This document shows positions 1 to 34,316 of a DNA stretch of 34,316 bases, piece by piece. The position numbers were made by a program, and so were the translations under genes. Below the pieces are notes generated by a model, which worked only from the letters and a program-made list of their open reading frames with translations, ran no database searches and had not been told where the DNA came from. The stretch's first letter is position 1. The number at the start of each line of letters is the position of its first letter. This DNA comes from a virus: IMG/VR virus record IMGVR_UViG_3300033146_001685, positions 1 to 34,316 of that record. One strand, given 5' to 3'.

Positions 1-100
1 CTTCTTCTTTTAAGGCATATTTATTCACCCATACCCCTGCTGCTAAATCATCTCCTTTAAAATATTCTGTTGCTGTTTCCAACACTTGTTCTCTTTTCAT
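1..100 (-). CDS. nrdA: Ribonucleotide reductase large subunit, N-terminal part (cut by window edge)
   Basis: Only the first 33 codons are present; the gene runs off the left edge. The ATG at 98-100 follows AGAGGA with five bases between. Residues 15-30 (KGDDLAAGVWVNKYAL) resemble the N-terminal segment of phage and bacterial ribonucleoside-diphosphate reductase alpha subunits, just ahead of the usual TPDDMH stretch, which is outside the window. The enzyme would reduce ribonucleotides to deoxyribonucleotides for phage DNA synthesis. The call rests on this short segment and on the T4-like context. Neither the catalytic cysteines nor the class (I or B12-dependent) can be judged here. Confidence 0.65.
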   Translation of the reverse strand, partial: MKREQVLETATEYFKGDDLAAGVWVNKYALKEE

Positions 101-319
101 ATTATTCCTCTTTATTAAATTTAATTCTTTTAACTTTCTTATAATCGTGTTATTGGTTTCTTTTATAATATACAGTTTATTTCCTATTTTTTAAAAGAAA
201 TAAAATATATATTAGAATTATTTACAAATTATTCTTTAATTAATTTAAAATATATACCCCTTCTTTAAATATATTTAATATTTCACCTAATAAAATCTCT
301 TCTTTATTTATTAAGTTAT
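101..319. other. AT-rich intergenic region upstream of nrdA
   Basis: No ORF with a ribosome binding site is visible on either strand. On the minus strand a weak sigma70-like pair can be drawn (TTAAAA, 17 bases, TATATT, about 60-70 bases before the nrdA ATG). In DNA this AT-rich the match is not convincing by itself. The region probably holds the nrdA leader and a promoter. No clear terminator hairpin was found. Confidence 0.4.
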
Positions 320-787
320 TTAAGCGTCTGAAAATTTATCAATTGTACGTTGACGGTATTTTTTCATTCGTGTATAATAATCCGTTATAAAATCCTTCCA
401 CTCTTTTGCATCTGTATTTAATACCCATGCTGCGTTTATATAATATTTATCAAAGGTAACGATCCTCCAATCTTTTTTTAATAAATCCCATACTATTTTA
501 ATTTTTTTTCCAGTCGGTCCTTTTTTACCTTTTGGAGGTTTAAATCCAACTACTTTGTCATATTGGTTGATAAACGCCCAATTTGCAGTACATAACATAT
601 GTCTAGTCATATACTTATGCCCTGGTAATCCTGCATCTTTTGGTATATTTCTCCGTACAAACGATATTTCAATTACACTGTTTTGAAGTAAAAATGTAAT
701 ATCTTTCCAACTTAAATGAGTATTTTTATTTAATGCTGACTTAAATCGTTTATCTAATAAATATAAAGGCTGTTTTCTAAGACTCAT
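320..787 (-). CDS. Small basic protein, possibly WYL_2/DUF2693-like
   Basis: A 155-aa basic protein. Residues around 37-60 and the later stretch IKIVWDLLKKDWRIVTFD recall the small beta-barrel WYL_2 (DUF2693) proteins common in T4-like phages, which have a hydrophobic strand, then VxD...WRxF. That is recalled family knowledge and the match is loose. The ATG at 785-787 overlaps the end of the upstream gene by 11 bases and has no clear Shine-Dalgarno. A TATAAATA box lies 22 bases upstream (809-816), so the gene may be expressed late from a short leader. No catalytic motif is visible; the function is unknown. Confidence 0.6.
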   Translation of the reverse strand: MSLRKQPLYLLDKRFKSALNKNTHLSWKDITFLLQNSVIEISFVRRNIPKDAGLPGHKYMTRHMLCTANWAFINQYDKVVGFKPPKGKKGPTGKKIKIVWDLLKKDWRIVTFDKYYINAAWVLNTDAKEWKDFITDYYTRMKKYRQRTIDKFSDA

Positions 788-1067
788 ATTGTTTTAATGT
801 GTTTAAAGTATTTATAACTACTTCAATAGATTGAGTATGTAGTTTTAATGAAGAAGTTACGTTTTCTTTTCCATACCCCACATCAAACCAATATTCAGTA
901 TCAGTTTTTATACAAGTAATAATAAATTTAAACTGATCTTCACTTATTAACATCCAATATCGTGGATCTCCATCTCTAGAAAAATCTGATACTAACTCTT
1001 TAGTAGGTATACCGTTTTCACGTAATCGTTTTTTAAAATAACTTTTAGTGTACAACTTATTCTTCAT
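777..1067 (-). CDS. Hypothetical protein, 96 aa
   Basis: Not recognised. Two in-frame ATGs occur at 1073 and 1067. GGAGA directly abuts the first and sits seven bases before the second, so 1067 is the better start (MKNKLYTK...). The protein is mixed alpha/beta by eye, with a basic N-terminal 20 residues, aromatic residues in the middle (RYWMLI, EYWFDVGYG) and a C-terminal helix. It lies just downstream of the tmRNA and overlaps the next gene, so the two are probably translationally coupled. No signal peptide or membrane segment is seen. Confidence 0.6.
   Translation of the reverse strand: MKNKLYTKSYFKKRLRENGIPTKELVSDFSRDGDPRYWMLISEDQFKFIITCIKTDTEYWFDVGYGKENVTSSLKLHTQSIEVVINTLNTLKQYES
809..816 (-). 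promoter_or_regulatory. Candidate T4-type late promoter box TATAAATA
   Basis: An exact minus-strand TATAAATA 22 bases upstream of the ATG at 787, inside the 3' end of the preceding gene. T4 late promoters consist of essentially this octamer. In DNA this AT-rich, several exact copies are expected by chance, so position is the main support. Confidence 0.35.
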
Positions 1068-1084
1068 TATCATTCTCCATATAA

Positions 1085-1432
1085 TGGTGGACCTGTGGGG
1101 AATTGAACCCCAGTCTTATATTTAATCTAATATAATTTCATTCACATGTTTAGAAATTTTTGTTTATTAATTTAAGTAGTTTAGTACAATTAAATCTAAA
1201 ACTAATCTACTTGCAAGATAAAAATTTCAAAGTTAAAATTTATCTATTAATTAACTTCTACAGTAATAATTTGAACCAATTAAAGATATTACTATCTCTA
1301 AAAATGGTTGCAGCTTACGCTGCTAATGCAAAATCTTCTGCAATTATAGTTTACAGATTTTTTAAGAGGCCAACTGTAATCCTCTACATGCAATTAAATT
1401 TTCATAACTATAATCGAAACCTGGTCAGGCCC
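1085..1432 (-). ncRNA. ssrA: tmRNA (ssrA), one-piece, phage-encoded
   Basis: A complete 348-nt transfer-messenger RNA, which rescues stalled ribosomes and tags the nascent chain for proteolysis. The 5' end GGGCCTG pairs fully with the 3' CAGGTCC and is followed by an encoded ACCA. The third pair is G-U, the alanyl-tRNA synthetase identity element. A perfect T-arm (TGGGG, TTCAATT, CCCCA) precedes the acceptor strand. Near the 5' end, AGAGG pairs with CCTCT and TTACAG with CTGTAA in the arrangement of pseudoknot 1. The tag frame (1341 down to 1315) reads GCA GAA GAT TTT GCA TTA GCA GCG TAA, peptide AEDFALAA. The resume GCA aligns base for base with E. coli ssrA. The RNA lies 14 bases after the GroES-like gene. 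A plus-strand ORF across it is a shadow. Confidence 0.95.
1315..1341 (-). other. tmRNA tag-peptide reading frame (AEDFALAA-stop)
   Basis: The mRNA-like segment inside the tmRNA. It encodes eight residues, the first from the resume codon GCA, ending in ALAA followed by TAA. The hydrophobic ALAA end is the usual ClpXP/ClpAP-type degron. The tag is two residues shorter than the E. coli tag (ANDENYALAA), and the acidic ED pair replaces the NDEN region that binds SspB and ClpA. Confidence 0.85.
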
Positions 1433-1443
1433 ATTATTTTAAT

Positions 1444-1451
1444 TATTTATA
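1444..1451 (-). promoter_or_regulatory. Candidate late promoter TATAAATA for the tmRNA
   Basis: An exact TATAAATA on the minus strand, overlapping the TAA stop codon of the GroES-like gene and ending 12 bases before the mature tmRNA 5' end. T4 late transcription starts about six bases after the octamer, so a transcript would begin just ahead of the mature 5' end. A chance match in AT-rich DNA is possible. Confidence 0.4.
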
Positions 1452-1983
1452 TTTGTTTAGCAATAACATTTTCAATAGGAATAATTATATATTTAACTCC
1501 TTCATAAGTTAAATCAATATTACCTTCATTAAATACTAACACCTTATCTCCTATTTGTACATCATCATTTGTTAAAAATACACTTTTATTAACGATAGTA
1601 AGAAAAATATTAGTTCCTCTATTAACAGTAGGTATAAAAATACCTTTAATATTATCTGCACCTTCTTCTTCAACACACATAATAGTATCACCATATGAAT
1701 GTAATTTATTATCGTTTACTTTAGCTATAATATTTTCCATTTTAACCAATGCTTGATTGCCATGATCTCCAAAAGTAGACATTTCATCAAACATAATAGT
1801 ATCTCCAATTTGTATACCATTATTAACTTCATCTCCTATTTGAATAACTTTAGCCTTTAACACTGCACAATTATTTTTGTAACTATCTGGTACAAAAATA
1901 TTCCCTACTTTATCTTTTCTGCGTGTATCGATTTTTTCTAATAATACTAAATCGTTTAATACTTTCATAGATGTTTTTCCCAT
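1447..1983 (-). CDS. 31: GroES-like co-chaperonin (T4 gp31-like) with two tandem GroES folds
   Basis: A 178-aa protein that would cap the host GroEL chamber during capsid-protein folding, as T4 gp31 does. Two GroES-like repeats are visible. Repeat 1 (about residues 7-90) has LVLLEKI, GNIFVP, VIQIGDEV, GDTIMFDE and ends ENIIAKV. Repeat 2 (about 97-178) has DTIMCVEEE, IKGIFIP, IGDKVLVFNE and ends ENVIAKQI. Single GroES subunits are about 97 aa and T4 gp31 about 111 aa, so this protein is roughly double length. In repeat 1, NIFVPDSYKNN is the likely mobile loop that contacts GroEL. AAAGGAG lies well placed before the ATG. The upstream gene ends one base away and the tmRNA follows. Confidence 0.8.
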   Translation of the reverse strand: MGKTSMKVLNDLVLLEKIDTRRKDKVGNIFVPDSYKNNCAVLKAKVIQIGDEVNNGIQIGDTIMFDEMSTFGDHGNQALVKMENIIAKVNDNKLHSYGDTIMCVEEEGADNIKGIFIPTVNRGTNIFLTIVNKSVFLTNDDVQIGDKVLVFNEGNIDLTYEGVKYIIIPIENVIAKQI

Positions 1984-1984
1984 T

Positions 1985-2557
1985 TTAACTCCTTTTTATA
2001 TATTCTATTACTTCATCAATAGTTTCTTGTTGTGAATACTCTTTATTTAATTGTTGCGCTTCTGGTATAATATACTCATTATTTAAAAAAGATTTAACAG
2101 AGTTTGGTTTAAAATACGTCCAACTTTCAAATACTTCAAAATATAATTTTGAAAATGCATTTAATTTTAATCTACCTAACCTATATAAATATTCAACTAA
2201 CCATAATAGTTTATACGAAGGGTCTAATCGTTCAGGATTTCCTTTAACTTTAATACATATAAAATCTGTACTAACATGTCTAATAACTGTATATATACGT
2301 GATTTTAATTTAACGTTTAATGCTGGGTTTGGAATATCAAGTATTTTATTTTTATCGTTATTATACCCATAAAACGTACAAGTTTGATTAAAGGTTTCCA
2401 TTAATTGAATATATTGATTATATATATCATCATTAATTACTTCGATATTATCTGTGTTTACAATAAATATGTAATCAGAAGTACACTCATCTAAATACTG
2501 ATTAATATCAGAAGGAGTTATATTGTCAGTATAATTTATTATTGAATGAGTACTCAT
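1985..2557 (-). CDS. Hypothetical protein, possible glycosyltransferase-A-like fragment
   Basis: A 190-aa protein that I do not confidently recognise. Residues about 27-62 (DYIFIVNTDNIEVINDDIY) form a hydrophobic strand followed by a DxD-like acidic turn, as in GT-A nucleotide-sugar binding folds, but no second conserved motif is seen and the length is short for an active GT2 enzyme. The C-terminal half is helical, with aromatic residues (YKLLWLVEYLYRLGRL). AAGGAGG precedes the ATG at 2557. The start shares a base with the stop of the upstream gene, and the stop lies one base from the GroES-like gene, so this is one tightly packed operon. Confidence 0.55.
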   Translation of the reverse strand: MSTHSIINYTDNITPSDINQYLDECTSDYIFIVNTDNIEVINDDIYNQYIQLMETFNQTCTFYGYNNDKNKILDIPNPALNVKLKSRIYTVIRHVSTDFICIKVKGNPERLDPSYKLLWLVEYLYRLGRLKLNAFSKLYFEVFESWTYFKPNSVKSFLNNEYIIPEAQQLNKEYSQQETIDEVIEYIKRS

Positions 2558-2916
2558 TAATTATCCTCCTTATTTCTTTCTTCATTAATCATACTATTCA
2601 TAAGTAATAAATAATTAATTAAATCAACAATTCTACCATTAATAGGCTCAGACATATCAGCCTCGACTTCTTTTAATGATTGATTACTATTTAATCTTCG
2701 TATAAATGTGCATATTGAATCCCAATGTTTATTCATATAGATTTTTAATGGTATTATCCTATCTACTCCTAAATCATTAGCAGCACGTTCAAAATTATCA
2801 AATACATTATCATCTCCTTTTTTAGATGATTGATATTCAACTCCTTTAGTTCCTAATGTTATTAAACAAGTTTTAATAAGGGTTTTTGATTCTTGTGTAA
2901 ATTCTTCGTTAGTCAT
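2557..2916 (-). CDS. Nucleotide modification associated domain 1 / MazG-like protein
   Basis: 119 aa. The pattern KGVEY (24-28), NFERAA (41-46), KHWDSICTFIRRL (63-75), an acidic stretch, then GRIVDLINYLLLM (94-106) fits the all-alpha DUF1599/Nmad1-type family, related in style to MazG-like pyrophosphatases. These are frequent in phages and have been linked by context to nucleotide metabolism or DNA-base modification; the catalytic role is not established. The assignment comes from recalled motif spacing and is moderate. AGGAGA sits upstream of the ATG, which overlaps the preceding small membrane-protein ORF by eight bases. Confidence 0.6.
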   Translation of the reverse strand: MTNEEFTQESKTLIKTCLITLGTKGVEYQSSKKGDDNVFDNFERAANDLGVDRIIPLKIYMNKHWDSICTFIRRLNSNQSLKEVEADMSEPINGRIVDLINYLLLMNSMINEERNKEDN

Positions 2917-3085
2917 TATTATCTCCTATTAATGGTTTAACTATACTCCTAGCATGAACCCATGCTAGTCTGATTGAATGCCATATTATACTAATTGGCC
3001 ATATTATAATAAAGACTGGAATCATACAAATTCCAGTTATAATTATAATAAAAATACTAATTATTATATCAATTTTTTTATTCAT
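2909..3085 (-). CDS. Small membrane protein, 58 aa
   Basis: A short ORF filling an otherwise empty 160-base gap. It overlaps the stop of the upstream gene (3078) and the start of the downstream gene (2916) by eight bases each, the packing typical of real genes here. The first half is very hydrophobic (I, V, F and M rich, residues 5-37) and could form one long or two short membrane spans, with GICMIP at a possible turn; the C-terminal 20 residues are basic. AGGG lies about ten bases before the ATG. The function is unknown; small phage membrane proteins of this kind include superinfection or lysis modulators, but nothing specific supports that. The same DNA holds two short inverted repeats. Confidence 0.55.
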   Translation of the reverse strand: MNKKIDIIISIFIIIITGICMIPVFIIIWPISIIWHSIRLAWVHARSIVKPLIGDNND

Positions 3086-3326
3086 TTATTTCTAACCCTC
3101 GTAATATGTTGTTTATCACAAACGATAGTCTTGCTTCTAACAATGGAGTAGATTCTTTTTTAATATTAAACTCATTAATTGTTTCAAACCATACTTTATC
3201 TAATTTGTTGATATACTCTTTCTTAAGTTCAATAGTGACACTAATAGTGTCACTAGTACATTCTTTACACATAATCCAACCTTCGTCAGATGACGTCTCT
3301 TTCATACATAATTCGCAAATAGCCAT
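3078..3326 (-). CDS. Small protein with N-terminal zinc-binding CxxC pairs
   Basis: 82 aa. Cys4-Cys7 (CELC) and Cys20-Cys23 (CKEC) form two CxxC knuckles, consistent with a treble-clef or ribbon zinc site. The remainder looks helical (residues 27-80). No known family is recognised; DNA or protein binding is the usual role of such phage proteins. TAGGAG precedes the ATG, eight bases after the glycosyltransferase stop. Its end overlaps the start of the 58-aa membrane protein. Confidence 0.6.
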   Translation of the reverse strand: MAICELCMKETSSDEGWIMCKECTSDTISVTIELKKEYINKLDKVWFETINEFNIKKESTPLLEARLSFVINNILRGLEINE

Positions 3327-3334
3327 ATTTACTC

Positions 3335-4507
3335 CTATAATTTAATATCTATATCATCAAATTGATTAAGTTTATCTAAATCAATAGTGATAGTTTGTTG
3401 TTCAGCAGTATATATATTATATATACTTGATAGATTTTTTTCTAACCAAAATCCTTTATCAAAACCTATATTCTTTAGATTTGGTTTTCCATAATCACAT
3501 GTATGCCTATTATTTTTAATAATCTTTTCATATTTTTGAGGATTTGAAAACAATTTATCAATTTGGTTTTGTAATTGATTGGCATCTTTAAATACCATAT
3601 CTGTCATTTTGTTATATGGTTCTAAATCTTGTGCTATACATGGAACTCCACTTGCCCAAGATTCTTCTAGTTTAATTGAACTTTTACATCTATTAAAAAT
3701 ATTATCTTGTAATGGAGCTATAATTAAGTTAGGATTTGTTCTTTCCATTAATTCCCTAGGATAATTTAATATATCTGAAGGTGGGATAAGTTTAATTTTC
3801 TTTGATTGTATTAAATCCGTTAATGGTATTGGAAATCCTCCCATAAATGAATACTCATATTTATTACATGTACTTCTAATAAAATCATTGATATGCGAGA
3901 AATCATCAACTCCGTTATTTTGATTGTTTATATCAAAATGACTAGTACTCATTGGAAATACTATTTTAGGTTTTTTAGTTTGTTTAAATTTATTAACCAT
4001 TGTACTAGATCCTTGATATGTATTAAACCACCATCTTGGTAAATAATTTGGAATGACTTGAAATTTTATTGGGTCAATCCCTAATTGTTCTACGTAATAA
4101 TTCTTTAACTCATCAGTAGTAACTATTATAATGGTACAAGCATCCATAATATTTTTCATATTTTTCTTTAATGTAGGAAAGTTAAACGCTGATTTACCTG
4201 CATTGTAATCAGGTATATCATCGTATAAGTATACATCATCTGCATGATATATTAACTTTATTCCATAATGATTGCTTAATGGTTTAATAAATTCAAGTAT
4301 AAACTTGGTTTGTATATCACTTACTTGTCGGTGAATTACAATATTTTGTATATTTTGATATAATTCTTTATACGGCAGTATTAAATTTGATTCGATAAAT
4401 CGAAGTTCTTTTCTAATATATTTTAACGCTATATATGGAAACGTAATTCTATATGTTGAACTACCAGAATTATCTGCTGGTATAATTAATGTGTTTATTG
4501 TTTTCAT
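3335..4507 (-). CDS. Glycosyltransferase, GT-B fold (family 1/4-like)
   Basis: 390 aa, a normal length for GT-B enzymes that move a sugar from a nucleotide-sugar donor. The N-terminal half carries a Rossmann-like start (TLIIPADNSGSSTYRI) and the segment KLIYHADDVYLYDDIP, followed by FQVIPNYLP, the usual boundary before the donor domain. The donor domain contains KPKIVFPMSTSHFD and, near residue 300, KLEESWASGVPCIAQDLEPY, the E...(A/S)xGxP(V/C)I(A/T) signature of GT4-type enzymes. Acceptor and sugar cannot be deduced. The gene follows a strong hairpin (4527-4577), with AAGGA before the ATG. Candidates are LPS- or capsule-type modification or decoration of a phage product. Confidence 0.75.
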   Translation of the reverse strand: MKTINTLIIPADNSGSSTYRITFPYIALKYIRKELRFIESNLILPYKELYQNIQNIVIHRQVSDIQTKFILEFIKPLSNHYGIKLIYHADDVYLYDDIPDYNAGKSAFNFPTLKKNMKNIMDACTIIIVTTDELKNYYVEQLGIDPIKFQVIPNYLPRWWFNTYQGSSTMVNKFKQTKKPKIVFPMSTSHFDINNQNNGVDDFSHINDFIRSTCNKYEYSFMGGFPIPLTDLIQSKKIKLIPPSDILNYPRELMERTNPNLIIAPLQDNIFNRCKSSIKLEESWASGVPCIAQDLEPYNKMTDMVFKDANQLQNQIDKLFSNPQKYEKIIKNNRHTCDYGKPNLKNIGFDKGFWLEKNLSSIYNIYTAEQQTITIDLDKLNQFDDIDIKL

Positions 4508-4526
4508 AATTTCCTTATAAATAAAT

Positions 4527-4577
4527 AAAATGACTGATTTCCCTAAAGTTTCCTCCGCTTTATAAATCAGTCATTTT
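4527..4577 (-). terminator. Nested hairpin, likely bidirectional terminator
   Basis: Perfect 14-bp arms (4527-4540 and 4564-4577, AAAATGACTGATTT and its complement) enclose a second 5-bp stem (TAAAG/CTTTA). The minus-strand loop is CGGAGGAAA. T-rich DNA follows on both sides (TTTTATTTATTT on the minus strand, TTTTTTTTT on the plus), so it can end transcription of the block above. The loop exposes a Shine-Dalgarno-like GGAGG. Confidence 0.7.
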
Positions 4578-4587
4578 TTTTTAATTG

Positions 4588-5070
4588 TTATACTTGCGTC
4601 CATTTTTTTATTTTAAGAATAAATAATTCTGGATGCTCAACTATTAGTTCTTTAATTCTATTAACAAATTGTGTAGATAACGGATAATCTGAAGATGGAT
4701 TAAATTCAAGTTTATATTCAGTTTCCTCTGCCCAATCAAATTTAGTTACAATTCCATTAGCTATCTTAAATTTAATACCTCCATTTTCAAACTCTACTAC
4801 CTCATTAGATAAAGTAGCAGGTGACGCAGGAGTTGATTGTGACTTAGTCTGTGGTGAAGGAGTAGAATTAATGTTTGAATCATTAATTAATGAATTAACT
4901 GGATCGTTAAATTCCTCTTCTTTTAATATTGATACTTTTTTGCCAGCAGATATAAACTCATTTAGTACTTCTTCTTTAGAAGATCCAATACGAGTTTCAA
5001 CTATAAAACTACCGTCAGCGATTCCATTCACATTTGTACCAAATACTTTAATCGCAAATCGTTTTTTCAT
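4588..5070 (-). CDS. Hypothetical two-domain protein with S/T/P/Q linker
   Basis: 160 aa, function unknown. The frame opens earlier, but the ATG at 5070 has GGGAG eight bases upstream and lies one base past the stop of the previous gene, so it is the preferred start. Residues 1-55 look like a beta-alpha-beta domain (RFAIKVFG ... SKEEVLNEFISAGKKVSIL). Residues about 64-88 are a low-complexity Ser/Thr/Pro/Gln linker. Residues 90-160 form a second beta-rich domain ending in a helix and a basic strand. No catalytic motif is visible. It is the last gene before the hairpin at 4527-4577. Confidence 0.55.
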   Translation of the reverse strand: MKKRFAIKVFGTNVNGIADGSFIVETRIGSSKEEVLNEFISAGKKVSILKEEEFNDPVNSLINDSNINSTPSPQTKSQSTPASPATLSNEVVEFENGGIKFKIANGIVTKFDWAEETEYKLEFNPSSDYPLSTQFVNRIKELIVEHPELFILKIKKWTQV

Positions 5071-5071
5071 A

Positions 5072-5509
5072 CTAAACTCCCTTTGGTGATAAAGGAATTC
5101 CACCAATAAATGGGAACTTTGTATATTTCGTATATACCGAATATAATCTTCCTACTATAGGAGTTGGAATTTCTTCAACTTTTTTTAATCGTGTAGTACG
5201 ATTTTCAACTGAATCAAATACATACACTAAATTTAAAGATTCTAATGTTGTATACCCTCTATTTCTTGAACTAAACACTGCTTTTTCAGTAACTATCACT
5301 GAAAATTCAACGTCTAAATGGTCTATAAAAGTGACCTTAAATAGTTTATCAGTAGGCTTAATATCTCTATGCTCAACTCCTACCACTTTATCTTTCATTA
5401 TTCTTGTTTTATAATGATTGTATGTTATAATCCAATCATCTTCTTCTAATTTTCCAATAGTAGTTGTATTTCCATTACTTAACACTACTGGGGCGTTTTC
5501 TAAAACCAT
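5072..5509 (-). CDS. Possible stand-alone Hint-fold (intein/hedgehog-like) protein
   Basis: 145 aa. The order of elements recalls a Hint domain: VVLSNGNTTTIGKLEEDDWI (8-27) resembles the opening block of a nucleophile, T.I..G....I..L..DD.I. VTEKAVFSS (73-81) sits where inteins have TxxH. FPFIGGIPLSPKG (132-144) sits where inteins have the F..NGI..HN block. The usual catalytic residues look missing: no Cys/Ser at the first position, no clear TxxH histidine, no terminal HN. If the fold is right it is probably not self-splicing. The resemblance is by eye only. GAGG precedes the ATG, and the gene is tightly packed with both neighbours. Confidence 0.5.
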   Translation of the reverse strand: MVLENAPVVLSNGNTTTIGKLEEDDWIITYNHYKTRIMKDKVVGVEHRDIKPTDKLFKVTFIDHLDVEFSVIVTEKAVFSSRNRGYTTLESLNLVYVFDSVENRTTRLKKVEEIPTPIVGRLYSVYTKYTKFPFIGGIPLSPKGV

Positions 5510-5524
5510 GATAACCTCATTTTT

Positions 5525-6082
5525 TTAAATTATTAAACTCTTACTTCTTAGTATATTCCCTATTGTTGATTTTAAATAGGCAGGAATATCTAACCTCCTA
5601 ACGTATTGAGAATTTACATCTTTTAGTATATGATATTCATGTCGAAAGTATGAAATATCATATGGGAAATATTCTCGAATTATGCTTAATATATCTATAA
5701 AATCTATCGTTGGATCAGATATATAGCATACGTTACTATTTATACATTTTTTAGAAAGATTATTCCATATTCGTTGGATAAACTTTTCAAATGTAGTTGT
5801 AACGTGTACGGATTCATCGCTAACCAGAAGTCTCGGAGGAAATATTACTTCATTCTCCTCTTCATGTCTTCTCCAGTTTAGTTCAGGGCTGCAAGAATAC
5901 AACACAAGGTTTTTCTTTCCAAATTCGCATTCATCATTTATTAAAGATGAAATATAAAACTCTAAAAACCTCTTTTCTTCGTTTGTTAATGAAATATAAA
6001 TTTCGTTATCAAACTCAACGTTGTCAATCAATCCTATTAAAGAATTTGAAACAACATCAATAAAATTAATTATCTTTACCAT
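5525..6082 (-). CDS. Hypothetical protein, 185 aa
   Basis: Not recognised. Mixed alpha/beta protein with an isoleucine-rich N-terminus, a charged middle (ELNWRRHEEENEVIFPPRLLVSDE) and a C-terminal half rich in Tyr and Ile (FPYDISYFRHEYHILKDV). No Walker, zinc or membrane motif is visible. AGGAGA lies just before the ATG. It overlaps the end of the upstream nuclease gene by 17 bases, so the two are probably co-translated. Confidence 0.55.
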   Translation of the reverse strand: MVKIINFIDVVSNSLIGLIDNVEFDNEIYISLTNEEKRFLEFYISSLINDECEFGKKNLVLYSCSPELNWRRHEEENEVIFPPRLLVSDESVHVTTTFEKFIQRIWNNLSKKCINSNVCYISDPTIDFIDILSIIREYFPYDISYFRHEYHILKDVNSQYVRRLDIPAYLKSTIGNILRSKSLII

Positions 6083-6632
6083 ACTCTCCTAATGTTTTAA
6101 TATGTTGTGGGGATATTGAATTAAAAAAATCATTAAAGTTATAAAATCTAACATTATGACTAGCATCGTTATATTTAATAGTAGCTACTAAATTGTCTAA
6201 TTTTTCTAACTGATCATCAATTTTAGAATATTCAGTATAAAAACTGGTTGAAATTGCTACCCAATTAGTAGGACCGTTTTTATATATTACTAATGGGTAT
6301 TTATTAGCTTTATCAGCATCTCTAGTACATTGCTCCCAGAAATCTAATATAACTTTGTTTTTGTTATGTTTTAACAAATTTTCAAATTTAGCGTCAGCAT
6401 ATCCAACTTTACATTCTATCGAAAACACATTAGTAAAAAACACTCCTTTTGGATGAAGAGCAATAATATCTCCACTCATGATTTTATTAGATTCTAATAT
6501 AGTAAATTTAGCACCTGATGCAGGAACTCTCCAATACCAATCTTCTTTTTTTGCATCGCCACCTGCCCAATTGGTCAAAAATTTTGATACTTCTCTTTCA
6601 TAACCTGATCCTTTACGCTTTCCACTAACCAT
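6066..6632 (-). CDS. PD-(D/E)XK nuclease, Holliday-junction-resolvase-like
   Basis: 188 aa. KGSGYEREVSKFL (8-19) with Glu12 or Glu14, the GDI segment (Asp55) and IECKVGYADAKFE (72 onward, Glu73-x-Lys75) give the E...D...ExK metal site of the PD-(D/E)XK superfamily, in the order seen in archaeal Hjc and phage resolvase-like proteins. It would cut branched DNA or act as a recombination or packaging endonuclease; the substrate cannot be read from sequence. The neighbours are RNase H and topoisomerase genes. AAAGG lies ten bases before the ATG, and promoter-like elements lie in the 134-base gap upstream. Confidence 0.7.
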   Translation of the reverse strand: MVSGKRKGSGYEREVSKFLTNWAGGDAKKEDWYWRVPASGAKFTILESNKIMSGDIIALHPKGVFFTNVFSIECKVGYADAKFENLLKHNKNKVILDFWEQCTRDADKANKYPLVIYKNGPTNWVAISTSFYTEYSKIDDQLEKLDNLVATIKYNDASHNVRFYNFNDFFNSISPQHIKTLGEYGKDN

Positions 6633-6690
6633 TATAATTATACCTTTTGATATAACACGATATTATTAATTTATTAATATTATCCCTCAT
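6625..6690 (-). CDS. Possible 21-codon leader micro-ORF
   Basis: ATG at 6688-6690 with AAAGGA about eight bases upstream, ending in TAG that overlaps the first codons of the nuclease gene by eight bases. It would make a basic 21-residue peptide. The ribosome binding site and coupled overlap are suggestive, but an ORF this short can arise by chance. If translated it may only couple ribosomes to the next gene. Confidence 0.2.
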   Translation of the reverse strand: MRDNINKLIISCYIKRYNYNG

Positions 6691-6731
6691 AAATATTATC
6701 CTTTAATTTGTATAGTTTATGTAATTGATAT

Positions 6732-6760
6732 ATTATACTGTATAATACGATTTCTTTAAA
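6732..6760 (-). promoter_or_regulatory. Candidate sigma70-like promoter for the nuclease operon
   Basis: Minus strand: TTTAAA (6755-6760), 17 bases, TATAAT (6732-6737). The -10 is perfect and the -35 matches four of six. It lies in the only gap of this block, about 100 bases before the nuclease ATG. The spacer and -10 also form a 15-bp near-palindrome (ATTATACTGTATAAT), a possible operator. Confidence 0.4.
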
Positions 6761-6763
6761 TGA

Positions 6764-6771
6764 TATTTATA
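6764..6771 (-). promoter_or_regulatory. Candidate T4-type late promoter box TATAAATA
   Basis: An exact octamer on the minus strand at the very end of the RNase H gene, just upstream of the sigma70-like promoter at 6732-6760. It could give the nuclease gene a second, late transcript. A chance match is possible. Confidence 0.3.
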
Positions 6772-7630
6772 AAAGATGTAATGTCATATCAATTTCACGG
6801 TTTTTACAATATTGATCCCATAAATCATCTTTAATTATAGATGGAATCAATGTCATATCTATTAATCGTTTATTTAATTTAAATTTACGTAATGCATTTG
6901 CATCTTGTTCTAATTTTTCCTTTAATAATTCTCTATTAGATGATAATTTCCTAGCCATTACTTTTCCACATCTATAAAATACTTGTTCAATTTCATCAGA
7001 CTTATCACCCATTAATATTTTTTCCAACAAAAATTGTGATGCCGGGATATCAATACTTGCCATCTCGCCTTTCCCATTAATGATTTCTGTCATACCTAAT
7101 AATTGAAAATAATCATGATCAGATGCAACAATTAAATTGTTAGTGTTATTTAAATATTTTTTCTTATTTAATATACATACTGCAATACCATCATCACCTT
7201 CTGCAGTTTCATTATATATTAACACTGCTCCACCATCAATTAATCGTGGTATCAAAACATTAAATACATGTTTAAAAATTCCGTTAAAAGAAAATTCAAG
7301 TCGTTTAGCCTCTGTTTTTCGTTTTAACTTATACGAATTAGTAATATCATTTCTCCATATATCTATTTTTTTACAATCTTTAGCTAATACAAGATTCTTA
7401 TATTTAACCATAGGATAATGATGTTTAATTATACCCATTAATCTACCAACCCATTGATTTTCAAACATACGTACAAACTCTTCATCGTTCATAGGATCAA
7501 TTGGGTCATTAATATCTAATATAGGGTTAAACTCTTGTTTATATTGTCTAAATACTGAAAACCCAATATTATATGTCCAATATGATACATCTACAAATAC
7601 CTCAGGTGTTTTAAATTCCATTTTTTTCAT
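6767..7630 (-). CDS. rnh: RNase H / 5'-3' flap exonuclease (T4 Rnh-like)
   Basis: A 287-aa FEN/T4 RNase H family enzyme that removes RNA primers and short DNA from Okazaki fragments. The acidic metal ligands are in order: FVDVSYWTY (Asp14), VLAKDCKK (Asp85), the arch-like IWRNDI...YKLKR (91-104), AEGDDG (Glu144, Asp146, Asp147), ASDHDYFQLL (Asp171, Asp173) and GDKSDEI (Asp209, Asp212). T4 RNase H is 305 aa, so the length fits. The start overlaps the stop of gene 52 by four bases, so the lagging-strand enzyme is co-translated with topoisomerase. A second ATG three codons in is possible but has no better ribosome binding site. Confidence 0.88.
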   Translation of the reverse strand: MKKMEFKTPEVFVDVSYWTYNIGFSVFRQYKQEFNPILDINDPIDPMNDEEFVRMFENQWVGRLMGIIKHHYPMVKYKNLVLAKDCKKIDIWRNDITNSYKLKRKTEAKRLEFSFNGIFKHVFNVLIPRLIDGGAVLIYNETAEGDDGIAVCILNKKKYLNNTNNLIVASDHDYFQLLGMTEIINGKGEMASIDIPASQFLLEKILMGDKSDEIEQVFYRCGKVMARKLSSNRELLKEKLEQDANALRKFKLNKRLIDMTLIPSIIKDDLWDQYCKNREIDMTLHLL

Positions 7631-8973
7631 ATTATTTTTCCTATTTTTTGTTGTAAGTTATCTAAATCACGTATCCACATATCTTCGATTGATATATGTT
7701 TAACTTCAGCTAACTTCTCTTTTAATGCTTTTAATTTATTAGCTAATTCTGTTATCTTTTCTTTAGTCAACGTATATATAGGCATTCGTAATAAATATTC
7801 ATAACTATCATCAACTGTAATGATTTTATTAGTTGTAGATAATTTTTTAATAATTTGTTCTTTAGATTTTTTATTAATCACAATAGTTCCATCAATAACT
7901 CCTTTAATAAAAGTAAATCTAGATATGTTTAGTTTAATATCATCACTAATGGTTTTAATTAATAATACCTTTCTTTTATCATAATATTTTAATCTAAAAT
8001 TTATAAACTTATTTATTACTTCTTGCGGAGATTTATACTTACTAACTGAGTTATCTACATTGATATAAGTATGATTTTCAGTAACTTTGTTAGTTAATTT
8101 TAACGATTCTGACATAGTTTTAATTTTGTTTAACCCAGCTCTAGTAAATCGTATTTTAAATTTAAACCCATCGTTTTTACTACTTAAATCATCAAATGAT
8201 GTTATAACTCCTTGTTCTTCTAATTTTTCTAACTTAACAATATATTTACCTAAATCATAGTTAAGAGGTAGTTCTGTTACTTCAACCGTTGTAGTGTTTA
8301 AGATTTTATGAATACCAGTAAATAAATATCCCTCGTCTTCAACATTGACTGTGCCTTTAAACCCATTATAATATGGAAGTAATTTAAAAGATTTAACACT
8401 TTTACCTTTAAGCACAGCTTTAATATATTTGATAATCTCTTTTGGGTTTCGTGGTAATACCTTTTGAGCAAACCCAACACCCATACCTTCATTACCATTA
8501 ACAAGTACTAACGGTAGAATTGGTAATAAAAATTTAGGTTCTATTTCTTTTCCTTCAAATATTTGTTTAGTTAATAACGGAATATCTTCTGGTTTAAATA
8601 TATCTGGCAAATACTCCTCCATATGAGTGAAAATATATCTATTAGCTGCTGCTTCAGGTATTAGTCTATTACCAAAATTTCCTTCTCGTGCTAATAATGG
8701 AATATTATTAGTGCCTGTAAAATTTTGTGCTAAATTAACAGTTACTCCTCCTAACGAATCTTCTCCATGTAAATATTCAGTTTCAGCACTTACTAACGCG
8801 TTACTTCTAGATACCTTAATTTCTTTAGTTATGTTTTTCTTTAGAAATGTCCATATAATTTTACGTTGTGATAATTTTAATCCATCACATTCACTACAAA
8901 TTTTACGAATGTTGTCATATGCTGCAAAATTTATAAATTCTGTTTTAAAAAATTCTGTAATATTAATACTCAT
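7627..8973 (-). CDS. 52: Type II DNA topoisomerase, DNA-cleaving medium subunit (T4 gp52-like)
   Basis: A 448-aa counterpart of GyrA/ParC lacking the C-terminal wrapping domain, as in T4 gp52. DGLKLSQRKIIWTFL (30-44) is the winged-helix segment. AREGNFGNR and AAANRYIFT place the catalytic tyrosine at Tyr113. GNEGMGVGFAQKVLPRNP (about residues 160-177) is the conserved tower segment, and the C-terminal third is a long coiled coil. Together with gene 39 it forms the phage topoisomerase used in replication. AAAGGAG precedes the ATG, 28 bases after gene 39. Confidence 0.92.
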   Translation of the reverse strand: MSINITEFFKTEFINFAAYDNIRKICSECDGLKLSQRKIIWTFLKKNITKEIKVSRSNALVSAETEYLHGEDSLGGVTVNLAQNFTGTNNIPLLAREGNFGNRLIPEAAANRYIFTHMEEYLPDIFKPEDIPLLTKQIFEGKEIEPKFLLPILPLVLVNGNEGMGVGFAQKVLPRNPKEIIKYIKAVLKGKSVKSFKLLPYYNGFKGTVNVEDEGYLFTGIHKILNTTTVEVTELPLNYDLGKYIVKLEKLEEQGVITSFDDLSSKNDGFKFKIRFTRAGLNKIKTMSESLKLTNKVTENHTYINVDNSVSKYKSPQEVINKFINFRLKYYDKRKVLLIKTISDDIKLNISRFTFIKGVIDGTIVINKKSKEQIIKKLSTTNKIITVDDSYEYLLRMPIYTLTKEKITELANKLKALKEKLAEVKHISIEDMWIRDLDNLQQKIGKII

Positions 8974-9001
8974 TTATTTCTCCTTTAACTTTATTATTTA
9001 T

Positions 9002-10864
9002 TTAAACTGAATTAATATCAAATTTACTAGTACTTATCATGTTTTTACGAATATCTGCTCTATCATTCTTTAACCAATCATCAATAATATCCAACCCTTT
9101 CTTATCTAATACAAATGGCTCGATAAACATATCTTCTCCATGTTTTTTAACTAGTTTTTCTAATACTCCTTCTTTCCAACTTCCTAACCCTTTATAATAC
9201 TTCTGATCATATCCTTTAACATCATGAGTGTTAATATAATTTTGATATTCATCTAATGTAAAGAAAAAATGTTTAATTTGGCCTTTTTTACTTAATGTAA
9301 TTAATGGAGTACGTAATTTTTTAACTCTTCCATCTTCTAATAGCTTTAAACCAAATTGTTTAAAAAATCCTAAATACAAACCTTTAATATGAGATCCGTC
9401 TGCATCTTCATCAGCTCCTAATACTATATAATCATATTCTATCACTGTATCTTGTCCACTTAAACTAAGATTAAGCAAATTAGATATTTCTGATATTTCT
9501 TTGTTTTTAATGATTTTCTGGATTTTACAATCTATCACGTTTAATGGAATACCTCTGCCAGCATAATATGTAAATCGTTCTCTACCAAACACTGGACTAA
9601 TTCCACCCATTGCAGATAATCCTTCACATAAAAATAACCCTTCTTTTTTACCTGTAGTTAATAATATATGTTTGCCTCTTATTTTTTTACGAGATTTATC
9701 TATATTTTTTAACGCTTGGCGGTGTTTAAACTCTTCTTTTATTTTAAAAATTTCAATAATTGGATCAATTATCTCTGGAGTTTTTAACAATTTATTAATT
9801 ATTTTTTGATAATTGATATCTCCTAAATAATTTACAATATCTCGATTAGCGCTAGTTAATGCTTCTTTAGTTTGAGATTCAAACATAGGATTTTTAAAAT
9901 TTCTAAATATTACTATTAATTGTAATTTGTTTTTAATGTCTCCTGGTTTAATAGTTTTATATTTTTTAACTAATTTTTCTCTAATTCCATTAACAATAGA
10001 ATTAGTGATTAAATTAATATGATTTCCGCCTTTCTTTAAATGTAAGCCATTAACAAATGAATTATAAATAAAATCTTCGCTGTTATTAGGAAATACTCCA
10101 ATAATATAATCTTTGGTTTTAATCATTTCAAATACTTCGCCATAAGTTTGCAAATAATCTTTTTCATTTCTGCCTTTTATTAATTTTCCATTAAACTTAA
10201 ATCTAATCTGTGGGTATGAAACTGCTAAATGTAATAGACGTTGTCTAATTAATTCGATATGAGTTTCATCTAATACTTCTAAACCAAACCTTTGCAAATC
10301 TGGTGTAAATTTTACTCTAGTTCCAGTATTTCCTTTTGAAGGTTGGTACACTTCAGTAAACGTTTCAGCGTTATTTTTATAACTTACTGAATAACAATTA
10401 TCACCATCATCAGTTTTACCTTTAAACGATATTGAATAACAATTAGTTAAATATGACCCGACTCCGTTTAATCCAATAGATACTCGTTCCTCGTCATCAT
10501 CAAAATTTCCACCAGCTTTTGCATACCCCCAACATAATCGAGGTAATGGAATATCTTCTTCATTCTTATCAGTAGGAATACCTCTACCGTTGTCTATAAT
10601 TTCTATAACTCCGTTTTTGATAAATACTTTAATTTCATTAGCAAATTTAAAATTTGTTTTAATCCCTTCATCTATACTATTATCTAATATTTCATTAACT
10701 ATTTTTAAAAACCCTGGAATAAAGGTAACTTCTTTATATTTAAATATTCCATTATCTAAAATAAACTCTTCTTGTGTAGTATAATCAATCCCTCCCATAT
10801 AAAGTGAAGGCCTAGCTAAAATGTGTTCTCTATCAGTAAGAGTTTTAATAATTTGTTTCTTCAT
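9002..10864 (-). CDS. 39: Type II DNA topoisomerase, ATPase/Toprim large subunit (T4 gp39-gp60 in one chain)
   Basis: 620 aa, equivalent to GyrB/ParE. The GHKL ATPase site is shown by NEILDNSIDEG (Glu58, Asn62), DNGRGIP (91-97), GLNGVGSYLTN (131-141) and the QTKEAL loop with Lys333. The Toprim domain has FLCEGLSAMGG (Glu414) and the DEDADGSH metal triad (485-492). In T4 this subunit is split into genes 39 and 60; here it is intact. It pairs with the next gene, 52. AGGAG precedes the ATG. A promoter-like motif (10890-10918) lies immediately upstream, so this probably starts a transcription unit 39-52-rnh. Confidence 0.93.
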   Translation of the reverse strand: MKKQIIKTLTDREHILARPSLYMGGIDYTTQEEFILDNGIFKYKEVTFIPGFLKIVNEILDNSIDEGIKTNFKFANEIKVFIKNGVIEIIDNGRGIPTDKNEEDIPLPRLCWGYAKAGGNFDDDEERVSIGLNGVGSYLTNCYSISFKGKTDDGDNCYSVSYKNNAETFTEVYQPSKGNTGTRVKFTPDLQRFGLEVLDETHIELIRQRLLHLAVSYPQIRFKFNGKLIKGRNEKDYLQTYGEVFEMIKTKDYIIGVFPNNSEDFIYNSFVNGLHLKKGGNHINLITNSIVNGIREKLVKKYKTIKPGDIKNKLQLIVIFRNFKNPMFESQTKEALTSANRDIVNYLGDINYQKIINKLLKTPEIIDPIIEIFKIKEEFKHRQALKNIDKSRKKIRGKHILLTTGKKEGLFLCEGLSAMGGISPVFGRERFTYYAGRGIPLNVIDCKIQKIIKNKEISEISNLLNLSLSGQDTVIEYDYIVLGADEDADGSHIKGLYLGFFKQFGLKLLEDGRVKKLRTPLITLSKKGQIKHFFFTLDEYQNYINTHDVKGYDQKYYKGLGSWKEGVLEKLVKKHGEDMFIEPFVLDKKGLDIIDDWLKNDRADIRKNMISTSKFDINSV

Positions 10865-10889
10865 ATATTTCTCCTGTATTAATTATGAT

Positions 10890-10918
10890 ATGATATGCAA
10901 AAATATCAGTTTTTACAC
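10890..10918 (-). promoter_or_regulatory. Candidate phage promoter upstream of gene 39
   Basis: Minus strand GTGTAAA (10912-10918), 12 bases, then TGCATATCAT. The same two blocks at identical spacing occur upstream of the radical SAM gene (18036-18064). Read as a bacterial promoter this gives GTGTAA, 17 bases, TATCAT. Transcription would start about 19 bases before the gene 39 ATG. Confidence 0.5.
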
Positions 10919-11187
10919 TATAATTGGTATATTTTACGTATTTTTTTTATAAAAAATGTATCAAAAATATGAGGGAATCCCCATGCTAATGAACGTATTG
11001 CTTCAGGTATACTCCTGTTATGAGTAGTGCAAAACTCTGTAAACTTATCTGAGTTTAAAACAAAAGTTTTTAAATTGATATCAAAATCATCATTATCAAG
11101 GATTTTAAATATTTCACATGCTAAATACTTTCCGTCTATTATATCGTCTATTTCATATGGTGAAGGATTTATAGCATTATATATCAT
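10918..11187 (-). CDS. Hypothetical protein, 89 aa
   Basis: Function unknown. The frame can begin at GTG 11196, but the ATG at 11187 has AGG eight bases upstream and is preferred. The protein is mostly helical, with an acidic N-terminal half (EIDDIIDGKYLACEIFKILD) and a basic aromatic C-terminus (FFIKKIRKIYQL). It overlaps the preceding gene by 11 bases. Its stop codon lies within the promoter-like motif for gene 39. Confidence 0.5.
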   Translation of the reverse strand: MIYNAINPSPYEIDDIIDGKYLACEIFKILDNDDFDINLKTFVLNSDKFTEFCTTHNRSIPEAIRSLAWGFPHIFDTFFIKKIRKIYQL

Positions 11188-11632
11188 TGTTTTCACCTAA
11201 ACCATGTATTAAAGTTTCTAACGACGGAGATTTTGTTAAATATGTATTAACTGCGCCGGTATACTCATCATCTTCAAAAAAATCAAAACATTCTTTATCA
11301 AATATACAATCTAAATCCCCTAATTGATATAATTTAAGTATTATTTCAATACTTAAATCAGCAGTATGTATAAACGAATCAAATACTTCTTGGTCATTAA
11401 CGAGTGATTGAAAAATTCCTAATAATAATTTTTCATCAGCTTCGCCTTTTCTAAGTTTATTATTATACTTGTATCCTTCATCATCTGATAAACTTGGTAA
11501 ATGCGAAATCGTTTTTAAATAATTGGTATCTCTAGGAATAATATACATACCTCCATTTTCAGAGATTAACGCGCTTTCATGCGGTTCTAGTATTATTGAT
11601 GTTTTACCATCTTTAAGTGATTTAATTTTCAT
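11177..11632 (-). CDS. Hypothetical acidic protein, 151 aa
   Basis: Not recognised. The frame opens at a TTG (11686) inside the upstream gene. The ATG at 11632, seven bases after that gene's stop, is more likely, although AAGGA is a long 14 bases away. The N-terminal 35 residues form a small beta unit (SLKDGKTSIILEPHESALI, GGMYIIP). The rest is helical and very acidic (DECFDFFEDDEY-type stretches). No catalytic motif is seen. It is co-transcribed with helicase 41. Confidence 0.5.
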   Translation of the reverse strand: MKIKSLKDGKTSIILEPHESALISENGGMYIIPRDTNYLKTISHLPSLSDDEGYKYNNKLRKGEADEKLLLGIFQSLVNDQEVFDSFIHTADLSIEIILKLYQLGDLDCIFDKECFDFFEDDEYTGAVNTYLTKSPSLETLIHGLGENNDI

Positions 11633-11639
11633 AATTGTA

Positions 11640-11831
11640 TTAATTATCCTTTGGTTTAAATTCTCCACACACTGGAGATTTGTCAAATACGTCTGTAAAG
11701 TATCCTAGTATTGGAGGGAATCTTCTACATTTTCCTTCTCCCTTAAAATCATATGAATCCTTTAACATAAAATATTTACATTTTTCACATATTAATAATG
11801 CATCTTTTTCCTTCTTTACTTTAAAAAACAT
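11640..11831 (-). CDS. Small four-cysteine protein, probable zinc or metal knuckle
   Basis: 63 aa. Cys15-x2-Cys18 (CEKCKYF), GKCRRFPP (Cys35) and CGEF (Cys55) match a small phage and bacterial protein type of the form CxxCkyf...CrrfPP...CGEF. The four cysteines probably bind zinc or an Fe-S cluster. The function is unknown. The ATG overlaps the helicase stop in a TAATG arrangement, and GGAGA lies upstream within the helicase C-terminus, so translation is coupled. Confidence 0.6.
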   Translation of the reverse strand: MFFKVKKEKDALLICEKCKYFMLKDSYDFKGEGKCRRFPPILGYFTDVFDKSPVCGEFKPKDN

Positions 11832-13204
11832 TATAAGTCTCCTATTTCACTAAGTATTTCATCAGTAGCTGTTGGTTGTACGTTAGCTATCATTTCTTTT
11901 GTCGCATCATAAATTTTTAATGTATCATAATCAATATCAAATTCTAAATGTTTACCTACCATACCAAATCTACTCTTTAATATTTTATTTCGTATCTTTC
12001 CATTTTCAATATCATTATCTTTTTGATAAATACATGAAATAAAATCTGAATGAAAATTTATTCCATCAGATTCAGACACCATACTTTGATCAGGTTCAAC
12101 TGAATCAACCGAATCACGGTTTAACTGAGTTACTGAAAAGATAGGTGCTAAGAAATGATATGATAATGCTCTAACTTCTTTAGTAATGGTTCCTACTCTA
12201 TGAAAACTATTACTACTAGTATTATCCCTTGCATTATTAGGTATCATTAAATTTAAATAATCTATTATTACTGCATCTATCCTACCATCAAACGCTTGTT
12301 TAACTTGTTCAACATAATTTCGTACGTCATTGGCGTTTACTGTACTAGGTGGAAATTCCTTTATCCATAAATTCCCTCCATATTTAGTTTTAAATCCATT
12401 AATTCTTGATTTAACATCATCTATATGTAATATTAAATCATTAATACATACATCTGAAATATGCGCATCAAATCTAGTAGCATACATATCTTCTGACATT
12501 TCTAAACTTATTACTATTACATTTTTACCTTGTTTTAATAAATTAACACTTAGATTACTTAAAAATAACGATTTACCTATATTAGCTCTACCTGCCCATA
12601 ACACTAAACACCTTCCGTCTACTGGTACTCCACCATTAGTTGCTTCATCTAAATCATCCCAACCAAATGATAATTTAGCTTCAGGGTTAGTAATATAATT
12701 TAAATGGCTATCTAAATCTTTAAAATATTCAAGTCCTATATTTTCATTAAAACTAATTTTATTAACGGTATCAAATCGTTCAATACATTGAGTAACATCT
12801 TTATTTTCTTGTATATTATCTAACTCATCCATTATTGTATAATAGATAGCTTTAGTTCTGATAAAATCTAGTACAATGTCTTGATAAAATTTAGTATCTT
12901 TTTCTAATTTATAATTAAGGGCGTTATCAAACGTTATCTCTAGTTCTTTATATGGCAAAGGAGTTTTAGAGTTTGTACGGTGTTCTGATAACTTCTGTAA
13001 TAATAATTTTGTAGTGTTTATATCTGGTAAATCATTATATTTGTCATAAAATTTATTAAGTATTTTTAGTATAGAAGAAACGTATATATTGTCAAAATAT
13101 CGTTTATCAAAAGATTTTTTAATCAAAAATGTATGTTCTCTATCTAAATAGAACTTGTTTAGTATTATTAATTCAATTGTATTTTCATTTAATTCTAAAT
13201 TCAT
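11831..13204 (-). CDS. 41: Replicative DNA helicase, DnaB family (T4 gp41-like)
   Basis: 457 aa. An N-terminal helical domain (1-150) is followed by a RecA-like core: GWDDLDEATNGGVP (181-194), Walker A GRANIGKS (205-212), VISLEMSEDMYATR (231-244) with catalytic Glu235, Walker B VIIDYLNLM (312-320) and SVTQLNRDS (357-365, sensor region). This is the hexameric 5'-3' helicase that opens the fork with primase. Its loader, gene 59, is further upstream at 25860-26492. The start shares one base with the stop of the upstream 80-aa gene (TAATG). Confidence 0.92.
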   Translation of the reverse strand: MNLELNENTIELIILNKFYLDREHTFLIKKSFDKRYFDNIYVSSILKILNKFYDKYNDLPDINTTKLLLQKLSEHRTNSKTPLPYKELEITFDNALNYKLEKDTKFYQDIVLDFIRTKAIYYTIMDELDNIQENKDVTQCIERFDTVNKISFNENIGLEYFKDLDSHLNYITNPEAKLSFGWDDLDEATNGGVPVDGRCLVLWAGRANIGKSLFLSNLSVNLLKQGKNVIVISLEMSEDMYATRFDAHISDVCINDLILHIDDVKSRINGFKTKYGGNLWIKEFPPSTVNANDVRNYVEQVKQAFDGRIDAVIIDYLNLMIPNNARDNTSSNSFHRVGTITKEVRALSYHFLAPIFSVTQLNRDSVDSVEPDQSMVSESDGINFHSDFISCIYQKDNDIENGKIRNKILKSRFGMVGKHLEFDIDYDTLKIYDATKEMIANVQPTATDEILSEIGDL

Positions 13205-13446
13205 TAATTAAACAGCCTATCATTTAATTCATTCATAACAGATATAACTCCGTTCTCATCTCGTACATGGTCGGTTAAACACATTTTATGTCCATCTTCC
13301 GTTAATTCACATAATTCAATTCTATCAGGATATTCTACTGCTTCAAATATTCTATTAGAATGGTTAAATTCGTATATATGAACCCCTTCTTCGTCTGTTG
13401 AGATACCGCAATACTCCCAACCATTGTCAACTAATAAATCTTTCAT
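13204..13446 (-). CDS. Hypothetical acidic protein, 80 aa
   Basis: Not recognised. An acidic, beta-rich small protein (GWEYCGISTDEEGVHIYEF, RIELCELTEDGHKMCL) with a C-terminal helix. It is translationally coupled to helicase 41 by a one-base overlap. GAGG precedes the ATG, and a promoter-like TAACGG-TATTAT motif lies about 30-45 bases upstream. It could be a regulator or partner of the helicase, but only proximity supports that. Confidence 0.5.
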   Translation of the reverse strand: MKDLLVDNGWEYCGISTDEEGVHIYEFNHSNRIFEAVEYPDRIELCELTEDGHKMCLTDHVRDENGVISVMNELNDRLFN

Positions 13447-13519
13447 TATTACCTCTTATATTATTATTGTTATTAAATTATAATACCGTTAAATTAAAAT
13501 ACTGTTATATACTATTTTT

Positions 13520-13954
13520 TTAAACACTCTTCTTTATTTTTTCATATGTTCTTAACCCACTCATACCTAACATCCCAAGTACTAATTGATACAAATTATC
13601 AGTAGGAATAACTGGTAATAATGATATATTATCAAATGTTACTTGTAACAACCAATTTATAACCGGTTGAAATAAATATGCATAAAATAAACTTAACGTG
13701 CATACCCATCCTAATGCAGGTCGCCAACTTCGTTGAAACCAATTTCCATTAACCTCAATTAAATTTATTTTAGATTGTTCATCATTAATTTTACTTATAT
13801 CGTTTTTCATTTTTATCGAATGATTAAGTATCAATTCTTCAATTTTATGTTTATGTTTATCATCAGCGTTCCAATCAGGTATTAACTTATTAGCAACATC
13901 TGTAACTAATTCTCCTACCATTTCTGGTATATTTAACAAACTTAATATACTCAT
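13520..13954 (-). CDS. Holin of the 3-TM superfamily (gene-transfer-agent/phage release type)
   Basis: 144 aa. A soluble helical N-terminal half (1-70) is followed by WFQRSWRPALGWVC (72-85), a hydrophobic span (84-105), a short loop with LPVIP, and LYQLVLGMLGMSGLRTYEKIK (121-141). The RSWRPALGWV start and the MLGMSGLRTYEK end are the hallmarks of this holin family. It would form inner-membrane lesions that let an endolysin reach the peptidoglycan. No endolysin lies within this window. Its place inside a recombination and helicase operon is unusual, as T4 holin t lies elsewhere. AGAGG precedes the ATG. Confidence 0.8.
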   Translation of the reverse strand: MSILSLLNIPEMVGELVTDVANKLIPDWNADDKHKHKIEELILNHSIKMKNDISKINDEQSKINLIEVNGNWFQRSWRPALGWVCTLSLFYAYLFQPVINWLLQVTFDNISLLPVIPTDNLYQLVLGMLGMSGLRTYEKIKKSV

Positions 13955-13973
13955 TATTTACCTCTTTTAATAA

Positions 13974-14273
13974 TTAATCTTCTGTCACAGATTCCAAATC
14001 TGCTTGAGCTTCCCAAATCATTCTACGTCTAAATATCAATTCATCATATTCTTCTAATATCGTGTACAATCTAATTGGTCCTTCATCTACTACATGAGTG
14101 TTAGTTTGCCCGTCATATTCAGATTTTAAAATAGGATGGGTATTAACAATTAATGCAATTAACTGGTCTTTATATAGTTTAATATCGTTTTCAACTTCAA
14201 TTAATTCAGATTCTAAAGTTTTTTTACTTAAACCTTTTATATATACGTTTTTGATATAAATTCCATTACTCAT
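13974..14273 (-). CDS. Hypothetical coiled-coil protein, 99 aa
   Basis: Unknown function. A short basic N-terminal beta segment (GIYIKNVYIKGLSKKTL), a long helix with heptad-like spacing (residues about 17-45), an insertion containing Asp/Gly, and a second helix (70-95). AAAGGAG precedes two overlapping ATGs (ATGTATG); the second is in frame. It sits between the deoxyribosyltransferase-like gene and the holin. It might be a lysis accessory by position alone. Confidence 0.5.
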   Translation of the reverse strand: MSNGIYIKNVYIKGLSKKTLESELIEVENDIKLYKDQLIALIVNTHPILKSEYDGQTNTHVVDEGPIRLYTILEEYDELIFRRRMIWEAQADLESVTED

Positions 14274-14293
14274 ACATAACTCCTTTAACTTTA

Positions 14294-14746
14294 TTAGGTT
14301 GATTTTAATAATCTAGTATATAATTTGTTAAAACTACCTTTAACTATAGATTCTGTAACATTATCTAAATTATTTAAATAATCTGATATATCTGAAACAG
14401 TGTTAACTTCTAAATATTTACCACCATTTTCTTTAATCATTTTACCAACTTTATCTAAACTCTTTATTTGTCCATTATCAAATCCTTTTTTAAAAAACAC
14501 AAATATTGTTTTAGCAGGTTGTTTATTACTATCATCTACTGCTTCTGCTATACTATATACACCAGTCATTTCAGATGTTATTACATATAACACTTTATCA
14601 CATAATTTTCGTTGTTTTAACTCTTCTTGATAACACTCTTCTGTCCAATCTTCTACTATTGGATTAAAATAATCAACTTCTAATGTTTTAATTAATTCGT
14701 TTCTCCATACACTATTATTACATGTACCGCCTAAAAATACTTTCAT
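14294..14746 (-). CDS. Nucleoside 2-deoxyribosyltransferase-like protein
   Basis: 150 aa. VFLGGTCNNSVWRNELI (3-19), FNPIVEDWTEE (27-37), CDKVLYVIT (49-57) and MTGVYSIAEAVD (60-71) match the Nuc_deoxyri_tr2 family, a Rossmann-like fold that in related enzymes swaps bases on deoxyribosides or hydrolyses the N-glycosidic bond. The Glu in YSIAEA is the expected nucleophile. In phages it may act in nucleotide salvage, base modification or NAD-type signalling; the substrate is unknown. AAAGGAG lies before the ATG. Confidence 0.8.
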   Translation of the reverse strand: MKVFLGGTCNNSVWRNELIKTLEVDYFNPIVEDWTEECYQEELKQRKLCDKVLYVITSEMTGVYSIAEAVDDSNKQPAKTIFVFFKKGFDNGQIKSLDKVGKMIKENGGKYLEVNTVSDISDYLNNLDNVTESIVKGSFNKLYTRLLKST

Positions 14747-14756
14747 ATTATCTCCT

Positions 14757-15176
14757 TTAATGGTTATCGTTGTCTATATGAATAGATGAATGCGAATTTA
14801 ATATAAATTTCTTTAAAAGATTTATATCATTGAATAATCCTTTTTCATCATAATTAGATTGATGATCTATATATGCATTATAATCATTTATCATTTTTAT
14901 CATAGTTGAAATTCCTTCCTCATTATCACATTCTATATCGTTTAAAATTTGTTTAATCATATCAACTTTAATGTTACTGTCTTCACCGGTATTAGCTAAT
15001 ATCATACACCAATTAATTCTATCTACAATATAATCTAATACTTCTGGAGCCCATCCAAATGTATATTTACCATCAGTTGGAATGTACTCATCTAATGTAT
15101 CATTATTATCAGAGTCTCCAATAATAATGAAACTACTTGAACTACTATTACTTACAAATCCCATTCTTCTTTTCAT
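14757..15176 (-). CDS. SNSSSSSF-motif protein, function unknown
   Basis: 139 aa from the ATG at 15176, chosen because AGGAGA is seven bases upstream; the earlier in-frame start lies inside the preceding gene. It begins MKRRMGFVSNSSSSSFIIIG. The GFVSNSSSSSF block at the extreme N-terminus recurs in many otherwise unrelated hypothetical proteins of bacteria and phages, from my recollection, and has no agreed role. The remainder is acidic and helical, with a Trp-containing segment (FGWAPEVLDYIVDRINWCM). No enzyme motif is seen. Confidence 0.6.
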   Translation of the reverse strand: MKRRMGFVSNSSSSSFIIIGDSDNNDTLDEYIPTDGKYTFGWAPEVLDYIVDRINWCMILANTGEDSNIKVDMIKQILNDIECDNEEGISTMIKMINDYNAYIDHQSNYDEKGLFNDINLLKKFILNSHSSIHIDNDNH

Positions 15177-15186
15177 GTTAATTCTC

Positions 15187-15585
15187 CTATAAATTATTAA
15201 CGTTAGTATAATCATTATATTTAAAATACTTTGACCTTTCTCCTAATATTTTTCCAAATACAGGAGCGCCTTTCTTACGCATTATATCAATCATATTTTT
15301 GGTGCCTTTAGATTTGTCATTCCATAATACGATTAAACCATCTGCAATCTTTGACATTTCTTTGTTTCTAATCATTCCTGCTTGTTTTCCATACATATCC
15401 CATTTTGCCGGATATTGTTCTAATTGAATATTATTTTTATAAGCATATTCTTCACCTAATTTATCAACACCTTTAGCGCACCCTGATATGATAGTTGAAA
15501 TATTAGATATATCAAATTTTGATATCAATTTACATAACTCGTCATATAAATTGATATCTCGTGAACCTGCTATAATATATTTCAT
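15187..15585 (-). CDS. DUF2493/YspA-like SLOG-fold protein
   Basis: 132 aa. IIAGSRDINLYDEL (4-17), STIISGCAKGVDKLGEEYA (30-48), YPAKWDMYGKQAGMIRNKEM (58-77) and the segment around GLIVLWNDKSKGTKNMI (83-99) are the full set of DUF2493 motifs. This is a Rossmann-like SLOG-type domain thought to bind nucleotides or their derivatives. The biological role in phages is unknown; nucleotide sensing and defence or anti-defence are possible. The ATG shares a base with the UvsX stop (TAATG). Confidence 0.82.
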   Translation of the reverse strand: MKYIIAGSRDINLYDELCKLISKFDISNISTIISGCAKGVDKLGEEYAYKNNIQLEQYPAKWDMYGKQAGMIRNKEMSKIADGLIVLWNDKSKGTKNMIDIMRKKGAPVFGKILGERSKYFKYNDYTNVNNL

Positions 15586-16844
15586 TATTCGATTTCAATG
15601 TCAACAGGATTTAAACATACAGGATTTGGATCTTGTTCTAACAAATTTTCATACTCGGTAATGTCTATTTTTTCTACTTTTTCTTCGATATCATCAAATA
15701 TTTTATTAAGTTGTTGTTGTTTAGAAACTGAACTATATTGAATATCTTCTTTTGATACGGTATTAAATTCTTCTAAAAACGATCCCCATATTTCATCAAG
15801 TGTAGCAGATTTGTTTTTAAGCTCTTTATTACCTATCAACTCATCTCTCCAATATTTGACATCATTATTTAAAGATGGAACACGATATTTGGTACCATCT
15901 TCAACCAAAAAACCATGTTTAACTGCTGCGTCAAACAATCCATCATATTTTCTCATACCTGTATTAAAATCAATAAAAATTTCTGTTCTATGAAAAGGTT
16001 TTACTAATCTATTTTTAACTGTAAAAAATACCATATGATTACCTGAGTATTCATTTTCTATTTCAGAATCTTCATTTTTCTGTAATTTTTTAGCAATTTG
16101 AATATTAACACTTGCCATATATTTAAGACCTTCACCACCACCTTGATTTTTAATCTTACTAGCATACATAGCAGCTGGGTCAGCATAACAATGGTTAATA
16201 ATATTAATGGCTACTCCAGCTTTTGCTGCTGGCACTGTTAAAGCTTTAATCATATTATTACATAATTTAGCACGAAGTCCCATATCACTAACAACTTTTC
16301 CTTTATCAGCGTCGGTGTGTAGTTTGTTAGATACTAATGCACCAATTGAATCTACTATAAACATAGCTTTAAAATCTGGGTCTTCTTTTTGAAATTCTTG
16401 AATTTGATTTAATGTATACACCATTTTTAATTGACAATCTTCAACACTATCTACTAATACTTGTTCAACAAATTCTGGATCACAATTAAAATTTTCAAAA
16501 AACGATTTACTTGCGCCTAATTCAGCATCAAATACAAATATCATATCGTATCCCATTTTAAGGGCTTCTCCTGCACAACAAGTAACTGCTAACGATTTTC
16601 CTACACTATTTTCACCTGCCCAAATAACAATTCTACCTGCTGGAATACCCTTATAAATATCACCGCTTATAATTCGGTTTAATGCATAACTACCTGTAGA
16701 TATATAATGATTTGGCTCACCATATTTTGATTCACTTAATTTAACACTGTCATTTTTTTTACGAAGTTTCTTTAAAAAATTATTTCTTTTTTTCATCTTC
16801 TTTTTTTCTTCTGCTGGGTCTATTTGTTCTTGTTGTTCTAACAT
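15585..16844 (-). CDS. uvsX: RecA-like recombinase (T4 UvsX-like)
   Basis: 419 aa from the ATG at 16844, which has AAAGGAG five bases upstream; an earlier in-frame ATG at 16886 lacks one. A basic N-terminal segment is followed by STGSYALNRIISG, Walker A GENSVGKS (77-84), FVFDAELG (103-110) with a catalytic Glu, Walker B MFIVDSIGAL (161-170) and a DNA-binding region around NIINHCYADP. It drives strand exchange in recombination-dependent replication. The acidic C-terminus resembles that of UvsX. It lies between the radical SAM gene and a DUF2493 gene, with a 79-base leader upstream. Confidence 0.9.
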   Translation of the reverse strand: MLEQQEQIDPAEEKKKMKKRNNFLKKLRKKNDSVKLSESKYGEPNHYISTGSYALNRIISGDIYKGIPAGRIVIWAGENSVGKSLAVTCCAGEALKMGYDMIFVFDAELGASKSFFENFNCDPEFVEQVLVDSVEDCQLKMVYTLNQIQEFQKEDPDFKAMFIVDSIGALVSNKLHTDADKGKVVSDMGLRAKLCNNMIKALTVPAAKAGVAINIINHCYADPAAMYASKIKNQGGGEGLKYMASVNIQIAKKLQKNEDSEIENEYSGNHMVFFTVKNRLVKPFHRTEIFIDFNTGMRKYDGLFDAAVKHGFLVEDGTKYRVPSLNNDVKYWRDELIGNKELKNKSATLDEIWGSFLEEFNTVSKEDIQYSSVSKQQQLNKIFDDIEEKVEKIDITEYENLLEQDPNPVCLNPVDIEIE

Positions 16845-16923
16845 ATTTCTCCTTTGGTTAAAGTTTTTGTATAAATTAATATACATATAATCTATTATTT
16901 TTTAAATAAAATTTACATTAAAT

Positions 16924-17985
16924 TTACATTAAATTTTCTGGACAATCTTTAAAACATCCTAAACATTTAGTTCTAAATTCAGATGTTTCTTTTGCATACC
17001 ATACGTCGGTAATAAAATCTTTAATTGTCAACATATTTATTCCTTTATACTTAGTAGTATTAAATGAACATGGATATGCTATTCCATAATTATCAATAAA
17101 TGCAGATTCACGAGTTGATTCGCATGCTGTAACAGATTGGGATAGTTTCTTACGTTTGGCTGGGCTTAATCCTTTAACATACTTACAATTTAAAAATCTA
17201 CCTGCACTACAACTATCAAATCCAATATTTATATGGTATTTCATCGCTAAAGATACAAGTTCATTAAATTGTTCGTCTGTAGCTGGTTCAAAATTTTCAC
17301 CTCTTCCAACTTTTTTCAAACTTAAAAATACTATAGCATTCATTTTACTTAATCTTTTATCAGTCATTCTACTAGCTAATAGTTTAAGGGTTTCTTGATG
17401 GTTGTTTTTCATTATACATCTATGAATATTTACTTGCTTCATTTTCTTATCAGTTAATTTTTTAATAGTGTTAAATGCTGATTCTTCACATCCATCATAA
17501 ACTGATATTGCAACTGCTCCTAAGTTTTTAGATATAAATTTTATCATATCATCATTTGCATCAGAAATAGTTGCATTAGGTATAATACCTTGACTCCTAG
17601 TATATTTAACTATGTCTTTAAAATCTGGGTTGATAGTGGCGTTTGAGTCTAATCCAAATGCTATTTGTTGTAAAATAAAACTGTTATTAATTTTAGGCAT
17701 TTTATTTAAAATAGTTTTAAACATATCTAACGACATGTACTTATTACCAGGTTTATTTGCTTTATAACAAAATGAACATACTTTACGTTTGCCGTCATTG
17801 CCTAATGGACCATTGCATGAATCTACGATTTCGATATCTAATATATGCGGAGATATTTTAGCAAAATCCAAATTATCCTCCTTAGTTTTACCCCAGGTTT
17901 GAGTATACCCATTTATTTTGTTAAATACATAGTTTTCGGTATCTGAAGTTAAAATTTTAAAATTATCACTTTCTTCTAATTTCAT
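16924..17985 (-). CDS. Radical SAM protein with SPASM-like C-terminus
   Basis: 353 aa. The N-terminal cluster motif is Cys57-x12-Cys70-x2-Cys73 (CNGPLGNDGKRKVCSFCYKAN), a stretched version of the usual CX3CX2C; FCYKAN supports the radical SAM barrel. The C-terminus is cysteine-rich (Cys259, 267, 288, 306, 341, 344, 348), with GIAYPCSFN and CLGCFKDCP resembling a SPASM-type auxiliary Fe-S site used by peptide- or protein-modifying enzymes. The substrate is unknown; there is no obvious small precursor peptide next to it. The gene starts a transcription unit after the dut terminator and a GTGTAAA-type promoter motif, upstream of uvsX. AAGGA precedes the ATG. Confidence 0.75.
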   Translation of the reverse strand: MKLEESDNFKILTSDTENYVFNKINGYTQTWGKTKEDNLDFAKISPHILDIEIVDSCNGPLGNDGKRKVCSFCYKANKPGNKYMSLDMFKTILNKMPKINNSFILQQIAFGLDSNATINPDFKDIVKYTRSQGIIPNATISDANDDMIKFISKNLGAVAISVYDGCEESAFNTIKKLTDKKMKQVNIHRCIMKNNHQETLKLLASRMTDKRLSKMNAIVFLSLKKVGRGENFEPATDEQFNELVSLAMKYHINIGFDSCSAGRFLNCKYVKGLSPAKRKKLSQSVTACESTRESAFIDNYGIAYPCSFNTTKYKGINMLTIKDFITDVWYAKETSEFRTKCLGCFKDCPENLM

Positions 17986-18035
17986 GGTTTTTCCTTATAT
18001 TAGGGTTAAATTATGTTTATTTCTTAATTAAAGTT

Positions 18036-18064
18036 ATAATATGCATATAAACGAAAATTTACAC
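18036..18064 (-). promoter_or_regulatory. Candidate phage promoter for the radical SAM-uvsX unit
   Basis: Minus strand GTGTAAA (18058-18064), 12 bases, TGCATATTAT. It is identical in layout to the motif before gene 39. As a sigma70-type promoter it reads GTGTAA, 17 bases, TATTAT. It lies directly after the dut terminator and about 50 bases before the radical SAM ATG, the expected place for a new start of transcription. Confidence 0.5.
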
Positions 18065-18076
18065 TGATAAAAATAA

Positions 18077-18128
18077 ATAGAGGGTAAATTTAGTTTAAAT
18101 AGATGACCACACTAAATTTACCCTCTAT
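18077..18128 (-). terminator. Rho-independent terminator after dut
   Basis: Perfect 18-bp arms (18077-18094 and 18111-18128, containing GAGGGTAAATTTAG and its complement) with a 16-base loop, followed on the minus strand by TTTATTTTTAT. It sits four bases after the dUTPase stop and ends the long 59-32-45-43-glf-dut operon. Confidence 0.85.
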
Positions 18129-18131
18129 AAA

Positions 18132-18635
18132 TTATGCAGTGCCTGTACTACCGAATCCTCCATCTTTTCTTTCTGAAGTAGAATCTTTATACAAAGTTTC
18201 TATACTATCTACTTCTACTGGAGTGTCTAATATAATAGGTAATAAAATAAACTGAATTAATTTATCACCGCATGTAATAATTTGAGGTTCATTTGATGTG
18301 TTAACTACGTTAATATGCACTTCTCCTTCATAGTCAGAATCTACTACACATGCTAATGCATCTAATTGTTTTTTAACTGCAACACCAGATTTATTATACG
18401 CGACTAACGCCATACCTTCTGCAAACTTTACATGAATACCACTAGGTATAATAACTCCTTGATGTGGAGCTAATACTATTTGATTAGAATCAGTATTTAT
18501 GCCAATAAGTGGATTTTTCTCTTTAAAGTCTTTAAAAAACTCTTCATTACCTTCTGGCACAAAAAAATCAATTCCTGCATCAGTTGAATGCCCTCTAACT
18601 GGAGATTTTACATCTCTTACTTTTGTAAATTTCAT
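18132..18635 (-). CDS. dut: Deoxyuridine triphosphatase (dUTPase)
   Basis: 167 aa, the size of trimeric dUTPases. It hydrolyses dUTP to dUMP and pyrophosphate, keeping uracil out of DNA and feeding dTMP synthesis. All five motifs are visible: AGIDFFVP (20-27), NKSGVAVK (motif 2), VVDSDYEGEVHINVVN (motif 3), GDKLIQFILLP (motif 4) and RKDGGFGSTG (motif 5, the C-terminal P-loop-like arm). Motif 1 is followed by an insertion of about 20 residues (EEFFKDFKEKNPLIG). It is the last gene of the polymerase operon, two bases after the glycosyltransferase-like gene, with AAAGGA before the ATG. Confidence 0.93.
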   Translation of the reverse strand: MKFTKVRDVKSPVRGHSTDAGIDFFVPEGNEEFFKDFKEKNPLIGINTDSNQIVLAPHQGVIIPSGIHVKFAEGMALVAYNKSGVAVKKQLDALACVVDSDYEGEVHINVVNTSNEPQIITCGDKLIQFILLPIILDTPVEVDSIETLYKDSTSERKDGGFGSTGTA

Positions 18636-18637
18636 TT

Positions 18638-19750
18638 TTACTTTCCTTTTAATAATTTATCTATAAAATAACTAACGTCCATAAATTCTAAATCTCTCCA
18701 TATATTCTTTAATAAAGAATATCGTTGAGTAGAATCTAATATTTTAATATTAGTTGAATTAGGTTTTATAATAAGTTCAGGGTATAATATATAGTTTTCA
18801 ATATTATAATGAGAATCTAATCCTAAAGGTATTGACCCAAAATATACACACTCTTGAATTCTAGCGGTTATAAATCCATTGTCTAAATACTCTTGTTTAG
18901 CTAATAATGGACAATAAATAGAGTTGCTATAAATATCCAAAAATTCTGTATGACCTACTCTTCCATAATATTTAATATACCTCCATTTTAAATCACAAAA
19001 TATTTTTTCAACTGTTTCAGGATAATTTAACCAATTCCCGTAAAAACTGATTGAATATTTATTATTTTCTGAAAATGGAATTATATACTTATTGATAACA
19101 TCTTCTCGTTCATAGTTACTTCCAATATATGACATAATAGAAGTTGGTGGATTTTTTAATATTTCTGGAGTATCCATCCAACTAGGTGTACCATCTTTCA
19201 TCCAAAACGGTATATCAACAGATACACGTGGAAATATTCCAGATTTAGGTTTAGATGAAGTTTCAAACACTGTAATATCCAATCCTAAAGATTTCATATA
19301 TAGCTCATCTGTATGAGTTAGTTTATAATCTAAGTCAAATATTATAATTTTAGTATTTCTATAATGATCAAGTAATTTAGTTTGCAAAAATAAATCTGCT
19401 TGGTAATTTGGACTATCTTCTTCAACCATACAATTACGACCAGGTATTGGAAATCTCCATTCTAATAATAATATATCTAATTTTGGATATTCTCTAATAT
19501 GATCTACCCATTTAATACTGTTATATGCAGTTATTCGACGTTTAGATTCAAATGAATTAAAAATTGCATTTCCATATTCTTCATAATCTACTTTATCTCT
19601 ATCAATAGCCATTCCAAATACGTTATGCCCTCGTTTATCAAGTTCATGAATTATTGAGCTTGAATACCATGCATTACCATCAGGGGTATTACGTGTACGG
19701 TCTGATACTTTATCAGACAAATGTCCCCAGAAAAAATATCCTATATTCAT
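18638..19750 (-). CDS. Glycosyltransferase-like protein (GT-B type)
   Basis: 370 aa. The N-terminus (MNIGYFFWGHLSDK, then TPDGNAWYSSSIIHELDKRGHNV) has the open Rossmann strand and helix plus the RGHxV that typify GT-B acceptor domains. The C-terminal half has TSIMSYIGSNYERED, SISFYGNW, YYGRVGHTEFLDIYSNS and ITARIQECVYFGSIPLGLD, the E...G(S)IP signature of the donor domain. The sugar and acceptor are unknown. Its setting is striking: an ATGA overlap with a nucleotide-kinase-like gene, UDP-galactopyranose mutase before that, dUTPase after. It could glycosylate DNA bases or a surface glycan. AAAGGAG precedes the ATG. Confidence 0.65.
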   Translation of the reverse strand: MNIGYFFWGHLSDKVSDRTRNTPDGNAWYSSSIIHELDKRGHNVFGMAIDRDKVDYEEYGNAIFNSFESKRRITAYNSIKWVDHIREYPKLDILLLEWRFPIPGRNCMVEEDSPNYQADLFLQTKLLDHYRNTKIIIFDLDYKLTHTDELYMKSLGLDITVFETSSKPKSGIFPRVSVDIPFWMKDGTPSWMDTPEILKNPPTSIMSYIGSNYEREDVINKYIIPFSENNKYSISFYGNWLNYPETVEKIFCDLKWRYIKYYGRVGHTEFLDIYSNSIYCPLLAKQEYLDNGFITARIQECVYFGSIPLGLDSHYNIENYILYPELIIKPNSTNIKILDSTQRYSLLKNIWRDLEFMDVSYFIDKLLKGK

Positions 19751-20265
19751 TTTATCTCCTTTATTACTTTATTTAAATTATATTCTATTCCATCTTCAAA
19801 TCTACATCGTATTGGTGTAATGTTAAATATAAGAAAAAAACTTTCATATGTATTTTGTAATGATTTAAATGAAGAAGATTCAATAATTTCATCTTCTATA
19901 TCCCAATCTTCATCTCGATAACAGAATATATATTTAACTCTACCATCTAATTGTTTAACATATTCTTTAAATATTTGATTATATTCAGGTATACTATGAT
20001 ATTGTTTAAACACATTATCTGCTCTAAGAGTTAATGAATACACCCATTGACAAATAAAACTTCTATCAAATATTATATCAACATTATCTAAGTTATTATA
20101 TACATCTATAAAAAACCTCCAATCATGTTGAATAGCTTCTTCTAAATTAATATCAGAAAATAACTCATACGTACTTTTAAATTTTGGAATATTTAACGCA
20201 TTAGCTAATCCATCGCATAATGTGGTTTTTCCTGTTTTATCAACTCCCGCAACTATATAAATCAC
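19747..20265 (-). CDS. P-loop nucleotide kinase-like protein (thymidylate/deoxynucleoside kinase type)
   Basis: 172 aa. Walker A GVDKTGKT (7-14), IIFDRSFICQWVYS (64-77) with the Asp-Arg pair of thymidylate/deoxynucleoside kinases, and CYRDEDWD (115-122), a lid-like segment. It would phosphorylate a (deoxy)nucleoside or its monophosphate, like T4 gp1, but the substrate is not determined and a sugar substrate is conceivable given the neighbours. The start codon is GTG, in a GTGA overlap with the stop of the mutase gene; AAAGGAG lies upstream. It ends in an ATGA overlap with the glycosyltransferase-like gene, so three genes are coupled. Confidence 0.7.
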   Translation of the reverse strand: MIYIVAGVDKTGKTTLCDGLANALNIPKFKSTYELFSDINLEEAIQHDWRFFIDVYNNLDNVDIIFDRSFICQWVYSLTLRADNVFKQYHSIPEYNQIFKEYVKQLDGRVKYIFCYRDEDWDIEDEIIESSSFKSLQNTYESFFLIFNITPIRCRFEDGIEYNLNKVIKEIK

Positions 20266-21263
20266 ACTAACTTCTCCTTTAATTGTTTAGCAATATCTAA
20301 CCCTAATTGAATAGCTTGCCACATATCAATATATTGGTATGTTCCGCATCTACCAGATAATATAATGTTTGGATAGATTTTTTTAACTTGTTTTTTAATT
20401 ATTTTAGCATAATTTACTACTTCTAACTCAGTTATAGGATAAAATGGTGTTAAATCAAATTCATTTGCTGTTCTAGCTGTTTCATACGATACAATATTAC
20501 TATAACCTCCAGTTAAAGTTTTATACGATGTTTTCCTAGTATTAAAACGTTTAGTATGACAAAAATTAACTACTGATGAAGAATCATCCCATAATTCTAA
20601 TGTAAAATCTATATCAATATGTCTATATGGAAGAGTATCTGTAACTAATTCATCTAATCTACCAGAATATACAATAGGAATTCTATCATCTATATACTCT
20701 TTCCATTGATCTGGTTTTGCACTTAATATAATATCAGAATTATCACTGATCATATTATTAATCATATTAGTATATCCGTATTTTGGCATACCTACATATT
20801 GATTTATAAAAAATTCAGAAGATTCTGCTACTTTAGGTATACGATTTCTAACTTCATCTGGCATATCATCCCAAGATTTATTCCACATTTTTTGAGTATA
20901 ACCTTTAAAAAATATATCAATTATTTCTTGTGAAGATAATTTTATATAAGCTTCTGTTTCTTTTGAATATGGAAACGGGACTCGTATAATTTTATCGCGA
21001 TAATCAATTTCAGCAGTTACTCGATGTTTATAATCAACAAATTCTGAAAATTGATTAATATACTCCCATATCTTTTTATCTGGAGTATGAAAAATATGAG
21101 GACCGTATTGATGGATATACGTTCCATCAACTTTAAAATCGTATAAATTTCCTCCAATATGATCTCTAACATCTAATATCAGTATTGAATATTCTTTTAA
21201 TTGTTCAGCAATAGTACAGTTAGTCAAACCTGCTCCTACTAACACTAAATCATAATTTTTCAT
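20262..21263 (-). CDS. glf: UDP-galactopyranose mutase (or related UDP-sugar mutase)
   Basis: A 333-aa flavoenzyme converting UDP-galactopyranose to the furanose form. LVGAGLTNCTIAEQL (8-22) is the FAD dinucleotide fold, GGNLYD (37-42) and YIHQYGPHIFHT (49-60) are family signatures, and the C-terminal GRCGTYQYIDMWQAIQLGL binds FAD. It is slightly shorter than bacterial Glf (about 370-390 aa). Close relatives act on UDP-arabinopyranose, so the substrate is open. It is expressed directly after DNA polymerase and overlaps the kinase-like gene. AAAGGAG precedes the ATG. Confidence 0.9.
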   Translation of the reverse strand: MKNYDLVLVGAGLTNCTIAEQLKEYSILILDVRDHIGGNLYDFKVDGTYIHQYGPHIFHTPDKKIWEYINQFSEFVDYKHRVTAEIDYRDKIIRVPFPYSKETEAYIKLSSQEIIDIFFKGYTQKMWNKSWDDMPDEVRNRIPKVAESSEFFINQYVGMPKYGYTNMINNMISDNSDIILSAKPDQWKEYIDDRIPIVYSGRLDELVTDTLPYRHIDIDFTLELWDDSSSVVNFCHTKRFNTRKTSYKTLTGGYSNIVSYETARTANEFDLTPFYPITELEVVNYAKIIKKQVKKIYPNIILSGRCGTYQYIDMWQAIQLGLDIAKQLKEKLV

Positions 21264-21314
21264 TAATTTCTCCTTTAATTATATTAATATACTATATGAT
21301 AGATATATTTTAAA

Positions 21315-23915
21315 TCATAAATCATCAACTGATACAAGAATTGCTTGACTTGGATTTGGTTCTTGAAATCCTAAAACTATATGAAATCCTTCAAGTGGTT
21401 TAAGAATTAAATTTTTAAACATTTTCTTTCTATCAATTTCAAACATCTCTTGCATTTCAGGAGGTAATCCTTCTCCTAATGGATATCCAATAACGTTTAT
21501 CCCATATCTATTAGTAGGTTTTAAATATAATATTCTAACTTTATCATCTACTTTAATTCTAGAATATTTACTGCCTATATTTAATTTATCCAAAAGTTGA
21601 TTAAAATATTCTGCTCCTCTAGCATGAGCACCTGCTCCTTTGCCTGTTTGTAAAAACCCAGTAACTTGTATTGGAGTGTTATAACCTTTAATAATACTAA
21701 TATCATCTAACGGTAGTTGTTTAAACTTTTCCCATAAACTAGCTATATATTCACAATAATAAGCATAGGTGTAAGGAGAATTCATATATCCTTCTATAAT
21801 TGTCCGTAATTCATTTTTCATAGATGTAGGTATATCATTACTTTTAACCTTTACTCCTACATATTTAAACTTATCTTTTCTTACGTTTTCATCATCTAAA
21901 ACATGTATAATATATCGTTTTTTCTTAAAGAAAAATGCTTGAGCTCCTAATATTTCACGTTTGAATTCTATTCTATGACCTAACGGAGAATTAAATTGTT
22001 CTTCCATAACTAGTTGACAATTAGCATTAACCCTTGGAACGATATCACCATCAATAACTTTGCAAAATGCTGTACAAAATGTATCATCCCAATTATTATT
22101 AGGAACTTTAGTAATCATTTCATTATAAAGTACTTCAGCATCTATATAACATGAATCAGTATCTCCTCCTGCAGTAGTACCTAAATTATTTTCTTCAATA
22201 AACTTCATAGATGATTGAATAATATGCTGACCGGTTAACGTTACTGATGCAGCATTATCTAAATCAAATGTACATATATACTTATTACCAAACGATCCAT
22301 ATAATGAATTTAAAGCAATTTTGTACGCATCTTGAGTATTATCTAAAAATTGAATATCTTTTTGCCAAGCAATTTTCTCTTCTTCTGATAATGTAGATTT
22401 GATTTTTTCAAATTTAGCTTTCTTTTTAATCATCCTAGCTTTAACTTGTCTGCGTAAAGCATATGTTTTAGATAAAAATTTTGGAACTACCCCTAAATCT
22501 TCTTCTGAACTTGGGCGTCTGTATAAAATATCATTAGCAGAAATTACACATTTAGGTAATACTTTTTCGTTAAATTGTTTAGGAGTTAATCTTTTAATAG
22601 TAGTACCTATTTTAACTACCCATTCATTATCTCCTTTTTCTAATATCTTTCCAATTTTAGTTTCCATACTAATATTAAGTGCAATAATAATATTAGGATA
22701 TAGTGAATTTAAATCTAACGAATATATACCTTTATTATAGAATTTTGGAATAGGGTCATGATTAAACCCTCCAGGATATCCAGTATTTTCTAAATTAATA
22801 TTATCTGGGTTTGTTGTACAAATTCTTTTACCCATACTACGAGCTTCCATAGTTACTGCCCCAATTGTATAAGGAGAAGTCTTAAACACTGCTTGGTATT
22901 CGCATAATCCTAAATTACATACAGTCCTAGCTAATGAAATAAACCCTAATTTTTTATCTAAATCAACAATTAAACTAACGTCTTTAATATTATATTCTAC
23001 AAATTTTTCAAAATCTCGTTTATAAAAATCTTTAAATGTTCCTTCATACTCTAGTTTTCCGTATCCTAATTCATCTTGACCGATATCTTCTAACTTGTAT
23101 GATTGTGCTGATCCAGGACCAAATTTATTTCTATATAATAATAAATAATCCATACTAGTAACGCCTGAAATCCTATATGTATTGAGGTATTTACCATCTC
23201 GTAACTGTTCAGAATGATGTCGAACTTCTCCAATTGGACTTAAACATTTACATATCATTAAGTCAAAATCTTCAAATTGTTTAGCTCTATTAATAATATA
23301 GGGAATATCAAACCCATCAGAATTCCATCCTGTAATAATATCTGGTTGATTATCTTTAAACCATAACAAATAATGATTAAGTAATTTAGCTTCACTATCA
23401 AACACACGATATTCTCTATCAGAAGTGTTAGTAAAGGTGTGGTTTCCTTCTTCATCTAATACATATATAAAATATTTTTCAAGAAAATTATCAAATGTAG
23501 TAATAACGTTAATTGGATATTCTGCTTTTGAAGGCACTGGAAATACATCTTCAACCGCTACTTCTATATCTATAAAATGAATACGTTGTGGGCCATCTTG
23601 AAATGATCTCTCATTTTGTCTTCCGTTATAATAATCTAGCAAAAATTGTCTTTCAGGTGAAAATGATTCGTATATATGAAAACTAGGATTTTCTTTAATC
23701 CATCTGTTTCTCATAATAGAGTTTTTAAATTTTTTCTTAGATAAAGGTTTGTTAAACAAGCTTAAATATTTACCGTTTGGGTCTTCATAATATAAATATG
23801 GTTCTATTACAAACGAATTTTTACATCTATTTCCATCTTCGTCGTAATACGCCATCCATATTTTTTGATCCCATCCAGAATTAGTGTCTATATATGACGC
23901 TGTTGCAGTATACAT
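21315..23915 (-). CDS. 43: DNA polymerase, family B (T4 gp43-like)
   Basis: An 866-aa replicative polymerase with proofreading. The exonuclease domain has FIDIEVA (Asp116, Glu118), GWNSDGFDIPYI (196-207) and YNIKDVSLI (308-316). The polymerase domain has SLDLNSLYPNI (399-409, Asp401), KIALNSLYGS (532-541) and GDTDSCYID (584-592), so all catalytic aspartates are present. T4 gp43 is 898 aa. The hydrophobic C-terminus is the probable clamp-binding tail. AAAGGAG lies before the ATG, and the clamp-like gene ends 18 bases upstream. In T4, 44, 62 and regA lie between 45 and 43; here they do not. Confidence 0.95.
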   Translation of the reverse strand: MYTATASYIDTNSGWDQKIWMAYYDEDGNRCKNSFVIEPYLYYEDPNGKYLSLFNKPLSKKKFKNSIMRNRWIKENPSFHIYESFSPERQFLLDYYNGRQNERSFQDGPQRIHFIDIEVAVEDVFPVPSKAEYPINVITTFDNFLEKYFIYVLDEEGNHTFTNTSDREYRVFDSEAKLLNHYLLWFKDNQPDIITGWNSDGFDIPYIINRAKQFEDFDLMICKCLSPIGEVRHHSEQLRDGKYLNTYRISGVTSMDYLLLYRNKFGPGSAQSYKLEDIGQDELGYGKLEYEGTFKDFYKRDFEKFVEYNIKDVSLIVDLDKKLGFISLARTVCNLGLCEYQAVFKTSPYTIGAVTMEARSMGKRICTTNPDNINLENTGYPGGFNHDPIPKFYNKGIYSLDLNSLYPNIIIALNISMETKIGKILEKGDNEWVVKIGTTIKRLTPKQFNEKVLPKCVISANDILYRRPSSEEDLGVVPKFLSKTYALRRQVKARMIKKKAKFEKIKSTLSEEEKIAWQKDIQFLDNTQDAYKIALNSLYGSFGNKYICTFDLDNAASVTLTGQHIIQSSMKFIEENNLGTTAGGDTDSCYIDAEVLYNEMITKVPNNNWDDTFCTAFCKVIDGDIVPRVNANCQLVMEEQFNSPLGHRIEFKREILGAQAFFFKKKRYIIHVLDDENVRKDKFKYVGVKVKSNDIPTSMKNELRTIIEGYMNSPYTYAYYCEYIASLWEKFKQLPLDDISIIKGYNTPIQVTGFLQTGKGAGAHARGAEYFNQLLDKLNIGSKYSRIKVDDKVRILYLKPTNRYGINVIGYPLGEGLPPEMQEMFEIDRKKMFKNLILKPLEGFHIVLGFQEPNPSQAILVSVDDL

Positions 23916-23933
23916 ATACTTCTCCTTTAACCT

Positions 23934-24713
23934 TTAATTTTTTAATAATGGCATTATTCCGCGTAATGAAGTATAATATCCATTGTCTTCAATTTTAGAA
24001 GTTATTTCTAATACTTTTTTATCAGTATAACTAATATTAATTTTATCTGATTCTACTACTCCTATATCTCTAAATGTAGTTATTTTAACACATAATAATT
24101 CATTTATTTGATTAGTTGTTGTTCCGATAGGTATACCAATACTATCTTGATAAGTATTTAACCTATCATCTAACTCAGCAATAACTATATTAGAATCAGG
24201 TTTCTGTGTAAGATATACTTTAACATCATCATCTTTTAAACATACAATTGACAAATTTCTAAGTACTTGTTTAATTTGATTAATAGATGTATCAATTGAA
24301 ATTAAAGATTTTAATTCTACTGTAATAGGATTAGTATATATTTCATCCAACATTACTGCTTCAACTGTTTTTAATTTAAATTTAACTTCGTTTTTATATA
24401 TTATAGACTTATTATCGAATTTAAGAACAACTGAATCAATTTGTTCTATACTGTTAATTAATTTTAATGATTTAATTAAATTTGAAATATCTTTAAAATT
24501 AAATTCGATATACTCTCCATCATCTACTATCGCAGTTATACTATTAGTGTTAAAATACATTCTACCTGTTTTATCTAATGTATATGCATTAACTGAGCAT
24601 TTTTGATTGGTAATGTTAAATCTACCTGATGGAACAATTTTTGTGATAGAATGTAAAAAATCGCATACCATACTAATATTATGAATGCAAATTTCTTTTG
24701 CTGGCTTTGCCAT
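23934..24713 (-). CDS. 45: Probable sliding clamp (T4 gp45-like)
   Basis: 259 aa (T4 gp45 is 228 aa). No catalytic motifs are expected for a DNA clamp. The protein is beta-rich with regularly spaced hydrophobic strands and helices, two roughly equal halves, and an N-terminal helix of the type seen in gp45. The assignment leans on position: directly between ssDNA-binding protein 32 and polymerase 43, co-transcribed with both. It would hold the polymerase on DNA. AAGGAGA precedes the ATG, with a perfect 20-bp palindrome just upstream. Confidence 0.55.
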   Translation of the reverse strand: MAKPAKEICIHNISMVCDFLHSITKIVPSGRFNITNQKCSVNAYTLDKTGRMYFNTNSITAIVDDGEYIEFNFKDISNLIKSLKLINSIEQIDSVVLKFDNKSIIYKNEVKFKLKTVEAVMLDEIYTNPITVELKSLISIDTSINQIKQVLRNLSIVCLKDDDVKVYLTQKPDSNIVIAELDDRLNTYQDSIGIPIGTTTNQINELLCVKITTFRDIGVVESDKINISYTDKKVLEITSKIEDNGYYTSLRGIMPLLKN

Positions 24714-24733
24714 AATCTCTCCTTAGATTAGAA

Positions 24734-24753
24734 TGGGGTACTATAGTACCCCA
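24734..24753. repeat. Perfect 20-bp palindrome between genes 32 and 45
   Basis: TGGGGTACTATAGTACCCCA is fully self-complementary and unusually GC-rich for this DNA. As RNA it forms an 8-bp stem with a TATA loop, 20 bases before the gene 45 start and 9 bases after the gene 32 stop. There is no clear U-tract on the minus strand, so it may be a weak terminator, an RNA-processing or stability element, or a protein-binding operator. Confidence 0.5.
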
Positions 24754-24762
24754 ATGTTATAA

Positions 24763-25728
24763 TTAATCAGTGCCTATTAACTCATCTAAATCATCTAAAT
24801 CTAAATCTGCTAATATATCGTCATCATCATCGACTGGAGTTTCTTTAACTGCAGTCGTAGGTGTAATTGATGGTTTAACATTCATTACTGGTGCACTTTC
24901 TTTTTCGAACGAAATATTAATTTCATCATCTCCATCATCTCCATCATTTAAGAAATAAGTTTGGTGAAATTGATGTAGCTCTTCAAATTCAACGAATTTA
25001 AAAAATCTACCATCCATATCTAATTCTTTCATTGAATCTTCCATTAATTGAGTAGTAATACTTGAAGATAAATCTGTAGCTTTTCTTGAAAAATCAATGT
25101 TATAATCATTATATATTTTATCTTCTACTGGTTTTTCAATTGTTGTAATCTCAAGATTATAACCTTCAGTTATTGAAAACGCTTCTTGTCCAATTGGATT
25201 ATTTCCAGCTATTTTATTCTTTTTAACATCAACACCAAATATTTTTAGCATTAATTCAGTATATACTGACCAACCCATATGCATAATTTTAATAGTGCCT
25301 TCATTATCTGGATTAAATGAATCATGGACTACATAAACATAAGCATATCCATTTTGTTTACGTCTTGCTTTATCGTATAACTCTTTATCTGATGGTAAAT
25401 TACTTTTTTTGTACGCATGGTAAGCAGCACCAGCAGTTTTGCATATAGGACATTTATCATACCCACGTTGGTCTAACCAATATTTAGATACTGGACATAT
25501 AACATCTGCATATGTTGAAGTGGATGAATCATACACTGAATGTTTACATTGATAAATGAATGGGTGAGAACGTTTAGCTCCGTCAGGTGCAATAAATAAC
25601 ATTCTAAAATGATAAGAATTGTTTGGTTTGAATTCGATAAAAGATGTATCTTTAACATACACTCCATCTTCAATTTTTTTCTGTTCTTTTTTCTTTAACT
25701 CTTCAAAACTTTTACTTAGGTCTAACAT
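24763..25728 (-). CDS. 32: Single-stranded DNA-binding protein (T4 gp32-like)
   Basis: 321 aa. The basic N-terminal region (KKKEQKK) serves cooperativity. The OB-fold core carries a zinc site His63-x14-Cys78-x14-Cys93-x2-Cys96, close to T4's His-Cys-Cys-Cys set but with a longer second spacing. Aromatic DNA-contact residues follow (GYAYVYVVHDSF). The C-terminus is strongly acidic (DDDDDILADLDLDDLDEL, about 300-318), the tail that recruits 59, polymerase and UvsX. It coats ssDNA at forks and recombination intermediates. AGGAG precedes the ATG, at the end of an unusual A-rich leader that may be an autogenous operator. Confidence 0.92.
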   Translation of the reverse strand: MLDLSKSFEELKKKEQKKIEDGVYVKDTSFIEFKPNNSYHFRMLFIAPDGAKRSHPFIYQCKHSVYDSSTSTYADVICPVSKYWLDQRGYDKCPICKTAGAAYHAYKKSNLPSDKELYDKARRKQNGYAYVYVVHDSFNPDNEGTIKIMHMGWSVYTELMLKIFGVDVKKNKIAGNNPIGQEAFSITEGYNLEITTIEKPVEDKIYNDYNIDFSRKATDLSSSITTQLMEDSMKELDMDGRFFKFVEFEELHQFHQTYFLNDGDDGDDEINISFEKESAPVMNVKPSITPTTAVKETPVDDDDDILADLDLDDLDELIGTD

Positions 25729-25859
25729 AATTTTAACTCCTATTGTTTATTGTTGTTTGTTGTTGTTTATTTAACTTATTTAATATACTTATTGTTTAAC
25801 TTATTTTAATTAACTTTTATTTTATTTTTATTTTATTTTTATTTTACCCTCCATATATA
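25729..25859 (-). promoter_or_regulatory. A/U-rich unstructured leader of gene 32, possible autogenous operator
   Basis: The 131-base gap reads on the minus strand as repeated AAAATA/AAATAAA units (about 25814-25847, 11-base period), then several TTAAA motifs (about 25769-25808), then AAC/AAT triplet runs up to the AGGAG before gene 32. Almost no G or C occurs, so the RNA should be unstructured. T4 gp32 represses its own mRNA by binding a leader of repeated UUAAA motifs next to the ribosome binding site; this leader has the same character. No pseudoknot was identified. Confidence 0.5.
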
Positions 25860-26492
25860 TTATAATTTTTCTTTAAAAACCCGATGTATTTTAGAAGATA
25901 ATGACCGAAGTTTATTATCTTTTAATAATTCATACCGAGTTTGTTGATAATCTATATTAAATGAACTTCCTAAAAACCCCTCTACAAATGATGGGTCGTA
26001 ATTTTGTAGTATATCTATAAAATTATTTATTAATGCAAAAAATACTAAATTTATGTTACCTTGTTTATAATGTTTTAATACACTAGGTAACAATTTATGA
26101 TTATGAAGTAAATATCCATCTAACGTAGTGATATTATTATCTTTACAAAATTTAAATACAAAAACTAAATTAGATTTAATTTGGGATTTAAATTTATCTT
26201 TTCCTACTACGTTATTCCTAGATATAAAAGATTTATATAACCGAATACTTTTTTGACTATTTAAATGTTTAGGATGAAACCATCCTTCATAAAAATCTGC
26301 TAACGACTGAATGAATATTTTATAATCTACTACAGAATTTTTATTTATAAAAATTTTAAACCGTTCAAAGAAAGCCCAGTTATCACTTTCTTTAGCTTTA
26401 CTAAAATTTTTAATACTCCTAGGATACTTTCCAGTGTTATAAAACACTGTTTGTTTATGCCATTCTGAATATAATTGTTCTGTTGTAATCAT
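25860..26492 (-). CDS. 59: DNA helicase loader (T4 gp59-like)
   Basis: 210 aa (T4 gp59 is 217). All-alpha and basic. The run NWAFFERFKIFINKNSVVDY, IFIQSLADFYEGWF, FKSQIKSNLVFVFKFCKDNN, LLPSVLKHYKQGNINLVFFALINNFIDIL follows the helix pattern of gp59 (two HMG-like halves). It loads helicase 41 on gp32-coated forks, and the adjacent gene 32 fits. The ATG at 26492 lacks a recognisable Shine-Dalgarno, which is rare in this window. The gene probably begins the 59-32-45-43 operon. Confidence 0.75.
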   Translation of the reverse strand: MITTEQLYSEWHKQTVFYNTGKYPRSIKNFSKAKESDNWAFFERFKIFINKNSVVDYKIFIQSLADFYEGWFHPKHLNSQKSIRLYKSFISRNNVVGKDKFKSQIKSNLVFVFKFCKDNNITTLDGYLLHNHKLLPSVLKHYKQGNINLVFFALINNFIDILQNYDPSFVEGFLGSSFNIDYQQTRYELLKDNKLRSLSSKIHRVFKEKL

Positions 26493-26567
26493 AATAAATA
26501 ATACTATTAGTTATAAAAATATTAAATACTTTAAGATTAAAATTATAAATATTATACCGTTAGAGGT

Positions 26568-26605
26568 TAAATTAGAGTGAATTATAATTAGTTCACTCTA
26601 ATTTA
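26568..26605 (-). terminator. Hairpin between the VWA gene and gene 59
   Basis: Perfect 14-bp arms (26568-26581 and 26592-26605; TAAATTAGAGTGAA and its complement) with a 10-base loop, eight bases after the stop of the metallopeptidase/VWA gene. The minus-strand tail (AACCTCTAAC) is not U-rich, so termination may be partial or the element may stabilise the 3' end. A TAACGG-TATAAT promoter-like motif follows (about 26549-26562). Confidence 0.55.
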
Positions 26606-26612
26606 TTTTAAC

Positions 26613-29120
26613 TTATTGTTTATCTAACCCTAAACAACTTATATTTTTACCATGTAAATGTTTCATTGCTATTCTAAAACTGTGTATAGTATCGAAAATA
26701 ATTGAAAATGCTCCGACGTGTTTCTTCATTTTCTGGTTTAGTCGTTGTATGTTCTTTAAATTTTCACCTTCTAATACATCAGTATCTGTAAATACAACAG
26801 TATTGAAATTTTTCTTATGTAATCCAATAGATATATCAATGAATTCTTTTCTAAAGTTAGTTCCTCCGCCAAATCCTCCAGTAAAAACTGCTTTCATAGG
26901 TTTAGATTTAGATTTAGATTTAGAATCAAATTCTTCGTTAATAATAGAGTTAGCATTAGTTAAGTTAGATGGAATAGTAGTAAATGTAAAGTTATCAGTA
27001 TCAATTACGCTAAAATCCCATGAACTATCAAATTTTAATATATAAAATTTGTCTAATGTGTTAGAATGGTCTTTAACCAATTTAAGTAAATCCACATACA
27101 CTTTATTTAATTCAGATATAACTGACCCTGAATTATCTATTATAAATAATATATTTTTCTTGTCATCTTTATACTCAACTTCTCCAGGTTTAAGTGCTCC
27201 AATTCCATTTAACTCAATTTGTTGAAGTGTTTGACCTGCTTTTCTTCTATTAATTTTAGCGTATGACGTAGTTTTGCGTACTCCAACAGTTAGCATATTA
27301 GATAATAACTTTTTCCAATCATATACTGGGGTATAGTTTTTATCTAATTGTTGTGATTTAGAATTACCTTTAGCCTTACGATTCATAGCATTGCGTAATC
27401 TATCTATCGTTGTAGAGTTTTTACTTGAATTTTTTCCACTATTTTTAGCTTCGTTTGCTTTTGCATCAACATTGGCTGGAGTAATACCTTCATTTCCTAT
27501 CTTACCTCTTTTTTTCATAGCTTCTGAAATTTCTTTAGTCGCTTTATCAATAGCGTCTTTAATCCGTTGTTTAACTGCATTATCTACATTGGTAATGTTC
27601 GGATCGTCTAATTCATCACTATTTCCTCTACCTTTTCCATCTTTTCCATCTTTTCCACTTGTTCCATCACTTTCTTCACCTTCTCCACTTGTTCCACCTT
27701 TTCCATCACTTTCTTCGCCTTCTCCACCTTTTCCATCACCTTCTTCACTTGTTCCACCTTTTCCATCACTTTCTCCACTTGTTCCATCACTTTCTTCACC
27801 TTCTCCACTTGTTCCACCTTTTCCATCACTTTCTTCACCTTCTTCACCTTCTTCACCTTCTCCACTTGTTCCACCGTTTGTATCTGTTGTGTTATCGTTA
27901 AGTTCTTCGTTTTGATGCTGATCGGTTTTTGGTAGTAAATTATCTGGATCTGTAACATTTGATGGTGATGGTGGTGATGGTGGTGTTATTTCATCTTCAT
28001 TTCCATCATCATCTTTAATTTTAACTTCTTCAATTTCATAAATCACATCTGGATCTAAAGGCGATGGAGGCTTGCCATTGCGGTTTTTTCCAATAGTAAC
28101 CTTAATTTTTTCCACTCTCTTTTTTGGTTGATTTTTTTGTTGGAGATCAATATCCCTTTTAGCTATTTCATATAATTCATGCATTGAATAATTATCACCA
28201 TTTAATTTAGAATTAAATATCCCTATTGGTAATTGTTCATACCCAGCTTGTACTAAATTATGGTTAATAATTAAATCTGCAGCTATATTTTGAGGAGCAT
28301 TATCTAAACCCATATGTTTACCATAAAAAATATCTCCTTGTTTAAAATGTAGTAATTCATGCATAATTAAAAATTGAATATACGCATACTCATCAGGTAT
28401 GTTTCCACCATTTGATACTAATGCAGATGAAGATGATGTTATTTTAGTAGCTCTACCATATCGTATTAAAGCTTTACAAAAGCTTTTATTAAATACTATT
28501 TCAGCGTTAACAGTAGCCATAGCAGTAGTACACATTTTAAATCTTTGAGGAGTTTTACCATCAATCTCACTGTATGGAACTATATGTATACTAGGGTATA
28601 TATTTTTTCCAGAAACTGGATCTTTTAATGGGAAAAACCCTTTTATTCCATCAGATTCTGCATATATATATTTTAATAATTTATCTTTTACTATAGAAGT
28701 ATCAAATATTATTTCGTCATCAAATAGTTCTTCAAACAATTGATATGCATCAAATACCACGCTACAAGCAACTTGGTTTAAACACTCACTGTATATTTTA
28801 GAATTTTTTATCATATCCTTGGATTTATCTAATCTAGCCTTTAACCAACTATCAACCGTTTCTTCAGTAATGACAGTGTCCTCAATATTAAGGGCTGTTA
28901 ACTTTCCATGACTTAACAAATCTAATATTGGTTTAATATTATTACTATTCTCGAGTTTATCAACAGTTATATCCACACCTACAATAGAATCTTTTAAATA
29001 TTTTACTGCATCCTTAATATACGCATCTGATAGTGAAGTTACTTTTCTATATTGTACGTTCCAAGTTTTAGCTTCAGTTAGTTGCATTTCAGCTAAATAT
29101 TGCAAAAATGTTAATTTCAT
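26613..29120 (-). CDS. Metallopeptidase-like (DUF2201) plus VWA-domain protein, partner of MoxR AAA+
   Basis: 835 aa. The N-terminal domain has LIMHELLHFKQGD (HEXXH at 254-258) and NIAADLIINHNL (278-289), the signature of DUF2201_N metallopeptidase-like domains. About 370-500 is low complexity, first acidic and proline-rich then Gly/Glu/Ser/Asp/Lys repeats. The C-terminal VWA domain has a MIDAS start NILFIIDNSGSVISE (656-670, DNSGS) and a later TDTD. Such VWA proteins work with MoxR-family ATPases to insert metals or remodel complexes (RavA-ViaA, CobS-CobT). The partner ATPase lies ten bases upstream. The N-terminus MKLTFLQYLAE resembles T4 capsid-targeting sequences. AAGGAGG precedes the ATG. 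Confidence 0.8.
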   Translation of the reverse strand: MKLTFLQYLAEMQLTEAKTWNVQYRKVTSLSDAYIKDAVKYLKDSIVGVDITVDKLENSNNIKPILDLLSHGKLTALNIEDTVITEETVDSWLKARLDKSKDMIKNSKIYSECLNQVACSVVFDAYQLFEELFDDEIIFDTSIVKDKLLKYIYAESDGIKGFFPLKDPVSGKNIYPSIHIVPYSEIDGKTPQRFKMCTTAMATVNAEIVFNKSFCKALIRYGRATKITSSSSALVSNGGNIPDEYAYIQFLIMHELLHFKQGDIFYGKHMGLDNAPQNIAADLIINHNLVQAGYEQLPIGIFNSKLNGDNYSMHELYEIAKRDIDLQQKNQPKKRVEKIKVTIGKNRNGKPPSPLDPDVIYEIEEVKIKDDDGNEDEITPPSPPSPSNVTDPDNLLPKTDQHQNEELNDNTTDTNGGTSGEGEEGEEGEESDGKGGTSGEGEESDGTSGESDGKGGTSEEGDGKGGEGEESDGKGGTSGEGEESDGTSGKDGKDGKGRGNSDELDDPNITNVDNAVKQRIKDAIDKATKEISEAMKKRGKIGNEGITPANVDAKANEAKNSGKNSSKNSTTIDRLRNAMNRKAKGNSKSQQLDKNYTPVYDWKKLLSNMLTVGVRKTTSYAKINRRKAGQTLQQIELNGIGALKPGEVEYKDDKKNILFIIDNSGSVISELNKVYVDLLKLVKDHSNTLDKFYILKFDSSWDFSVIDTDNFTFTTIPSNLTNANSIINEEFDSKSKSKSKPMKAVFTGGFGGGTNFRKEFIDISIGLHKKNFNTVVFTDTDVLEGENLKNIQRLNQKMKKHVGAFSIIFDTIHSFRIAMKHLHGKNISCLGLDKQ
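27651..27870. repeat. Imperfect tandem repeats encoding the Gly/Glu/Ser/Asp linker
   Basis: Degenerate 6-18-bp units (CCATCACTTTCTTCACCTTC, CACTTGTTCCACCTTTT) repeat here. The 60-base blocks 27661-27720 and 27781-27840 differ at a single base, so one was copied recently. The repeat is in frame with the VWA protein and likely changes in copy number by slippage or unequal recombination without breaking the frame. Confidence 0.85.
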
Positions 29121-29130
29121 TATATCCTCC

Positions 29131-31917
29131 TTATTTAAATAATTGACTAGCTATTTTATCGAATTTTGTCGAATTTCGTTCATGTAATAGAGTGTTTAAC
29201 GATTTAAAAAACTCCATAACTGATGTATCATGTGATTTAACTGTTTTTAACAAATCTATTCTAGTTTTTGTTGACAATGGTTTTAATATTTCTAAAAACA
29301 ATACAATTAATAATCTTGAAGTTATATCTGTTAAACTAACATTACTTATAAATGTTTTAACCTTACGTAATAACCGTATTGTATCATACAGATATATAAA
29401 TGTATCTGCTGTTGGCATATCTTGTATTTCTTTACCATGGAATATTGCTGCGTAATCTACTTGGAATTCATCTGTATTACGAGTGTCTATTAATAATTGA
29501 AAATATGCATTTAGTTTAGTTATTCCTTCTGGTGTATCTAATTTTTCAATTTTGTATTTAACATTTTTAAGTATATCGTTAAAAGATAATACTTGATTAG
29601 AAGTAACGTTTCTAATATCTTTAAAAACTGAAGAATTACGTATAACTTCTTGTACAATATCCCACCATAATTTAAATGCATTATCATCTACATCTTGTTT
29701 TCTTGTAATAAATAAAGTGTTTTGTCTCCATCTACGTATTATTCTTGTTTTTACTTTATCAATGATAAAATTAAATTCTTTGTCAGTATAATTCTCACTG
29801 ACATCGTATGGTATACCATCTTTTTCTTTACTTTGTAAAGCCTTCTTAGCAGCTACAACAGTTCCGATAAATAATGATTCAATTTCACGTGGTGATATAT
29901 ATACCGTTACTCCATTGATGTCCCAAAAATGAGGTTGGCTGATATTTGAAATGTTATCTCCGTTATGATCATATGATGATTTAAACCGTGTTGCAATTTC
30001 TTCAATTAAATCTAAACATAATTTAGGTAAATTAAATCCAAACTCAATTGGTAATGTTTTAAAATGTCCTTTAGTAATTGTTCTTCCTAGAAAATCTAAA
30101 GTTTTGTTAAAATCAGTTCCAACTTGTATTACATCAATTACATCTTTAGTATGTGAAGTAAGAGGAGTAACACCGACATCTCGAGGATTCATTGCGCTTA
30201 TAATCATAATATCTTCTGGTAATGGGAACTGATCATTAACTTTACGCTCTAACAACAACTTTCGTATTGAGTTAAATACTGATTCATCTTGCGGTCTAGT
30301 AATTTCATCTACAAATAATATATGATTATACGCAGCTTTACTTTTCTTAATTGATCTTTCTGGATGGAGTTTAACATATTTATTATAATTATCCATAATT
30401 AAATTATATAACGGTGGAGCAGTAAATTTAGTTTCTATAGTATCATCGTCTTTAGTTTCTGGAGTTGGTACTCCAATAACATCATCTTTATTAAGTTGTG
30501 ATATTTCAAATGATATTAAATTCATTCCTCTTTCTGTAGCTAATCTATCAACTGTCCAAGTTTTTGCTGCACCTGGCAAACCTGCTAAACTAACTGTGTA
30601 TTGTCGATTATTTCTTGCTTTAAGTTGAGTATCAATAGAATTGTCTAACATTATTTCCCATTCATTATCTTGAAGCGGTGTTAGTTTGGTTATATCAACC
30701 CCATCGTTTTTAGCTATATCTTTTAATATTTTCATAAAAGGCTTGACTCGTGAAGATACGTCTAATGTAATATAGTTTTGTAAATTAGTTTCAATATACT
30801 TCATTAATGCTCTAGCTTGTTGATCGGTTTTTATTGGACGGTTATTTTCAATATATACCATCATTTGTTCAACTCTTCTTGGTGACATACGAACAACTGC
30901 TCCTTCACCTTCTACTGTATCATCGTTAAACCCAAAATCTTCATCTTTTAAATGTTTATAAAAACTATTAAATACTAATGCAGACATTTCGTTATCATCT
31001 TTATTTTTAGTTACTAATTTACCATTAACCTCTTTACCATTTTTAGTATATTTGTCTAATATATATTGACTAAATTCATCTTTAGATGGAGCAAAAAATT
31101 CCATATCTAGCATTTGATAATTTAAAGGAATATCATCAATAGAACCGTTATCACTTTCATTACTAGCTATATTAGAAGCGTATACAAAATATACTGATGA
31201 ATCAATTTTATCAACTCCCATACGTTTATTTAACAACTGTCTAAGTAAGTTTTTCATTTTTGGTGAAGAAGTTCTATAAAATTCATCAATAAATAATATA
31301 ACAGTGTATTTAGATTTATCAACATCTTTATTATTAACTAGTTCATTTATTATATCTTCGTATTTATCTCGTAACCGTTTACCAGTTGGAGTTAATGCAT
31401 CTTGAATTTCTTTATCACTTAATGGTTTAGCTTCTTTTAACATTCTAGCTAAATACGATGTTGATAGTTTAACATCGTATCCTTTAGCAATATTTTTGTC
31501 ATAAGTAGTATATTTATGTTTTTCTTTTTTACCAATTTGTACAAGAAATGGAAGGTTAACTAAATGTTCTTCTACTAAATGAGGAGCTTCAATCATTATT
31601 AATGGCAAACCTACGATATTAGCAAATTGTTTTATAAAACTAGTTTTGCCAGTTCCAACATCTCCAGATAATATTATTCTTCCTTTATCTCCAAGTAATG
31701 CAGATTCCATATTATCTAATAAATCTACCAATCTACGTTCGCCTTCACCTTCTACTTTACTAGGCAAAGTATATTCTTCAACATTTATTTTATCTATATC
31801 TGATATTTTAGTATCTTTTCCTTCCTTACCTTTGATTTTATCAGCTTTGTTTTTTAATTGTTTTTCTACAGAAGATTGTTTACCTTCCATTATATCAGTG
31901 ATTAAATTTTTTATCAT
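29131..31917 (-). CDS. Double MoxR-type AAA+ ATPase, 928 aa
   Basis: Two AAA+ modules in one chain. Module 1: Walker A GDVGTGKT (85-92), Walker B ILFIDEFYR (207-215), SPRRVE (345-350) in the sensor 2 region. Module 2: Walker A GLPGAAKT (446-453), Walker B ILFVDEITRP (533-542), sensor 1 MIISAMNPRD (571-580), ISPREIE later. The last 230 residues are helical. MoxR proteins normally have one module of about 300-500 aa, so the fused pair is unusual. It probably remodels a target selected by the VWA/metallopeptidase protein encoded directly downstream. The target is unknown. AAGGA precedes the ATG two bases after the upstream gene. Confidence 0.85.
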   Translation of the reverse strand: MIKNLITDIMEGKQSSVEKQLKNKADKIKGKEGKDTKISDIDKINVEEYTLPSKVEGEGERRLVDLLDNMESALLGDKGRIILSGDVGTGKTSFIKQFANIVGLPLIMIEAPHLVEEHLVNLPFLVQIGKKEKHKYTTYDKNIAKGYDVKLSTSYLARMLKEAKPLSDKEIQDALTPTGKRLRDKYEDIINELVNNKDVDKSKYTVILFIDEFYRTSSPKMKNLLRQLLNKRMGVDKIDSSVYFVYASNIASNESDNGSIDDIPLNYQMLDMEFFAPSKDEFSQYILDKYTKNGKEVNGKLVTKNKDDNEMSALVFNSFYKHLKDEDFGFNDDTVEGEGAVVRMSPRRVEQMMVYIENNRPIKTDQQARALMKYIETNLQNYITLDVSSRVKPFMKILKDIAKNDGVDITKLTPLQDNEWEIMLDNSIDTQLKARNNRQYTVSLAGLPGAAKTWTVDRLATERGMNLISFEISQLNKDDVIGVPTPETKDDDTIETKFTAPPLYNLIMDNYNKYVKLHPERSIKKSKAAYNHILFVDEITRPQDESVFNSIRKLLLERKVNDQFPLPEDIMIISAMNPRDVGVTPLTSHTKDVIDVIQVGTDFNKTLDFLGRTITKGHFKTLPIEFGFNLPKLCLDLIEEIATRFKSSYDHNGDNISNISQPHFWDINGVTVYISPREIESLFIGTVVAAKKALQSKEKDGIPYDVSENYTDKEFNFIIDKVKTRIIRRWRQNTLFITRKQDVDDNAFKLWWDIVQEVIRNSSVFKDIRNVTSNQVLSFNDILKNVKYKIEKLDTPEGITKLNAYFQLLIDTRNTDEFQVDYAAIFHGKEIQDMPTADTFIYLYDTIRLLRKVKTFISNVSLTDITSRLLIVLFLEILKPLSTKTRIDLLKTVKSHDTSVMEFFKSLNTLLHERNSTKFDKIASQLFK

Positions 31918-31919
31918 TA

Positions 31920-32336
31920 TTAATCTTCCTTGTCCATACGACGGTTAAATTCTTGTGGGTTAAGGAGTAATAACTCCATTTTTGCAGCGTAAAAGTCAAA
32001 ATAATCCAAATCAAACGGGGTTAAACCTGGAAAAATATACGGTCTATTATGTTTATCTTTCATTCTTAATAAAATAGCTCTACGTTTACGAATTTTAACT
32101 TCTTCATCGTCATCTGATAAAATTTTTATTTCATCATCTATTTTGTTATAAATTTCATCCGTTAATTTTTCAAATCCTTCTTTAGGAATAACTAAAGTAG
32201 ATGTTGTGTTAAACTCTACATTAGGTTCTACATTAGGTTCTACATTAGGTTCTACATTAGATTCTATATTAGATTCTTTTGTTTTTTCTTCTTTTAGCAT
32301 AATACTTGATATAAATTTATTTAAATTATTATTCAT
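31920..32336 (-). CDS. Hypothetical protein with NVEP repeats, 138 aa
   Basis: Not recognised. The N-terminal 20 residues form a probable amphipathic helix (NLNKFISSIMLKEE). Then come five short repeats of the form N(V/I)E(P/S), an acidic segment (KILSDDDEEVKIRKRR), and a conserved-looking C-terminus with IFPGLTPFDLDYFDFYAAKMELLLLNP. It ends two bases before the double AAA+ gene, so it belongs to that operon and may be an adaptor or substrate. AGG lies before the ATG, and a TATAAATA box is 21 bases upstream. Confidence 0.6.
   Translation of the reverse strand: MNNNLNKFISSIMLKEEKTKESNIESNVEPNVEPNVEPNVEFNTTSTLVIPKEGFEKLTDEIYNKIDDEIKILSDDDEEVKIRKRRAILLRMKDKHNRPYIFPGLTPFDLDYFDFYAAKMELLLLNPQEFNRRMDKED
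32215..32274. repeat. Five 12-bp tandem repeats (TCTACATTAGGT)
   Basis: Three exact copies, then TCTACATTAGAT and TCTATATTAGAT, all in frame, encoding the NVEP-type repeats of the 138-aa protein. The copies decay toward the start of the gene. Confidence 0.95.
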
Positions 32337-32356
32337 TGATGTACCTATATTTTATA

Positions 32357-32364
32357 TATTTATA
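32357..32364 (-). promoter_or_regulatory. Candidate T4-type late promoter box TATAAATA
   Basis: An exact minus-strand octamer overlapping the TAA stop of the zinc-ribbon gene and ending 21 bases before the start of the NVEP-repeat gene, in one of the few gaps of this block. It could drive late expression of the NVEP-AAA+-VWA operon. Confidence 0.4.
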
Positions 32365-32557
32365 ATTTGTTTATACCAAATTCATATTTAGTTAATTGAA
32401 TTATATATTTTGTACCACATTTCCAACATTCATATTGAGTATCTTTATTATCAACATCAAACCAACGGTGTTGGCAATATTCATTTTCACATGCGTAAAA
32501 TTTACAAATTTTAGAAGAAGTTGAAACAGAAGTACGGTTTTTCTTTTTCTTTTTCAA
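32360..32557 (-). CDS. Small zinc-ribbon protein, TTG start
   Basis: 65 aa. A lysine-rich start, then Cys18, CENEYC (23-28) and CWKC (44-47), with QHRWF and QYECWKCGTKY in between: a rubredoxin- or ribbon-like zinc site. The only reasonable initiator is TTG at 32557, one base after the NeuB stop; no ATG or GTG is available in frame before the first cysteine. The function is unknown; small ribbons like this often bind RNA polymerase, DNA or another protein. Confidence 0.6.
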   Translation of the reverse strand: MKKKKKNRTSVSTSSKICKFYACENEYCQHRWFDVDNKDTQYECWKCGTKYIIQLTKYEFGINKL

Positions 32558-32558
32558 A

Positions 32559-33419
32559 CTACTTTCTTAATTTTTCTCTTATTGGAAGTTCTAGTTTAGT
32601 TGGAACACCTACTAAACTATCTCCTAGCATAATATTAATTTCTTTAATACCTTTCATTAATTTAAACAACCCATGAGGTTCTATTGAAGAACTTTGATCA
32701 GTTCCATATAATGTATGGCTTTCAGTTATATGCACTTCTAAATATTCAGCTCCTAATAAAGGTGCAATCATAGGTGCACTTAATCCAAAACAATGATTAG
32801 AATATCCTATTTTATAATTAGGATATTTATGTTTTAATGCAACCATCCTATTTAAATTTACATCTTCTATTGGAGTTGGGTATGAACTATTAGTATGCAT
32901 AATTATGATACGGTTGTTATATTTAGAAATTTCATTTATAGCGTTATCTATTTCAGTTAATTTAGACATTCCAGTACTTATTATAACCTTTTTAAAATTA
33001 TTAGCACAAAACTTAATTAGTTCTAAATCACAAATAGATGCGCTTGCTATTTTTACCCATGGTAAATTAAAGTTATCAGCTAAGAACATAGCAGAATCAA
33101 CATCCCATGGGCTTGCACTCCATTCTATATTTTTTTCTTTACAATATTTATCGATTTCAATATACTCTAGTATACCAAATTCAACATCTTTTTTATATTG
33201 TAAATAGGTAGTAGTTTCATTTCTCCAAGGTACATCACGTGGTTGAACTTTTTGTAGTTCAGGTACACATTTTTCTGGGTTCCTTTTTTGAAATTTAACT
33301 GCATCACAACCTGATGATTTTGCGATATCAATTAATCTTTTAGCATTAGTTAGAAATTCGGTTTGAGATACCCCATACGCAAAATTCAACCCAATTTCAG
33401 CAATTACATAAGTATTCAT
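32559..33419 (-). CDS. neuB: NeuB-family nonulosonic (sialic) acid synthase, barrel domain only
   Basis: 286 aa. It would condense phosphoenolpyruvate with a six-carbon amino sugar to make a sialic-acid-like nine-carbon sugar. VIAEIGLNFAYG (5-16), DAVKFQKR (39-46), WSASPWDVDSAMFL, VKIASASICDLELI, ISTGMS, HTNSSYPTPIEDVNL, IGYSNHC and EVHITESHTLYGTDQSSSIEP are the NeuB barrel signatures, including the metal-binding His residues. Bacterial NeuB is about 340-350 aa and ends in a SAF (antifreeze-like) domain that helps close the active site; here the chain stops after the barrel. The next gene upstream but one looks like a sialyltransferase. GAGG precedes the ATG, which overlaps the previous stop (TAATG). 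Confidence 0.88.
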   Translation of the reverse strand: MNTYVIAEIGLNFAYGVSQTEFLTNAKRLIDIAKSSGCDAVKFQKRNPEKCVPELQKVQPRDVPWRNETTTYLQYKKDVEFGILEYIEIDKYCKEKNIEWSASPWDVDSAMFLADNFNLPWVKIASASICDLELIKFCANNFKKVIISTGMSKLTEIDNAINEISKYNNRIIIMHTNSSYPTPIEDVNLNRMVALKHKYPNYKIGYSNHCFGLSAPMIAPLLGAEYLEVHITESHTLYGTDQSSSIEPHGLFKLMKGIKEINIMLGDSLVGVPTKLELPIREKLRK

Positions 33420-34099
33420 TAGTTATCCTCGTTTAAATATTCGATCATATATTCTATTAATTGGTTTAATACTATAGTAGGAACTTTAGCAATTTCCATA
33501 TATGCGTGTAAAGTAGCTGACTCCTCAAGACCATGTTTAGTTTTAATTTTCTTTAATATATCTGAATTAGTATATTTAAGTCGTTGAAGTTCTCTAACCG
33601 CAGTATTTGCAAAAGCCATAATTTCATACGGATCAGAAAGATAATTGACAAATCCTTCAAGCGTAGTATAATTAGATTTATTCATCCTTTTTGATACGAA
33701 TTTATCATATTTTTCTGCAGACATAGATTCTCGTGTTTGCCGAAATTGTTCTCTATGTATTAATTCATGTTCAATATATGTTAATAATAATATGTTAAAA
33801 GACACCCATCCATCTTCATCTGTTAATAATGAATCAATGTTTTGGGCAAGTAATATACTGATCGACCCAAATTCTCCAGTAAATGCATCTAATAATTTGT
33901 CATTATTAAAAAAATAAGGTTTAACAGATATATTAAATTTACTTAATATATTATTTAAAGTTTTCGCTATCGTTATAGAAGATTTGCCTATCATACTAGA
34001 TTTATGTTGATTAATAACTTTTCTGATATCATCTATAAGATGTTTATCAACATGTATAGTACTTTCATCAAGTAGTGTTAATAATTGGTTGAATTTCAT
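33419..34099 (-). CDS. HEXXH metallopeptidase-like protein
   Basis: 226 aa. LLTYIEHELIHREQF places a zinc-binding HELIH at 111-115, and YLSDPYEIMAFANTAVREL (from 153) supplies a likely third ligand, Glu159, in the D.YEIMAFA pattern of small phage-encoded peptidase-like proteins. The N-terminus MKFNQLLTLLDE followed by Ser resembles T4 capsid-targeting peptides cut by the prohead protease after (L/I)xE. If so, it is a virion-packaged protein. The target is unknown. AAGGA precedes the ATG, and the sialyltransferase-like gene ends directly before it. Confidence 0.6.
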   Translation of the reverse strand: MKFNQLLTLLDESTIHVDKHLIDDIRKVINQHKSSMIGKSSITIAKTLNNILSKFNISVKPYFFNNDKLLDAFTGEFGSISILLAQNIDSLLTDEDGWVSFNILLLTYIEHELIHREQFRQTRESMSAEKYDKFVSKRMNKSNYTTLEGFVNYLSDPYEIMAFANTAVRELQRLKYTNSDILKKIKTKHGLEESATLHAYMEIAKVPTIVLNQLIEYMIEYLNEDN

Positions 34100-34316
34100 T
34101 TATATTATCCTTATATTTTTATTATTGTTTATAAAATTTTTTTCTAAATCCATTCTATGGTCAGCTCCTACTTTTTCTGTCTTATGCTCTCCATAATAAT
34201 GATTAGTATTTCCACCTACTTTACAATCGCTGAATAAATCAAATCCAGTTATTGTAACTTCTTTAAACTTCTTAAGAGCATAACCAATAGTATATATGCC
34301 ACTTGTGCAATAAGTA
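34100..34316 (-). CDS. Sialyltransferase-like glycosyltransferase, C-terminal part (cut by window edge)
   Basis: The last 71 codons of a gene that enters from the right edge, ending with TAA at 34100-34102. The fragment has CTSGIYTIGYALKKFKEV, then TITGFDLFSD, NHYYGEH and a terminal helix DHRMDLEKNFI. The SG...YAL..FKEV..TGFD and HYYG order resembles C-terminal parts of bacterial and phage GT29/GT42-type sialyltransferases, which move sialic acid from CMP-sialate. Family choice is uncertain on this fragment; the nearby NeuB supports it. Confidence 0.5.
   Translation of the reverse strand, partial: TYCTSGIYTIGYALKKFKEVTITGFDLFSDCKVGGNTNHYYGEHKTEKVGADHRMDLEKNFINNNKNIRII

What the first reader, a model, noticed from the sequence alone, without database searches (positions are those of the whole stretch)
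1085..1432. A phage carries its own complete tmRNA with an eight-residue tag AEDFALAA
The acceptor stem with G3-U70, T-arm, pseudoknot 1 and tag frame are all intact, so the RNA should be charged with alanine and active. The tag is shorter than in E. coli and more acidic just before ALAA, possibly altering adaptor or protease choice. A phage-owned rescue RNA could redirect degradation of truncated proteins late in infection, when mRNA is being cleaved.
Basis: partly seen in the sequence, partly recalled or inferred. Interest (0 to 1): 0.7.

Follow-up and report, generated by a model that had tools for sequence, protein, structure and literature searches.

The report
Phage tmRNA behind a late-promoter-like box
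This T4-like virus of bacteria carries a complete gene for tmRNA, the RNA that frees stuck ribosomes and tags half-made proteins for destruction; such viral copies are already known, but this one sits in an unusual spot, just behind a protein-folding helper gene and a sequence that looks like a late-infection switch.

Summary
Window 1432-1085 (minus strand) is a full-length one-piece tmRNA: ARAGORN calls it with tag AEDFALAA, and Rfam RF00023 scores it 89.1 bits against a cut-off of 47. G3-U70, T-arm, tag hairpin and four pseudoknots are all present; PK2-4 beat 300 of 300 shuffles. Phage tmRNAs are a known kind: about 2% of sequenced phages have one (PMC9004378), and one pattern found more than 120 stretches in IMG/VR. 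Eight-residue tags are not rare (11 of 111 here), and the tag is no more acidic than E. coli's. What is added here is context. The contig is a T4-like phage fragment. The tmRNA lies 14 nt behind a GroES-like co-chaperonin gene, with a perfect T4 late-promoter box (TATAAATA) overlapping the GroES stop codon. A distant T4-like phage (L047/L157) has the same layout, spacing and box, but a different tag. IMG/VR tmRNAs preceded by this box are enriched in T4-type phages (8/15 versus 2/35). This indirectly supports late expression. No SmpB gene lies in the fragment, so host SmpB is probably used. The host is unknown, so redirected proteolysis cannot be judged. New member of a known kind.

The parts
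1085..1432 (-). one-piece tmRNA (ssrA) gene, 348 nt, CCA encoded
   Evidence: ARAGORN; Rfam RF00023 89.1 bits, full length; fold z -3.5
1315..1341 (-). tag reading frame GCA GAA GAU UUU GCA UUA GCA GCG UAA = AEDFALAA*
   Evidence: ARAGORN coding part 92-118
1426..1432 (-). 5' strand of acceptor stem GGGCCUG, containing G3 of the G3-U70 pair
   Evidence: helix 1-7/338-344
1085..1112 (-). T-arm, 3' strand of acceptor stem CAGGUCC and ACCA end
   Evidence: sequence; Rfam alignment
1351..1385 (-). pseudoknot 1 (AGAGG/CCUCU and UUACAG/CUGUAA)
   Evidence: sequence; second helix listed
1310..1323 (-). tag-end hairpin GCAGC-GUAA-GCUGC with the stop codon in the loop
1262..1309 (-). pseudoknot 2 (AACCA/UGGUU, UUAGAGA/UCUUUAA, AGUAAUA/UAUUACU)
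1216..1258 (-). pseudoknot 3 (GAAGUUAA/UUAACUUU, AGAUAAA/UUUAUCU)
1167..1212 (-). pseudoknot 4 (AAGUAG/CUACUU; second helix UUAAUU/AAUUAA or an alternative register)
   Evidence: the register of helix 2 is ambiguous
1444..1451 (-). TATAAATA, perfect match to the T4 late-promoter box, ending 11 nt before the tmRNA and overlapping the GroES stop codon
1447..1983 (-). GroES-like co-chaperonin gene (178 aa); its stop codon ends 14 nt before the tmRNA
   Evidence: phrog_3188 E 5.9e-12; PF00166 38.8 bits, cut-off 21.1
777..1073 (-). next ORF downstream (98 aa, unknown), starting 11 nt after the tmRNA
320..787 (-). second downstream ORF (155 aa, unknown), with its own TATAAATA 29 nt upstream (816)

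Best explanation
A T4-like phage carries a complete one-piece tmRNA. Host alanyl-tRNA synthetase charges it, and host SmpB with EF-Tu delivers it to ribosomes stalled on broken mRNAs. It then adds AEDFALAA, whose LAA end marks the product for ClpXP-type proteases. It is transcribed by read-through from the co-chaperonin gene and, most likely, from a T4-type late promoter (TATAAATA) that overlaps the end of that gene, so its level should rise late in infection. Shown: the gene, its structure, its place in a phage operon, the late-promoter box, and the same layout in a second T4-like phage. Inferred: charging, use of host SmpB, late transcription, tagging.
For: Gene and structure. Phage context: T4-type polymerase, topoisomerase II subunits, helicase, UvsX-like recombinase and holin on the same strand. 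The tmRNA sits inside a gene run, 14 nt behind GroES and 11 nt before the next ORF. Same layout in L047/L157 (record G020, polymerase 31% identical): GroES stop, 14 nt, tmRNA with tag ANDSNYEQAIAA, 15 nt, next ATG. In both phages TATAAATA overlaps the GroES stop codon and ends 11 and 15 nt before the tmRNA. Fifteen further IMG/VR tmRNAs with the box 6-20 nt upstream: 8 of 15 records carry a T4-type polymerase (phrog_262), against 2 of 35 tmRNA records not chosen for the box, Fisher p 4e-4; p 0.0012 when only loci under 40% GC are compared. No SmpB in the window, and none in the tmRNA-bearing records over 46 kb that were searched; the 7 hits are on records of 7.7 to 46 kb.
Against: No host, no transcript, no protein data. 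The window is 27% GC and holds 7 TATAAATA boxes on this strand, fewer than the roughly 12 expected by chance, so the box alone proves little; its support comes from position and recurrence. The GroES-tmRNA pairing was seen in two phages only. Host SsrA stays abundant during T4 infection of E. coli (PMC9697503), so a phage copy is not obviously needed. Genes for gp55/gp33, which T4 late transcription requires (own knowledge), were not recognised in this fragment.
Confidence: 0.62

Rival explanations
1. Early-acting recycler: the tmRNA is made early by read-through of the replication-gene operon and helps clear ribosomes from decaying host mRNA, freeing ribosomes and amino acids. The TATAAATA box is a chance match or secondary.
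For: It lies on the same strand as, and downstream of, replication genes. In Melnitz the tmRNA lies behind an early promoter and an early role was proposed (PMC9004378). AT-rich DNA makes TATAAATA common.
Against: The box is at the same place in a second T4-like phage, and the box is enriched before tmRNAs of T4-type phages.
Confidence: 0.22
2. Competitor or decoy: the phage tmRNA mainly displaces host tmRNA from SmpB and ribosomes, replacing the host tag by one that host adaptors handle differently, so that some truncated proteins escape or are rerouted.
For: The tag lacks the N-terminal segment bound by E. coli SspB (own knowledge). A TLD-only tmRNA exists in a related T4-like phage (L232), like mycobacteriophage DS6A; a similar molecule strongly inhibits tmRNA (PMC4131195).
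Against: This RNA keeps a complete tag frame and all pseudoknots, which a pure decoy would not need; the ALAA end is retained.
Confidence: 0.1
3. Inert or transient passenger: a tmRNA captured from a past host with no selected function in this phage.
For: Phage tmRNA occurrence is patchy; the topoisomerase relatives searched lack a one-piece full tmRNA.
Against: All structural elements are intact in a 28% GC sequence that has diverged to about 56% or less identity from all compared phage tmRNAs; no sampled bacterial species shares the tag in a one-piece tmRNA; operon placement recurs.
Confidence: 0.06

Closest known systems
One-piece bacterial tmRNA (Rfam RF00023)
   Same: Architecture, alanine identity pair, pseudoknots, tag ending ALAA
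   Different: Phage-borne, 28% GC; 8-residue tag not found in any one-piece tmRNA of the 84,980-species genome scan
Phage-encoded tmRNAs (mycobacteriophage Bxz1 group, Bacillus phage G, huge phages; PMC4131195, PMC7162821)
   Same: Complete tmRNA in a phage genome; Bacillus phage G's was re-found here at 67.6 bits
   Different: This one lies between a GroES-like gene and small unknown ORFs, behind a T4 late-promoter box
Two-piece (permuted) tmRNA of T4-like marine phage Melnitz and relatives (PMC9004378)
   Same: tmRNA inside an operon of a T4-type phage
   Different: Here one-piece; no riboswitch family matched in the window; the upstream box is late-type rather than early
L047/L157, unnamed T4-like IMG/VR phage (IMGVR_UViG_3300033155_000819)
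   Same: GroES, then 14 nt, then one-piece tmRNA; TATAAATA over the GroES stop codon
   Different: Tag ANDSNYEQAIAA; tmRNA about 52% identical; GroES 119 aa instead of 178 aa

Membership tests
tmRNA (RF00023) | Covariance score above the curated cut-off, full length | tested here: met
   89.1 bits against 47, model 1-374
tmRNA (RF00023) | tRNA-like domain with G3-U70 and T-arm, CCA end | tested here: met
   helix 1-7/338-344 with G3-U342; T stem read from the sequence
tmRNA (RF00023) | Tag reading frame ending in a hydrophobic, Ala-rich C-terminus and a stop codon | tested here: met
   AEDFALAA*
tmRNA (RF00023) | Four pseudoknots | tested here: met
   PK4 helix 2 has two possible registers
tmRNA (RF00023) | Aminoacylation, SmpB binding, trans-translation activity | not testable with these tools
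   needs biochemistry
phage-encoded tmRNA | Lies inside a phage genome, not at a prophage/host junction | tested here: met
   one contig with T4-like replication genes; flanked by a GroES-like gene and operon ORFs; no integrase among the protein families matched and no SmpB neighbour
T4 late promoter | TATAAATA just upstream of the transcribed unit | tested here: met
   1451-1444, minus strand
T4 late promoter | Use by gp55/gp33/gp45 late transcription | not testable with these tools
   these genes were not recognised in the fragment; needs RNA 5'-end mapping

The most novel reading that the evidence does not exclude
Some T4-type phages carry a conserved, late-expressed protein quality-control cassette: a co-chaperonin gene whose stop codon overlaps a late promoter that drives the phage's own tmRNA. 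Folding help and ribosome rescue would thus be switched up together when capsid proteins are made in bulk.
Probability: 0.3. Interest if true: 0.5.

Novelty: new member of a known kind. Interest (0 to 1): 0.3.

Why it matters
Phage tmRNAs have been listed for years, but I found no test of when they are made or what they do for the phage. A late-promoter box at the same place in two distant T4-like phages, next to a co-chaperonin gene, gives a simple timed prediction for any cultivated T4-like phage with a one-piece tmRNA: the RNA should rise with the late genes.

Tried and rejected
Close relatives by nucleotide: none in INPHARED. Host by tag: the exact-tag scan of 84,980 species and of IMG/VR gave no one-piece tmRNA, only permuted tmRNAs whose tags end in AEDFALAA (L005, L007). 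Host by phage kinship: topoisomerase large subunit about 50% identical to Campylobacter phages over 71% of its length, but polymerase and recombinase point elsewhere, so the host is left open. SmpB as a partner on tmRNA phages: the 7 SmpB hits among 50 tmRNA records are on records of 7.7-46 kb and look like host DNA around tmRNA integration sites (not followed gene by gene), so they were not counted as phage SmpB. GroES adjacency as a general rule: rejected; only the window and L047 show it among the tmRNA loci examined. Structure of the GroES-like protein: AlphaFold without an alignment failed (pLDDT 29). Relatives by GroES or topoisomerase peptides: none or self only; a topoisomerase alignment found 40 relatives, none with a one-piece full tmRNA in the 37 records searched.

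Full report
What is there. ARAGORN finds one RNA gene in the window, a tmRNA at 1085-1432 on the minus strand with tag AEDFALAA. Rfam agrees: RF00023, full model length, 89.1 bits, cut-off 47. The acceptor stem carries the G3-U70 pair, the T-arm and CCA end are intact, PK1 has both helices, the tag ends in a hairpin with the stop codon in its loop, and PK2-4 each have two complementary helices in the right order. Because the sequence is AT-rich, chance helices are common, so I tested the three downstream pseudoknots against dinucleotide shuffles: none of 300 did as well. My scan required a first helix of at least 6 bp, so it did not score PK1, whose first helix is 5 bp; PK1 rests on the sequence and the Rfam alignment. 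The whole RNA also folds better than all 100 shuffles.

Where it lies. The record is a 34-kb virus fragment. Its genes are those of a T4-type phage: gp43-type polymerase, both topoisomerase II subunits, DnaB-like helicase, UvsX-like recombinase, RusA-like resolvase, a single-strand DNA-binding protein match and a holin, all on the minus strand. The tmRNA is inside this run: 14 nt after the stop codon of a GroES-like gene and 11 nt before the next ORF. No integrase is seen among the matched families and no SmpB gene lies on the fragment, so this does not look like a prophage junction.

A recurring layout. Among the tmRNA-bearing IMG/VR records examined with the window's polymerase, one, L047 (record G020), has a clear relative of it (31% identity). 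It carries GroES, then 14 nt, then a one-piece tmRNA, then 15 nt, then the next ATG. Its tag is different (ANDSNYEQAIAA) and its tmRNA is only about 52% identical. In both phages the eight bases TATAAATA, the T4 late-promoter box, overlap the GroES stop codon and end 11 or 15 nt before the tmRNA. From the box density in each sequence the chance of a box within 30 nt upstream is about 0.6% in the window and 0.5% in L157; these estimates were made after seeing the boxes.

A less post-hoc test. A collection scan for tmRNA starts with TATAAATA 6-20 nt upstream gave 29 stretches, 16 of which are tmRNAs by ARAGORN (15 new plus L047). Of the 15 new records, 8 carry a T4-type polymerase (phrog_262), against 2 of 35 tmRNA records not chosen for the box; Fisher p 4e-4, and p 0.0012 among loci under 40% GC. 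Some of the 15 are near relatives of each other (L177/L184, L181/L188, L167/L171), so the independent number is smaller; the comparison set was also drawn with a slightly different tmRNA pattern. With these limits, the box in front of tmRNA goes with T4-type phages, as a real late promoter would.

How ordinary it is. The literature counts 402 of 18,146 phage genomes with tmRNA (PMC9004378) and names mycobacteriophages and Bacillus phage G (PMC4131195); huge phages also have them (PMC7162821). The tag's novelty is slight: no one-piece tmRNA in an 84,980-species genome scan has it, but its letters end the tags of two permuted tmRNAs (L005, L007).

Relatives carry other tmRNA types. Forty T4-like loci related by topoisomerase were found. 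The 37 records of these that were searched hold no one-piece full tmRNA, but G092 and G115 carry permuted tmRNAs of beta type, G117 one of alpha type, and G093 (L232 1501-1606) a 106-nt RNA that is only the tRNA-like domain. This suggests repeated gain or remodelling of tmRNA among T4-like phages.

Function. Most likely host AlaRS, EF-Tu and SmpB serve it, it rescues stalled ribosomes, and the LAA end leads to ClpXP. None of this is shown here. A caution: host SsrA stays abundant in T4-infected E. coli (PMC9697503), so the phage copy may matter only in hosts or stages where host tmRNA is limiting.

Noticed in passing
L232 1501-1606 (+), record IMGVR_UViG_3300007983_000016: A 106-nt tmRNA with only the tRNA-like domain (G3-U70 kept, no tag frame, no pseudoknots, CCACCA end not encoded) in a T4-like phage; resembles the TLD-only RNA of mycobacteriophage DS6A.
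   Followed up: partly
window 1447-1983 (-): The GroES-like protein is 178 aa, nearly twice the usual length; residues 5-90 match Cpn10 and residues 139-175 weakly match the GroES C-terminal part, so it may be a tandem or inserted GroES. Structure prediction failed.
   Followed up: partly
L233 1184-1612 (-), L235 1276-1595 (-), L234 1614-1957 (-): Permuted (two-piece) tmRNAs of beta and alpha type in T4-like phages related to the window by topoisomerase (tags ANDESYRIAA and ANSENYALAA in the first two).
   Followed up: partly
window 32559-34315 (-): Sialic-acid synthase (NeuB, PF03102), a 226-aa ORF, and at the contig end a fragment matching sialyltransferase family GT29 (PF00777, E 1.3e-6): a possible surface-sugar module in a phage.
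   Followed up: no
window 26613-31917 (-): A 928-aa protein with two AAA+ ATPase matches next to an 835-aa protein with a metallopeptidase-like match (DUF2201_N) and a low-complexity GEGEESDGKGGTS stretch; looks like a MoxR-type ATPase with its partner.
   Followed up: no
L005 3159-3491 (+) and L007 4582-4926 (+): Permuted tmRNAs whose tags end in AEDFALAA (ANDNFAAEDFALAA, ANDNTAEDFALAA): the window's whole tag equals their last eight residues.
   Followed up: partly
window 816-809 (-) and 32364-32357 (-): Two more TATAAATA boxes lie about 28-29 nt upstream of ORF starts (787 and 32336); with the tmRNA box that makes 3 of the 7 on this strand at gene starts.
   Followed up: no
L181, L188, L164, L179 upstream of the tmRNA: A shared TTCTTTGA/ATCTTTGA-like motif directly before the tmRNA 5' end in several phage tmRNAs that also have TATAAATA; meaning unknown.
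   Followed up: no
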